Part shown: piece by piece, positions 1 to 64,000 of the stretch
Layout: each line of letters starts with the position of its first letter
Numbering within the stretch: the first letter of the stretch is position 1
Assembly (NCBI GenBank): GCA_016928355.1
Contig: JAFGKW010000036.1
Span: forward strand, 62,001-126,000
Length of the DNA stretch: 64,000 nucleotides
Reading direction: 5' to 3'
Origin: Methanomicrobiaceae archaeon
Lineage (GTDB): Archaea > Halobacteriota > Methanomicrobia > Methanomicrobiales > Methanomicrobiaceae
The notes under the pieces: model-generated
The model's input: the letters and a program-made list of their open reading frames with translations, nothing else
What the model was told of the DNA's origin: nothing
Database searches by the model: none
Position numbers and translations under genes: made by a program

Positions 1-1131
1 AAGTGCGAAGAAAACATCTTCAAGGGAAGGATCTGCAAAGATCTCCACTCCCCTTAAATCCGTCCTGTGAGAAATATGCGAGGCCGTAAAGTCGATATGG
101 GATATTGCAAATAAAAAGACCTGTTCCACATTCTGCCAAAGAGCCGGCTTAAGACCAAGATTCTGGTATCTCCTGGCAAATTCAAGCGATTCATTGACAT
201 TTTTTATTATCGAGATCTCCTTCTCAATATATTTTTGAATATTGCCATCCTTCGTGAGCTGATTCTGGAGTTCAATATAGCCGTAAAGCGAGAAGACGGC
301 ATTCTGGATATCATTAAACGTTACCTTGTTTAAAAGGTTGATTTTCTCGTTTGCACGCTCCAGTGCAGCCTGTGCCATCATCTGCTCTGTAATATCCCTG
401 CATACAACAAGGACGAAACTGCTGCCATCGGCCCTCCGCATGGCCCTCACTGCCTCTCCAACCCAGATAACGGTACCGTCCTTCCTGACCTTGCGGAACT
501 TCCAGGAATTGATAATCCCTTTATTTTCAAGGCATTGCCTGAGATTCTTCTCCACCGCCGCTCTGTCGTCAGGATAGAAGAGGTTGAGAACGGGGCCGCC
601 CGCCAGCTCCCCGGCGGTATATCCGAGCTGCGAAGCCCCGAACTCATTGACCGAGAGGATCTTTCCTTCTTCATCGAGAGTAAAGTACATCGAAGGATTT
701 TCGTCATATAAAGCTCTGAACCGCTCTTCGCTCTTTTTGAGCTCCTCTTCCGCCTTTTGCAGTTCATCAAAGTTCTGTTTCAGCTCCTCCTCGTCAGCAG
801 CAAGCTGTTCATAAGCCCGGTTCAGATCATCATGCTTTCTGCGGGTCTCCTCTTCCGCCTTCCGGCGGTCCATTACCTCACGGGCAATGAAGAAGAAACC
901 GGCGAATACAAGAATATAGGCGATAATCCTGACAACCACGAGAACAGGCTCGAATAATTCCTTAAGGCCGAAGATCAGTGAGATGTGAGAAATCCCAAAA
1001 AGAAGGAAAGCGGAACCGATAATCAGGGGTGTCCCGCTGTCTGTCTTCCTGTACCACCAGATGCTGATTAAAACAATCCCTGCACAGAAGATCAGGTTAA
1101 TGAAACTTATAAAATCAAAGACAAAAGCCAT
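1..1131 (-). CDS. Membrane PAS sensor, histidine-kinase-like, with atypical H-box (TFNDIQN); 3' end runs off the window
   Basis: Manual reverse translation from ATG at 1129-1131: MAFVFDFISFINLIFCAGIVLISIWWYRK..., TM segments, coiled coil, PAS, then NLLNKVTFNDIQNAVFSLYGYIEL; open to the left edge, so missing from the ORF track. Confidence 0.8.
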   Translation of the reverse strand, partial: MAFVFDFISFINLIFCAGIVLISIWWYRKTDSGTPLIIGSAFLLFGISHISLIFGLKELFEPVLVVVRIIAYILVFAGFFFIAREVMDRRKAEEETRRKHDDLNRAYEQLAADEEELKQNFDELQKAEEELKKSEERFRALYDENPSMYFTLDEEGKILSVNEFGASQLGYTAGELAGGPVLNLFYPDDRAAVEKNLRQCLENKGIINSWKFRKVRKDGTVIWVGEAVRAMRRADGSSFVLVVCRDITEQMMAQAALERANEKINLLNKVTFNDIQNAVFSLYGYIELQNQLTKDGNIQKYIEKEISIIKNVNESLEFARRYQNLGLKPALWQNVEQVFLFAISHIDFTASHISHRTDLRGVEIFADPSLEDVFFAL

Positions 1132-1133
1132 AT

Positions 1134-2642
1134 TCATCCTCCATTCTGTTCTCTCAGGATTGCCTGAACTGCAGTGACTTTCCCGTTCTTGGTCAGCCGT
1201 GAGAGACGAACTTCACAACCGGCCGTGGAGCCGTCTTTGCGGACAGCTTTTATTCCGAAGGCGGGCGGTTTTTCTCCTGAGATAATTTTGCTAATATTTG
1301 AAATAAGTAATGCAGCAGAATCCTCTGTCATTATTCCTGAATTGTTAACGTATTTTCCAAGGATTGCGGTTCTTGAATGCCCTGTATCTCTCTCGAAAGT
1401 ACTGTTCAGTTCTGTTATGGTGCCATCAGGCTCAAAAATTATAATCATGTCACATGCATTCTCAAAGAGTCTTTTATATCGCTCTTCACTAATCCTGCAT
1501 GCCTCCTCCGCTTTTTTTAGTTCTGTGGCATCAAATATGACACCTCTCACTCCCACAGCCCTGTTCTTCCTGATTATCGCATTTGCAAAGATCATTACGG
1601 GAAAGATTGTTCCGTCCTTCCTTACCGCCATATATTCAGTACCTGCAGTATTATCACCCTGCAGAATATTATTTATTTTTTCAATTCCCCTTTCACGATC
1701 TTCCGGAACCAGCATATCAATGGCATTTAACCCCCGTTCAAGATCTGCCGGGGTGTAACCGAAGGCCTCAAATGCCGCATGGTTGGCTGAAATAATAATC
1801 CCTTTTTCATCGGTCTCAAAGACGCACTGCGGCAGCATCTCTATAAGATCACGGTATCTTCTCTCGGAATCCAGAAGTTTTTGTTCAATCTTCTTTCTGT
1901 CGGTGACATCACGCAGGATTCCGGATATTCCGGTGATCTCACCTTTTTCATTTATTACTGCACCGCCATTGTCCTCCATCCAGAAGATGTTGCCGGATTT
2001 ATCATGTATCCTGAAGACCGTTATCGTAGGCTCTCCTGTTGTAACCGTCTTTATAAAATCTTCAACAGTGGTCTCCAGGTCTTCTTCGATAATAAGTTCT
2101 TCAAATTTTTTTGAGATGATCTCCTCCGGCTCAAAGCCGTATCTTGCGACCTGGGGCCCGATATGGGTGATCCGCCCTTTAGCATCTGTCGAATAAAAGA
2201 TATCGTTTGTTCTCTCGGTAAGAATCCTGTATTTCTCCTCGCTCTTTCTTAGTTCTTCTTCAGTTCTTTTCCTGCCGGCAGCCAGCCGGATTTTGTGTTC
2301 AAGTTCTGTAAACTGCGAAACCGGATCCCCGCCTTTCTGAAGATAATAATCCGCACCTGCATTGAGTGCCTCGATTGCAATCTCCTCACGTCCCCTGCCG
2401 GTGAAGAGTATAAACGGAATCTGGTTGTTTTCGGCCCTCAGGTGTTTTAGAAAGGCAATTCCGTCCATCTCTGGCATCATGTAGTCCGAGACGACACAGT
2501 CGATTTCCTTAGTTTTAAGGAGCTCAATCGCTTCTTTTGCCGAAAGGGCTGTTTCCACTTTTAAAAGCCCTGAACGCTCAAGGAATATCTTCCCTACCTC
2601 GAGAAGCGAGGACTCATCATCGGTGTAAATAACTGAGAACAT
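1134..2642 (-). CDS. Response regulator receiver with three PAS domains
   Basis: REC motif DCVVSDYMMPEMDG...FTGRGREE; repeated PAS motifs; 2-nt gap to the downstream kinase-like gene. Confidence 0.88.
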   Translation of the reverse strand: MFSVIYTDDESSLLEVGKIFLERSGLLKVETALSAKEAIELLKTKEIDCVVSDYMMPEMDGIAFLKHLRAENNQIPFILFTGRGREEIAIEALNAGADYYLQKGGDPVSQFTELEHKIRLAAGRKRTEEELRKSEEKYRILTERTNDIFYSTDAKGRITHIGPQVARYGFEPEEIISKKFEELIIEEDLETTVEDFIKTVTTGEPTITVFRIHDKSGNIFWMEDNGGAVINEKGEITGISGILRDVTDRKKIEQKLLDSERRYRDLIEMLPQCVFETDEKGIIISANHAAFEAFGYTPADLERGLNAIDMLVPEDRERGIEKINNILQGDNTAGTEYMAVRKDGTIFPVMIFANAIIRKNRAVGVRGVIFDATELKKAEEACRISEERYKRLFENACDMIIIFEPDGTITELNSTFERDTGHSRTAILGKYVNNSGIMTEDSAALLISNISKIISGEKPPAFGIKAVRKDGSTAGCEVRLSRLTKNGKVTAVQAILREQNGG

Positions 2643-2823
2643 TGATTAATCCACCATGGGGCAAATCTCTATTTATAATTTCGGAAAAAGGACAACCATA
2701 TGAGGAGATTAAATTATTGCCGGACGGCGTTTTTCCAGTCCGGAATCTGGTCGTTCCTACCGCAGAATTCAAAGCAGAAATCTCATTAATGATTCAAAAT
2801 AATTATTAAAACGGAAAAATAGA

Positions 2824-3741
2824 ATGAATGCGGTCGAAGCGGAGAACCTCAGGAAGTCGTTCGGGTATGTAACTGCAGTGGATGGCGTAAGCCTTTCAAT
2901 CCCTGAGGGGGGCATATTCGGTTTTCTGGGTCCGAACGGGGCGGGAAAGACGACGACAATACGGATGCTCACCGGCGTTCTCATCCCTGATTCCGGGAAG
3001 GTGTCCGTATTCGGCGATGACGTCCACCAAAACCCTATCGCCGCCAAGCTTAAGATGGGGGTAATCCCTGAGAACGGGACGGTCTACAGCGACCTGACAG
3101 CCCGGCAGAATATCCTCCTTACTGGAAAGTTCTATGGTATGGAGAAGGATCTATGCGAGAAGAGGGCGGCGGAGATCCTTGAGCGGCTCGGACTGACTGA
3201 GAGGAGAAACGATCTCGTACGGCTCTTTTCAAAAGGGATGCGCCAGCGGATAAGCATCGCATGTGCAATCGTCCATTCGCCTCCGCTGCTGGTGCTTGAC
3301 GAACCCACCACCGGCCTTGACGTATACAGCCGCCGTCTTGTTATCGACACTGTCCGCCACATGAATGAAGATGGCAGCACTGTTCTTCTCACCACACACA
3401 ATATCGATGAGGCAAATGCACTTTGCAGTGATATCGGGATAATCGACAAGGGAAAGATCATCGCCTCGGGGAGTCCCGAGAAGCTGAAGAAGACATTCGA
3501 TACCTCGCGTTATGTTGAGATATCATTCGACCGTCCTGTCGGGAAGGAGATCTTCTCTGCTCCCGGGATAACCCGTGCCGAGCAGTGGGGGGACAAGTGG
3601 CGGATATATTCCGATGATCCCGACATCGCAGTGAAGCACCTGGCATCCGTGGCAGAGAGGGATAACCTCTCGATAATCTCTATTGCGACATCGAACCCTT
3701 CTCTCGAGGAGGCGTTTGTAAAGCTTACGGAGGGGATATGA
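2824..3741 (+). CDS. ABC transporter ATP-binding protein (ABC-2 type)
   Basis: Walker A GPNGAGKTTT, LFSKGMRQRISIA signature, Walker B LLVLDEPTTGLD. Confidence 0.93.
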   Translation: MNAVEAENLRKSFGYVTAVDGVSLSIPEGGIFGFLGPNGAGKTTTIRMLTGVLIPDSGKVSVFGDDVHQNPIAAKLKMGVIPENGTVYSDLTARQNILLTGKFYGMEKDLCEKRAAEILERLGLTERRNDLVRLFSKGMRQRISIACAIVHSPPLLVLDEPTTGLDVYSRRLVIDTVRHMNEDGSTVLLTTHNIDEANALCSDIGIIDKGKIIASGSPEKLKKTFDTSRYVEISFDRPVGKEIFSAPGITRAEQWGDKWRIYSDDPDIAVKHLASVAERDNLSIISIATSNPSLEEAFVKLTEGI

Positions 3742-4490
3742 CGATGGACTGGAGGACCTTTGCCCGGAGCATCCTGATAGTCACCGAGAAGAACATGCGG
3801 ATATACTACTTCAAGGGGCCGGTGATGATCTTCGGTCTCCTCTTCCCGCTGATCATGTTCTTTACTTTCTTCATAGGAAGGGACCTTGACCTCATCCTCT
3901 TCTATCCCGGATTCCTCGGTATGATGCTCTTCTTCACTGCATCATCCGTCGGCCCGCTCATAACCCCGTGGGAGAAGAGGGAGAAGACGTACGAGCGTCT
4001 CGTCTCCCTCCCGGTAATACTCGAGAGCATCATTATCGGTGATATCCTCTCAGGGGCGGTATTTGGGGTAGGTATAACGATAATAGTATTCTGCTTATCA
4101 ACACTCCTGCTTCCGCTTCCTGTTGCAAATGCAGGCCTTCTACTGCTCTCGATCGTACTTGGCTCAATAGCCTTTGCAGCCCTTGGGACCCTGCTCTCAT
4201 CACCGGCAACGAACAACCCGTCGAATATAATGATGCTATCGAGTCTCGTCCGTCTCCCGATAATATTTATCTCCGGGATTTTCATCCCGCTAAGCCAGCT
4301 GGAGGGATTGAGCTATTTACTCACATCCGCATCTCCTCTCACCTATATAGTCGACCTCTTCCATGCTTCCCTGAAGGGCAATGCAGTCTACCCGGCATGG
4401 TTTGATATTCTGGTTATGGTCTTTGTGATCCTCCTCTTCATAGGTGCTGCAAAGGCAATACAAAAAAGAAACCTTATGAAAGGGATATGA
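3738..4490 (+). CDS. ABC-2 type transporter permease
   Basis: Multi-TM protein overlapping the ATPase gene by 4 nt. Confidence 0.88.
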   Translation: MTMDWRTFARSILIVTEKNMRIYYFKGPVMIFGLLFPLIMFFTFFIGRDLDLILFYPGFLGMMLFFTASSVGPLITPWEKREKTYERLVSLPVILESIIIGDILSGAVFGVGITIIVFCLSTLLLPLPVANAGLLLLSIVLGSIAFAALGTLLSSPATNNPSNIMMLSSLVRLPIIFISGIFIPLSQLEGLSYLLTSASPLTYIVDLFHASLKGNAVYPAWFDILVMVFVILLFIGAAKAIQKRNLMKGI

Positions 4491-4508
4491 GTTAGAATTT
4501 AATTTTAA

Positions 4509-6485
4509 TTAGGTTATAAACCGGTAACCGCCCTTCGGAACAGTAATTTCGAAGTTGACTCCCTCTCCTTCTTTTCCGTTTTCACTTATGCCAATATCGG
4601 TTATTGAAAGGACTTCACGTGACAGGAACAGTCCGAGTCCTGTGTGCTTGCCAAATCCTTTCTGGAAGAGCTTTTCCCTGTAATTTCCGTTGATCCCAAG
4701 ACCGTTATCGCGGTAGAAGATAATGAGTCCCTTATCCGTTTCCACGTACGATAAAGAGATAATGCTTACATTTCCGCCATGGCGGATTGAATTCTCCATC
4801 AGATTATAAAATACCTTCTCGATAAGGGGGTCTGTGAAGATTTCAAGTTTTTTTAGTGAATTTTCAAGCTGAATTCCTTCGAGGTCGAGCGTTCCGGCGA
4901 CTAAATCCACGGTCTCCCCTACATTTTGCCATTTTGGCTCATTCATTCCGATATCCTGGTAATAGCGGGTAAATTCAATCTGATGCTGGATCGCATCAAC
5001 CGCTTCTTTCTCTTTTAAAAAATATTCATGAAGAGTGTTTTTGTCATCAGTATTATCTGACATTTCAAGGTAGCCCCGTATTACCATGATCATGTTAAGG
5101 ATATCGTGCCTCGTGATAGAGGAGAGCATATTGAGTTTTTTGTTTGCCATGGAAAGGGCTTCCTGAGCCTTTTTGCGTCTGGTGAAATCTGTCATGATGT
5201 AATTGAACCCGGTAACCCTGCCTTCATGAATAATCGGCGTCTGTGTGGTTCTGACATATCTCTCAGTTCCGTCCCTGGCGATTATCCTGAATAAATTCTC
5301 TCCATATTCTCCTTTTAGCCTTCGCTTAAATCCTTCAATCGTCCTTTGAAGGTCCCCGGGATGGATGAATTGCGAAAATTGCCGCCCTGTCACTTCATCC
5401 GTGGTAAACCCATACAGCTCTTCAACAACAGGGCTAATGTATACGATTTTTCCCTCCATATCCATAGTGAAAATTACATCGCTGACATTCTCGACAAGAT
5501 TCCGGAATTTTTCCTCACTCTCCTTCAGAGCATCCTCTGCTTTTATGCGTTCTGTGACATCAGTAAAGAAACCACTGAGATATTCCCTTTCGTGCATACT
5601 CACCATTGAACAGGTGATATCCGTTATCAGGGTCGTACTGTTTTTCCGCAGGCAGCGGATCGCTTTCAAAAATCCACCGTCATTTGCAGCAAGTTTCTTA
5701 AATTCCATTAATATTTCATCAAGAGTCTCTTTTGGATGAATATCGGCGATATTCATAACCGTGAGCTCCTCTTTTGAATATCCAAGCATCCTGCATATGG
5801 CCGGATTGACATGCACGATCTTCATTGTCTCAGGATCAGCAAAAATAATCCCTTCATTTGCTTTTTCAAAAAGAGAGCGATATCTGTTTTCACTTTCCTT
5901 CAGTTTCTCTTCTGCTGTCTTAAATTCTGAGATATCGGTTATCGTCATTAGACATTCATTGTCCGGGCCGGTGACGTGTCCCGTCAGATGAACAAAGGTC
6001 AGGGGTTCGCCCCGGATGGAAATGTCCAGGCTGTGTGGTGTTTTGTCTGTCTGGTGGAAAATCCTGTATAAACATTCATCAAAGGCAGTCAGGAAAGCTG
6101 CTGAAATAAAACCATGGAACTTCCGGCCAATCAGCAATGATCGCTCCCTCCCAAGCAGGGCTGCTCCGGTCAGGTTAATGTTCAGAATTGTACCACTATT
6201 ATCCAGGGTGAAGTAACCGACAGGGGCAAAATCATAGAGTCCGGTATACTTTTGCAGCCCTTCTTCGATCTCAGCTCTGGCCTGTATCAGTTCCTCGTTC
6301 TGGATCTCCAGCTCGATCTGGTGCACCTGAAGTTCATGGATTAGCCTCTGCATATCCTCGGTTGTATCCGGGATTGGTATGTGCCCTTTCTTTGCAGCCA
6401 TACTGTTCTCTGCCATTTTTCGAAGGGATTTCTCCCCCTGATCCACAATTTTATGATCCTTCGGTGTGCTTCGGCCGGGTTTCAT
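4509..6485 (-). CDS. PAS-domain sensor histidine kinase
   Basis: Several PAS domains, H-box LNMLSSITRHDILNMIM, HATPase motifs ENSIRHGG, DNGLGI, KGFGKHTGLGLFL. Confidence 0.9.
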   Translation of the reverse strand: MKPGRSTPKDHKIVDQGEKSLRKMAENSMAAKKGHIPIPDTTEDMQRLIHELQVHQIELEIQNEELIQARAEIEEGLQKYTGLYDFAPVGYFTLDNSGTILNINLTGAALLGRERSLLIGRKFHGFISAAFLTAFDECLYRIFHQTDKTPHSLDISIRGEPLTFVHLTGHVTGPDNECLMTITDISEFKTAEEKLKESENRYRSLFEKANEGIIFADPETMKIVHVNPAICRMLGYSKEELTVMNIADIHPKETLDEILMEFKKLAANDGGFLKAIRCLRKNSTTLITDITCSMVSMHEREYLSGFFTDVTERIKAEDALKESEEKFRNLVENVSDVIFTMDMEGKIVYISPVVEELYGFTTDEVTGRQFSQFIHPGDLQRTIEGFKRRLKGEYGENLFRIIARDGTERYVRTTQTPIIHEGRVTGFNYIMTDFTRRKKAQEALSMANKKLNMLSSITRHDILNMIMVIRGYLEMSDNTDDKNTLHEYFLKEKEAVDAIQHQIEFTRYYQDIGMNEPKWQNVGETVDLVAGTLDLEGIQLENSLKKLEIFTDPLIEKVFYNLMENSIRHGGNVSIISLSYVETDKGLIIFYRDNGLGINGNYREKLFQKGFGKHTGLGLFLSREVLSITDIGISENGKEGEGVNFEITVPKGGYRFIT

Positions 6486-6498
6486 ATATTTCTTTTGC

Positions 6499-9489
6499 CT
6501 ATTTTCCTGTAATATCCTCTATAGCAAGGAGAATTAATCCGTTGTCAGGCCTATTCGTTACGATCTGCCGGGCGTTGAGGAGCATGGCCCGGTGGCCTAT
6601 GTCAGGGAAATCATGTTCGACCAGGAAATCTTCAAAGGCCATATTTTTGGATAATACTGAATCCAGAAGTTCTTTGAGTTTGGGAATGTTCCACTGCCCG
6701 TTGCCAAGGGTATAGATATTCCTGCCTTCTACTCCATCTTTTGCAACATGGAATGTCCTGAGAAAGGATCTGTTTGCCGATATAACCTTCATATTCATAT
6801 CCAGAACAAGAAGGGATTCTCGTAATGCTTCTGTCACAGATTCGGCAAATATGCGGGCGCTCATCAGTTCATCCTCAAGTTCCTTATGAGCAGTAATATT
6901 GATAAAGGTAATCACGACACCATCGATCCTGTTATCCAGTGTACGATAGGGCATGATTCTTACCGAGAACCAGCGGTTGTCTTTTGTCGGGACAGTCTTT
7001 TCTGAGAACATCAGGGTCCGCTGAACTTTGCGGGCATCATCAGGCAGGTTCGGATAGATTAGTTCGGATACTAAATCGGTGAACGGCCTCCCAACGTCAC
7101 CGGGTATCAGCCTGATTACCTTTGTTGCTTCTGTGGTGAAACGCCGCACATTGAGGGATTCGTCAAGGAAAACCATCGCTATATCGGTACTGTTTAACAG
7201 GTTCTTCATGTCATTGTTCGACCGTGACAGGTCATCGACCCGGCTCTCCAGCTCGGCGTTAACAGTCTGAAGCTCTTCGTTTAGGGACTGCATCTCCTCC
7301 TTTGATGTAGTCAGTTCTTCGTTTGTAGACTGTAACTCCTCGTTTGTCGACTGAAGCTCCTCATTGGTGGATTTGAGCTCTTCCTGTGAGATCTGCATCT
7401 CTTCGCGAAGTGCATTCATTTCTTCCTCCGACTGCCTCAGCAAATTTTCCATTTCACCTATTCGAGCGTATTCTGTGGTTTTAATGCCGCTTTGCGTTTT
7501 CTTTTTTCTCCTGGGCTGCAGGGGTGCCACATCCGTTAGAATCACAAGCATTTTTCCTTTCAGTTCAGGGGGGTCGTTGATCAGCTGAACGGTGACATCC
7601 ACATCCTGCGTCCCGGTTTCGGTCTGGACCCTTATGCCCTTTGCCGTTATCGTCTCCTTTGTCTGCAGAGTCTGCCGGAATATGGTGGTCAGTTCATGTC
7701 GCAATCCCTCGCGTGCCATTGCGAAGATGTTCCAGTTGACCTTGCCTGCAGTGGGTTCCAGGTACTTCCCGGTTCTGCCGTGTATATAGAGGATATCCCC
7801 GGCTTCGGTAGTCATGACTGCTGCAGGTGTATACTGCTGCAGGAGCAGCCGGTCGGTAAGAGACTGCAGATTGGCAACAGGGATTGTTGGAAATAGTTCT
7901 GCTTTTATTTCTGTCCTTCTCCCGTAGAGGCGTACCGGAAACTCGACCGGTTCTGCGGGCAGAGCCTGTTTTGTGTGGGAAAAGATCCTCAGCTTTGGTT
8001 CGATCTCTGAAAAAAGGTTTGTATAACCGTTGACAGTCTCGGCAGTGCCAAGAATGAGAATGCCGCCAGGATTGAGAGCGTAATGAAACAGGGGCAGGAT
8101 CTTTTTCTGGATCGCGGGTTCCAGGTAGATTAACAGATTGCGGCAGGATAGAAGATCCAGCCGGGTAAACGGCGGGTCCATGATCAGGTTTTGTTGTGCA
8201 AAGATGACCATCTCACGGATCTCCTTTCCGATCCTGATCTTCCCGTCCTCTTCTCTCAGGAAAAACCGGTTAAGGCGTTCTTCGGATACATCGACAAGAA
8301 TATTTTCCTGGTACACCCCGACCCTTGCCTTTTCGATAGCGTCCCCGTCGAGATCGGTGGCATATATCTGCAGACTGATCCGTCCTTCCGGCCGGACCTG
8401 TTGCAGGGCCTCCCTGAATACAATAGCAAGTGAATATACTTCTTCACCTGTGGAACAGCCTGCAACCCATGCTCTAAGCTTCGTTCCATCCGGGGTTTTA
8501 TCGATAATACCGGGTATAACCACGTCCCGGAGTCTGTCCCATACGGCAGGGTCGCGGAAGAAGCTTGTTACGCCGATTAAAAGTTCACGGAAAAGAATGT
8601 CAATTTCGCGCCGGTTTTCATGCAAAAAGTGAACATAGGTTGCAATCCGGTCGATCTGGTGGATTGCCATCCGACGCTCGATCCGCCTGTACACCATATT
8701 CTTTTTGTACATGGAGAAATCGTGCCCGGTCCGGGCCCGGAGAAGGATTACTATCTCTTCCAGTGAACTCCCTGATTTTTGCCCGATTGCCGGTTTTTTT
8801 TCACCTGTACCCGGGATATGACGGATGAACCCGAGGATACCTGCCGGCAGTTCTTCAGCAGGTGCAACAATGTCAGCAAGCCCGTTATCGATTGCGCTTT
8901 TGGGCATGCCATTGAATTTGGCAGATGACAGGTCCTGCACAAGGCACAATCCTCCTTTTTCGCGGATTGCCCGAAGTCCGGCTGTGCCATCTGTACCCAT
9001 ACCGGAGAGAATGACACCTATGCTCTTTTCCCCCAGGTCATCGGCAAGGGATGAGAAGAAGGAATCGATTGGGAACCTGTGGCCACGGGGTTCTGCCGGC
9101 TCAAGCAGGTGCAAAACACCATGCAGAAGTGACATGTCCCTGTTTGGAGGTATGATATAAACCCGGTCAGGCCGGACTTTGATCCTGTCGGTGACCTCGA
9201 CAACTTTCATCTTTGTTTTGCGCTGGAGCAGTTCGGGCATTGCACCTTTGTAATCCGGGTCAAGGTGCTGCACAATGACAAATGCCATTCCTGAATCCTC
9301 AGGTACTCCCTCTAAAAACCTTTCCAGGGCCTCGAGTCCTCCGGCTGAAGCTCCAATCCCGACAATCAGAGGGATATTTCCGGATTTTTTCATATTCTGC
9401 TGTGCCGGGGTTTTCGGGCAGGTGGGCTTGTTGCTGACTGCCGTACTTTTTTTGTCTGTATTTGTATCCATTGGAGATTTCATTTCCAT
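6499..9489 (-). CDS. CheB methylesterase-CheR methyltransferase-PAS fusion protein
   Basis: CheB: IVGIGASAGGLEALERFL, LSGMGTDGTAGLRAI; CheR: WVAGCSTGEEVYSLAI, RLDLLSCRNLLIYL; coiled coil (STNEELQ)n then PAS. Confidence 0.92.
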   Translation of the reverse strand: MEMKSPMDTNTDKKSTAVSNKPTCPKTPAQQNMKKSGNIPLIVGIGASAGGLEALERFLEGVPEDSGMAFVIVQHLDPDYKGAMPELLQRKTKMKVVEVTDRIKVRPDRVYIIPPNRDMSLLHGVLHLLEPAEPRGHRFPIDSFFSSLADDLGEKSIGVILSGMGTDGTAGLRAIREKGGLCLVQDLSSAKFNGMPKSAIDNGLADIVAPAEELPAGILGFIRHIPGTGEKKPAIGQKSGSSLEEIVILLRARTGHDFSMYKKNMVYRRIERRMAIHQIDRIATYVHFLHENRREIDILFRELLIGVTSFFRDPAVWDRLRDVVIPGIIDKTPDGTKLRAWVAGCSTGEEVYSLAIVFREALQQVRPEGRISLQIYATDLDGDAIEKARVGVYQENILVDVSEERLNRFFLREEDGKIRIGKEIREMVIFAQQNLIMDPPFTRLDLLSCRNLLIYLEPAIQKKILPLFHYALNPGGILILGTAETVNGYTNLFSEIEPKLRIFSHTKQALPAEPVEFPVRLYGRRTEIKAELFPTIPVANLQSLTDRLLLQQYTPAAVMTTEAGDILYIHGRTGKYLEPTAGKVNWNIFAMAREGLRHELTTIFRQTLQTKETITAKGIRVQTETGTQDVDVTVQLINDPPELKGKMLVILTDVAPLQPRRKKKTQSGIKTTEYARIGEMENLLRQSEEEMNALREEMQISQEELKSTNEELQSTNEELQSTNEELTTSKEEMQSLNEELQTVNAELESRVDDLSRSNNDMKNLLNSTDIAMVFLDESLNVRRFTTEATKVIRLIPGDVGRPFTDLVSELIYPNLPDDARKVQRTLMFSEKTVPTKDNRWFSVRIMPYRTLDNRIDGVVITFINITAHKELEDELMSARIFAESVTEALRESLLVLDMNMKVISANRSFLRTFHVAKDGVEGRNIYTLGNGQWNIPKLKELLDSVLSKNMAFEDFLVEHDFPDIGHRAMLLNARQIVTNRPDNGLILLAIEDITGK

Positions 9490-9658
9490 CTCAGATTTTT
9501 GTTGTTTTATTATCAGGAAATTGTACTTTTCGAATAATGGATATTGGATATAATAAAATGATTGATCGGTTTTTAGTGTTTTTCCGGGATTTTCCTCGCA
9601 GTGGAAAAGTGCCTTGTATCTGATGTCCTTATCCAGCCCACAACTTTTGTCGACAACA

Positions 9659-9870
9659 TCATAGATCCCGATAAGGATGATCCTGAGAAAGAATAATTAT
9701 ATTTGTCGGCAGCTTCCCATGCCGGTAGGAAGTTCGTATCCCGATACCGGCAATTGAAAAGATTTCATGTAACATGAAAAGTCCGGAACTGGCGTATTTG
9801 CCGAATCCTCTTTTAAATATTTCTTCTCCATGTTCCGGTTGCCGGATCCGGGGATGTCAGTAATCCGGAG
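9659..9870 (-). pseudogene. Remnant of a histidine kinase C-terminal HATPase domain
   Basis: One minus frame reads QPEHGEEIFKRGFGKYASSGLFMLHEIFSIAGIGIRTSYRHGKLPTNIIIL-stop, aligning by eye to (E)EHKEKIFNKGFGKGTGLGLYYIREIL; the preceding DIPGSGN-like box sits in another frame. Confidence 0.65.
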
Positions 9871-9923
9871 ATCTATGCAAAATTGGTAAAATAAAATAAT
9901 TAAAGAAAACAATTAATTAAGGA

Positions 9924-12470
9924 ATGTATTCCGTCCTCTACGTCGATGACGAACCCCTTCTACTGGAAGTTACGAAAACATATCTTGAAAAAACTTCAGA
10001 TATTGCCGTTGATACAGTTGAATCTGCTGCAGAAGCGATTTCAATTTTAAATACCCGGATTTATGATGCCGTTGTATCTGATTACCAGATGCCCGGGATG
10101 GACGGACTTGAATTTTTAAAGGTATTGCGAAATTCAGGGAATGATATACCATTTATTATCTTTACCGGAAAGGGAAGAGAGGATGTTGTAATAGAGGCTT
10201 TCGAGTCCGGTGCGGATTTCTACCTGCAGAAGGGAGGGGACATAAGATCACAATTTGCAGAACTGGTTCATAAGATAAAACAGGCGGTTTCAAGGCGCAA
10301 TGCTGTAAAAGCGCATGAAGAGAGCGAACTGAAGTTCAGGAAGCTTGTTGAAAGTTCGCCTGATCTGATCCTGGAGGTTGATCCTGAAGGTTCGGTTGTT
10401 TATGTATCGCCATCTTCAGAGTTGATTCTTGGATATAAACCTGAAGAAATGATTGGAGTCGGGTATACCGAGATAATGGAGCCGGAGGATATCGAGAGAG
10501 TTGAAAGAAATGATACCCTGCTTATTTCCGGAGAAAATCCCGGTCATGTTGAGATAAAAATCCGCAGAAAAGATGGTTCATTTGCATATCTGGAAAGCTC
10601 GGCAGTTCTTATGAACGGAAAAGATCTCTCAGGCGGAATCCAGGTGATTGCGAGGGATATCTCATACCGCAAAAAGGCCGAGGAGGAGATCAGGGCAAGG
10701 GACGAGCTCTACAGTAGTCTTGCCGAGACCATTCCGGGGATGATCTATATTATAGATCCTGATGGCCTGCTGCTTTATGTCAACAGTGCTGCGGCTTCGG
10801 GTTTTGGAAAAACTCCTGAAGAGGTCAACGGAAAAACTCTCTTTGAATTATATCCTGCAAAGCAGGCGGAAGGCCATATGAAAGCGGTCAGGGCTGTAAT
10901 AAATTCAGGAGAGCCGTTTTACAGGGAGATGGTTGAAAAGCTTCCGGCAGGAGATTTCTGGATCAGCGTCAGTCTTTCTCCACTGAAAGATTCCGGTGGT
11001 GAAATTACAGGGGTGCTTGGAGTCTCATATGATATCACTCCGCGCAAGAAGGCCGAGGAGGCATTGAAGAAGTCCGAGTTCCAGTATGCAGAGACTCTTG
11101 ATGCAATGACTGATGCCGTCTCTGTTGTTGACCGAAATTTGAATTTTCTGCTGGTAAATGAAGCATTCCGGAAAACCAGCCGGGAGAATGGTTTTGAGAT
11201 TCCTGACGATGTTTCCGGGGTCAGTTTGAATGAGGCGTTCCCGTTTCTGGGTGAGGAGGTTTTTAATAAATATAGTGAGGTCTTTTCCTCCGGAAAGGTA
11301 ATCAAAAATGATGAAAAGCACCTCATAAACGGAAAAATGATTTACACTGTATCAACAAAAATTCCTGTTTTCATTGACTCTGAGATTGTAAAGGTTGTTA
11401 CAATAATACATGATTTCACACAGGAAAGACAATTTAAAGCCGATTTAAGGGAATCCGGAGAGTATCTCCGTGTAATGTTTGATTCTGCAAGGGATGCAAT
11501 CTTCATTAAAAACGTCAATCTCGAATATACACACGTCAATCCCTATATGTGTGAAATATTCGGTTTGGATTCCGTTGAAATGATCGGCAAAAGAGATTCT
11601 GATATATTTGGTGAAGGATATTCGGAAATAATTTCCACGAGTGATAAGGAGGTTCTTGAAGGAAAAACGGCTTTCTATGATATCACTCACTGGCTGAAAG
11701 GAGAAAATTATAATTTTTCAGTCGTAAAAGTGCCTGTATTCGGAGAGGACGGTTCGGTTGTCGGCATATGCGGAATTTCAAGGGATATTACAGGAAGGAA
11801 ACGCACAGAAAATGCCCTTGCGGTTGCAAACAGGAAGCTAAGCCTGCTCTCGAAGATAACCCGCCATGACCTGAGAAACAAGATTACGGCGATCCTGGGA
11901 TACTGCGAGCTTGCAAGGGACGATGCAGATAATGAATACATGATGCATCTCATCGAAAAGCAGGAGGCATCCCTTGAAGAAATGTCGAATATTATCAGTT
12001 TCCTGAAAAAATACGAGACTATCGATTCAGAGCCTGCAAGATGGATCACACTCCAGCCTGAGATCTCTGAATATATATCTGCAGTCGAAACAGGGGAAGT
12101 GGAAGTTAGTATTGAGCTTGAAGGAATTGGGATTTTCTCAGACGGGATCTTCATCAGAATATTTTCCGATCTCATCAACAATTCGGTGATGCACGGAGGT
12201 TCAATATCCTCAATAAGGATCCGGTGGTGTGAATTGGAGGAATTTGCCGCTATAATCTATGAGGACGACGGCTGTGGCATTCCCGAAGAACATAAAGAGA
12301 AGATCTTCAATAAGGGATTTGGAAAAGGGACTGGTCTTGGGCTTTATTATATCAGGGAGATTCTCAATGTTATCGGGATGTCCATATCCGAGAAGGGAGA
12401 GGAAGGAAAGGGAGCCCTGTTTGAGATCAGGGTGCCCCTGGATAACTGTCGGTTTACAGGGCATACCTGA
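9924..12470 (+). CDS. Receiver-PAS-histidine kinase (REC at N-terminus)
   Basis: REC DAVVSDYQMPGMDG; multiple PAS; H-box SLLSKITRHDLRNKI; HATPase DDGCGIPEEHKEKIFNKGFGKGTGLGL. Confidence 0.9.
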   Translation: MYSVLYVDDEPLLLEVTKTYLEKTSDIAVDTVESAAEAISILNTRIYDAVVSDYQMPGMDGLEFLKVLRNSGNDIPFIIFTGKGREDVVIEAFESGADFYLQKGGDIRSQFAELVHKIKQAVSRRNAVKAHEESELKFRKLVESSPDLILEVDPEGSVVYVSPSSELILGYKPEEMIGVGYTEIMEPEDIERVERNDTLLISGENPGHVEIKIRRKDGSFAYLESSAVLMNGKDLSGGIQVIARDISYRKKAEEEIRARDELYSSLAETIPGMIYIIDPDGLLLYVNSAAASGFGKTPEEVNGKTLFELYPAKQAEGHMKAVRAVINSGEPFYREMVEKLPAGDFWISVSLSPLKDSGGEITGVLGVSYDITPRKKAEEALKKSEFQYAETLDAMTDAVSVVDRNLNFLLVNEAFRKTSRENGFEIPDDVSGVSLNEAFPFLGEEVFNKYSEVFSSGKVIKNDEKHLINGKMIYTVSTKIPVFIDSEIVKVVTIIHDFTQERQFKADLRESGEYLRVMFDSARDAIFIKNVNLEYTHVNPYMCEIFGLDSVEMIGKRDSDIFGEGYSEIISTSDKEVLEGKTAFYDITHWLKGENYNFSVVKVPVFGEDGSVVGICGISRDITGRKRTENALAVANRKLSLLSKITRHDLRNKITAILGYCELARDDADNEYMMHLIEKQEASLEEMSNIISFLKKYETIDSEPARWITLQPEISEYISAVETGEVEVSIELEGIGIFSDGIFIRIFSDLINNSVMHGGSISSIRIRWCELEEFAAIIYEDDGCGIPEEHKEKIFNKGFGKGTGLGLYYIREILNVIGMSISEKGEEGKGALFEIRVPLDNCRFTGHT

Positions 12471-12547
12471 AAGACCTAAAGTGATTGCCCGGATGAAAAC
12501 TTTAGGATTGTAAAGATCAGGCAATATAACAGAATTACCTTAAAAAA

Positions 12548-13570
12548 TTATATCGTCTCGAAACCGAGAGCCCTGTTTGTCATTGCGACAGATTCACCGG
12601 CAGTTGCCGCCGAGCCTGTCATTGCCCTGATGCAGTCGACGTTCTCGACGACGACATCGGCCTCCTGGTGTATCGCCTGGAAGAGGTAGAGCTCCTTTCC
12701 GTCGACGATGGATAACGAATCCTCAAAGACACATGACTCCCAGAGATCAGATCTGGGCCGTCCGAGATCAGATGCGTACTCCTTCAGTTCGGCTGTGCTC
12801 TTTATCCCCGTATATCCCTTTACAAGACCGATTCTTGGATTATCTGCAATGAGCCTGAGAATTTTGTCCTTATCCCCGGCATTTGCAAGATCCATCTGGA
12901 CGACATGCATGTGCATGAATGTCGTAGGAACGATCATTGCCATAGTCACTATGTCGATATCCGGAAGGACCGTCTGCACATCCGGACCGTGATGGGATGG
13001 GATGGTGACCGGATTTAAGACGATAGCATCGACCGGGCCGCGTTTTGCATCCCCGGGATCTGCTCCTCTCCTGATCATCGTCGCCCTGACTTTTTTTACC
13101 CCATATGCCTCATCGGCTAGCTTTATTATGCGGCAGAGGCCTGTCGTATTGCACGAGACCACACGTGCAAACTGGCGCCCCCTTGCATCCGCAAAGTTGC
13201 ATGACGAATTGAATGAGAACCCTGCAACACTGTGATCCTCTCCACCCTGCCAGATTGCCATCTTCCCGAACTTCTCGTACATTGCCCTGTTCCCGGCTCC
13301 GACTCCGCCGGGTGTGGCGTCGACAATGATATCTGCGGCCTGGATCATCTCCTCGACGCTTCCGGCGACCTTCATTCCTGCGTTTTCAAACTGGTCCTTC
13401 TTTGAGATATCAGCGATATAAAGTGGGTAACCGCGTTTCTGTGCAATCATTGCCTCATGGCTTGGTCTGGTCTTGGATACTCCGACAATCTCCATGTCCG
13501 TCTGTGCGGATACGGCATCGGCGACCCTCTTTCCGATGGTCCCGAATCCGTTTACAGCAACCTTGATCAT
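12548..13570 (-). CDS. gap: Glyceraldehyde-3-phosphate dehydrogenase, archaeal type II
   Basis: MIKVAVNGFGTIGKRVADAV; catalytic Cys region VVSCNTTGLCR. Confidence 0.93.
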   Translation of the reverse strand: MIKVAVNGFGTIGKRVADAVSAQTDMEIVGVSKTRPSHEAMIAQKRGYPLYIADISKKDQFENAGMKVAGSVEEMIQAADIIVDATPGGVGAGNRAMYEKFGKMAIWQGGEDHSVAGFSFNSSCNFADARGRQFARVVSCNTTGLCRIIKLADEAYGVKKVRATMIRRGADPGDAKRGPVDAIVLNPVTIPSHHGPDVQTVLPDIDIVTMAMIVPTTFMHMHVVQMDLANAGDKDKILRLIADNPRIGLVKGYTGIKSTAELKEYASDLGRPRSDLWESCVFEDSLSIVDGKELYLFQAIHQEADVVVENVDCIRAMTGSAATAGESVAMTNRALGFETI

Positions 13571-13698
13571 AGTACTGCTATTCTATGACATTCCTACATA
13601 TTATTTTACACGGTACATCATTGGGAAGGATCCGGGCAGCTGAGCCGGAAGGTGGTCTTTTAATAAATTCTAAATCGAATAAACGATGAAATAGGTAT

Positions 13699-14919
13699 AT
13701 GAACCGTTGTTCGAGAGGGATAATCCTCACGCTGATGATAATTTTTGCACTCCTCTCTGTGGTGCAGGCATCTTCTGCCGCCGAATCCGCACAGGGCCCC
13801 GAAGTGGAGTGGATTAAGGAATACCCGTCTTCAGAGGCTGAGATATTGTCTGTATGCGAATCGCCCTACGGCGGATATTATGCAGCCGGGGCGGGCCCGG
13901 AAGGCAGGCTTGTTATGAGACTTGACGGGGAGGGAAACATTCTCTGGAAGAAGAATATTCCGGGAAGCGATGCGAATGGCAGCATTAAGCTAATCCAGGA
14001 ATCGCCTGCAGGCGGTCTGATTCTCTTTGCAGACGGCGAAGACCTTTTAAAGATTACAGATAAGGCAGAATTCGAGTGGGAGTTCCACCAGCCCATGGGC
14101 AAGGTTTATTCGGTTGAGGTTGCCCCGGACGGATCAACTGTCATGGCGGGAACCTTCATCCAGGGATTCCTGACAGAGGTATCTCCTGCAGGAACGGAGT
14201 CATGGAACAGGACCTTCAGTGATCCCGAAGGCGGCGGCCAGTACGTAATCAGGTCAGTCCAGAACGATCCGGAGGCAGGATTCATAATTGCTGGTTATAT
14301 CGATCCCATATTCATGATTACAGACTACCGTGGTTTTCTGATGAAGACGGATGATGAGGGGCGAAAGGTATGGGCAAGGCAGTATTCGGAAGACTCTTCG
14401 GGAATGATTGTCTCCGTCGTCTGCAGACCTTCGGGTGGGTATGCTGTAACAAGGCTCCAGCTGCCTGTAGGTCCTGATAATTCAACACTGTTCATGCCTT
14501 CGGTAATGTTTACAAACCCCGAAGGTAAGGTTACAGGATCTGAGTACTACAATGAGTTCGTTTCATATCTCTTCCATATCACAAATGCCGGGGACGGGGG
14601 ATACTATCTTTCAGGTCTTATTCTCGGCGAATCTCCCGAACCTGACGAATATAAGATACTGAGGACAGATCTGTCGGGAAAACTGCTCTGGGAGAAGAGC
14701 CTCGGGGATCTGGAGATGACTGCTTTTATTACGACATCGGACGGGGGATTTCTGATTGCCGGCAGAGATCCGGTCAGTGATTCCAGTGTCCTTGAAAAAT
14801 ATGCAAAGGATAACACATCTGCACAGGCCTCCGGGTTCGGGCTGATTTCTGTGTTTGCAGCGCTTACGGGTGCGGGCCTGTTTGCGATGATAAGAAAAGA
14901 TCAAAATAAACAAAAATAA
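13699..14919 (+). CDS. Secreted/membrane-anchored beta-propeller-like protein
   Basis: Signal peptide; repeated DGGYYLSG/GGFIIAG-type blades; C-terminal TM. Confidence 0.65.
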   Translation: MNRCSRGIILTLMIIFALLSVVQASSAAESAQGPEVEWIKEYPSSEAEILSVCESPYGGYYAAGAGPEGRLVMRLDGEGNILWKKNIPGSDANGSIKLIQESPAGGLILFADGEDLLKITDKAEFEWEFHQPMGKVYSVEVAPDGSTVMAGTFIQGFLTEVSPAGTESWNRTFSDPEGGGQYVIRSVQNDPEAGFIIAGYIDPIFMITDYRGFLMKTDDEGRKVWARQYSEDSSGMIVSVVCRPSGGYAVTRLQLPVGPDNSTLFMPSVMFTNPEGKVTGSEYYNEFVSYLFHITNAGDGGYYLSGLILGESPEPDEYKILRTDLSGKLLWEKSLGDLEMTAFITTSDGGFLIAGRDPVSDSSVLEKYAKDNTSAQASGFGLISVFAALTGAGLFAMIRKDQNKQK

Positions 14920-14975
14920 TTTTTCCCGGAAATTGCGGGCTAATATTAATCATGAGAATCCGGATAATATAATAC

Positions 14976-16163
14976 ATGAGCGTGAGTCCCCGGATCGCCC
15001 CCGGAAAGAAGAGGAGCTATTATTTCATTCTCCTCTTCGGCATTGTAGCGATGTTCGGGGACATAATCTACGAAGGTGCAAGAAGCGTCACCGGTCCATA
15101 CCTGTATATTCTCGGGGCTTCTGCCCTTACTGTCGGATTTGTCGCGGGTTTTGGTGAATTTTCAGGATATGCCCTCAGGTTGTTGTCAGGTTATATCGCG
15201 GACTCGACAAAGCATTACTGGGCACTGACCTTTATCGGCTACGGGATGCTTATCGCCGTTCCTTTTCTTGCTTTCGCGGGTTCATGGGAAATTGCCGCAG
15301 TGCTCTTCATCGCCGAAAGGATGGGTAAAGGGATACGTGCTCCTGCAAAGGATGCCATTCTCTCGAATATCACAAAGGATGTCGGGAGAGGCTGGGGATT
15401 CGGCATCCACGAGGCGCTTGACCAGATTGGGGCAATACTCGGGCCGCTTATATTTACCGCGGCATATATTGCAAGGGGAGATTACCAGAGTGGATTCGCC
15501 CTCCTTATTATTCCATTTATCCTGATGATGGCAACCCTGGTTCTCGTCAGGAGAAGGGTTCCGGATACGGTGGCATATGAAAAGGATACAGCCGGGGAAT
15601 CTTCTGCTCCTCCTTTGAAGAGCCTGGCTCCCTACGGGATTTTCACTGCACTTACAATGTGCGGTTTTGTTGCATTTCCACTGGTATCCTATCATTTCAG
15701 TTCGGCAGGGGTGGTTCCCGATGCTGAGATCCCGGTATTTTATGCAATTGCTATGGGTGTTGACGCCTTTGCTGCTCTTGCGGCTGGAAGGATCTATGAC
15801 CGCAGGGGTCTGATTACACTGGTAATTCTGCCTGTTTTGATTATTATTATCCCTCTCCTTGCCTTCTCATCCGATTATATATTCGCAATATTCTCCGCTG
15901 TTATATGGGGTTGCGTCATGGGAATCCAGGAGACTATTCTCAGGGCCGCAGTCGCCGACTATACACACATCTCAAAACGAGGGACCGCTTATGGAGTATT
16001 CAACACGATCTATGGTTTATCATGGTTTTTTGGAAGTGTAGTCATAGGATTTTTATATGGCATCTCTTTCACCCTCGTCTTCGCATATGTGATTTTTATG
16101 GAGATTCTTTCGATCCCTGTATTCTTCCTGGCAAAGAGAGGGCTTGAAAGGAATTACACGTAA
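14976..16163 (+). CDS. MFS transporter
   Basis: Approximately 12-TM hydrophobicity pattern; GDIIYEGARSVTGPYL and AERMGKGIRAPAKDA motifs. Confidence 0.85.
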   Translation: MSVSPRIAPGKKRSYYFILLFGIVAMFGDIIYEGARSVTGPYLYILGASALTVGFVAGFGEFSGYALRLLSGYIADSTKHYWALTFIGYGMLIAVPFLAFAGSWEIAAVLFIAERMGKGIRAPAKDAILSNITKDVGRGWGFGIHEALDQIGAILGPLIFTAAYIARGDYQSGFALLIIPFILMMATLVLVRRRVPDTVAYEKDTAGESSAPPLKSLAPYGIFTALTMCGFVAFPLVSYHFSSAGVVPDAEIPVFYAIAMGVDAFAALAAGRIYDRRGLITLVILPVLIIIIPLLAFSSDYIFAIFSAVIWGCVMGIQETILRAAVADYTHISKRGTAYGVFNTIYGLSWFFGSVVIGFLYGISFTLVFAYVIFMEILSIPVFFLAKRGLERNYT

Positions 16164-16277
16164 GGTGGCTGTGGAGGTTTTACCTGGAGAAATAACCTGA
16201 TTTTACAAGTAAAAACATAAAAATGGGGAGTTTGGTGAAATGTTTCCCTATATTTATCATAAGGGGTACGTGTGTTT

Positions 16278-16430
16278 CATGTGAATTACGGGGACCCTGT
16301 TTGAGAGGTATATCGCTATGGTGCGATTTTTTTGCTCATGCAAATTTGGGCATTTGGAGGATTTATGTTCTAGAGTTATGGAACTGGTTTTTGAGGTGCT
16401 GGAGAGGGTCCCCGTTATGTGTTGTTGTAG
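16278..16430 (+). ncRNA. Candidate structured non-coding RNA
   Basis: Perfect 11-bp inverted repeat ACGGGGACCCT (16288-16298)/AGGGTCCCCGT (16405-16415) enclosing hairpins ATCGC/GCGAT, CAAAT/ATTTG and GTTC/GAAC; TATA-like tatatttat at 16249-16257. Confidence 0.45.
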
Positions 16431-16437
16431 AGGTTTT

Positions 16438-16463
16438 CCAATAGACTAAAAAACTGCTATTGG
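16438..16463 (+). repeat. Perfect 7-bp inverted repeat CCAATAG/CTATTGG
   Basis: 16438-16444 and 16457-16463 with 12-nt loop, downstream of the candidate RNA. Confidence 0.7.
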
Positions 16464-16517
16464 TATTGCATATAATAGGTTGTCAGGAGTAGTATTTATA
16501 TTTTTATCTTATTGCCT

Positions 16518-16560
16518 TGCAATGAAAGATGCAATGTGTTGTGCGATGTGTATGGCAATG
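16518..16560 (+). promoter_or_regulatory. Four 12-bp-phased (T/G)GC(A/G)ATG repeats, candidate operator
   Basis: TGCAATG 16518, TGCAATG 16530, TGCGATG 16542, GGCAATG 16554; each exactly 12 bp apart. Confidence 0.5.
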
Positions 16561-16583
16561 TCGAAATCAATAAGTAAGGGATT

Positions 16584-18296
16584 ATGGAAATGATATTAGT
16601 AATAATGGATTCCTACGCTGCAGAATTATCAAGGGTTATTGAAATTCTAAAGGAGAATCCCCGTGGTCTTTCTGTGTCCGATATTGCGGCACGTATATCT
16701 GTAAACAGAAATACCGTCTCAAGATACCTCGATATGCTCCGGATATCCGGTCAGGTCGATATGAGGATGTACGGGAAAGCAAAAGTATTCTTCATCTCCC
16801 AGCGTGCGCCAATTTCGGCAATGATAAATTTCTCCTCTGATATGGTCGCTGTTATCGACATGGATTTCACGGTGGCGCAGGTGAATGACTCTCTCTGCTC
16901 TTTCCTTGGAATTGAGAGAGCAGATATAATAGGCAAAGAGCTTAGGGAATCACCTCTTGTTGGTTTTGATCATCCGCTCATAAACGAAAGGATAAAATCC
17001 GCTCTTGACGGAGAGGAGAGCAGCGACGAAATCCGCATAATGAAGGTTGATGAGGAGAAGCACTTTAAGATAAGAATAATTCCTACTGTTTTAAATGATT
17101 CCTCGTCAGGTGCGACAATAACTCTTGAAGATATCACAAAGAGGAAGAAGGCGGAAGAGGCCCTGATATCCAGCGAAAGGAATTACAGGTCTCTTGTCGA
17201 GGAGATCAACGATGCAATATGGGATCTTGACGATAATGCAAGGTTTACATATGTCAGTCCGCGGACAAATGCAATACTTGGAGTTCAGCCTGCAGAGCTT
17301 CTTAACAGGCCGATATATGATATTCTCGACGATGAAGGCGCATCTGCATTAAAAAAGTGTGTCGGGACATGCAGGAACAACGGCGGAAGTCCGGAGCTGT
17401 TCAACTGCTCTGTAATGCACAGTGACGGACATATGGTAATTCTTGAATCAAGTCTCTGCAGGCGCTATGATGAGTTTGGAATGGGCTCAGGTTACAGGAT
17501 AGTCTCAAGGGACGTCACAGAGCGAGAGAAGGCCCACAGCGGCCTTTTCAAATGGAAGTCCTTCCTAAATTCTGTTGTCATGAACATACCCGCAATGGTT
17601 CTTGTCAAGGAAATGGAGAAAGGCACTTACATTTACTTCAACAGGGAGACCGAGGATTTTTTCGGTATTGACGGGGCTATGGCCACCGGCAAGATGGGCT
17701 GGGAGCTGTTTCCGGACAGGTTCGTAGAGTATCTCATCTCCGGGGACAGGGAGATTGCAGGGACCAGAGCACCTGTATCAATGCCGGAGATCAGGATAAA
17801 AATTTCCGGAAAGGGTGAGAGGATCATAAAATCACGGAAGGTCCCCATATTCGGAATGGATAAAAACCTGGAATATATCCTGACTCTTCTTGAGGATATT
17901 ACTGAAGAGAAGAAAGCCGAAGAGGAGATAATCGCACAAAGGGACCAGGCCCAGAGCTACCTTGATCTTGCCGGGGTCATGATTGCGGTAATCGACAGGG
18001 ATGGACGGGTAAGCTGCATCAACAGGAGGGGCTGCAGCATGCTTGGAGTGAATGAGAAGGATATAATCGGAAAAGACTGGTTTGAGACTGTCATACCCTC
18101 TTCAGTAAGTGACAGGCTCAGGAAGCAGTATTCGAGGATAATATCCGGTGAGATTACACCTCCGCTAAACGATGAAGGTGTGATTATTAACTCAGATGGA
18201 ATGGAAATACCGGTATTGTGGCACAATTCCATCATCAAATCCCCTGAAGGGGAGATTACAGCAATCGTATCTTCGGCATCGCAGAAGGATTCCTAA
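16584..18296 (+). CDS. HTH domain plus multiple PAS domains, transcriptional regulator
   Basis: N-terminal HTH: ILKENPRGLSVSDIAARISVNRNTVSRYLDMLRISGQV; then several PAS domains; no kinase core. Confidence 0.87.
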   Translation: MEMILVIMDSYAAELSRVIEILKENPRGLSVSDIAARISVNRNTVSRYLDMLRISGQVDMRMYGKAKVFFISQRAPISAMINFSSDMVAVIDMDFTVAQVNDSLCSFLGIERADIIGKELRESPLVGFDHPLINERIKSALDGEESSDEIRIMKVDEEKHFKIRIIPTVLNDSSSGATITLEDITKRKKAEEALISSERNYRSLVEEINDAIWDLDDNARFTYVSPRTNAILGVQPAELLNRPIYDILDDEGASALKKCVGTCRNNGGSPELFNCSVMHSDGHMVILESSLCRRYDEFGMGSGYRIVSRDVTEREKAHSGLFKWKSFLNSVVMNIPAMVLVKEMEKGTYIYFNRETEDFFGIDGAMATGKMGWELFPDRFVEYLISGDREIAGTRAPVSMPEIRIKISGKGERIIKSRKVPIFGMDKNLEYILTLLEDITEEKKAEEEIIAQRDQAQSYLDLAGVMIAVIDRDGRVSCINRRGCSMLGVNEKDIIGKDWFETVIPSSVSDRLRKQYSRIISGEITPPLNDEGVIINSDGMEIPVLWHNSIIKSPEGEITAIVSSASQKDS

Positions 18297-18367
18297 AACT
18301 CTGTTGAAGGAATGACACATAAAACTTTTATCCGCTATGGACTCAGTTACATTAGGACTGATGTGAC

Positions 18368-19393
18368 ATGAAAGCCTCAGCTATTCTTCAGGCAGCAATC
18401 GCTGTTTTGCTAATTATAATCCCGGGATTTGTAACTGCAGCATCCGGGGATGATATCAGGTTCTATGCCACCGGCGATCCTGTATATGTAAGCGGCAGTG
18501 CACCGGGGGCGCAGACCACGGGTCTTGAAGCCTGGTTATTCGGGCCCAACTATTGGTCGGAGGAATCCCTTGATACGGCATCGGACGGTTCATATGTATA
18601 TGAGATAGAAGGGGGAATTACGGGCTCCCTCTCACCCGGACAGTACTACGTGGTCATCCAGCATCCGATGTACAACGGAGTGTTTGATGTGACTCCTCAG
18701 GCAGGTGTACCCGGCGCGGGACAGACCAGCGTTGTCTCGGCAGCCGGAGACAGGTTCATAATCGACGGGTCAGGGAAACTCCAGGGATCTGCGGCGGCAT
18801 ATGCTCTCATGAATATGCTCGACTCCCCTGACATAGATGATACATACACTGTAACAACATTCTATCTTGAGGAGCCGTGGATAAAGGCGAATGATGCCGG
18901 AACATATCCTGCCGGCTCAGTCGTCTCCCTTGAAGGAACGACCAATATCGCTGCAGGAGAACGCCTGCTTTATACTTTTGATCCTTCATCGGGGGATATT
19001 CCGTCATCAAAACAGTCTGAAGGTACGGCATATACAACCAGTATGGCAGGACAGGTCTACGTAGAGTACGGGATACCCGCCAATACCTGGACGGTTGAAA
19101 TCGATACAGCCGGAATGGATCCCGGAACATATATATTCACGATAGAGAGTGTCGGGACAGGGAATACGGCACAGAAATATGTCGCCCTGTACGAACCGTT
19201 AATAACTCCTGAAACGCCTGGAGAGACGGTTCTGCCTGAAACACCTCCCCCTACTGAAGCCGCTTCTGCCGAAGAAACAGCGTCTGCTGCAGGAGAAACC
19301 CCTAAGGCGCCGTCCTCTCTTATTCCTGTCCTGGCTGCCCTGCTGACTGCCGTAGTATTTGCCGCGACCGGGATTATTTCCCGGCGCAGGTGA
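18368..19393 (+). CDS. Secreted surface protein (DUF3821-like) with C-terminal TM anchor
   Basis: Signal peptide, DDIRFYATGDPVYVSGSAPGAQTTGLEAWLFG, Thr/Pro/Glu-rich stalk, TM then RRR. Confidence 0.7.
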   Translation: MKASAILQAAIAVLLIIIPGFVTAASGDDIRFYATGDPVYVSGSAPGAQTTGLEAWLFGPNYWSEESLDTASDGSYVYEIEGGITGSLSPGQYYVVIQHPMYNGVFDVTPQAGVPGAGQTSVVSAAGDRFIIDGSGKLQGSAAAYALMNMLDSPDIDDTYTVTTFYLEEPWIKANDAGTYPAGSVVSLEGTTNIAAGERLLYTFDPSSGDIPSSKQSEGTAYTTSMAGQVYVEYGIPANTWTVEIDTAGMDPGTYIFTIESVGTGNTAQKYVALYEPLITPETPGETVLPETPPPTEAASAEETASAAGETPKAPSSLIPVLAALLTAVVFAATGIISRRR

Positions 19394-19490
19394 CCGGTGT
19401 TCAGGAAAAAATTAAAAAACCACCCTTTTTTTCAAGTAAATGTATAACAGTTGCGCATAGTTTTTGTATTATTAATTCGCTAATTCATTC

Positions 19491-21137
19491 ATGGTTACCC
19501 GTCTTAGAAGGTACGGCCAGATTGTAGACGTCGGGATCAAATACGGATTCGGCATATTTTTGGACGAGATAGATCCCGGAGCCAAAAGGCGGCGGATATT
19601 AAATAAGGGGGTTAAGGAGGACGAGAGATCGGTATACGAGAGACTGCGTCTTGCCCTCGAGGAGCTTGGACCGACCTTTGTTAAATTCGGCCAGATGCTT
19701 GCATCGAGAACAGAGACTCTGCCTCCTGAACTCGTCAGGGAGTTCAAGAAGCTGCATGATCATGTGGGCCCTGTCCCGTTCAGCGAACTCCGCCCGACCA
19801 TTGAGAAGTACTGCGGACCTATCGATGAGGCGTTTGAGTACTTTGAGGAAACACCCCTTGCCGCGGCCTCCATCGGACAGGTTCATCGTGCGTTACTTAA
19901 AGACGGAACTATAGTCGCCGTAAAGGTCCAGCGTCCCAATATCACCGAGACGATAGAGACCGACACCCTGATAATCGAGCACATGGCAAAGAGATATGAG
20001 AGGGTCAATCCTGCAATAAGGGCCTACAATCTCTCTGCGATGGTGGACGACTTTTCCCGAATGATCAAAAGGGAGCTCAACTTTGTATCTGAAGGAAAGA
20101 ATGCAGATATATTCAGGCGTAATTTTGCAAAGAAAGCCCGGATAAAATTCCCTAAGATTTACTGGAAATATTCCGGCCCCGAATGTCTCGTGATGGAGTA
20201 TATCGACGGAATCAGGGTTGATGATGTCGACGGGATCAGGTTCTATGGATTTGAACCCTCAGAGTTTGCAAGTCTCGGTTTCTCTGCATACCTGAAGATG
20301 ATATTTGAGGACGGTTTCTTTCACTTAGATCCTCATCCCGGAAACCTCAAGGTAACCCCTTCAGGCGAGCTTGCATTCCTTGACCTTGGTGCGATTGCCA
20401 TTATAAGGCCGGAGAGACGGGATCTCTTTATAAAACTCCTGCTTGCGATCGTCGACACGGATGTCAACATGATAGTTGAAACATTCCAGAAGCTTGGGGT
20501 AAATATTACAGATGAAAACGAGGATGAAATTAAGGATCAGCTTTATTATGCACTCTTTGATGTTGAGGGCTTTGAACTCGGGAATGTTGATGCAGGATCG
20601 GCTCTTGAATCGATTCCAAGGATAATGAACCTCTATAAGGTCCAGGTCCCCGGCACGCTGATGTCCCTATTGAAGGTAATCGTTATGGTGCTGTCAATCG
20701 GAACCACCCTGAATCCGAAGTTCAACTTTTATGGCGAGGCCAGGCCGTACCTGAGAGAGATTCTCGAGGCACGCTACCTTTCAAAGACCAGCTTCAAAAA
20801 GACCTCACACACGCTCCTGGAAAGCGCAGAGAGCATAATGAAGCTCCCAAGAATTATCAACCGCACCCTCGACAAGATGGCGAAAGGGAATGTTCAGGTG
20901 GATATTGTTGCAAAGGATGTGGAGGCGCTGGGCACTACCATCGAGAAGGCCTCGGACAAGATGCTCATGGGTCTCGTATCGTCGGCACTCGTCATCGGTG
21001 CGTCCATAGTTATGTTTTCAGCTGATATCGAGTATTCCGGTTATCTCATCGCCCTGACGGTCATAATATACTTCTCGGCATTCATCATCGGACTTGCAAC
21101 TCTTGTAAAGGTCCTGTACTATGACAAGAAGAAATGA
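19491..21137 (+). CDS. ABC1/UbiB family atypical protein kinase
   Basis: LGPTFVKFGQMLASRTETLPPELVREF, AAASIGQVHRA, FFHLDPHPGNL, FLDLGAI. Confidence 0.92.
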   Translation: MVTRLRRYGQIVDVGIKYGFGIFLDEIDPGAKRRRILNKGVKEDERSVYERLRLALEELGPTFVKFGQMLASRTETLPPELVREFKKLHDHVGPVPFSELRPTIEKYCGPIDEAFEYFEETPLAAASIGQVHRALLKDGTIVAVKVQRPNITETIETDTLIIEHMAKRYERVNPAIRAYNLSAMVDDFSRMIKRELNFVSEGKNADIFRRNFAKKARIKFPKIYWKYSGPECLVMEYIDGIRVDDVDGIRFYGFEPSEFASLGFSAYLKMIFEDGFFHLDPHPGNLKVTPSGELAFLDLGAIAIIRPERRDLFIKLLLAIVDTDVNMIVETFQKLGVNITDENEDEIKDQLYYALFDVEGFELGNVDAGSALESIPRIMNLYKVQVPGTLMSLLKVIVMVLSIGTTLNPKFNFYGEARPYLREILEARYLSKTSFKKTSHTLLESAESIMKLPRIINRTLDKMAKGNVQVDIVAKDVEALGTTIEKASDKMLMGLVSSALVIGASIVMFSADIEYSGYLIALTVIIYFSAFIIGLATLVKVLYYDKKK

Positions 21138-21198
21138 GGGCGTATCTCTCCAAATCTATTTTTAATATTCTGCTGAATAATTTTTAGGATTTTACTTT

Positions 21199-23022
21199 AT
21201 GTGCGGCATTGCGGGAATATATTCGTATAAAGGCGGAGCCGATCCGGCTATCCTCGGCAGGATGTCTGATGCCATCGCCCACAGGGGCCCCGACGGGAGC
21301 GGTATTTATTGTAGCCATAATGCCGCAGTCGCACACCGGAGGCTCTCTATAATAGACCTGAGCGATGCAGCCGCACAGCCAATGCCAAATGAGGACGAAA
21401 CCCTGATACTGGTCTTCAACGGCGAGATATACAATTACAGGGAGCTAAAAGCAGAGCTTGAGGAGTCCGGGCACAGGTTCAGGTCAGCGGCCGACAGTGA
21501 GGTGATCCTGCATTCATACGAGGAATGGGGTGAAAAATGCCTTGAGAGGTTCAACGGAATGTGGGCATTTGTTATCCTGGATTTAAACCGCAACACATTC
21601 TTCTGTGCAAGGGACAGATTTGGGATTAAGCCTTTTTACTATATGGAGACTGCTGAAGGTTTTTATTTTGCCTCGGAGATAAAAGCTTTCCATGAGGCCG
21701 GACTCTGCTGCCCTGCCCCGGATAAGGAGAATCTTCTCCGGTATCTTGCATGGGGTGTGCTGGATACCAGTGAAGGAACTATGTTTGAAGGGGTAAAACA
21801 GCTTCCGCCTGCATCCTTTATGACCACAGGAGAGAACGGCTGCAGCCGGCCGGTTAAATACTGGGACTTCTCCATGTCCTCCCTCCCTGTCTCTCCGGAA
21901 GATTTAGACGGTGATCTGGCCGCTGAAAAGCTGAAGGAGCTCCTTTATGATTCAGTCAGGCTCAGGCTGAGGAGCGATGTTCCTGTCGGAACCTGCCTCT
22001 CGGGCGGGATCGATTCTTCCACCATTGTCGCGATAATAAACAATCTCATCAGGAAAGAAGGGAAGGGCAGCGTCGGGGAGAGGCAGAACACCTTTTCTGC
22101 CTGCTTCTCCGATAAGCGATATGATGAGAGCGAATACATGGATGAGGTAATAGCTGTGACAGGCGTATCGGCCCATAAGATATCACCGTCAACTACAGAT
22201 CTGAAGAATGATCTCGAAAGGCTGATCTATATGCAGGATGAGCCTTTCTACAATATATCGGTCTATGCCCAGTACAGGGTTATGCAGCTTGCATCTCATG
22301 ATGTGAAGGTCGTTCTGGACGGCCAGGGTGCAGACGAGCAGCTTGCAGGATATCTCGGCTACCAGGCAGCATATTTCAGGTCGCTCAAAAGTCTCCCTGT
22401 AACACTTTTAAAAGAGATCTTCGCATCGATAAAGATACATCACGGATTTTTCATCTCTGCACCGGGGCAACTTCTTGCGAGAAGAAAAAGAAGGAGTTTT
22501 ATCAGGGGAGTAATCCCTCCTGCTTCCCGCTATTCCGGAACACTCGATGATGTGCTGAAGAACGAGATCACAAACAGCAACCTCCAGGCCCTGCTCCATT
22601 ATGAGGACAGGAATTCGATGGCGTTCTCGATAGAGTCGAGGGTCCCTTTTCTCGATTACAGGCTGGTGGAATATATCGCCTCTTTGCCGCTCGACCAGAA
22701 GATCAGGCACGGAATCACCAAGTACATCCTCAGAAAAGCCATAGCCGGCCTTGTTCCGGAAAGGATCAGGTGCAGGATGGACAAGATGGGCTTTGTAACA
22801 CCCGAAGAGGTATGGATGAAGGACGAACTTTCGGATCTTGCGGTTTTGGTCTTCTCATCGGAGAGCTTCATGAAGAGGGAATACTGGGACGGTGAACTGG
22901 TTAAAAAGAGTTATCTGGATTTTAAATCGGGTAGAGGGAGTTATTCGCCGGAATTCTGGAGAATTTTGTGTGCAGAACTCTGGCTCAGGATATTCTTTGA
23001 TAAAATGCGCTCTAATTTTTAA
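21199..23022 (+). CDS. asnB: Asparagine synthase (glutamine-hydrolysing)
   Basis: MCGIAGIYSYKGG class II glutaminase; PVGTCLSGGIDSS synthetase PP-loop. Confidence 0.93.
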   Translation: MCGIAGIYSYKGGADPAILGRMSDAIAHRGPDGSGIYCSHNAAVAHRRLSIIDLSDAAAQPMPNEDETLILVFNGEIYNYRELKAELEESGHRFRSAADSEVILHSYEEWGEKCLERFNGMWAFVILDLNRNTFFCARDRFGIKPFYYMETAEGFYFASEIKAFHEAGLCCPAPDKENLLRYLAWGVLDTSEGTMFEGVKQLPPASFMTTGENGCSRPVKYWDFSMSSLPVSPEDLDGDLAAEKLKELLYDSVRLRLRSDVPVGTCLSGGIDSSTIVAIINNLIRKEGKGSVGERQNTFSACFSDKRYDESEYMDEVIAVTGVSAHKISPSTTDLKNDLERLIYMQDEPFYNISVYAQYRVMQLASHDVKVVLDGQGADEQLAGYLGYQAAYFRSLKSLPVTLLKEIFASIKIHHGFFISAPGQLLARRKRRSFIRGVIPPASRYSGTLDDVLKNEITNSNLQALLHYEDRNSMAFSIESRVPFLDYRLVEYIASLPLDQKIRHGITKYILRKAIAGLVPERIRCRMDKMGFVTPEEVWMKDELSDLAVLVFSSESFMKREYWDGELVKKSYLDFKSGRGSYSPEFWRILCAELWLRIFFDKMRSNF

Positions 23023-23425
23023 GGCTTTTTAGGAAACCTTCTATTTTCACTTTTTTCTCAAACGGTATCGCCGGTGTGGCGACTGTAAGATCTATTGCAG
23101 CAGTACCCCTGATCACGATATCTATATCGCTTCCAATCAGGCCCCCTGCGGCAGAGAGGATCGCCGTGTTTTTAAGCTTTACCGGGACCTCCGTCCGGGT
23201 GGCCTGACTTTTTTCTATCCTGATATTACCTTTCCTGCCCTCTCCTAAAAAGACCTCTTCCCCGTCCCTCACCAGGAAGATCCTGTATTCCAGAGATTCG
23301 ATGTTGCCACCAAAAGGGAGCGGATTTTTTACGACAATTGCAACGTTCAGGGTGGTGGCCTCAATTCCCACTCCTTCTATTCCTGCACCCGCGATCTCTA
23401 TCGAAGGTTCACTTGTTTCCTGCAT
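23012..23425 (-). CDS. LEA14/WHy-domain-like protein
   Basis: EATTLNVAIVVKNPLPFGGNIESLEYRIFL; 11-nt tail-to-tail overlap with asnB. Confidence 0.6.
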   Translation of the reverse strand: MQETSEPSIEIAGAGIEGVGIEATTLNVAIVVKNPLPFGGNIESLEYRIFLVRDGEEVFLGEGRKGNIRIEKSQATRTEVPVKLKNTAILSAAGGLIGSDIDIVIRGTAAIDLTVATPAIPFEKKVKIEGFLKSLKN

Positions 23426-23590
23426 AATGATTCTGGTGCTCTTTTTTGTTTTTTAGCTTTCGGAATTATTGGTATATGCATAATCAAAAGGAATATATCA
23501 AATAATTTCCTTCTGTTTATCAACGGCATTCCGGGAAATTTTTCTTTATCATTCTGATGGGGATCTTCTCCTGCGCCGGGGGCCTTTTGC

Positions 23591-24790
23591 ATGTCAAACA
23601 GGGCTTTAGAAGAATACTGGATTCATATTGCGGCGCTTATTGTCATTCTGATAATAGCGGCTGCGGTGATTTTTATATCCACTCCAAATTATCTGGTTAA
23701 GAGGCCGTCTGATCCCGTATTAAAGCAAGATGGCTCAAAATGGCGAATTGCATGTTATGAGGCTGGGGATTACAGGGAATATGTGGAAACCCTGAAATAC
23801 CTCGCCATTGAGCTCGATGAAGAGGGCTGGATATACGGTCTGGATGAGGACCAGCTTGATTCATTCTCAAGTACATCCGAAATCTGGAATTATCTCGGAA
23901 CAGAAGTGAAAAGCTCCTATCTTGAGTTTCCTGCTGAACTCTTCTGGTCGTCGGCGTGGAATTACAGCCTTAGGGAGAAGAACAGGGAAGATGCACTTTC
24001 AAAGATGAATTCAGGTCAGGTGGATCTTCTCATCTCTCTCGGGACTATAGCCGGAAAGGATGTAATAACGGATGATAATCCTGTTCCGGTAATTATTATG
24101 GCCTCCATCGATCCTGTAAAGGCCGGACTGATCCGGAGCGTGGATGACTCCGGGCACGATAATGTCCACACTGTTATCGATTCGAATCAGTACAGGCGGC
24201 AGATAGAGATTTTCCATGACTCAACAGGATTTAAAACCATAGGAATCGGATATGACAACTCCTCGCCCGAGAGCATCTCGTACTCAAATATCGATCTATT
24301 AAGGGAGATCTCGAAAGAGAGAGATTTTGAGATTATCGAGTACGGGACGATAGACGACAATCCTGATCTCACACTTAGCGAGGAGAGTGTTATTGCAGCG
24401 TACACTTATCTGGCGCCTGAGGTTGACGCAGTATATATTACACAGCAGAACGGGGTTAATCCTGAAAGTGTGAAAAGATTCCTCCAACCCTTAAAAGAAT
24501 ATAATGTAACGACACTTTCGATGGATCCCTATCTCGTAGAGAGGGGTGTATTATTCAGTGTAGTATCGGGAGAGCCCCGTTTTTACGCTCCGGTCTATGT
24601 AGAATCGATTGGAATGATACTCAACGGTGCAAAACCCAGAAGTCTTGAAATGAAACACTCGTTTCCATTCAGGATTATGGTGAATCTTGACACTGCAGAA
24701 GATATCGGATTTGAGGTTCCGAAGGGTCTGCTTATTTCGGCTGATATCGTCTATTGCAGCCCGGATACAGGCGGGGAGGTGTGTGTCTGA
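23591..24790 (+). CDS. Membrane-anchored ABC-type substrate-binding-like protein
   Basis: N-terminal TM; VDLLISLGTIAGKDV, FKTIGIGYDNSSPESISYSNIDLL, GVLFSVVSGEP. Confidence 0.75.
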   Translation: MSNRALEEYWIHIAALIVILIIAAAVIFISTPNYLVKRPSDPVLKQDGSKWRIACYEAGDYREYVETLKYLAIELDEEGWIYGLDEDQLDSFSSTSEIWNYLGTEVKSSYLEFPAELFWSSAWNYSLREKNREDALSKMNSGQVDLLISLGTIAGKDVITDDNPVPVIIMASIDPVKAGLIRSVDDSGHDNVHTVIDSNQYRRQIEIFHDSTGFKTIGIGYDNSSPESISYSNIDLLREISKERDFEIIEYGTIDDNPDLTLSEESVIAAYTYLAPEVDAVYITQQNGVNPESVKRFLQPLKEYNVTTLSMDPYLVERGVLFSVVSGEPRFYAPVYVESIGMILNGAKPRSLEMKHSFPFRIMVNLDTAEDIGFEVPKGLLISADIVYCSPDTGGEVCV

Positions 24791-26475
24791 TGAAGGCTGA
24801 TTCGAGAATCATCGCTTTTATTATGATATTTGCTATACTTTTCGGGCTTCTTTTCTGGTTTTTCGATGCCGCCCTGGAGTTTTATTATATAAGAGAGTAC
24901 TTCCATTCACTAATATACTACTATCCTGACTCTTTCCTTGAATCCCTGGTATTCAGGGTTTCTTCCTATTCCCTCTTCACAAGACTTCTGTTCCTTATCG
25001 GCTGCATAGCAGGCGGTATGATAGTCTCTTTCTATGTTATCCGTAATATTGAATCAAAAAAGGCACTGATACAGAGTGAAGGACGTCTCAAGGCCATAAT
25101 CAATTCAGCCTTCGATGCAAAAATTCTAATCGACAGGGAAGGGAAGATCCTGGAGCTGAATGATAAAGCGGCACTGTATTTCAAAAAGCCGGAAGATGAG
25201 CTGATTGGCAGGGAGGTTTACAGTTTTTTCTCCGGTGACAGGCATGAAAAGAGAAAAAGCCAGATTGCTGAAGTGATAAGTTCCAAAAAACCCCTTCAGT
25301 TTGATGAAGAGTTCGAAGACCATTTTTACAGGCTGATATTTTATCCTGTCATTGATGAAAACGGCAAGGTATCAGCGGTTGCAACAACCCTGAGGGATAT
25401 TACGCCCGAGAAGAGGGCTGAGATGGAGATAAGCGAGAGCCGCGAGTATCTCGCGCTTGCAATGGCAAGTGCCGGGATATCGATATGGGAGATGTGGGAA
25501 AAGCAAAAAAAGATGATTGTCATCAATTCTGATGAAATATCCGGGGGTTATGGTAATAAGAAGAAAGAAGACAGGTACAGGGAATTCTGGAATTCAGTCC
25601 ATCCCGATGACAGGGATATGATTGGAGATGCGCTTCAGGATCATTTTTCCGGAAAAACGGAGAATTATTCGGCTTTATACAGGATGAAAGATCCGAAGGG
25701 GGACTGGATATGGGTCAACTCGTTCGGCAGGGTAATCGAGCGGGACGAAGCAGGAGACCCTGTGAAGATGATAGGAATCAGGGTGGATGTAACGAACCTG
25801 CATAATTACAGGGAGGCTGTAATAAAGGCAAACAGGAAGCTGAACCTTCTCTCAGAGATCACCCGGCACGATATTCTTAATCAGGTGACTGCGATCAGGC
25901 TTTCCGAGGAGATACTATTATCTGAAGATCACGTCAACAGAAATTCTGAGGCATGGGATCTCTTTGAGGTTATCTTCAAAGCTACCGGGATGATAGAGAA
26001 GCAGATTTCGTTTACAAAGGATTACCAGAATCTTGGTATTGATTCTCCAAAATGGCAGATGATGTCTGAAGTCATGAAGGAGATCGATAAGGAAGCTGCA
26101 CTGATGAACGTACGTTTGTATGATTATACAGGCGGTCTTGAGATCTATGCAGATCCGATGTTCGAGAAGGTTTTGTTCAATCTTGTTGAAAATTCATACC
26201 GACACGGCGTTGCAAAGAACTTAACCGCGAAATATGAATTAAATGACAATTGGTGCACACTGATCCTGGAGGATGACGGGTCAGGAATTGAAGAGGAGAT
26301 AAAAGACCGGATATTTGACAGGGGATTCGGGAAAAACAGTGGACTGGGCCTGTTTCTTGCACGTGAGATCCTTGATATAACAAATATCCGTATCCGTGAA
26401 ACAGGAATTCCCGGCAGTGGAGCCAGATTCGAGATTCTAATTCCAAAAGAAGCTTTCAGGGAGAGTAAGGAGTGA
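24790..26475 (+). CDS. Membrane PAS sensor histidine kinase
   Basis: Start taken as ATG 24790 (TGATG overlap with upstream stop); two TM, PAS; H-box LNLLSEITRHDILNQV; HATPase DDGSGIEEEIKDRIFDRGFGKNSGLGLFLAREIL. Confidence 0.9.
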   Translation: MKADSRIIAFIMIFAILFGLLFWFFDAALEFYYIREYFHSLIYYYPDSFLESLVFRVSSYSLFTRLLFLIGCIAGGMIVSFYVIRNIESKKALIQSEGRLKAIINSAFDAKILIDREGKILELNDKAALYFKKPEDELIGREVYSFFSGDRHEKRKSQIAEVISSKKPLQFDEEFEDHFYRLIFYPVIDENGKVSAVATTLRDITPEKRAEMEISESREYLALAMASAGISIWEMWEKQKKMIVINSDEISGGYGNKKKEDRYREFWNSVHPDDRDMIGDALQDHFSGKTENYSALYRMKDPKGDWIWVNSFGRVIERDEAGDPVKMIGIRVDVTNLHNYREAVIKANRKLNLLSEITRHDILNQVTAIRLSEEILLSEDHVNRNSEAWDLFEVIFKATGMIEKQISFTKDYQNLGIDSPKWQMMSEVMKEIDKEAALMNVRLYDYTGGLEIYADPMFEKVLFNLVENSYRHGVAKNLTAKYELNDNWCTLILEDDGSGIEEEIKDRIFDRGFGKNSGLGLFLAREILDITNIRIRETGIPGSGARFEILIPKEAFRESKE

Positions 26476-26479
26476 TATT

Positions 26480-27427
26480 ATGTCAGGCTCAAAAGTTTTA
26501 ATTGTAGAGGATGAGGTCATAGTCGCAATGAGTATTGAAAGAACGCTTTCGTCTTTCGGTTATGACATTACAGGCCTTTCGACAACCCCCGAGGATGCAA
26601 TCCGGATGGCCGGGGAGTTAAAACCTGATCTAATCCTAATGGATATAAACCTTGATGGTGAGATTGACGGGATAGATGCAGCAGAAAAAATTACTGAGAT
26701 GTTGGATATTCCTGTTGTTTACCTGACATCCTATACAAACGAGGAGACGCTGAGAAGAGCTATAGGGACTAATCCATATGGTTATCTTACAAAACCGGTC
26801 CGCCCGAAAGAGATCTACACCACAATTGAGACTGCCCTGAATAAGCACAGAGCGAACCTTGCAGAGAAGAAACTCAGGGAGATCCAGAAGACACAGTGGG
26901 AGATCCTGAACAGCATCGACCTGGGACTCTGCATTGCTGATTATGATCCAAAAGATGGAAGGTGTACCCTCAAAGCGATAAATGATAAGGCATGCGGTAT
27001 CCTTGGAGTCTCCGGGAGAGATCTCTGGAGAAGGTGTGCAGATTTGGATGAGTTTATTCCGGGCGTTGGACCGGGAGTCTCCTGCTGTATATCAGAAGGA
27101 AAAAAAAGAATAATCCTATCCTGTGGAAACCTGGGGAATCCGGAGAATGCCGCTGAACCTGGTTACGTAATCCGGGTAACCGGATTTAATGGTCATTATT
27201 CGGTCTTTATCACATTTATTGATCCTGATGAGAGTTCGGGAACCGTGGAGACCCCGGAGACTCCCGGATTATCGGATATGAAAATTTACCGGGAATATGC
27301 AGGTATAGGGATAATGAGGGAGCATATATCGTCTATATTGAGTCTTTGCAAAGAAGGGGATGTTTCTGCAGAAAGGATTTCTGCACATGCACTTGAGATT
27401 GAAAAGGTGCTGAAGGATCTCTGCTAA
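26480..27427 (+). CDS. Response regulator with C-terminal PAS-like domain
   Basis: VLIVEDEVIVAMSIERTL, LILMDINLDGEIDG, VVYLTSYTNEETL. Confidence 0.88.
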   Translation: MSGSKVLIVEDEVIVAMSIERTLSSFGYDITGLSTTPEDAIRMAGELKPDLILMDINLDGEIDGIDAAEKITEMLDIPVVYLTSYTNEETLRRAIGTNPYGYLTKPVRPKEIYTTIETALNKHRANLAEKKLREIQKTQWEILNSIDLGLCIADYDPKDGRCTLKAINDKACGILGVSGRDLWRRCADLDEFIPGVGPGVSCCISEGKKRIILSCGNLGNPENAAEPGYVIRVTGFNGHYSVFITFIDPDESSGTVETPETPGLSDMKIYREYAGIGIMREHISSILSLCKEGDVSAERISAHALEIEKVLKDLC

Positions 27428-27510
27428 TCACGTTTTCAATCACTCCGCCTTATAACATTGAAAAGAAATAATAAATTTCAGGCCGAAGGATAACTTTTAA
27501 GGTGAGGTAT

Positions 27511-28047
27511 ATGAAAGAAGCCGCAGAATACCTGGAAAATTATGTAAGGAAGGTTAAAAGTTCTCTTCCCGGGGTTGATGAACGGGCAGGCCATGCTATT
27601 GCTTCAATGCTTGCAGGATACAGGAACGAGATATATTCAGGGGCGGTGAAAAGTGCAGACAAGGCCCTTTCACTGATTGAGAAGGATAATTATCCGCCTG
27701 TTCTTTCAAAGGCTGTCACAATCATCAAAAACAGTTCGATAAGGCTTGCACCGATGCAGAAGGGCATGAGTTCGAGTTATACCTGGGAGGGAAAGGCTTT
27801 CGGGGGTGTCGGAAAGATAGAGGATGATGAGATCATCGAATGTGAGTTTTCACCTGAAGATGAGGAATATCTCGCCATTGTGTTACCGGAAGAGGAGGTC
27901 CGGGTAAAAAAGGAGTATGATCTCGACAATGCACTCGCCCTCTGCTATGCCATTGCAATGAAATCATCTCCGCTTGATGAGCAGTCTTTACAGGAATGGG
28001 TGCGTGGTTTTGTCCTCGCAAAGATTTCTGACTATATTGAAGAATGA
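27511..28047 (+). CDS. Hypothetical protein
   Basis: ATG at 27511 preceded by ggtgaggt; intact 178-aa ORF. Confidence 0.7.
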   Translation: MKEAAEYLENYVRKVKSSLPGVDERAGHAIASMLAGYRNEIYSGAVKSADKALSLIEKDNYPPVLSKAVTIIKNSSIRLAPMQKGMSSSYTWEGKAFGGVGKIEDDEIIECEFSPEDEEYLAIVLPEEEVRVKKEYDLDNALALCYAIAMKSSPLDEQSLQEWVRGFVLAKISDYIEE

Positions 28048-28247
28048 ACCGGGATTATTTATGTTTTAAATTTTTAAATGAGCGCATAAGCCCTTTTTGT
28101 GTCAACCCGGGCTGCAGCAATAAATAATGCCCGCCTATTTCCTGTTTTGACTCATAACCGTAAGGGGAAGGTGAAAGAGGGGGAAAATCCTCTCAATATT
28201 TTTTTCATTACGGATTTCAGCCTCCTTTCAAAGGCAATTGCCTTGAT

Positions 28248-29069
28248 TTATCTCCACAAAACCTTTAGTGAATCGCGTTTGGGAATATTGTAAAACTTTC
28301 CGGCAGGGTGCCCGATCATCATCGCATATTGTGACTTAAAGCCTTCGGGAAGCCTGAGGAATTCGGCAACCTGAGGTGAAGCATCGGCAGCTATCTGGAC
28401 GAATCCCGCCCAGCATGTGCCAAGCCCGAAAACGGGCGCCGCAAGGTCGAGATGGGTCATGGCGATCACGGAGTCGATGAATGATAGGGGATTTTCCTTT
28501 TGTCCGTATGCAATTGCAAGGCATGGGGCGCTATGACATATTGGATCTATGCCTTCATCCCACTTTGCGATAAGGTTTGATAAAATTGGTGCCAAAGGGA
28601 AATCCGGCTGGTTTTTAACAACCTCGCGTCCCCAGTCGATGATAAGGCCTGCGAGTTTGTTAATTTCTGCCGGGTCTGTTAAAATCAGCCAGTGGACCGA
28701 CTGGCCGTTCATTCCGGTAGGTGCATAACGCACGATCTTGAGTATTTCTTCAAGCTGTTCCTTTGATACAGGCTTTTTTGTGAAATGCCTCACCGATCGC
28801 CGCATTGTCATGAGGCTGCCGATCTCACGGGGTGAGATGTTAATCTCACCGGAACAATCCGGTATTGAAGCTGCTCCGGGATATTCAACCGATATTGCTG
28901 CCTCGGGACAGGCGGCTTCGCAGTGCCCGCAGCGGCTGCAATAAGGGAGAAGCTCCGGAATCGCTGCCGGATAATCATCATCGCTTTTTTGAATTATTCC
29001 ATAGAAACAGGCGGAAACACACGTCCCACAGCCTGTGCATAGTTCGTTGTCAATTATTACCTTCTGCAT
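28248..29069 (-). CDS. Ferredoxin-fused nitroreductase family protein
   Basis: Two 4Fe-4S motifs CTGCGTCVSAC and CSRCGHCEAAC; nitroreductase RRSVRHFTKKPV, RYAPTGMNGQSVHW. Confidence 0.9.
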   Translation of the reverse strand: MQKVIIDNELCTGCGTCVSACFYGIIQKSDDDYPAAIPELLPYCSRCGHCEAACPEAAISVEYPGAASIPDCSGEINISPREIGSLMTMRRSVRHFTKKPVSKEQLEEILKIVRYAPTGMNGQSVHWLILTDPAEINKLAGLIIDWGREVVKNQPDFPLAPILSNLIAKWDEGIDPICHSAPCLAIAYGQKENPLSFIDSVIAMTHLDLAAPVFGLGTCWAGFVQIAADASPQVAEFLRLPEGFKSQYAMMIGHPAGKFYNIPKRDSLKVLWR

Positions 29070-29088
29070 CGGCTAAATGTTATTTTGG

Positions 29089-29110
29089 AACTAATAAATA
29101 GTGAGTAGTT
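29089..29110. promoter_or_regulatory. Candidate HxlR-type operator in divergent intergenic region
   Basis: Inverted repeat AACTA (29089-29093) / TAGTT (29106-29110). Confidence 0.3.
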
Positions 29111-29128
29111 AAATAAAATTTACCAGGT

Positions 29129-29581
29129 ATGCTACACTATACCAAAAAATCAGGTGAGATTTTGACTTATGAAAAATGCCCTGTAACGATAACTCTCAAT
29201 ATAATCGGGGGAAAATGGAAGCCGGTTATACTCTGGAATCTCAGTGAAGGACCTATGAGATTTTCCGAACTTAAGAGATCTATACCTGCAATCAATCAGA
29301 TGACGCTTACAAAACAACTGAGGGAGCTTGAAAGAGACTGTATGATTCTCCGGAACGTCTATGCAGAGGTTCCGGCGAGGGTTGAGTACAGTCTTACGGA
29401 TACGGGCATATCGGTAATGCCGGTCCTTGTTTCACTGTGCCTCTGGGGAATTGAATACAGTAGAATTCAAAACGGGGAGACTATTGAAGATTCTATGGAT
29501 ATTGGTTTTAATGTAGATATGGCATTACTAAAAAAGAATATAGAAAACCATTGTAAAAACGGGCTTAAAGAGTTTAATTAA
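29129..29581 (+). CDS. HxlR family transcriptional regulator
   Basis: CPVTITLNIIGGKWKPVILWNLSEGPMRFSELKRSIPAINQMTLTKQLRELE. Confidence 0.93.
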   Translation: MLHYTKKSGEILTYEKCPVTITLNIIGGKWKPVILWNLSEGPMRFSELKRSIPAINQMTLTKQLRELERDCMILRNVYAEVPARVEYSLTDTGISVMPVLVSLCLWGIEYSRIQNGETIEDSMDIGFNVDMALLKKNIENHCKNGLKEFN

Positions 29582-29610
29582 GAGTTTTCACTCTTAATCT
29601 GTTCTTATCT

Positions 29611-31128
29611 TCACTGGACAAGATTATGTGTATAGTGCTCCGGTTCCTGGTATGTCTCGAGTCTACCTTCTTCATTTAATACAGAGATTGTACCGTGACC
29701 GCCGCAGATCAGGCATTTCTTTCCGGTTTCTTTTTCGTATTCCGATGCAATCTCCAAAAGAGCCTTCCTCTCGCTCCTTGCGAGATCACTGTCGACATTT
29801 ACAGACGTTACAAGGAAGTCTGCGATTGAGTTGTAGTTCTGTCTCTCTTTTGTGAAGCTGTGGAAGTTCATCAGGCTGTCTGCGGTAAAGAGCAGTCCGG
29901 TACCGGGGCTGAAGAGTATGAGCTGGCCGTACTGGTGACCTCCCTGGCTTATCAGGATCTCGAAATCGACGCCTGTGATCTTCATCCTGTCGATAATCGG
30001 GAATACAGACCGGAACTCACCTGAGGATTCCGGGAAGAGCCTGATATTTTCTTCTTTTGGGGGAGTCCACCTTGAAAAGAGTGCGATCATGGTCGTATAT
30101 ACCATCTCAAGGATCGAGTTTTCACTCTTTGAACCCCATGCACGGTTGCCTCTCCTGATGATCTCGAGTGTCGCAGGGTGCATGTATGCCGGAACGTCAT
30201 ATGCCCCTCCTGCACCACAGTGGTCCGCATCGCCGTGGGTTGTGATTATATATTTCAGTTTTCTGTCCGGATCGAGCCCGTAATAATCGAAAAGTTTACG
30301 GGCATCCTTTACGTAGATGCCGTAACCTGTATCAATCATTACCATCTCTTCCGGGCTGTCAAAGAGGAATATACTTCCTCCGCCGGGAAGCTGGAAGCAG
30401 AAGAGCGTTAGTATATCGGAGATCCGGATCTCCTGCACGTCGGCGTAAAATCCGTTTCCTGTCGTTGCCTGCAGGTATTCGCCGCACCTCAGGTAGTTAT
30501 CGAAGACCTCTTCCGGGTCGTTTCCAAGATGCATCAACTCCTGGACTGTGTGGTTTATGTCCTTCAGAAAGTCCATCAGGAGCTCTTCGTCATCGTCATC
30601 TTCGAGATAATTACGGATCTGCTGTGCAAATCTGACGTAGAATATCGTTCTGTCTAGTGATTCACCTGTAACATCATATTCGAGGATCTCTATCGGGTAT
30701 GTCTCTCTAAGGTCGTTCATCAGCTCTTCAGCCTTCTCCGTCTCGGCAAGGACAAGGCTCACCGTCACCATGTCGGGCATGCTCCCTGTATCGTCGAAAT
30801 CAATCGAACTGATCGCTGCCTTCGATTCTGAGGTAATTTTAAGGAATTCAAGAAGAGCGCCGCTTATATGCGGGATCCTGACCTTGAATTTAAGGAAGGG
30901 CAGGCTCCTGATAGAGGTTCTTAGAAAGCCGTTCGAGATGAGCCTCTCCCTTATTGAATAATAATCTTCACTATTGCAGGTGACCTCGATGAATGCAGTA
31001 TGTGGATCGATCTGCCTGTCGTAATGAATCCTGTTGATGTTGCCTTGGTTCACAAATATTATCTCTGATGCCGTCTGAAGTGACTGCCGCGTATCGGGGA
31101 TATGCGCCACGAATGAGTACCTGTTCAT
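29611..31128 (-). CDS. MBL-fold metallohydrolase with N-terminal ACT-like region
   Basis: MVMIDTGYGIYV, TTHGDADHCGAGG, LLFTADSLMNF, CLICGGHG. Confidence 0.8.
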   Translation of the reverse strand: MNRYSFVAHIPDTRQSLQTASEIIFVNQGNINRIHYDRQIDPHTAFIEVTCNSEDYYSIRERLISNGFLRTSIRSLPFLKFKVRIPHISGALLEFLKITSESKAAISSIDFDDTGSMPDMVTVSLVLAETEKAEELMNDLRETYPIEILEYDVTGESLDRTIFYVRFAQQIRNYLEDDDDEELLMDFLKDINHTVQELMHLGNDPEEVFDNYLRCGEYLQATTGNGFYADVQEIRISDILTLFCFQLPGGGSIFLFDSPEEMVMIDTGYGIYVKDARKLFDYYGLDPDRKLKYIITTHGDADHCGAGGAYDVPAYMHPATLEIIRRGNRAWGSKSENSILEMVYTTMIALFSRWTPPKEENIRLFPESSGEFRSVFPIIDRMKITGVDFEILISQGGHQYGQLILFSPGTGLLFTADSLMNFHSFTKERQNYNSIADFLVTSVNVDSDLARSERKALLEIASEYEKETGKKCLICGGHGTISVLNEEGRLETYQEPEHYTHNLVQ

Positions 31129-31142
31129 AAGTAATTCTCCAC

Positions 31143-31886
31143 TTATCTGGCAAATGCAGGCATCAGGATATATGCCGCCCAGCCGATGTATTCTCTTCCG
31201 TAGGCAAGATATTCGTCCTGTATTCTTTGGAAATAGCTGTATACTTCCTCCCTTTCCGGATGATCAGGATTGTTTATGATCCATGAGATGCAGTTCTCCC
31301 AGATCGAAGATTCATACTCGTCCCATTCATCCTCTGAGGAGCGGATCACCCTGGTAACATCAAATCCGTTGTCCCTGGCAGACTGGAGTATCTCGTACTC
31401 TGTCATGATCTCGGGCCATTCTCTTGAAAATTCAGCTGCAACCGAGTCTTTTTTCCAGTATCTTTCACCAATGATGATTATTCCGTCAGGGTTGAGGAAA
31501 TCTTTCATTGAGGATATTGCACTGGAAACACAACCCCAGATTTGCGATGCACCTAATGAAACAGCCACGTCATAGGTTTCGTTTTCAGGCTCATATGAAG
31601 AGGCGTCTGCAAGGAAAACCTGAACACTCTCTGAAAGCCCGATATCTGCGAGGAGTTCTCCTGCATTTGAGCAGGCCTCTTCCCTGATCTCAATTCCTGT
31701 CCCGGAGATGCCAAACGAACGTCCCCATATACCAAGTACCGCTCCGTTTCCGCATCCGAAATCGATGACTTCTGTTCCTTCTGAAAGGCGTGCCATCTCT
31801 CCTATCAGCAGGGCTTTATCCTGGGATATGGGGTTCATAATAGCCAGTGGTCCCTGTGATATCGTTACAAGATCCTGAAAATTCAT
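31143..31886 (-). CDS. SAM-dependent class I methyltransferase
   Basis: EVIDFGCGNGAVLGIWGR motif I; YDVAVSLGAS. Confidence 0.87.
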   Translation of the reverse strand: MNFQDLVTISQGPLAIMNPISQDKALLIGEMARLSEGTEVIDFGCGNGAVLGIWGRSFGISGTGIEIREEACSNAGELLADIGLSESVQVFLADASSYEPENETYDVAVSLGASQIWGCVSSAISSMKDFLNPDGIIIIGERYWKKDSVAAEFSREWPEIMTEYEILQSARDNGFDVTRVIRSSEDEWDEYESSIWENCISWIINNPDHPEREEVYSYFQRIQDEYLAYGREYIGWAAYILMPAFAR

Positions 31887-32144
31887 GTGTTACCGACCAC
31901 CGGAAGTAAATCCGGTTAAATGTTGATTATAAAATGGTCATCAATACGCCATTTATGTTATGGTAAACTTCGGCATTTTTCCATGAACTGGCGACCGGCA
32001 TGACTGAGGAAATGAATAATGCAGGCAGGTAATAATAAAAACCCTTTAATTCTCTTTTAATTCAATTTAAGGAGCAGATGTCGCCTCAATACCGTTAATT
32101 AGGGCGGTTTCAGGAAATAAATTGTTAAATTCCAATCTATGACC

Positions 32145-32185
32145 TTTAAATTAATTATAGGTGGCAAAATGTCCCTTAATTTAAA
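32145..32185. promoter_or_regulatory. Interrupted palindrome TTTAAATTAA/TTAATTTAAA upstream of DASS transporter
   Basis: 32145-32154 and 32176-32185, followed by TATA-like attatatttata about 10-20 nt downstream. Confidence 0.45.
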
Positions 32186-32225
32186 AAGGAACATAATTAT
32201 ATTTATAACTCCAATGATCTGAACT

Positions 32226-33755
32226 ATGAAGAAGACCCTGGGACGGATTATTGGAATACTTGCCTTTTTAATCATCGTATTCTATCCATTGGATCCGTCT
32301 GCCTTTCCCGTTGAGGCAAAATATGCCGCTGCGGTAACGGCCCTGATGGTTGTCTGGTGGATTACGGAGGCAATCCCGATTCAGGCAACCGCACTTGTCC
32401 CGATTGTTTTATTCCCGCTGCTGGGGGTGCTTACCCCGGCACAGGCATGCGGAGCATACGGGGACAAGGTTATTTTCCTCTTTATGGGTGGTTTTATCAT
32501 AGCAATGTCAATGCAGCGCTGGGGCCTGCATGAACGAATTGCACTGCATATAATCAACAGAACCGGATCCTCACCGCGGCGGCTGATTCTCGGATTCATG
32601 GTTGCAACCGCATTCCTGTCGATGTGGATATCAAATACTGCAACCGCGATGATGATGATCCCGATTGCTATTGCGATAATCGCTACGATTCTCCCGAATA
32701 TCGAGACCAAACTCGAAGATATGGATCTAAAACAACGCAACTTCTCTGAGTGTATAGTAATATCCATCGCCTATGCGGCGACTATAGGCGGTATGGCAAC
32801 TATCATCGGAACTCCTCCAAACGGCTTTTTTATTGCCCAGATGGAGGCGATATTCCCTGCCGCACCGGCAATCGATTTTTCGACATGGATGCTCTTTGCT
32901 CTCCCTCTCTCCTGTATCTTCCTGCCGGTCGGATGGTTGTGGCTGACGTACGGGGTATACAGGGATCTTCCTGAAAAGATTTCGGCCGGAAAAGACATAA
33001 TCACCGAAAAGATATCTGCACTTGGGAAAATGGGTCCGGGAGAGAAATGGACTTTGGCTGTCTTTGCAGGAACAGCTGTTGCATGGATACTCCGTTCTGA
33101 AAAGAATATAGGGGACTTTATAATTCCCGGAATCAACACGTTCCTGCCCGGGGTGGACGATTCGACGATAGCAATAGCAGGTGCTATCCTTCTCTTCCTT
33201 CTTCCTGTAAGCAGGGCAGAGGGGATCTACACGATGAACTGGGAATGGGCGAAGAAGATACCATGGGGAATTCTAATCCTCTTTGGTGGTGGAATCTGTC
33301 TTTCAAAGGCTTTCATCGCAAGCGGACTGGCCAATGAGATTATCGAGAGGCTCGGGTTCATACACACCATTCACATAGTCATTGCAGTTCTGATCGTTGC
33401 AATTCTGGTCTCGCTCCTGACCGAGGTAACATCCAACACAGCGATTGCAGGGGTAATGATGCCAATTATGGCTATTACCTCAGTGAGTATGGAGGTTCAC
33501 CCGTATATCCTGATGTTAACGGCGGCATTTGCATGCTCTATGGCCTTCATGCTCCCCGTTGCAACCCCTCCGAATGCAGTCGCATATGGCTCGGGATATA
33601 TCAATATAAAGGACATGATCAGGGCCGGGTGGGTGCTGAATATAATCGGAATCTTACTGCTCGTTATATTTATGTTCACAGTATTCATGTGGATTCTTGG
33701 TTTTTCCCCGGAAATGCCTTTGTGGGCGTTTCAGCCGGTAATTTCCGGGGGATAA
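32226..33755 (+). CDS. DASS/SLC13 family anion:Na+ symporter
   Basis: AALMVVWWITEAIPIQATALVPIVLFPLLGV; SNTATAMMMIPIAIAI; TEVTSNTAIAGVMMPIM; LPVATPPNAVAYGSG. Confidence 0.93.
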   Translation: MKKTLGRIIGILAFLIIVFYPLDPSAFPVEAKYAAAVTALMVVWWITEAIPIQATALVPIVLFPLLGVLTPAQACGAYGDKVIFLFMGGFIIAMSMQRWGLHERIALHIINRTGSSPRRLILGFMVATAFLSMWISNTATAMMMIPIAIAIIATILPNIETKLEDMDLKQRNFSECIVISIAYAATIGGMATIIGTPPNGFFIAQMEAIFPAAPAIDFSTWMLFALPLSCIFLPVGWLWLTYGVYRDLPEKISAGKDIITEKISALGKMGPGEKWTLAVFAGTAVAWILRSEKNIGDFIIPGINTFLPGVDDSTIAIAGAILLFLLPVSRAEGIYTMNWEWAKKIPWGILILFGGGICLSKAFIASGLANEIIERLGFIHTIHIVIAVLIVAILVSLLTEVTSNTAIAGVMMPIMAITSVSMEVHPYILMLTAAFACSMAFMLPVATPPNAVAYGSGYINIKDMIRAGWVLNIIGILLLVIFMFTVFMWILGFSPEMPLWAFQPVISGG

Positions 33756-33853
33756 GCCCTATTTGGAATTTTGAATAATTATGGGATTTGAAGGTGTCTT
33801 TTTTTTGGGCACCTCACTATCATTTATAGATAATAAGGACATACTCTGTTCAT

Positions 33854-34618
33854 ATGCCGCATGAAAAAATAATATCGGGAGATCTCGACGGAGATGGCGT
33901 CGAGGGCCACCGCAAAAAAATAACCGGCGGCGAATTCCCCCGGAAAGATAAGGATGAGCATGATTTAGGCCTGGAGACCTCTGAATCCAGACAATCACCG
34001 CCTGAAAAATCAAAGGTCAGTGATTCCGGAGATCTCTTCTATACAGGTTTTGGTTCTGCAAAGCCGAAGGGTTCTGATTTGCCGAAGAAAAAATCGGTAA
34101 TCGGAGGGGATTCGGATATATTCGAAACCGGATTTGGTTCAGCTACACAACACAGGATGGAAAAGATGGTCCATGCAACCGGTTCGACCGGGAAAAGACC
34201 TGAAGAAAGGCCGGGTTTAGGCAAAAAACCCGAAAGAAGCCCTGAAAGAAGATCCTTTTTCACAGATGATGAAGCCGACGAACTCTTCGAAGGAAAGACG
34301 CCGGGAGTCTCAAAAAAAGAACCTGAAAAGGGATCAATAAAGAAGAAGGGCAGCAGACTGGATGAAGATCCTTTTTATACGGGATTTGGCTATACCGATC
34401 AGAGAGGAAAGGACAGTCCTGCGGACGGCGGGTTGTTTCCTGATTCGGGTCAACTGCCGGAGATGCCCGATAGGGAGCTTCTGCCTGACAGGGGTGAGAG
34501 AGCTGCGTCCGAAGAAGTCGAACATGAAATGGAGATCCCTGAAGAAAAACCAAAGAACGAAGAGAAGGCGAAAAGGCCCTCAGTCCTTACCCGCGACGAC
34601 GACGATCTCTTCAGCTGA
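33854..34618 (+). CDS. Predicted disordered, charged protein with repeated D-x-F-(Y/E)-TGFG motif
   Basis: DLFYTGFGSA, DIFETGFGSA, DPFYTGFGYT; low-complexity K/E/D/S/P composition. Confidence 0.65.
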   Translation: MPHEKIISGDLDGDGVEGHRKKITGGEFPRKDKDEHDLGLETSESRQSPPEKSKVSDSGDLFYTGFGSAKPKGSDLPKKKSVIGGDSDIFETGFGSATQHRMEKMVHATGSTGKRPEERPGLGKKPERSPERRSFFTDDEADELFEGKTPGVSKKEPEKGSIKKKGSRLDEDPFYTGFGYTDQRGKDSPADGGLFPDSGQLPEMPDRELLPDRGERAASEEVEHEMEIPEEKPKNEEKAKRPSVLTRDDDDLFS

Positions 34619-34624
34619 ACTTTT

Positions 34625-35014
34625 TCATTCCTGGGAGGTTTTGTTGATGAATATAGCATCGGCAGGATCAGATACGTAAATCTCCATCTCTCCCTTATAA
34701 TTTTCAACCGTTCCTGTTGCATGAATCATCATTCCGGGATCGGGTATTATATCCTGTGATGCAGCATTTCTAATAAATATGCTTGTTTTTCCGGATTTTA
34801 CGATAATGTGTCCGCCTGTTTTGGTAAATACTATCTCATCGACCGGCCCCCCGAAGGTGACCAGATCCCCTTCCTCTGATGAGGGGCTGTATGGAGAGGC
34901 AAAGCTCTCTTTTCCTGCAGAATCAAGAACGAGGAGCAGTACAAAGGAGAATAATATGACTATCAGGAGGAGCATTATCGCGAACTTTTCCTCTTTTCCA
35001 AAGAAAATCTTCAT
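34625..35014 (-). CDS. Membrane-anchored OB-fold-like protein
   Basis: N-terminal TM; GMMIHATGTVENYKGEMEIYVSDPADAIFI. Confidence 0.6.
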   Translation of the reverse strand: MKIFFGKEEKFAIMLLLIVILFSFVLLLVLDSAGKESFASPYSPSSEEGDLVTFGGPVDEIVFTKTGGHIIVKSGKTSIFIRNAASQDIIPDPGMMIHATGTVENYKGEMEIYVSDPADAIFINKTSQE

Positions 35015-35018
35015 CTCT

Positions 35019-35660
35019 TCATCCCGGCATCAGCTCAACAATTCTCTGTTTTCGAATCGACGGAGGAACCATGTAGATCAATTCCAGAGGGGTGGCGTTT
35101 TTAGGTGATAGGGTAATCGAGAACTTTTTCTCTGCCGGGACAGGGTTTCCCGGATATACAAGGAGCATGAATATCTCATTTGGTTCAAGATATATGTCCT
35201 CATCCGCCTGCATCACCGGAATTATATGGCTTGTGTCCGCAATTGTCCATGAAGACTTGCTGACTGATGTACCTGTTGTAAAGGCAGGGGTCTCAGTATT
35301 ATATCCGTATTCGAATGTTAACTTCGCAGTGCTCATGTCAATCGAACCCATGCTGCCGGTCAGGAGTCTTACCGGAATCAGGCAGCCTCCCATCACCGAA
35401 GGGTCCGGGTCTTCACAGATTAGGCTGATACCCATTATGGCCCCTCCGGTATCCTGTACGCCGTTCGATGCCCCGCCGGTTACCAGGATCTCCGATTCGC
35501 GGCTGACAGAACCTGCGATAATCCCCCCTTCATTTTTATCAGCCCCCCCAACGGCTCCGAATATTGCAGAAAACGCGACATACATAAAGAAAAGAAGAAT
35601 TGCGATTGTTATTATCATTTCAAGCCCGGTGAGACCATCCCGGGTGTGATCACGCCTCAT
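35019..35660 (-). CDS. Archaellin/archaeal type IV pilin-like protein
   Basis: Class III signal-like N-terminus RRDHTRDGLTGLEMIITIAILLFFMYVAFSAIF. Confidence 0.7.
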   Translation of the reverse strand: MRRDHTRDGLTGLEMIITIAILLFFMYVAFSAIFGAVGGADKNEGGIIAGSVSRESEILVTGGASNGVQDTGGAIMGISLICEDPDPSVMGGCLIPVRLLTGSMGSIDMSTAKLTFEYGYNTETPAFTTGTSVSKSSWTIADTSHIIPVMQADEDIYLEPNEIFMLLVYPGNPVPAEKKFSITLSPKNATPLELIYMVPPSIRKQRIVELMPG

Positions 35661-35749
35661 AATTAAGAATATTCCCCGGTACTTTTTTACTTTCCTGTTT
35701 GCATGAGTAAAATCGATTAGAATAATTATTTTATTGTTGAATTATTTCT

Positions 35750-36553
35750 ATGAAGGTCTGGCAGATACTCCTGGTCATTGTCGTAATTATTACTGTAATA
35801 ATTCTGGTTCCGGCTCTTCTTTCTGCAAATCCAGGCCTCAAGGCCGGTATCGGGGTGGGTCTGGCAGAGAACTTCCTCGATTCGGGAAAGGATGATCTTG
35901 CACTTTCGATGTGCGACTGGGTTTTGGAGGACTCTCCGGATAACAGGGATGCTCTCTCAATAAAGGTAAAGGTACTTACCCGGGCGGGGAACATTGAAGA
36001 TGCACTGGTACTTCAGAGGCAGATAGTGTATGAAAATCCTTCCGGAGCATCTCCTGAGGACTGGAACAGTCTTGCCGTCCTGAGCATGAAATCAGGGAAT
36101 ACCAGTGAAGCAGTTGACTCTTACAGTATACTTGAGAAGTATTATGACCGTAATTACAATGCAAATCCTGATGAAACGGGCATTCTTTACAGGCAGGGTG
36201 TGGTACTGATAAAGTTACAGAGGTATGACGAGGCTATTGACTGTTTTGACAGGATGACAAAGCTCGAGCCGGAGAGTACTGATGCATGGATTGGTCTTGG
36301 TGATGCATACCTCTTCAAATCCATGTATGAGCAGGGGCAGCTCGTTGATCTGTATGCAGATCTTGGCAAAGATCCCTCTGCGAGGGTTGAAAAATATACT
36401 ACGACCTCATTTGAATCCAACAGGAAGGCTGTGGAGGCCTACAACAAAGCGGTTGAGATTGATCCTCTAATCTATCCCCTTGTTGCGGCAAAGATAATGG
36501 GAAGCTACCAGAAGACCGTTGAGAGTTACCAGGATATTCTTGAAAATCTGTAG
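35750..36553 (+). CDS. TPR repeat protein with N-terminal TM
   Basis: LRYDEAIDCFDRMTKLEPESTDAWIGLGDAYL-type TPRs. Confidence 0.8.
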   Translation: MKVWQILLVIVVIITVIILVPALLSANPGLKAGIGVGLAENFLDSGKDDLALSMCDWVLEDSPDNRDALSIKVKVLTRAGNIEDALVLQRQIVYENPSGASPEDWNSLAVLSMKSGNTSEAVDSYSILEKYYDRNYNANPDETGILYRQGVVLIKLQRYDEAIDCFDRMTKLEPESTDAWIGLGDAYLFKSMYEQGQLVDLYADLGKDPSARVEKYTTTSFESNRKAVEAYNKAVEIDPLIYPLVAAKIMGSYQKTVESYQDILENL

Positions 36554-36617
36554 GGGAGTTTTTTTCCTATCCCCTGACTATATTTATTTATGAGGTGGTA
36601 ATCTGGTCTGTTCCGCA

Positions 36618-37349
36618 ATGCTTGATTTTGAGGCCGGTCAGGTCTACGGGATGAGAGGAAGCCAGATAAATATCCCGACCGAGATAGGAGTTGTCCTCTA
36701 TGATTTGGAAGATGACAGGGTATCATACAGGCAGAAGATGTTTGTTCATGATATCGATCTCGTGGTCAGAAAGAATGTCATCGATGAAAACGGAGTTAAA
36801 AAAGGGACTTCCGTCTCCCTGATTAACCAGGCAAGGGAATGTTATAACCTTGAATATAACCGGAGGCACAGGGCAAATAACGAGGATATCAGGCGGGGTT
36901 TATCAGTATCAGGAGAGGTTCACAGGTCTGTCAGGAATTATATGAAGGATCTTGAGAATGAGTATGAGATCTCTTCCTTCTGGTTCTTTTCCGACTCGAT
37001 GGAGAAGGAGATCTTCAAAAGAGCTGCATATGATATATCCGGGTATAATCTTCATGATTTCCAAAGGATTGTAAAGAAGGAATGTCCAACGATCTCGTCC
37101 CTTCCGTCGCTCGACAAGCTTTCGGTTGCACACAATTTTAAGGTCGAAAAACATGAGATAGTCTCATCAAATTTCAGCTACAGTATCCCCGCTAAAAAGA
37201 GACACCTGTTTAAAAGCCACCGTGCTCTTGGTGATGCTGCAAGAATATTTCTTCTCTGCAGGGAATATTTTCATGATACAAAGGAATTTACCGAAAGGAC
37301 TGTTGGGCATATGAAGAAATGCGGGGATATCAGGTGTAAGAATGACTGA
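36618..37349 (+). CDS. DEDDh (DnaQ-like) exonuclease-like protein
   Basis: MLDFEAGQ...PTEIGVVLYD resembles ExoI; HRALGDA resembles ExoIII HxAxxDA; candidate mid-motif Asp in FFSDSMEKEIF. Confidence 0.55.
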   Translation: MLDFEAGQVYGMRGSQINIPTEIGVVLYDLEDDRVSYRQKMFVHDIDLVVRKNVIDENGVKKGTSVSLINQARECYNLEYNRRHRANNEDIRRGLSVSGEVHRSVRNYMKDLENEYEISSFWFFSDSMEKEIFKRAAYDISGYNLHDFQRIVKKECPTISSLPSLDKLSVAHNFKVEKHEIVSSNFSYSIPAKKRHLFKSHRALGDAARIFLLCREYFHDTKEFTERTVGHMKKCGDIRCKND

Positions 37350-37995
37350 AAAGGTAAGGATTCTGAGTAAAAACAGGGTTGAGGCGCTTACAGACGGGAT
37401 ATATGCAATCGCCCTTACGCTTGCGGTGCTTACGATAGATGTGGGAGAGCTTCCTCCGGTCGGGTCCGGGGACTCGTTTGCTGCTGCACTCTCGGTTACA
37501 TTTCCCCAGCTTCTCCATTACGCAATCGCTTTCTTTGTTCTGATATCCTTCTGGATGGCACATCACAGGCAGGTCAGCTATATCAAACATGTTGACGGGG
37601 TTTACGTATGGCTCAATGTAGTAACCCTCTTTTTCGTTGCACTTATTCCATTTACAACGGATCTTGTGGGCTCTTATTCGGATTACCCTCTTGCGGTCAC
37701 GTTTTATTCAGGAAATCTCTTCATGATCGGGCTTTTAACAACAGTCTCCTGGGTTTATGCCGCAGGGGGCGGGAGACTTCTCTCTGAAGGTGGTATCTCC
37801 ATGGAGGGATACGTATCAGCAATCGGCAGGGGTCTTGCCGTACCTTTTGTATGCATTATTGTGATTGCCTGGGCGAATCTGGTCTCGGCTGATGGCTCGA
37901 CCTGGCTGTTTCTCCTGATCCCGTTAATTCACTTTATCATCAGGATGATGTTGAAAAGAAAATATTCCGGAAAGAGATTAACGGAAAACAATTGA
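37342..37995 (+). CDS. TMEM175-family membrane protein (putative K+ channel)
   Basis: SKNRVEALTDGIYAIALTLAVLTIDV; LISFWMAHHRQVSYIKHVDG; ITL-NVVTLFFVALIPFTTDLV. Confidence 0.82.
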   Translation: MTEKVRILSKNRVEALTDGIYAIALTLAVLTIDVGELPPVGSGDSFAAALSVTFPQLLHYAIAFFVLISFWMAHHRQVSYIKHVDGVYVWLNVVTLFFVALIPFTTDLVGSYSDYPLAVTFYSGNLFMIGLLTTVSWVYAAGGGRLLSEGGISMEGYVSAIGRGLAVPFVCIIVIAWANLVSADGSTWLFLLIPLIHFIIRMMLKRKYSGKRLTENN

Positions 37996-38053
37996 ACAGG
38001 ACCTGCGGATCCATTATATACTTCCTGCACCTTTTTTTGAATAAACAGGGGGT

Positions 38054-39274
38054 CTGAAAATTTCCAGAAGATTTAATTTAAAGCTTTTATGCGCCTGTAT
38101 TGCACTGACCGGACTATTACTTATTTTTGCTTCCGGCTGTACGGGCAGCCCACCGCAAAGTGCTGAAAAAGTCCCGGCAAACCAGTCGGTTCTTCAGTCG
38201 GCGGTGTGGAACCTTGAATATTACATGACCGGAGAAGGGCCTGTATATGTCCCTGAAGGAGTCGAAGCCGATCTCGAATGCATTAATCCCTGTCTGGTTG
38301 GTGGATCTGCCGGCTGCAATGACTATTCTGCGCCATATTTCCTTGATGACGGGGAGATCTCGATAGGCATCCCCACGAGGACGTGCATCGCATGTCTCGA
38401 TGAGAGGAAGATGGAGGTTGAAGATCTGTTTCTCAAACACCTGAGCAACGTAAGTCAGGCTTATCTTATGGACGAAAAGCTCGTATTTGCCGGTTCGGAC
38501 GGTGAGGAGATGTTGGTGTTCGTCGATTCCGGGGAGAAACATGAAATGCTTCATCCCGGCTATATGGCCGGCCCGGGGGATGTTTTAGGATGCACCTGGC
38601 ATCTCTATGCCGATCCTGACAGGAGCTCAATTGAGGTAGAGGAAATCCCCGAAGGTGCGGATGTCACCCTGACATTCGGGGGGGACGGCCGCCTCTACGG
38701 CAGTTCGGGCTGCAACAATTATTTTGCCGACTACACGCTTGAAAAGGGAAGGCTTGAAATTGGCATGATCGGCTCGACCCTGATGGCCTGTGCCGATAGC
38801 GATCTGATGGTTCTGGAATCGAAGTACCTGACCAAACTCGACCAGATAGAAGCCGCCTATGTCGACGGGGACAGTCTGTTCCTGATGAACGAGAACGGGG
38901 TTGCGATCCTCTCCTTCATGAAGGCGTCAACATCACCGGAAGGCATCGAATGGACCCTTATATCATACAATAATGGTGTAGGTGAACTCGTCTCAGTGCC
39001 TGCCGATACAGAGATAACACTTAAACTGGAGGAAGGCCGGGCAGGCGGCAATTCCGGCTGCAACAGCTACTTTGGGGATTACGAAATGGATGATATGGGG
39101 AGCCTCGCTTTCGGGATGATCGGGATGACGGAGATGTACTGCGAAGGAAGGATGGATATGGAATCACGGTATCTCACACTTCTCGGAGAGACTGCTGGCT
39201 ATTCGATGAGCGATGGAGTCCTGAATCTCATGGATACTTACGGGAACAGGATACTTGTCTTTTCAGGGGAATAA
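38054..39274 (+). CDS. META-domain lipoprotein, three repeats; probable non-AUG start
   Basis: Upstream extension (L/M)KISRRFNLKLLCACIALTGLLLIFASGCTGS has a signal peptide and lipobox; repeats GGSAGCNDY, GSSGCNNYFADY, GNSGCNSYFGDY. Confidence 0.7.
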   Translation: MKISRRFNLKLLCACIALTGLLLIFASGCTGSPPQSAEKVPANQSVLQSAVWNLEYYMTGEGPVYVPEGVEADLECINPCLVGGSAGCNDYSAPYFLDDGEISIGIPTRTCIACLDERKMEVEDLFLKHLSNVSQAYLMDEKLVFAGSDGEEMLVFVDSGEKHEMLHPGYMAGPGDVLGCTWHLYADPDRSSIEVEEIPEGADVTLTFGGDGRLYGSSGCNNYFADYTLEKGRLEIGMIGSTLMACADSDLMVLESKYLTKLDQIEAAYVDGDSLFLMNENGVAILSFMKASTSPEGIEWTLISYNNGVGELVSVPADTEITLKLEEGRAGGNSGCNSYFGDYEMDDMGSLAFGMIGMTEMYCEGRMDMESRYLTLLGETAGYSMSDGVLNLMDTYGNRILVFSGE

Positions 39275-39511
39275 CCAGTCCGGTTAACTCCGGTCCATTT
39301 TATTCTATTCAGGAAGGTTTTACAGCGGGTATATTACAGATGTTTTATGCGTTCTCTTAAAACATTAATTTAAAAAAGGGTGCGAAAACACAGGAAATAT
39401 TTTTTTCTTACGTATTATTTCGTCGAATGCCGAACCACATGTAATGGTTGGTCGATAAAAAACGGATTATTTTTATTATAAAAACTAAAATTAATAGGCA
39501 AATGATACTCG

Positions 39512-39531
39512 GGAATATCACCAGATATTCC
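39512..39531 (+). promoter_or_regulatory. 8-bp perfect stem-loop in hppA leader
   Basis: GGAATATC-ACCA-GATATTCC, 20 nt before the hppA ATG, downstream of an AT-rich TATA-like region near 39470-39485. Confidence 0.6.
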
Positions 39532-39551
39532 AGGGGATAGTTGGTAGAATT

Positions 39552-41588
39552 ATGGATATGTTGATCTATCTTGCACCTTTATGTGCCCTGATCGGTCTTC
39601 TCTTTGCCGGATACTCTTTTATGTGTGTCAGGAAAGAGGGCGAGGGCAATGAGGTCGTACAAAAGATCACTGCGGCAATCCACACCGGTGCTATGGTTTA
39701 TCTTAACCAGCAGTACCGTGCAATCGCTGTGTTTGTCGTCGTGCTTGCAATTGTTATTGCAGTCCTGCTCCCGAACGGAGCGCTCACCGCCGGATGTTTC
39801 GTCCTTGGTGCAGTGCTGTCCGCAACCGCAGGATACATTGGAATGTTTACAGCCACATCAGCTAATGGAAGGACTACACACGCTGCAACCAATGGAATCG
39901 GGCCTGCATTCAAGGTTTCCTTTGCATCCGGAACCGTCATGGGAATGAGCGTTGTCGGTCTCGGACTCTTCGGTCTTTCGGTCTCTTTCATCACTCTTGC
40001 AAACATTCTCGCAGGATCAGAGATGACCGTTATCGTCAACACTCTCGCAGGATTCTCACTCGGTGCATCATCAATTGCACTCTTCGCCCGTGTCGGCGGC
40101 GGTATCTTTACAAAGGCTGCTGACGTCGGTGCCGACCTTGTAGGAAAGGTCGAGGCAGGAATCCCCGAGGACGACCCCAGGAACCCTGCAACAATCGCAG
40201 ACAATGTCGGAGACAATGTCGGTGATATCGCAGGAATGGGTGCTGACCTCTACGAATCATATGTAGGTTCAATACTTGCAACAATGCTCCTTGCAGCGTC
40301 AACGGCAGCGATTACCTTCCCGGGAGTCGATGTCCTCAATGCAGTCCTTGTCCCGCTCATCATCGCGGCGCTTGGAATTATTGCATCGATCATTGGAACA
40401 TTCTTCGTTCGCACAAAGAAGACTGAGTCTTCTGCAATCCACATGGCATTCAACATGGGTCTCATTGTAGCCCTTGTGCTTGTTGTCATAGCTACATACT
40501 TCGTTACGAATATGCTCCTCGGTGAATACGGATTCGGCGTATTCCTTGCAACAGTTGCAGGTCTCGTCGCCGGTTTCCTTATCGGCCAGGTTACAGAGTA
40601 CTACACATCATACGAGAGGAAACCTACACTCTCAATCGCAGCATCCTGTGAGACAGGTGCAGCTACAAACATCATCACCGGATTTGCAAAGGGAATGGAG
40701 TCCACGGTCTGGTCCGTTCTCATCATCGGTGTCGCAATCTATATCGCTTTCCAGCTTGCAGGCCTCTACGGTATTGCAATATCAGCTGTCGGAATGCTCG
40801 CAACACTTGGTATCTCGCTCGCAGTCGATGCATACGGCCCTGTCGCTGACAATGCCGGCGGAATCGCAGAGATGTCGCACCAGAAGAAAGAAGTCCGCGA
40901 GATCACCGATACCCTTGATGCAGTCGGAAACACAACAGCTGCAATCGGAAAGGGTTTTGCAATCGGATCAGCAGCTCTTACCGCACTTGCACTCTTTGCA
41001 TCATACGGTATTGCAGTCGGTCTCGAGTATATCGACGTAATGAACTCCAACGTATTCATCGGTCTTTTAATCGGTGCAATGCTCCCGTTCCTCTTCTCCT
41101 CAATGACGATGATGGCCGTCGGAAAGGCCGCAATGGGAATCGTTGTCGAGGTCAGGAGACAGTTTAAGGAGATCAAGGGCATCATGGAGGGCGAAGCCGA
41201 ACCGGATTACGCTTCATGTATTGCAATCTCCACAAACTCTGCATTAAGAGAGATGATCGCACCTGGTGTTCTTGCAATCGCAGCACCTATCATCATTGGA
41301 CTCCTTCTTGGACCCGGAGCACTCGGCGGACTTCTCGCAGGTTCGCTCGTCTCAGGTTTCATGCTCGCAATCACGATGGCAAACGCCGGTGGTGCATGGG
41401 ACAATGCAAAGAAGTACATTGAACTTGGAAACTACGGTGGAAAGGGATCAGATGCACACAAGGCCGGTGTCACAGGCGATACAGTCGGTGACCCGTTCAA
41501 GGACACATCAGGCCCTGCAATCAACATCCTGCTCAAGCTCATGAGCATCGTGGCTGTTGTATTTGCACCGCTCTTCCTTTCACTCTAA
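39552..41588 (+). CDS. hppA: Membrane-bound cation-translocating pyrophosphatase
   Basis: [93 protein letters not shown]. Confidence 0.95.
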
Positions 41589-41814
41589 TTTTTTCTTTTT
41601 TGTTAAGATTTATTCCGGATTTAAACGTCTTTCTTTGCACAAAAAAGAGCGCAAAAAAGATATCGCGAAAATTTTTACTCTCTGGCGATGGAAATTATGT
41701 TTTCCTGAATTCGCTTGGGTAAGTCTCCCGTCAGACAAAATATATCTTCAACTAAATCCCGAAAATCCGGTGTCATAGTCAGAGAAAATATAAATGATTA
41801 GAATAGACTTCAGT

Positions 41815-41868
41815 CATAGGGCGAAAGGTGGAGTGATCCGCCTGCTCTCCCTTCCTGAAAGGTTTTTG
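41815..41868 (+). ncRNA. Candidate short transcript or leader with GNRA hairpin and terminator-like hairpin
   Basis: TATA-like aaaatataaat 41785-41795; AGGTGGA-GTGA-TCCGCCT hairpin 41826-41843 (one T-G wobble); CCTT-CCTGA-AAGG 41850-41862 followed by TTTTT. Confidence 0.3.
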
Positions 41869-42007
41869 TTATTGTACCAGAGAAATGAAGCCGGAATATA
41901 TTGTTTTATCATGTGTTTTTTCTGTATAATTCTCTGGTTGAATATCATGTAAATATTTTAATAATGGAAGCCTTATGCATGCAGATTCATAGAATAGAGG
42001 AGCAATA

Positions 42008-42589
42008 ATGAAACTAAAAAAAAATATACTTATTCCCTGCATTGCTGCCGGCGTCCTGACCGGCCTTGTGGTATCCTTAATCATCGCTGGTTCATACGGG
42101 CAGGCGGGAGAAGCCGGTGATGTGATAGTTCCTGCTCTCTTTGAGATATCAGGGCATACAGAGATATCTGAAGCCGAAATTGCACTTGATAGCGAGGTTT
42201 TAAAGACTCTTGAGGCAGAATATGGTCCTCTCAATATCCCGCGGACGGTCAGAAGATTTGACATTGTGCAGTTTTATACACCGGAAGATGAAGACCTCGG
42301 GGTTTTGATCCGTGGAAAGGAATACACGCTCCTGCTTGAGAAGATGAACTTCGAGAGTATCGATGACGGCATCAATTCGTATTCGGGCAGGGTGGGGGGT
42401 TTTGAGGACTCTGTTGTCCTTCTTACATTTTCCGGAAATATCGTTACCGGGAGCATTGAATTTGCCGGTGAGACGATCTTCATTTCACCGGTCCAGAACA
42501 GGGAGAACGCTGAGAAGACCGTGATGCCGCTTCACATAGTCTATACGTCGAAGAATATGGATCAGCCCGGTCTGTTCGGAGGATTTTAA
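42008..42589 (+). CDS. Hypothetical membrane-anchored protein
   Basis: RBS gaggag before ATG; N-terminal TM; intact ORF adjoining the next gene. Confidence 0.65.
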   Translation: MKLKKNILIPCIAAGVLTGLVVSLIIAGSYGQAGEAGDVIVPALFEISGHTEISEAEIALDSEVLKTLEAEYGPLNIPRTVRRFDIVQFYTPEDEDLGVLIRGKEYTLLLEKMNFESIDDGINSYSGRVGGFEDSVVLLTFSGNIVTGSIEFAGETIFISPVQNRENAEKTVMPLHIVYTSKNMDQPGLFGGF

Positions 42590-43153
42590 ATGATTTTATT
42601 TGAATTGGATACGGTTTCAATTATTGCATCTGTAATATTTTTGATTATCATTCCTGTATTGCTCACGACTTTTTTTGCCATTATAGGCTGGATCGTACTG
42701 GATAAGTTTATTCCGCAGGTTGCCTGTGTTCTTCCTGTAATATTCGCGGTCGTCGTCTCGCTTCTGGCGCCCTTTTTATCTTCTGTGGTGCCACTGGTCG
42801 TAATTCTGCTCATTACTGCAGGTATCCTGACATCTTTCAATCTGCTTAACGGGTTTTTCGATAAAAAACACCATTACAGGGTTATCTTCATGTGTATAGT
42901 TCTGGTATATCTCGTCCGTGCGGTGCTGACATCAGCAATGGCCTCATTTGGTCTGGAAGTATCTCCTGTAATCCCGTACATCATATCGGTCTCATCATCA
43001 AATGCTGTTTTTGCGATACTGGTGTCGCTTACACTTTACATAGGGGCCGTGATAGTATCGATGATTGTTTTAAGGGGGATATATCCGGTTGCCAGAACGG
43101 CAGGCCGGAATAGAGGTAATGAAAGGGAGGAAAAGGAAGTTTTCTCTTTCTAA
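42590..43153 (+). CDS. Hypothetical multi-TM protein
   Basis: TAA immediately followed by ATG; five to six hydrophobic segments. Confidence 0.65.
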   Translation: MILFELDTVSIIASVIFLIIIPVLLTTFFAIIGWIVLDKFIPQVACVLPVIFAVVVSLLAPFLSSVVPLVVILLITAGILTSFNLLNGFFDKKHHYRVIFMCIVLVYLVRAVLTSAMASFGLEVSPVIPYIISVSSSNAVFAILVSLTLYIGAVIVSMIVLRGIYPVARTAGRNRGNEREEKEVFSF

Positions 43154-43161
43154 ACTTCTCC

Positions 43162-43983
43162 TTAGTTCCTGTTCTCTTTCCTGTAGATATAATATATTCC
43201 AAAGAGAACAAGCGCCATAAGTATTGCAACCATTACGGGGTTAGTAATTGCTGTTATTATATCGAATGTCTCTTTTGCCGTGATCTCAACCTTCAACTCG
43301 TCCGAGAGACAGAGATTGTCGAGCCCGTCGTAATATTTGATCTCGGTGTAAAGCCCGTAAGGCTTGATTATCGCACTTCTTTCGAGAGAAACGGTGTATT
43401 CGGCGGTGACCGTCTCACCTGGTTCAATGTCGCCCAGTATCGATGAATCCGAAATCGTGGAAAAGGGCGTATTTGCAGTTATTCTTGCACTGGCGTCATA
43501 TGCAGTCGCATCGCCGGTATTTTTGTAACTGATACTGATTGTCTTCGTCTCACCCGGTGAGAAGGTGATCTTTTCTGAAACCACCCTGAACTTCGGTCCT
43601 GAACCGATATCAATTCCGACAGTAACTTCCTTTGACTGTGCCTGGTTTCCGTATTCATCTGTATAGGCGATTATAAATTCTGCCGGATATTGGCCTGAAT
43701 CGATCTTATCTGTTACAGAAGCCCTAAACCGTGCGGTCTTCGTTTCCCCCGGTTTTACTGGGCCGATGAAAACGCTCCCCTCTTCCGCCTTTACAGGACT
43801 TCCGGCAGGAAAGATAAGCATCGCTTCGGCTTCCTCCGGGATGTATATAATAAAAATGACCGTCGCAGATCCTCCTTTTGGAATATCACCGTTCATATAG
43901 GTGCCGCTCTTAATCACCACCGGGGAATCTCCCGGAAGAAGGGTTGCATCCGTTCCGAGTGCGGCTGAAGGCGGGACAGGCAC
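43162..43983 (-). CDS. NEW3/COG1361-like S-layer-type protein, apparently N-truncated, C-terminal TM
   Basis: Ig-like repeats FSPGETKTISISYKNTGDATAYDASARI; C-terminal TM; no signal peptide; frame stays open upstream into the opposing RND fragment. Confidence 0.65.
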   Translation of the reverse strand: MPVPPSAALGTDATLLPGDSPVVIKSGTYMNGDIPKGGSATVIFIIYIPEEAEAMLIFPAGSPVKAEEGSVFIGPVKPGETKTARFRASVTDKIDSGQYPAEFIIAYTDEYGNQAQSKEVTVGIDIGSGPKFRVVSEKITFSPGETKTISISYKNTGDATAYDASARITANTPFSTISDSSILGDIEPGETVTAEYTVSLERSAIIKPYGLYTEIKYYDGLDNLCLSDELKVEITAKETFDIITAITNPVMVAILMALVLFGIYYIYRKENRN

Positions 43984-44028
43984 CAGCTGCGGATATATGG
44001 TCAGGATCTCTTCTGTATCCTCTGCCTG

Positions 44029-44598
44029 ATGTCTCTCTCCCCTAAAGGTGATTTTGATCCCTATACGAACCTCGTAACGATGATAGCCGAAAGCAAAGAC
44101 CAGATGACCCTGACAGGGTTCATTCTCATCCTGCTTTTTCTGATCCTCGCCTACAGGCGTGCGGTTGCAGCGACGCCGATAGTACCGATCATCTGCATAG
44201 TCGGCTGGAATACGGTCGCAATGATAATTCTGGGAATGGAATACAACCCGATAAGCACCTGTCTCGGGTCGATGACGATAGGCGTCGCGTCTGAATATAC
44301 GATTCTTATAATGGAGCGTTATATAGAGGAGTATGATAAATCCGGAGATCGTACCGGGGCTATTGAGATGGCTGTAAAGAAGATAGGATCGGCTGTCACC
44401 GTATCCGGGCTTGTGACCGCCAGCGGCTTTTCGGCACTGCTGCTCTCTGATATCCCTATTGTATCTTCCTTCGGGCTTTCAACTGTAATTGCAGTCGGAT
44501 TTTCACTTATTGGGGCTATAGTGATAATGCCTGCAGTCCTTATGCTCCTTGCAAAGGTGGAGGGGCGGTTTGAAAGAGATGAAAATGCCTTTATTTAG
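44029..44598 (+). pseudogene. N-truncated MMPL/RND transporter fragment, C-terminal TM domain only
   Basis: TLTGFILILLFLILAYRRAVAATPIVPIICIVGWN...LGSMTIGVASEYTILIMERYIEEY matches by eye the C-terminus of the full-length gene at 46476-48761. Confidence 0.72.
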
Positions 44599-46324
44599 TA
44601 TCTTCCTGTTCCCCGGAGCCATTGGCTTCTTCTTTTTCTCCCTCGAAAAGGTACTGTTTTTTTAGAAATTGATGGACCTTCTTAGAGCTCAACCATCCCC
44701 TGTCAAGAAGATTGATGATGTGATCGATCTTTTCCACCTGTTCAATAATCTCTTTTGAAGCAGCCTCACATTTAATGTCGGCAAGCCCTACGATAATCGA
44801 AAGCGGGTTTCTGATCTCATCATTAAGTATTGCCATCCTCTCGAGATTGTCCTCGATTCGTGAGAGAGCCTCGCTTCTGATTTTTTCAATCTCTTTCTTT
44901 TCACTGATGTCCCTGATCAGCCACCATATGCCCAGGATGGTATTATTTTCATTTCTCAGTGGCCATGCAGTGAGCTCAACAGGAAGACGCTCTTTGCCCG
45001 AATTAATCAGGTCTGACTCGAATTTCAGGGACTTCTTCTTCTTTTTCCATTGTTCCGTCATTTCATTGATGATCTCAGGGTCACACTTTATGCTGAGCAT
45101 TTCAAAAAAAGACAGAGCAGAGTCGTATCTGCCACCTTGTTTAAGAGGATTTCCTGTCATATCCATAAACGCCATATTGGCATCAATTATCATACCTTCC
45201 ATATCAGTAAGAACAATTCCGTCAAGACTGGAGCTGAAAAGATCCCTGTATTTTCGCTCACTTTCAATTTTTTCTGTTGTTGCAGTCTCAAGTGAAGCAA
45301 GCATCTTATTTATAGAGTCTGCAAGGTGCATGAACTCCGGGTCACCTTCAAAGTCAACTCGTCTTCTGATGTCTTTGCTCTCAGCAATCCCGCCTGCATC
45401 TTCTCTCAGGGTATCTAGCTGCAGAATGACGGATTTGCGGAAGATTATAAGGTATATACCTGCAGAAATGATTCCGATTATAATTATTGCAACAATGATA
45501 AAGTAAAGGGTGCTGACCCCCTGGATATAGACATCCCTCTGCATTTCGATCTCCAGTGTCAAAGGCCTGCCATAAATATCGTTAAAATAGGTTATTGCAT
45601 GTATGTTGCCCCAGTCCCCGGGGAAGGCTCCTTCATCGATACGATAAACAACCTCTCCTTTATCAGGCAGAGCCCCATATTCATTTTTATAAATTGGGAT
45701 TCCTCCGATTGTGAATGAATCAGCATTAGAACCAAGTCCTTTTGCCATCTCTCCGGGATCTATATAACTGCCCCTTATCAGAATTCCTTTTACGGGCCCT
45801 TCGCCTTTGCTCGTAAGGATTGTATAGGCTGAAATAAGCATTACCGAATTATCAAATACCAGAAGTCCTGCAGAAGATTTGAACTCTCTTGTATTGTTAT
45901 AGAGTATTCCATGATTTATCAGGCTCTGGCGAAGTTCCTCCGGGATATCGATCTCCTTCTTCTCTTCAAGATCGAAGGCGCGTCCATGAACAATCTCCCC
46001 GCTTTCATTGATAAAGAGCATTAAATTTACTTCTGTTGAGAAATAGGTATCCTTAACAAGCGCCGAACTGATATATGCCTCATTTCTGTTCTGGACAAAT
46101 TCATAAGTATCATCCCATTCTGCCCAGTCGACTGCTGTTAACTCCTCGCTTCTGATTTTTTCATTTATAATCCAGCAGAGCCCCTGGAGCTCCTGGCCTG
46201 CAGTTTTCATTTCATAGTCCCGGATTTGATCGAGGAGTAAGAACTGGGCGATTATCGAGGTTGAAACTATTGTAAGAACTGTAATTATTACAACTGACAG
46301 CAGTATTTTTTTTCTTAGTCTCAT
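44591..46324 (-). CDS. CHASE4-HAMP-PAS sensor with HisKA-like tail, no HATPase
   Basis: VDWAEWDDTYEFVQNRNEAYI CHASE4-like; HAMP; PAS; AILNDEIRNPLSIIVGLADI; protein ends about 70 aa later. Confidence 0.8.
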   Translation of the reverse strand: MRLRKKILLSVVIITVLTIVSTSIIAQFLLLDQIRDYEMKTAGQELQGLCWIINEKIRSEELTAVDWAEWDDTYEFVQNRNEAYISSALVKDTYFSTEVNLMLFINESGEIVHGRAFDLEEKKEIDIPEELRQSLINHGILYNNTREFKSSAGLLVFDNSVMLISAYTILTSKGEGPVKGILIRGSYIDPGEMAKGLGSNADSFTIGGIPIYKNEYGALPDKGEVVYRIDEGAFPGDWGNIHAITYFNDIYGRPLTLEIEMQRDVYIQGVSTLYFIIVAIIIIGIISAGIYLIIFRKSVILQLDTLREDAGGIAESKDIRRRVDFEGDPEFMHLADSINKMLASLETATTEKIESERKYRDLFSSSLDGIVLTDMEGMIIDANMAFMDMTGNPLKQGGRYDSALSFFEMLSIKCDPEIINEMTEQWKKKKKSLKFESDLINSGKERLPVELTAWPLRNENNTILGIWWLIRDISEKKEIEKIRSEALSRIEDNLERMAILNDEIRNPLSIIVGLADIKCEAASKEIIEQVEKIDHIINLLDRGWLSSKKVHQFLKKQYLFEGEKEEANGSGEQEDTK

Positions 46325-46475
46325 CCGGCATATGCCCCCGAATTGTAGTGGATCGGTTATTCATCCTGACCGCTATAATATACTTTCGGATGAATGAGGC
46401 CTTTACTATATCCGGGTAGATATTTACTGAAAAATCAGTAACGGATTCTTAAAAAAAAGAGATATATGAAATACT

Positions 46476-48761
46476 TTATGCTTCTTTTGGTCTGAATCTT
46501 TCCATTACAGAAATAACAGCCGGCATCACAACAATCGCACCAATAAGCGAGAATCCGACGGTGATAACCGTTACTGTTCCGAAGTTCTGGATTATCGGTG
46601 ATGTAGAGAGGAGAAGGGCCGAAAAGCCGAAGACCGTCGTCAGGCCCGAGACAGATATCGCTGTTCCGATCTTCTGGATTGCGGTCTGGATCGCAGTAAA
46701 AGTATCTTCCCCCTTCTCTCTCTCCTCCTCGAATCTCTCCATGATAAGGATTGTATATTCAGAGGCGACCCCGATTGTCATCGCCCCGAGGGTTGCTGTA
46801 AGGAGCGAGTATGTAAGGCCGAATGAGTACATTATCAGGCCGTTCCACCCGACTATCATCACAATCGGTACAAGAGGCGATATTGCCGTGAACTTCCTGT
46901 ATATGAGCAGCAGGAATACGAATATCAGGACAAACCCGAGATATGTCATCGGATTCTTCGTCTCCTTGATACCGTTTATCAGGTCACTGAACATCACCAT
47001 CTGGCCGGTAAATGTCGCATCCATTCCGGGGTGCATCCGGTACCAGCCGAGGTCCTTCTCCATATCAGCAATAAGCTCCTGTGTTGCCGGAATTGAGATG
47101 TCGTCCATTGAAAACTGGATGACCGCTTCGGTATTCCCGTTGACGTAATTGTCCCGCGTATTTTCAGGAATACTGTTCCAAATCTCATCTATTGTCTTTT
47201 GATCCGAGGGGAGAACTCCTCCGTTGTAGAGTTTGAGATATGAAGCGATGCTTGTTGCACCTGTCAGCTCATTATGCTTCGAAACCGCATAACTACCGAA
47301 TTCATCCATCCATTTGAGCGTATCATAGTTCTTTATCGAGTCGGCCTTGATGTAGGTCGTGATGGTGCTTGTTGAGCCCATGACTCTTGTGATCTTATTC
47401 ATCGTGATTAAAGCGGGCATATTCTGGTCGACCATCATATCTTCATCTGTGTCGATGATAACCTTTGAATCAAGCTGGAAACCGACTATGGCAACCATCA
47501 TAACGACGATTAATAATGGCCCCGGGTGCCTGGCAATCTTTACTGCAAGCTTTCCTAGCGCCTCATCATACTTCTCCATAAACGAGCCCTTTGTGCCTTT
47601 ATTCGTCATAGGGTCATGGTCGCAGCCTTTCCAGTCAAGGAGACATGATTCAGCATCGTCAATTGGATTTTTTGGCTTATTTGGGGTGTAATTGACCAGT
47701 TTTGCGAATGTCGGAACAATGATCATTGCAGATATATAACAGCAGGCGATTCCAACGATACAGATCGTTCCGAAATCCGCCACCATCGGTGAAGGTGCAA
47801 GAAGCGACAGTGCTGCAAAACCCAATGCTGTTGCAACCATGGCGAGAAGAATTGCAGGACCGGAGCTTGTTACGGTCGTTTTTACCGCATCCTGGATCGA
47901 AGACCGCCGGATCTCCTCGTCGAATCTTGAATGGAACTGGATGGCATAGTCGATTCCGATACCGATGAGGACCGGGAATGCGGCGATTACAATAGAACTT
48001 ATAGGTATTCCGGTAATTCCCATTACCCCGAATGTAAGGATTATACCGCAGAATACGATCAGAACCGGAAGCATCCTGTACCTGACATGCCCAAATAAAA
48101 GAGCCATTGCAACAATCATCAGCAGCATCGCAAGACCGATGAGGGTTCCCATATTCTTCTGCATATCATCCTGCATCTCTACATTGAATGCAGGAGATCC
48201 CGATGCCGAGACTGTTATTCCGGGAGGAGGAGAGGACAGCCTTATAACGGTATTGACCGTCTCGACAATACTTCGCTCGGCATCTTCGGGATAACCGGTT
48301 TCAAGGGGGACCGATACAAGGGTCATCGTCCCTGAAGGCAGAAGTTTACCTGAATATTCTTCAGGAATCGCACTGATACAGGCGTCTATCTCGGCCTTCG
48401 ATTGGGGAAGCACCCCTCTGTTCACCGATTTAATCAAATCCGGGAGACCGGTAATCCCTGCAATATACCGTTCATCGGAGAGATCGACTTCGAGCTCTTC
48501 TATATACTTAAGTACTGCAGGAGCTGTTACACCATCTCCTTCAATTATCAGAATGACAGAATCGGATCCGAACATTTCTGAGTAATGCATCAAAAGCGAT
48601 CCCACGGGTTCGTCTGTATTCAGGTATGTCTCGGTACCCGTCTTCATCGAAGTCATCGATGCCCCGAATAGTGCAAAGAGCAGCACTCCCAGCACAAGAC
48701 CGGCGACTATAAATGTATGCCTGTTAATGGTATCGGCAATTATCTCAAAAGGCGATTTCAA
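46476..48761 (-). CDS. MMPL/RND superfamily exporter-like protein, full length
   Basis: Two RND-like TM repeats: IGIGIDYAIQFHSRFDEE and MTIGVASEYTILIMERFEEE. Confidence 0.9.
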   Translation of the reverse strand: MKSPFEIIADTINRHTFIVAGLVLGVLLFALFGASMTSMKTGTETYLNTDEPVGSLLMHYSEMFGSDSVILIIEGDGVTAPAVLKYIEELEVDLSDERYIAGITGLPDLIKSVNRGVLPQSKAEIDACISAIPEEYSGKLLPSGTMTLVSVPLETGYPEDAERSIVETVNTVIRLSSPPPGITVSASGSPAFNVEMQDDMQKNMGTLIGLAMLLMIVAMALLFGHVRYRMLPVLIVFCGIILTFGVMGITGIPISSIVIAAFPVLIGIGIDYAIQFHSRFDEEIRRSSIQDAVKTTVTSSGPAILLAMVATALGFAALSLLAPSPMVADFGTICIVGIACCYISAMIIVPTFAKLVNYTPNKPKNPIDDAESCLLDWKGCDHDPMTNKGTKGSFMEKYDEALGKLAVKIARHPGPLLIVVMMVAIVGFQLDSKVIIDTDEDMMVDQNMPALITMNKITRVMGSTSTITTYIKADSIKNYDTLKWMDEFGSYAVSKHNELTGATSIASYLKLYNGGVLPSDQKTIDEIWNSIPENTRDNYVNGNTEAVIQFSMDDISIPATQELIADMEKDLGWYRMHPGMDATFTGQMVMFSDLINGIKETKNPMTYLGFVLIFVFLLLIYRKFTAISPLVPIVMIVGWNGLIMYSFGLTYSLLTATLGAMTIGVASEYTILIMERFEEEREKGEDTFTAIQTAIQKIGTAISVSGLTTVFGFSALLLSTSPIIQNFGTVTVITVGFSLIGAIVVMPAVISVMERFRPKEA

Positions 48762-48798
48762 AACGTTTACGCTCCGTTAATCAGTAAATATTGGAATT

Positions 48799-49212
48799 TT
48801 ATGCGATGCAGGTGGAAATTCCTGAAAGGATTTTCAGGATCCCTGATTTTTTCTTAAAATCCGGATTATCGTCAATATATTCATTTATAAGCCTGTAAAG
48901 GATCTCTCCGGCTATCTCCACATCGTTCATCTTTCCGGCAGGAATATCCATGTCCTCCGCAAAGCTGTACATCCTCTCCAGGTCAGTAAAATAGTATACC
49001 GAGCAGCCGGAGATGGATTTTTTGTCTATGCCCCGGATCAGGTTGGGAATTATATCCGTGTCATAAATATTTTCAATATCATCGCTATTAAGTCTGTGGA
49101 GGAATTCGACAATCGTCCGGCAGAAAGACGGGGGTATGAATCCTGCTTCTTTCCAGACTGTCGAAGTTTCATGAACCGGGTGATTGGAAATAATCTCGTT
49201 TTTCTCTGGCAT
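48799..49212 (-). CDS. Hypothetical protein
   Basis: 137-aa ORF with good codon structure upstream of the MMPL gene. Confidence 0.6.
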   Translation of the reverse strand: MPEKNEIISNHPVHETSTVWKEAGFIPPSFCRTIVEFLHRLNSDDIENIYDTDIIPNLIRGIDKKSISGCSVYYFTDLERMYSFAEDMDIPAGKMNDVEIAGEILYRLINEYIDDNPDFKKKSGILKILSGISTCIA

Positions 49213-49291
49213 TCATCGCCACCCTGGGCTGCTCAATAATTATATGGGTTAAAATTATTAATAATTAGGTGCAACTTTAGGAGTTGTAGGT

Positions 49292-50074
49292 ATGGAGATT
49301 AATGGAGAAATTGTAGAAACATTAACCAATCTTGGATTTACGGAATATGAGGCGAAAGCATATATTGCTCTTATTGGAATAGGTAGCGCGACTGCAAGGG
49401 AAATTAGCGAAATATCTGGTGTTCCCCACGGCAGGATTTATTCGATCCTTAGATCGCTTTCCGGGAAGGGTTATGTTCTGATTGAGGAAGGAACACCAGC
49501 ACATTATTGTGCTGAAAAACCCTCTGACGTGCTGAGGCCTCTTAAAGAGGATATCGATCGGAGAATATCGAAAGCCGGAGATTATCTCTCAACCATACAT
49601 TATGAATCTCTTCCCCCTTCGAAGATGTGGACGATAAGGAGCGAGGTCGGGGTCCAGAACAGGTTAAAGACCCTTATACAGAATGCCGAAAGAGAGGTAT
49701 TTATTATGTCTGCAGATCCGATGTCCGTCAAACGTGTATCTGAAGATCTTCAGAAGGTGAGGAAAAGGGTCGATATTGAGGTACACACGTTTAATGTAGA
49801 GGCATTTTCAGGTATGAAAGTTGATGTCCACCGAAACAGCGACTTGCTCATAGGTTTTATGGAAAATATGAAAAATTATATCCCTGAAGGAGAATTCAAA
49901 CCGAATGATGAAACAACAAGTGTTTATATTATTGATCGAAAAATCAGCGCTGTGATTGAAGAAGAGAAAGGTAAAATCGTTGGTCATATTGTAGCAATTC
50001 CTGAATTCTGCTATATGATACGATCATTCATGTTCATTCTTGAAAATAATGAGAATCTCGTTCTTCCGGACTGA
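49292..50074 (+). CDS. TrmB family transcriptional regulator
   Basis: LTNLGFTEYEAKAYIALIGIGSATAREISEISGVPHGRIYSILRSLSGKGYV. Confidence 0.92.
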   Translation: MEINGEIVETLTNLGFTEYEAKAYIALIGIGSATAREISEISGVPHGRIYSILRSLSGKGYVLIEEGTPAHYCAEKPSDVLRPLKEDIDRRISKAGDYLSTIHYESLPPSKMWTIRSEVGVQNRLKTLIQNAEREVFIMSADPMSVKRVSEDLQKVRKRVDIEVHTFNVEAFSGMKVDVHRNSDLLIGFMENMKNYIPEGEFKPNDETTSVYIIDRKISAVIEEEKGKIVGHIVAIPEFCYMIRSFMFILENNENLVLPD

Positions 50075-50131
50075 AGTGGTAATTAATATTATATTAACAG
50101 AAATATCAGGATAAATACAGGAGCGATAATC

Positions 50132-50464
50132 ATGACAGAAAAGAAAGGACATTTTGAGAAAGGGAAATGGGTCGAGGAAAAGGAAGCTGAAGCAGAGAAC
50201 ACTGCTGTTGAAATGCCGCAAAAATCCACAGGGGCTGGCAAAGAGGAGAATAAAGAAAATGTTGACGACTTCGACGAAAAGATTGCTGAACTGAAGTCTT
50301 CGGTCTCAAAGAACTTAAATGACCTTTTTGGTGTGGGCAAGGCACTACTAACAACGGAAAAAGGAAGAAACCATCTTGCAAAGAAGATGAAAAAGGCCGA
50401 AGAGAAGATCGATAAAACGATAGAGGATATTGCAGAAGGTTTTGAGAAGGCAATTAAAAAATAA
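50132..50464 (+). CDS. Small highly charged coiled-coil protein
   Basis: 110 aa, Lys/Glu-rich, separate ATG; opposite-strand ORFs look spurious. Confidence 0.6.
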   Translation: MTEKKGHFEKGKWVEEKEAEAENTAVEMPQKSTGAGKEENKENVDDFDEKIAELKSSVSKNLNDLFGVGKALLTTEKGRNHLAKKMKKAEEKIDKTIEDIAEGFEKAIKK

Positions 50465-50679
50465 TTTTTCTATTTTACTATTTATCTCTAAGATCAATTT
50501 TGCGGCCCTCAAACGGAGTCATCATTTTGGTTATTGCAATTCATGTTTCAATAATTCAAAAAAAGCCGAATGTCATCGATGAAGAAACTTGAGAAAATAT
50601 ATCGATATAGGTATTTTTTAAAACAGATTCCTTTTTTTAAAGGAATCATAAAAAAATGAAATTTCAAAGAGCCTGAATA

Positions 50680-50973
50680 TTATTTAAGCTCCATCTCTAC
50701 TCCACCGAACCATCCGGCAGCAAGGTTATATATGAATGCAGCAACTGCACCGTATATAAAACCAAAAACAGCACCACCGATTGCCATAACAATAATCCCT
50801 ATCAGGCCCATTCCAACTCCCATTGCAGCCTGTGGAGCGTATTGTCCCATAAAAAGAGCTAAAAAACTACCAAGAACAAGGAATACAATTCCAACAATCA
50901 GTCCGATTACAAGACTTATTGCAGCACAGATTTTTGCTACAGATATAACACCAAATCTTTTAATTTCGCTCAT
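50680..50973 (-). CDS. Small membrane protein, Gly/Ala/Ile-rich
   Basis: Two or more TM segments; typical archaeal short membrane ORF. Confidence 0.65.
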   Translation of the reverse strand: MSEIKRFGVISVAKICAAISLVIGLIVGIVFLVLGSFLALFMGQYAPQAAMGVGMGLIGIIVMAIGGAVFGFIYGAVAAFIYNLAAGWFGGVEMELK

Positions 50974-51305
50974 AATTCCTCCACATTAATTTTACAAATT
51001 CCTATTTTCATTTCTTATATATATGTGTTTTTAATTTTCTGGGCAAATTCAGAGTATCTCCTTTTTTTTCTTAACAAAAATTTGACCGGAATATCGGTTG
51101 GAAAAGGTTAAGTTCAAACTGAGACCTGTTGTTTAATTTCAGTATAATATTTATTGAAATGGCCATTAAAAAGAAATATGTCTACAATTATTTATCCTTT
51201 TTATAACCTTATGAATGAGGGAAATTTTATGATTTATTATATTGGGGCAATAATTCCCATGTTTTTTGGAAAAGATTTATATATTGTATTGATTATATTT
51301 CAGGT

Positions 51306-51932
51306 ATGCCATCCTTTGGTGAAAAAGTAAAAGGTTTTCTTGTGAAACCTGTTGAGACTTTCAATGCTCATAAAGGTGAAAGTCTCGGTGTTGCTTACCA
51401 GTATTACATCGTTCTGCTTTTGATCTTCTCCATACTCTACGGAATTGTCGCAATTGCACTGGATATGAACTTCCTGACCACTACTATTCAGACATTGTCA
51501 CAGGTGCCCGGGATGGAATGGGTATCTGCATTTTCATTTTTAGGAGCATTTGTAGTAGCCTTTGACGTATTTGTTCTTTATGTCATGTTTGTAATCGGCC
51601 TTTTCTGGATATTTATATCCGGACTGATGATTCACTGCTTTGCTCTTATGCTCGACGCTGAGAAGGGTTACAACCAGACGATAAAGGCAATGATGTATTC
51701 CTACACTCCGTATCTCCTTCTCGGATGGATCCCCTATGTGAACATCATCGCGGCTATCTGGATGCTGGTTCTCCTGGTTCTTGGAATTCGTGAACTTCAG
51801 GAGATTTCCTCAGGAAAAGCCGTAATGGTGGTAATGATTCCCATTGTTCTTACTCTTGTCGGAGTAATTCTCTTTGGAGTCGTTATTGCAGCATTTATTG
51901 GCGGAATCATCGGAATGATGAGTCTCGTCTGA
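51306..51932 (+). CDS. Yip1-domain membrane protein
   Basis: FLVKPVETFNAHKGESLGVAYQYYIVLLLIFSIL; Yip1-like TM bundle; TATA tttatatattg upstream. Confidence 0.75.
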   Translation: MPSFGEKVKGFLVKPVETFNAHKGESLGVAYQYYIVLLLIFSILYGIVAIALDMNFLTTTIQTLSQVPGMEWVSAFSFLGAFVVAFDVFVLYVMFVIGLFWIFISGLMIHCFALMLDAEKGYNQTIKAMMYSYTPYLLLGWIPYVNIIAAIWMLVLLVLGIRELQEISSGKAVMVVMIPIVLTLVGVILFGVVIAAFIGGIIGMMSLV

Positions 51933-52046
51933 AATTATTCTTTTTTTCTTATTTTACCGCAGGTTTTTTTTATCAGGTCTCCCTAATTAAATTCATGGTT
52001 TATGTCTGGAGCTATTTCGGGCTTTTACGACCAAAGGAGGAAAAAA

Positions 52047-52964
52047 ATGAAAAGTATGAAACTGGCCGGGATTATTACACTTATAATCACTGCCATGATT
52101 GTAAGTTCACCTGCATCTGCAGTACTGCTTGAAGAGACATACATGGGCTGGGTATCAAAAATCGAGCCTTCAAAGAATATTGTTCACATATATGTTACTG
52201 AAGTCTATCAGGGAGACGGAACATGGCTGACCTATGGGAAGAGCAAACTTCCAAACCAGATTGTACCAGGGACTACTTCGAATCCTTCGGTATTCACTGA
52301 ACTAAAGCAGGGTGACTCTGTTGAAGTCACTATTATGGGAGGGTCAGGAGGAGAATGGATAACAATCGGTAAGATCGGTTCTGTAGGTTCTACAAGCAAA
52401 CCGATAATCGCCTGCTATGGTGATCCTTCAAGACTGATATCCCCTTTCTACCAGAACTATAAGATATCATTTACACCTGAACCAGACTGTGCACTCTGTG
52501 AAGGGACGTTATGCACAGCATCAATTGCATCTGTAACAGTTGAAAGAGACAGTGCAACCGTTGAGACGGCCGATATGTTCCCCGGAAGCACTCATGTGTT
52601 TGGGTGGGACAGCAGTTACCAGTATATTCCCCAGATTACATTTGTATCAGGCGAGGCGGATTCTACTACCTGTTCTTCATCTTCAGAGATCGGTATGATG
52701 GCAGGGCCCCAGGCAGTATCTGATTTTACAATCTATATTACGCAGAGGAGCACGATCGTAAAAAGCGAGGTTGAAACCCTTGAGACTGAATTTATGACAG
52801 AGGTGCCTACTGAAGTTGTAACGGCTGCAGAAACACAGGTGCCGGTTACGGCTGCAACAACCGTGCTACCTGCAACAACCCCGGCAACATCAGGATTTAC
52901 TATGTTCTGTGCACTGGCTGCAGTATTTGCTGCATTGTGCCTGTTTATAAGAAGAATGGATTAA
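52047..52964 (+). CDS. Secreted surface protein with C-terminal TM anchor
   Basis: aaaggagg RBS 7 nt before ATG 52047; signal peptide; Thr-rich stalk; C-terminal TM. Confidence 0.75.
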   Translation: MKSMKLAGIITLIITAMIVSSPASAVLLEETYMGWVSKIEPSKNIVHIYVTEVYQGDGTWLTYGKSKLPNQIVPGTTSNPSVFTELKQGDSVEVTIMGGSGGEWITIGKIGSVGSTSKPIIACYGDPSRLISPFYQNYKISFTPEPDCALCEGTLCTASIASVTVERDSATVETADMFPGSTHVFGWDSSYQYIPQITFVSGEADSTTCSSSSEIGMMAGPQAVSDFTIYITQRSTIVKSEVETLETEFMTEVPTEVVTAAETQVPVTAATTVLPATTPATSGFTMFCALAAVFAALCLFIRRMD

Positions 52965-52988
52965 GGGGAAAATCCCTGTTCACTTTTT

Positions 52989-54731
52989 TTATTTCCAGCT
53001 TATCGTCCATGTGGTCCCGGAAGGGCCTGTTTTCATGGTAACATCTCCTTTGAGCTGGAGTCTGACAATATTGTTAATCACCCTGATTCCAAGAGTCTGT
53101 GATTTGGATTGATCGAAATCAGCGGGAATTCCTATTCCGTCATCTGATATTATCATATTGTAGCGATGATTTTCATCCATGAACATTTTCAGGCTGATCT
53201 TTCCTGACTCCCTGTCCTTAAAGGCGTATTTGATTGAATTTGTTATAATCTCATTTATGATAAGACTCGCAGGAATGGCCTGCCTTATGTCGAGTTTGCA
53301 TCCTCCGGCATCGGTCGAGTGCATTATCCCTGAATCATCGGAGAAGGCCGAAAGTATACTTGCTACGAGGTTTTCAAAGTGTTCCTGGGCGTCTATCTCC
53401 GAGATGTTTTCAGAGAGGTATATTGATTCATGAACTGCAGCAAGGGAATAGATCCTGTTTTCTGCATCGGTAATCGCTTCGATACACTTTTCGTCATCCA
53501 TGAGTATCTTCTGCATCGTCAGAAAACCTATGATGATTGCCAGATTGTTTTTCACCCTGTGATGAACTTCCTGCAGGAGGATCGTCTTCTCCTCAAGCGA
53601 TCGGCGAAGGTCTTCTTTCACTTTTTTCAGGTCTGTGATATCCTGGGCTACTGAAATAACCCCGTTAAATTCACCGTCTTCGGAGAAGACTCCCATCTTA
53701 TTCATTAGTATCCTGCGGGTTTCACCTTCACTTCCCGGAAGGGCGATGGTCTTTGAGACCGGCATATGTGATGACATTGTCTCAAGATCCATTCTGTGGA
53801 TCTCCTCTGCAGACTCCGGAGGATAAATCTCAAAGGCAGTCTTACCGATAAAATCCTCTTTTTTCATCCCCAGAGAAACCAAAAGTGGATTATTGCACAT
53901 AATATGGCGCATGTTACGATCTTTGTACATGAAGGGTATTGGGATGGTTTCAATGAGCGATTCGAGAAATTGTGCCTGGAGCATGAGTTTGTTCTCATAA
54001 TTTTTTCGTTTTGATATGTCCCTGGCAGTTATTATAAAAACAGGCTTTTTATCGAAGGAATAGCTTCTGATCTTCATCTCTACAGGACAGGATGTTCCAT
54101 CCTTTTTTTTATGCTCGGTCTCTATTACATATATGCCTGAATCTGGGTTACAGTTCTCTCTCCTGTCTTTATGATAATCTTTCAGGGTAGGGGGAATGTT
54201 GGTCGTTAAAACAGAGACGGGTTTTCCGATAAGCTCCTCTCTGCTGTATCCAGTATTTATTAATGTAGTATCATTGCATTCGATTATCTCTCCGATCTCC
54301 CCGTCTTCTGTGCATGTGGTAATATAGGTTGTATCTGATAAACTGTTGAAAAAACTGGAATATCTTTTCTTCTCCGTATTGAGCCTTGCAGAGATAAGAG
54401 ATACTGCTGTCCCAATTGTAACGAAGATGGCTGCTCTTCCCATTGCATATATTATTTCTATGTCTGAAAATCCGGTTACGACTGCTACCATGAGTATATA
54501 TACCACTGAAAGCAGGACCGCGACAACCGGTCCTTTTTTAGGATAATAAAATGCGAAAAGAATTATTGGAATATCGATTAAGTGAGGAGTTACGATTGTA
54601 TAATTCAGGTAATAACAGATTCCCAGAATGATGAATACAATGACAGCTGAAAGAATAATTAATGGAAGTATGTCTATTTTGATTCCGCTTTTGGCCTCTG
54701 ACTGACTGTATTTTCGTTCTTTATCCGACAT
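52989..54731 (-). CDS. Membrane PAS sensor histidine kinase, HisKA_2 type
   Basis: EVHHRVKNNLAIIIGFLTMQ; NEIITNSIKYAF; SDDGIGIPADFD. Confidence 0.92.
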   Translation of the reverse strand: MSDKERKYSQSEAKSGIKIDILPLIILSAVIVFIILGICYYLNYTIVTPHLIDIPIILFAFYYPKKGPVVAVLLSVVYILMVAVVTGFSDIEIIYAMGRAAIFVTIGTAVSLISARLNTEKKRYSSFFNSLSDTTYITTCTEDGEIGEIIECNDTTLINTGYSREELIGKPVSVLTTNIPPTLKDYHKDRRENCNPDSGIYVIETEHKKKDGTSCPVEMKIRSYSFDKKPVFIITARDISKRKNYENKLMLQAQFLESLIETIPIPFMYKDRNMRHIMCNNPLLVSLGMKKEDFIGKTAFEIYPPESAEEIHRMDLETMSSHMPVSKTIALPGSEGETRRILMNKMGVFSEDGEFNGVISVAQDITDLKKVKEDLRRSLEEKTILLQEVHHRVKNNLAIIIGFLTMQKILMDDEKCIEAITDAENRIYSLAAVHESIYLSENISEIDAQEHFENLVASILSAFSDDSGIMHSTDAGGCKLDIRQAIPASLIINEIITNSIKYAFKDRESGKISLKMFMDENHRYNMIISDDGIGIPADFDQSKSQTLGIRVINNIVRLQLKGDVTMKTGPSGTTWTISWK

Positions 54732-54939
54732 CAGTCAGCCGCACCCTTTTTCTTTTTCCCCCCGGATAGTATGAATTCAAACAGCAGGTATTCATAAAAA
54801 CTAATATTTAACCTTTATTATTTTATTTGGGTGGTGAAAAATCATGAAAAAAATCATTCCCCGGTATATTATTTTTTCTTATTGCACCTGTCTTTGAATT
54901 AGATTAATGAATGTCGGGATACAATTATAGATTTATAAT

Positions 54940-56517
54940 ATGTACAGGCCGAGTCTTAGACCGGGAGAAGAGCTTGTAAAAACTTCCCCGGGAGTTACGG
55001 TAAAGAATGTTGCTTTTGATGCATTTTTAACCAGCAAAAGAATTATATTTGTAAAACAAACTGATGACTTTCAGGAAAGAAAGGAACTTGTTTTCCCCCT
55101 GAATCTTGTTAAAGAATACATCGCGTCCTCAGACGAATCGGGAACTCCTGACATCAGATTCTCCATCGAAAAGCCTTCGGGAGAGGTCGGTGATCTGATT
55201 CTCAGATTTGTCCAGACCGGAGATTACCGTTATGCCGAGAGGGATGACTGGATTGAAAACCTGAAAAGTCTTTCCCGTGGTGTTGTTCCGGGTCATGGCA
55301 GCGGGGCAGGGAACGCATTCGCGGGAGATACATTCTCACCCGGAGTTCCTTCCGGAGCAGCCTTATCCCGTGATTCAGATATTTACGGCATACAGCCGCA
55401 GGATACGCATGTTCCTTCGCCAAGGTCTTTCAGGCAGTCCCCGCCGGAAGTTGAATATTCCCATCCGCAGGGGTTCTCCCAGCCACCCGTAAGTCCGCAG
55501 GTACCCCCTCCTTTTCCCGGAGAGCAGCCCCGGGCCTCTCCTCCTGCTCCCGGTCCGATCCCTGATGCACCTTCGACTATGTTCTGCAGGTTCTGCGGTG
55601 CAAAGGTTCCCTCCGGCTCTGTATTCTGCCCGTCATGCGGCGGAAAACTGGGTGGACAGCAGGAAATGCGGCAGCCTCCGGTTTCACAGCCTCCTCCTCA
55701 GAGGCCTCCGGAAAATCGGCAACCGGTATCGCCTCCTCCACCTCATCCTCCTGTTCAGCAGGGCGGCGGGTTTGTAGTACCCCCTCCCCCGGTTCAGGGT
55801 GGCTATGGTCAGCAGCCCGGCTATCCTCCCCGTGACGGGGGGATCTCTATGGCGGATGATCGCGGCTACGGGTATGATGCGGGCCGGCAGGCATCTCCCG
55901 TGAACCGAAAAGCCATGATGAAAGAGCAGGCGAAAGCAGAAAAGGCCCGCATGAAAGAGCAGGCCAGGGCCGAGAAGGAGCAGCGCAAAGCGATGAAGAA
56001 GGCGCAGAAGGGCGGCTATGGCGGATATGATGACCCTTACGGCTATAAAGAGAGCAGGATGCCCGAGCCGAAAGTCCTCATAATGATAATTGCGGTCATT
56101 GCAGTAATTGCAGTTGGTGGATATGCTTATACAAGCGGAATGATTGGCGGGGGCACAACCGCCTCCCCGGGAGATTCCCAGTCGTCGTCGACAGCGGCTG
56201 CAACGGCCGTACCGGGTTCAACTACTGTTTCGACGACTTATGGAAACTGGTATTTTGAAGTTTTATATAGTGGAGACTGGTCGGGGACCTATACCTATAA
56301 CGGACAGCAATACTCGATATCCGGATTTGGGTACCAGAAAAGTCCCAATATTACCGATCCCTCCGGAACAATTTCAATAAGCATCACTAAGGATGATGGA
56401 GAAACCGGAAAAGTCATGGAGGTTTCCCTCTATGATGCGAAGAGTGTCCCTGTCGAGACCGAGTTATCTTCTACTGATGCCGGAGAAACAGTTGCAATCG
56501 ACTATGCCGTGAGCTGA
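54940..56517 (+). CDS. PH-like domain, zinc ribbon, Pro-rich linker, TM and extracytoplasmic domain protein
   Basis: FLTSKRIIFVKQ (PH/GRAM-like), MFCRFCGAKVPSGSVFCPSCGGKL, long P/Q/G-rich segment, TM VLIMIIAVIAVIAVGGYAY. Confidence 0.75.
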   Translation: MYRPSLRPGEELVKTSPGVTVKNVAFDAFLTSKRIIFVKQTDDFQERKELVFPLNLVKEYIASSDESGTPDIRFSIEKPSGEVGDLILRFVQTGDYRYAERDDWIENLKSLSRGVVPGHGSGAGNAFAGDTFSPGVPSGAALSRDSDIYGIQPQDTHVPSPRSFRQSPPEVEYSHPQGFSQPPVSPQVPPPFPGEQPRASPPAPGPIPDAPSTMFCRFCGAKVPSGSVFCPSCGGKLGGQQEMRQPPVSQPPPQRPPENRQPVSPPPPHPPVQQGGGFVVPPPPVQGGYGQQPGYPPRDGGISMADDRGYGYDAGRQASPVNRKAMMKEQAKAEKARMKEQARAEKEQRKAMKKAQKGGYGGYDDPYGYKESRMPEPKVLIMIIAVIAVIAVGGYAYTSGMIGGGTTASPGDSQSSSTAAATAVPGSTTVSTTYGNWYFEVLYSGDWSGTYTYNGQQYSISGFGYQKSPNITDPSGTISISITKDDGETGKVMEVSLYDAKSVPVETELSSTDAGETVAIDYAVS

Positions 56518-56531
56518 AGGAAGAATAAAAG

Positions 56532-57278
56532 ATGTATAAACTCGTATTGCTAAGGCACGGGGAGAGTGTCTGGAACAGGGAGAACCGGTTTACAGGCTGG
56601 ACCGATGTTGATCTCTCTGAAAAGGGGCTGAATGAGGCTCACAGTGCAGGGAAACTACTCAAAGATGAGGGTTATATCTTCGATATAGCGTACACCTCCG
56701 TCCTCAAGAGGGCGATTAGGACATTATGGATCACTCTCGATGAGATGGACCTGATGTGGATTCCGGTATCACGCTCGTGGAGGCTGAACGAGCGTCACTA
56801 TGGTGCGCTCCAGGGACTGAACAAGTCGGAGACAGCGGAAAAGTACGGTGAGGATCAGGTGTTTATCTGGAGGAGGAGTTATGATATACCTCCACCGCCT
56901 CTCGAAGAGGGTGATGAGAGAAACCCGAAGAACGATCCGAGATATGGCGGCCTGAAACCAGAGGAGTATCCTCTGACTGAATGCCTCGAGGACACAGTCG
57001 AAAGATTCCTTCCGTACTGGAACAATGAGATCGCCCCTGCGATAAAATCAGGAAAGAGGGTGCTGATTGCAGCCCATGGAAACAGTCTCCGTGCCCTGAT
57101 TAAAAATCTTGACAATATCTCGGACTATGAGATCTCGCAGTTAAACATCCCAACGGGAGTCCCGCTTGTCTATGAACTTGATGATGACCTAAATCCGATA
57201 AGACACTACTATCTTGGCGACCAGGCCGCAATAGAGGCCGCGATTAAGTCTGTCGAAGGACAGGGCAAATCAAAATAA
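56532..57278 (+). CDS. gpmA: 2,3-bisphosphoglycerate-dependent phosphoglycerate mutase
   Basis: [61 protein letters not shown]. Confidence 0.95.
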
Positions 57279-57355
57279 TTTTTTTAGATTATCATTTAAA
57301 CGATAGGGAATAGAATATCCCTTTCATGGCGATTAGGGATTAAGAATTTTTAGAA

Positions 57356-57395
57356 GGGCATAAGCCCCTTACAGGGCAGCCAGATGCTTATGCCC
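57356..57395. terminator. 10-bp perfect inverted repeat between convergent gpmA and ycaO
   Basis: GGGCATAAGC 57356-57365 and GCTTATGCCC 57386-57395, 20-nt loop; no strong T-tract. Confidence 0.5.
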
Positions 57396-57459
57396 AAATA
57401 GATTTGCAGGATTATTTTCGTTTACGTGAAAAAGGTAGAAGAAATAAAAAAGACCTGGT

Positions 57460-58656
57460 TCACCAGCTGGGTTTTTTCCTTATTCTAGTCTTGTCCATGT
57501 AGGAGACTTCAAGGCCCGGAATTACAACCCTGACTACAGGAATATCTGTTGTTGAAAGATCACATACACACACCCTCCCAGTATGCTCCTTAAGCTCTTC
57601 AAGAGTGACGTTGAGGTCGTCATCGATATACTCGGTGCTCTTGTCGGGAATTTCCGAGAGTTTTATGGTTTCGGCCTCTTCCTTAAACCACATCCTGTTG
57701 ATTCTCTTGAGCCTCTCGTAGCCGGCCTTTTCTATAAGCATCCGGCGTTTGGGATCTTCCCGTCCTCCCTGTAATGAGCTTCCCCTGCTCTGTGCAACCT
57801 CGGTAAGCGCTCTTAAGGCGGCAATCTCCGGGTTCAGGTGTGTTCCTGATCCCATAACAAGCAGCGATGGATCCTTTGTCAGAGTGTCGTCCCCTCCTGC
57901 AGCAACAGTTGGAACGCCGGTCTTTCCATCGATAAGCCACAGGTGAATCTCTACCCCCTTGCTCTCGAATATGTCGAGAATTTCCTTTGCAGGCCCTTCC
58001 TTATCAATAATAATCTTTTTGCCGAGGGATCTTGCATTCTCCGCATCACTCAGGGCATCCCTCTCGATAACCTCGAATATTGCGTGCAGTATTGCCTCTT
58101 CCATTACGTTTCCGCTTGCAAGACCGTTTGTGTCGCTCCTGAAGAGCTGCTGGGCCATTCCGACGGGATCATATGGGTGAAAGACGGCATTGCTGGGGAT
58201 GTAGATCTCCTCGTCGTTCATTATATCCCATGACGGGGTCCAGTGGAGCCTCTCTCCGCTCTCGAGCCTCCGTGGCAGTATGAGGTCTGAGGGATCGACA
58301 GCCCTTGCAAGTCCCATTCCCTCGAAACTGTCATAGATCATATTTTCACCCCTGTATTCGGCATTGTGCCTCTCGATTGCCTCCATCATTGCCGAGACCT
58401 CTGCATGAACAGGGAGTGTTCCCTTTCCGGCATGAACCCTGGTTGAACCCGGCTTTGCTCCCGGCCTTAATGCAGAATAAACCGGTATTCCAAGCCTGTC
58501 CAGGTGTGTTATGTCTTCAACCTCCACAACGCCGATCTCCGGCATCATGGGTTTGATCTTCTCAAGCGTCTTCTCCGGATCGATTACCCTGTGGGTGCCT
58601 TCGAAGTATTCCTTTTTTATTCTGGTTATCCTGATTGGGTTAATATGAGTGAACAT
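57460..58656 (-). CDS. ycaO: YcaO-related protein, methanogenesis marker protein 1
   Basis: HAGKGTLPVHAEVSAMMEAIERHNAEYRGE; HAIFEVIERDALS; ALTEVAQSR. Confidence 0.88.
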   Translation of the reverse strand: MFTHINPIRITRIKKEYFEGTHRVIDPEKTLEKIKPMMPEIGVVEVEDITHLDRLGIPVYSALRPGAKPGSTRVHAGKGTLPVHAEVSAMMEAIERHNAEYRGENMIYDSFEGMGLARAVDPSDLILPRRLESGERLHWTPSWDIMNDEEIYIPSNAVFHPYDPVGMAQQLFRSDTNGLASGNVMEEAILHAIFEVIERDALSDAENARSLGKKIIIDKEGPAKEILDIFESKGVEIHLWLIDGKTGVPTVAAGGDDTLTKDPSLLVMGSGTHLNPEIAALRALTEVAQSRGSSLQGGREDPKRRMLIEKAGYERLKRINRMWFKEEAETIKLSEIPDKSTEYIDDDLNVTLEELKEHTGRVCVCDLSTTDIPVVRVVIPGLEVSYMDKTRIRKKPSW

Positions 58657-58714
58657 TCCTATGAGATGTTTGGAAAACCAACTTTATATTTTAGTTGCAC
58701 TTAACAAACTGTAA

Positions 58715-58999
58715 ATGGATGAAGTTACGATTCCCGCCGGTTCACTTGTAAGGTATCCCAGGACCGGGACTTCGGGCAAAGCGGGAAACACGATGTTAAT
58801 TGACGGGATTGAATTTGTCCTCATCGAGTCGTCCGGCATGTATTACAGGGTTGATCAGCTCATTTTAGTTGATTCTGTCACGGCGAAGCGTGAGAGGGGC
58901 GAAGAGAAAGGAGCAGAGCGCTTCAGGGAGCAGAAAGAGCTGAGCAGCGAGGAGTTAAAGGACGCGTTTGATGATGTAACCGGCGTGGGTGCCGGATAA
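58715..58999 (+). CDS. DUF2098-like small protein
   Basis: VTIPAGSLVRYPRTGTSGKAGNTMLIDGIEFVLIESSGMYYRVDQLILVD. Confidence 0.65.
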   Translation: MDEVTIPAGSLVRYPRTGTSGKAGNTMLIDGIEFVLIESSGMYYRVDQLILVDSVTAKRERGEEKGAERFREQKELSSEELKDAFDDVTGVGAG

Positions 59000-59006
59000 A
59001 AAAAAA

Positions 59007-59429
59007 TTATTCTTCTATCGGGATTGTGGTCAGTTTTACCGAGTCCACTCCCTTCTGGGCCATAAGGCTCTCGGCAATCTTTTTTATCTCTCCCGCATCT
59101 CCCCTGACAAGAATTATTTCAAGACATTTTTCATGAGAAACATGGGAGTGGAGTGAGGACTGTATAATGTTGATATGCTCATGCTGTATCTCGGTCAGTA
59201 CCTGAAGAAGGCCTCTTTGTTCATGATCATAGACCATGGTTATGACGCCCTGCCTTTCACCCTGTACATCGGACATCCACTGATAATATGTGATGTAGCT
59301 TCTAATAGCATCCCGTATCCCTTCCGATCTCGAAGAATATCCTCTGTATTGCAGGATATCGTCAAATTTATCGAGAAGATTCTTCGGGAGTGAAATACCT
59401 ATCCTTGAAAGATCAGAGTCATGTGTCAT
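59007..59429 (-). CDS. nikR: NikR nickel-responsive ribbon-helix-helix regulator
   Basis: SRIGISLPKNLLDKFDDILQYRGYSSRSEGIRDAIRSYI; HEHINIIQSSLHSHVSHEKCLEIILVRG. Confidence 0.93.
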   Translation of the reverse strand: MTHDSDLSRIGISLPKNLLDKFDDILQYRGYSSRSEGIRDAIRSYITYYQWMSDVQGERQGVITMVYDHEQRGLLQVLTEIQHEHINIIQSSLHSHVSHEKCLEIILVRGDAGEIKKIAESLMAQKGVDSVKLTTIPIEE

Positions 59430-59599
59430 CTTGTTTCACCTTTTACTTTTGAATAGAGTTAGAATGTATTACTGTTTGTGTCTTTTATTAAAAGTGTTTC
59501 TTACTTGATATGTTCTCTGGGTGGTATGGCTTATATTCTTTAATGCAATTAAATTAAAGTTTAATTAAATCAAAATAAATTGTTTGTGGGGCGAAGCAT

Positions 59600-60106
59600 A
59601 TGCATGCAGTCGTAAGGATAAGAAAGATCAATATACCGGGGGAGATTGGGGTTAAAGATGATTTCCTGAAAGCGGCGGAATCAATATCCTCCCTGCCGGT
59701 TGAGCATTCGATAATATTCGATGCTGACGGGAATGTACTTGAACAAAATACATCGGGTGAGAAGAACAGGATAATTCTCTGGCATTCCGACCTTTTTAGG
59801 CTGTCGGGAAAGATATTCATGCATAATCATCCATTGGGGACATCGTTTTCGCTCAGCGATATTCATACGGCATGCATGCTGGAGATGGCAGGGATGATCG
59901 CTGTTACAGGTAAGCAAATCTACTGTCTCTTTCCCCCGGAGGAGAACGAAACATTCACCCGGAGCGATTACGCCGATATCGTCCGGTGTTATACTGTAAG
60001 GTGCAGGATGCTTCCCCTATCAGGAAGGTTTAAGTCTCCAGACCGGGCCTGGGAGTACGTTGCAATCGACATGGGTCTCCGTTATCTCAGGATTACTTTT
60101 CCCTGA
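59600..60106 (+). CDS. JAB/MPN-like putative metalloprotease-fold protein
   Basis: SGKIFMHNHPLGTSFSLSDIHTACMLEMAGMIAVTGKQIYCL. Confidence 0.55.
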   Translation: MHAVVRIRKINIPGEIGVKDDFLKAAESISSLPVEHSIIFDADGNVLEQNTSGEKNRIILWHSDLFRLSGKIFMHNHPLGTSFSLSDIHTACMLEMAGMIAVTGKQIYCLFPPEENETFTRSDYADIVRCYTVRCRMLPLSGRFKSPDRAWEYVAIDMGLRYLRITFP

Positions 60107-60224
60107 CCGCGACGGGTTCCCCGTCAATTACTTCGAAAAAATTCGAAGCCATCAATTATTATATTATAAAAAAAGAACAATTGTTTTTATGCAATAATTT
60201 AGTATTTCCGGGGGCAGGAGTTTT

Positions 60225-61190
60225 TTGTATAGCTTGTGCTCTGAGATTTTTCATTATTGCCGAACAGGGGGTATACCACTGATAGAATTTCAGAATGTGA
60301 CAAAGACATATGGCGAAATGAACGCCGTGGATGGTCTCTCGATGACGATTGGGAGAGGAGAGATATTCGGCCTGCTCGGGCCGAACGGTGCTGGGAAGAG
60401 CACTGCGATACTGATGCTCTGCGGGCTGATACATCCTTCTGCGGGCGAATGCCTGATAGACGGCGTCGAAGTCTCGAAGAACCCGGTAGAGGTCAAGATG
60501 AAGATCGGATATATGCCCGAGGATGTCGGCTTTTATTCGAATCTCACCGCAGCACAGAATCTTGATTTTTTTGGCAAGCTCTATGATATCCCGGTGGAAA
60601 AAAGAGCTGAGAGGATAAATGAGCTTCTTAGGCTCGTGGGGCTTTCAGGGGTCGAAAAGAAGGTCGGTGGTTATTCAAAGGGGATGCGGCAGAGGCTTGG
60701 AATTGCGAAGGCTCTCGTCAACGACCCCGAAGTTGTGATCCTCGATGAGCCAACGGCAAATCTCGACCCGCAGGGAGTATCCGACTACAGGAGGATCATC
60801 AGGGAGATATCTGGGTCGGATAAGACCGTCCTCGTCTCCTCACACATCCTCTCAGAGGTCAGTAAGGTCTGCTCAAGGGTCGGAATCATGCAGAAGGGCC
60901 GCCTTGTCAGGGATGGTTCATGGGACGATCTTGCAAGAAACCTCGATCTCCTGAATCTCCCGGAGATAATCATAAATGTCGAGTCTGTAACAGAGCTGCC
61001 CGGGTTTGCTCACGGCAATATAATCAGAGTCGATTATTCGGGGGATATGACAAAGGCAAGAATTACTGCATCTAAGGATATCAGGACGTTTATCGGAGAG
61101 CAGATGTTCAACGCCGGAATCGTTCCGAGGGAGATCAGCCTCGATGCAGTGACGATGGAGGATGCGATTCTTTCGTATTACAACGGGTGA
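60225..61190 (+). CDS. ABC transporter ATP-binding protein
   Basis: GPNGAGKST, GGYSKGMRQRLGIAKAL, VVILDEPTANLDP; exact start uncertain (TTG at 60225 per ORF track). Confidence 0.92.
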   Translation: MYSLCSEIFHYCRTGGIPLIEFQNVTKTYGEMNAVDGLSMTIGRGEIFGLLGPNGAGKSTAILMLCGLIHPSAGECLIDGVEVSKNPVEVKMKIGYMPEDVGFYSNLTAAQNLDFFGKLYDIPVEKRAERINELLRLVGLSGVEKKVGGYSKGMRQRLGIAKALVNDPEVVILDEPTANLDPQGVSDYRRIIREISGSDKTVLVSSHILSEVSKVCSRVGIMQKGRLVRDGSWDDLARNLDLLNLPEIIINVESVTELPGFAHGNIIRVDYSGDMTKARITASKDIRTFIGEQMFNAGIVPREISLDAVTMEDAILSYYNG

Positions 61191-61199
61191 GTGGTAAGG

Positions 61200-62327
61200 A
61201 TGAAATCAAAGGGACTGTTTGCAATATCTGAAAAGGAGTTTCACGATCATATATACGGCCGGAAATTCCTCCTGTTTCTCTCGATAATCCTCGTTGTAAC
61301 GATAATCGGGATGGCTACGGGTTCTGTGGAATACAATAAGCAGATCGACCAGTATAATGATAACCTGGACCTGGCGGATGAGTATACAGATTACGCACCT
61401 TCATGGTATAGGCCGTCGGTGATGACGATCTTCAACGGAGTTGGTGTACTTCTTGCCTCCCTTGGAGCAATACTCGGGATCGCCATGGGTTTTGACCTGA
61501 TTACGAGGGAAAAGGAGAGCAAATCGTTGAAGATACTGCTCTCGCATCCGATATACCGCGACGAGGTTATCAATGGCAAGGCCGTGGGAGGGATAATGGC
61601 CCTTGTTCTTGCACTTGGAATAACGTTCATAATATCTCTCGGTGTAATGCTCATCTTCGGGATAGTTCCGTCCGGTGAGGAGTTCATATACATACTCCTG
61701 TTCGGTTTCGCCGCATTCCTGATGATATTTTCATACTTTGCAATCTCGATGTTCATGTCGACCGTTGCTGAAGACAGCGGTAATGCGCTAGTATATACCC
61801 TGATAGTCTTCGTCTTCCTCTCAAGCCTTCTGCCGGTCTTCGTCTGGGGTTCAACGATGGATCTCATCATCGGCGAGCCGCCCGAGTACCCGGAGGATCT
61901 GATTAAGGAGATGGAAGTGGTCAGAATGGGCACGTTCACAACTACGGCTGTGGAAGTGTCTGTAAGCGATTCAGACGGAGTACCGACGACAGAGGCTGAA
62001 ATATATGATCCGTTCGAAGGCAACGAGGTCTGGCAGAAATATATGGAGGACATGGAGAACTACTGGAATAAGCGGCAGATGGTCTCAGGTTTTGTCAACC
62101 TCCTCTCACCGACAAATAACTTCCAGACCATAATGAGTTCGCTCACTTACCCGAATATGGCTTATATGTCCTCTTCTATCTTCGGCGGTCCTGTAGAGGA
62201 GACCGGGGATGCCGGTGTTTCTGATGTTCTCGGGGCACTAATGTGGAATTTCGTGGCCCTCGCTGCTATCCCCGTCGTTTTCTTCGGTATGGCGTATATC
62301 CGCTTCATGAGGCTTGATGTGAGGTAG
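61200..62327 (+). CDS. ABC-2 type transporter permease
   Basis: ATG 61200 (or GTG 61191); SEKEFHDHIYGRKFLLFLSIILV; FDLITREKESKSLKILLSHPIYRDEVINGKAVGG. Confidence 0.88.
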   Translation: MKSKGLFAISEKEFHDHIYGRKFLLFLSIILVVTIIGMATGSVEYNKQIDQYNDNLDLADEYTDYAPSWYRPSVMTIFNGVGVLLASLGAILGIAMGFDLITREKESKSLKILLSHPIYRDEVINGKAVGGIMALVLALGITFIISLGVMLIFGIVPSGEEFIYILLFGFAAFLMIFSYFAISMFMSTVAEDSGNALVYTLIVFVFLSSLLPVFVWGSTMDLIIGEPPEYPEDLIKEMEVVRMGTFTTTAVEVSVSDSDGVPTTEAEIYDPFEGNEVWQKYMEDMENYWNKRQMVSGFVNLLSPTNNFQTIMSSLTYPNMAYMSSSIFGGPVEETGDAGVSDVLGALMWNFVALAAIPVVFFGMAYIRFMRLDVR

Positions 62328-62328
62328 G

Positions 62329-63777
62329 GTGATGAATCTTTCTTTTGACATGGCTGGCAGATATCTCCTGATATCCGCCCTTCTATTCTCCCTGGTAGTG
62401 CCGCAGGCTGTTCTTGCCGGGTCGGATTCGACGGCAAACACCGAGATCTCATGCACGTATCCCGGACGGATCGTCGAGGCCGGTGAGACCGTTAAATTCG
62501 ATCTCAAGATAAAGAACAACATCGGCACATACCAGAAGAAGCTCCATATCGACACCTTCAAAGGTGAGGAGGACTGGAAGTTCAGCTTCTATGCAGGCGA
62601 AAATGAGATCGACAGGGTTGCAATGGGCGAAGGGGATGAGATTACCATCACCTTCGAGATCGATACCGCAGGAGATACGGCAGTCGATACATATCCCGTC
62701 CGGGTCAGGATTGACGACGGCCGCCTGTGGCTGTATATAAATATAGACAAATCCCACGACGGTGAATCAGGAATTTTGAAAGTGACCGTGGTCGACGAAC
62801 AGGGTGAAAAGATCAAAGGAGCCCTGATTAATGTTGCAAATGAGAGAAGGGGAAATATTGTAAAGTCCGTTGCCACGACCTCCGATGGTGAGGTGAGAAC
62901 CGAGGTAGGTCAGGGGGATTATATCCTCTACGTGGAGAGCGAAGGATACAGGAGTGCTGAAAAGGACGATGTCTCGATAAAGTGCGGGTATACGACAGAA
63001 GTCGGCACAATAATGCTAGAAAAGAAGAATTACGGGCTCACAATCGACGTTAAATCCCCGCTTGTAACCTCCTCGATTGGAAACAAACCCATATACGAGA
63101 TCGACTTATCCAATGTCGGAAAGAGTGACGATGTATTCGGACTCGATGTCGAAGGGCTTCCCTCAGGCTGGTACGGGCGGTACAAACTCGCGGCCGACTC
63201 AACAGAGAGCGTATCAAAGCTCTTCATCGAATCTGGTGATGAAAAAACCGTCTTCCTTGAGATAATTCCTCCGTATTCTGTTGAAAAAGGCGATTATTCA
63301 TTCAATGCCACAGTCACATCCTCTGACGGTGTATATTCAGAACCCCTCGATGCGAAGATAACCGGAAGCAGCAACATGGTGGTATTCTCGGAAAAGTACC
63401 GTTATGATATAACAAAGGGTGAAGCCGCCGATATCCCGGTGACCATATCGAACAGGGGCAACGGCGAAGCGCTTACCAATGTGAGGGTAGAGGTCTCTGC
63501 ACCTGAGGGCTGGAACGTCAGGGCATCACCCTCGACTGTTCCTTCTATTCAGCCCGGTGAGAAGGCGACCGTATACCTGAAGGTCACACCGCCGGCAAAT
63601 ATCGCCGCATCTGACTACAAGATATCTGTCAAGGTGATATCCGACCAGGAGGAGGAGACTGACGAAATAAGGGTCGTCATCAGTGAAAGCTCTCTTGTTG
63701 GGATTATGGGCCTGCTGCTCCTTGTTGGTGCATGCGGAGGAGTTTATTACTTCTTCAGGAAGCACGAGAGGAGGTAA
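62329..63777 (+). CDS. NEW3/COG1470-like membrane protein linked to the ABC exporter
   Basis: Signal peptide; carboxypeptidase-regulatory-like and NEW3 repeats; C-terminal TM LVGIMGLLLLVGACGGVYYFFRKHERR. Confidence 0.82.
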   Translation: MMNLSFDMAGRYLLISALLFSLVVPQAVLAGSDSTANTEISCTYPGRIVEAGETVKFDLKIKNNIGTYQKKLHIDTFKGEEDWKFSFYAGENEIDRVAMGEGDEITITFEIDTAGDTAVDTYPVRVRIDDGRLWLYINIDKSHDGESGILKVTVVDEQGEKIKGALINVANERRGNIVKSVATTSDGEVRTEVGQGDYILYVESEGYRSAEKDDVSIKCGYTTEVGTIMLEKKNYGLTIDVKSPLVTSSIGNKPIYEIDLSNVGKSDDVFGLDVEGLPSGWYGRYKLAADSTESVSKLFIESGDEKTVFLEIIPPYSVEKGDYSFNATVTSSDGVYSEPLDAKITGSSNMVVFSEKYRYDITKGEAADIPVTISNRGNGEALTNVRVEVSAPEGWNVRASPSTVPSIQPGEKATVYLKVTPPANIAASDYKISVKVISDQEEETDEIRVVISESSLVGIMGLLLLVGACGGVYYFFRKHERR

Positions 63778-63903
63778 ACACCCCTTTCAACATTCTTCTG
63801 CAGGTTGAAAAATAAACCAAAAACACTTATATGATTCATATGTCCCGGACAGAGTACGTATAAGTATCTGGGTCTTACATATATAAGGGAGGTCAGGATA
63901 GTA

Positions 63904-64000
63904 GTGAGCGATCCATTAATACCAGGTGTAAATATAGGTCTCGTGGGCCACGTGGACCACGGAAAGACCACTTTGGTCTCTGGTCTGACAGGCCAGTGGA
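63904..64000 (+). CDS. Translation initiation factor aIF2 gamma subunit, 5' part
   Basis: GTG start; [32 protein letters not shown]; open to the right edge, absent from the ORF track. Confidence 0.85.

Follow-up and report, generated by a model that had tools for sequence, protein, structure and literature searches.

The window analyzed here, a 64,000-nucleotide stretch of a Methanomicrobiaceae genome, carries between a gene for an MFS protein and a divergently oriented gene for an HTH-PAS regulator what is very probably a conserved structured RNA locus. Comparison of more than 80 loci from four families of one order, the Methanomicrobiales, was used to define strand and extent, and it places a noncoding RNA (ncRNA) gene of about 260 nt on the minus strand (16209..16472), with a predicted start at about 16471 and an end in a U-tract; between its conserved ends the RNA spans about 120-470 nt in relatives. 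The gene is apparently undescribed so far. A description of this RNA was not found in the literature searched, which left most subscription journals outside its scope; no Rfam family reached its gathering score in the window, in line with the first-pass proposal of a new RNA, and Rfam 15 at relaxed thresholds (34 loci, four families, E up to 3) gave sub-threshold chance matches only. The RNA family is well supported, while its targets and mechanism, as set out below, are what we infer.

The regulator gene (16605..18296, plus strand) encodes PAS domains and a winged helix-turn-helix (Pfam PAS_4, PAS, PAS_9 and HTH_IclR/HTH_24). Its open reading frame begins at 16584, which probably lies before the predicted transcript start, and the conserved start is MDSYA at 16605; with the ATG at 16605 as the conserved start, the leader of the mRNA would be very short. 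A BRE/TATA candidate belonging to this gene (CGAAATCAATAAGTA, 16562..16576, plus strand; CGAAAnnnATAA-like in relatives) is found some 35 bp ahead of the conserved ATG. A DNA search showed that the RNA element is single copy in its own genome, which rules out a transposon or repeat, and that it is 82-85% identical to an element in two other genomes of the same genus. The HTH-PAS gene adjoins the element in both of these sister genomes; the gene on the opposite flank differs, encoding an MFS protein in the window and another protein in both sister genomes.

Folding supports the first-pass proposal of a new structured ncRNA gene, as does the conservation of the locus in relatives. Between 16278 and 16430 the plus strand (-56.3 kcal/mol, z -5.4) and the minus strand (-34.2 kcal/mol, z -5.9) each beat 200 of 200 dinucleotide shuffles, and since none of the 200 shuffles equals either strand the structure is not due to chance; folding within the window alone cannot settle the strand of the RNA. 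The minus strand of the full 16209..16472 gene folds with a z of -3.8. The 11-bp inverted repeat on which the annotation was built is exact (ACGGGGACCCT, 16288-16298; AGGGTCCCCGT, 16405-16415), and the three inverted repeats within it were found where they had been placed.

Read along the minus strand, the predicted RNA begins with hairpin P1 (CCAATAG/CTATTGG, 16438..16463), which in the sister genomes is CCAATAG/CTGTTGG, a change that leaves a G-U pair on the minus strand only. P1 is followed by GGAAAACCUCUACAA (16425..16439), which is conserved in relatives, and by the 5' arm of a long-range helix, P2 (16405..16415), whose 3' arm lies at 16288..16298; these arms are the 11-bp repeat. Folding places two hairpins within P2, UUUGC/GCAAA (16331..16344) and AUCGC/GCGAU (16312..16327), and motif and pairing analysis identified a conserved, mostly unpaired, anti-Shine-Dalgarno-like segment, AUACCUCUCAA (16301..16311). 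Toward the 3' end are the conserved motif ACACACGUACC (16265..16275), a hairpin defined by alignment and folding (CCC/GGG, 16246..16266; ACCCC/GGGGU in the sister genomes) and a U-rich terminator candidate, ATTTTTATGTTTTTAC (16209..16224). The covariation sought in the 11-bp stem is present: the two arms of P2 are ACGGGGACC and GGTCCCCGT in the window, and both sister genomes have GCGGGAACC and GGTTCCCGC instead, a difference of two double compensatory changes.

Related architectures were recovered farther afield. In family f4 (16 sequences) the terminal helix, the 5' hairpins, the 3' hairpin and a P2-like helix around CACACCUCUC are kept, and in genus g17 of family f3 (11 sequences) P1 and the long-range P2 are kept. 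Paired cells make up 96.9% in f4 and 97.3% in g17, percentages that are biased because these alignments also served to predict the structures; double-change cells number 11 against 2.3 in shuffles for f4 (0/500) and 11 against 4.2 for g17 (0/500), where the shuffles test association and ignore relatedness. P2 sequences are unrelated across genera yet complementary in many: in a full-length test, which is only partly informative, 10 of 26 representatives form a left-right duplex at p<=0.05. The topology of P2 varies by genus, P2 was not recovered in every family, and across families only motifs align.

Because nucleotide searches beyond the genus gave only short chance matches, relatives were reached through the neighboring protein and the promoter pattern. 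Strong protein matches to the regulator come from 27 of the 28 genomes in its family and from further families, and the DNA upstream of these homologues keeps one order of elements, running in plus reading through GGTACGTGTGTT, GAGAGGTRT and a hairpin close to the gene to an AT-rich box, repeats and the gene. A pattern built on two of these motifs occurs once per genome and is confined to the regulator's own family here, bar one stray. At a threshold of at most one mismatch, which the window's own copy exceeds so that it is not counted, the promoter pattern is present, mostly once, in 95 of the 113 genomes from families f1, f3, f4 and f5 and in 3 of 119 genomes of the other two families of the order; the reversed-pattern control gave 0 matches in the 232 genomes, and the matches that a phylum-wide draw gave beyond the order were scattered, each with a single mismatch. 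The promoter pattern is also present in g17, where a strict-threshold protein search missed the regulator, and in that genus an RNA of the same type, with an evident U-tract, adjoins a shorter HTH-PAS-like protein. Two g17 loci, L131 and L144, have a shortened RNA of about 120 nt at the same promoter pattern, and the CCUCUC-type segment is missing from its usual place in it.

The region between the two genes suggests how they might be controlled together. Aligned ungapped in relatives and followed through the 232-genome search, a BRE/TATA for the ncRNA (GATAAAAATATAAATA, 16493..16508, minus reading) is abutted by a palindromic operator candidate identified by alignment and pattern search (ATTGCAAGGCAAT, 16511..16523), and GCAATG/GCGATG units follow with a 12-bp period at 16519, 16531, 16543 and 16555 (16519..16560) as candidate sites for a shared regulator. 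Across the loci 12 bp is the commonest spacing of GCAWTG-type units between the promoters (69 cases); in a control region no unit spacing exceeds 4 cases. The unit nearest the RNA forms a palindrome, AATGCnnnGCATT, flush with the BRE, and archaeal activators such as Ptr2 bind just upstream of the BRE. The direct, 12-bp-spaced units and the AATGCnnnGCATT palindrome resemble an array of operators serving the HTH-PAS protein, whose binding to these sites is suggested because its gene adjoins them. Sites of the palindrome alone are few elsewhere. The operator-promoter pattern has second genomic matches with one mismatch at G018:C4:132463 and G011:C64:16908, and these are possible further targets of the regulator.

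With this predicted promoter and terminator of its own, the ncRNA most probably lies on the minus strand, an assignment favored by the folding of the loci, the clade alignments, the order of BRE and TATA and the placement of the U-tract. When 64 loci were folded on both strands, the minus strand came out ahead in 47; z averaged -2.84 for minus and -1.88 for plus. A same-genus homologue has a z of -4.86 on the RNA strand and -0.44 on the other. Against column-shuffled controls, three clade alignments scored -11.4, -5.2 and -5.2 on the RNA strand and -8.6, -2.9 and -3.4 on the other. Starting from the repeats, the minus-strand reading AATGCnnnGC(A/G)(A/T)TR-nnn-RAWA-nn-WWTAWAW gives BRE then TATA, the correct order, and this pattern is ungapped in 63 extracted sequences save for one misplaced anchor; the window's automatic anchor (L041) landed on another site, its own copy being at 16493-16523. 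Of 77 loci, 54 have a T5 run no more than 70 nt from the 3' motif, and 24 have an A5 run there. The opposite strand folds well too in several clades (f3 and some of f5), and in automatically found helices, a noisy and strand-neutral count, G-U and A-C cells numbered 47 and 52.

This places the gene differently from the first-pass annotation, which had it on the plus strand between 16246 and 16463, starting near 16278 and running ahead of the HTH-PAS gene in the same direction. The layout is most probably divergent instead, with the promoter at about 16493-16508 and the opposite end in the U-tract at 16209-16224. The TATA-like tatatttat (16249-16257) that had suggested the earlier start is present but is not conserved in the two same-genus genomes, and it falls within the 3' hairpin of the minus-strand RNA.

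Two segments, (A/U)ACCUC(U/A)CA and ACACGUACC (AUCACACACC in f4), recur at matching places in the RNAs. ACCTC was observed 109 times against 28 expected, an enrichment that partly reflects one motif inherited by all, and its unpaired probability is 0.71, compared with 0.50 for the whole RNA. The conserved unpaired ACACCUCUCA resembles an anti-Shine-Dalgarno sequence, and CACCUCUC is similar to the 3' end of 16S rRNA, a resemblance that suggests pairing with Shine-Dalgarno sequences. These features are best explained by a regulatory, probably trans-acting sRNA under the control of the divergent PAS regulator that masks ribosome-binding sites, a complete functional model to which we assign an even chance. 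The PAS regulator would bind the repeats between the two promoters and, on a redox or metabolic signal, would switch the sRNA on and adjust its own gene. With P2 holding it, the CACCUC(U/A)C segment of the sRNA, which resembles an anti-Shine-Dalgarno sequence, would be presented to target mRNAs and would cover their ribosome-binding sites. More tentatively, the RNA may represent a class of large regulatory RNAs in archaea that spans the order and always comes as a two-gene module with a DNA-binding regulator of the PAS type; sensor, operator array and RNA would then make up a single circuit that responds to redox state or a metabolite and controls translation in methanogens.

The main rival of the sRNA model is a protein sponge or scaffold with CsrB-like logic, in which CACC/ACACC repeats on the minus-strand RNA titrate an RNA-binding protein. 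CsrB and RsmZ are large structured sponge RNAs with repeated short unpaired motifs, controlled by sensor pathways. Here CACC is above expectation (354 occurrences in 75 loci, where 234 were expected), g17 genomes have several ACACC copies, and the long unpaired segments that are conserved, both of them, could bind protein and not mRNA. Yet the number of CACC copies ranges from 0 to 9 among the loci listed, and only one CCUCUC-type and one ACGUACC-type copy are conserved; the motif of CsrB/RsmZ is GGA, whereas that of the present RNA is C/A/U-rich and not fixed in copy number, and neither a candidate protein nor an identified CsrA-like partner accompanies it. We consider a sponge possible but rather unlikely. 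A plus-strand ncRNA or riboswitch-like 5' leader of the HTH-PAS gene would explain why the window's plus strand folds as well as the minus and why alignments of the opposite strand are still better than shuffles, and RNA and gene would share a direction. This reading is improbable given that the HTH-PAS gene has a separate BRE/TATA, that BRE and TATA at 16493-16508 are ordered for the minus strand with the U-tract at the left end, and that the sister-genome plus strand folds no better than shuffles; a riboswitch or cis leader was rejected at the sequence level on the divergent orientation and the separate downstream promoter.

It is less probable again that the locus is a DNA-only element, such as an operator or a replication or recombination site, with no RNA made from it. 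The repeats and palindromes of the operator region are genuine features of the DNA, but the helices stay paired through double and G-U changes, the BRE/TATA and U-tract frame a transcript, and the element is single copy per genome. A role in guiding the modification or processing of rRNA, which the conserved unpaired segments might serve, is highly improbable, with no Rfam snoRNA match above threshold; it was rejected on complementarity to the 23S rRNA locus and its flanks, which is 9-11 nt for the ncRNA and 9-13 nt for the reversed ncRNA. A small protein gene is just as hard to credit: some loci have ORFs of up to 76 aa on the RNA strand, but ORF lengths range from 5 to 76 aa and alignment gaps are not multiples of 3 in 213 of 233 cases, and the window's ORF at 16223-16444, already suspected of being noncoding, exists but has no conserved counterpart and is not kept in the sister genomes. 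Archaeal RNase P RNA (RF00373) is likewise large, structured and of similar length, and it was correctly set aside from the start, having an above-threshold match elsewhere in 8 of 8 genomes tested.

The proposed trans-acting sRNA has partial parallels in known systems. In Methanosarcina, sRNA162 masks ribosome-binding sites, and its targets in Methanosarcina mazei also include the 5'-UTR of MM2442, which is encoded in cis (PMC3510493). That RNA acts on a regulator's mRNA, whereas in the present model control would run from the regulator to the sRNA; it comes from a different order and has no Rfam or sequence link to the present RNA, which differs in its long-range helix and its conservation over four families. 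In Gram-positive bacteria, RsaE/RoxS and FsrA have a C/U-rich unpaired seed complementary to Shine-Dalgarno sequences and are under redox or metal regulators. The present RNA shares the C/U-rich unpaired segment with these bacterial sRNAs, but there is no homology, and its pairing with target mRNAs is a prediction. Few regulatory RNAs of archaea are known to occur in more than one genus, and the literature searched contained none accompanied by a conserved regulator. This one holds a fixed position in methanogens of four families, together with a candidate transcription factor, operator and pairing segment, which makes sRNA control in methanogenic archaea directly testable.

A scan of the genome's contigs with the HTH-PAS protein found only distant PAS proteins. 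Among the orthologues, the protein matches at L046, L060 and L065 cross one in-frame TGA or TAG, which could reflect frame breaks or assembly errors, or else gene ends or pseudogenes.
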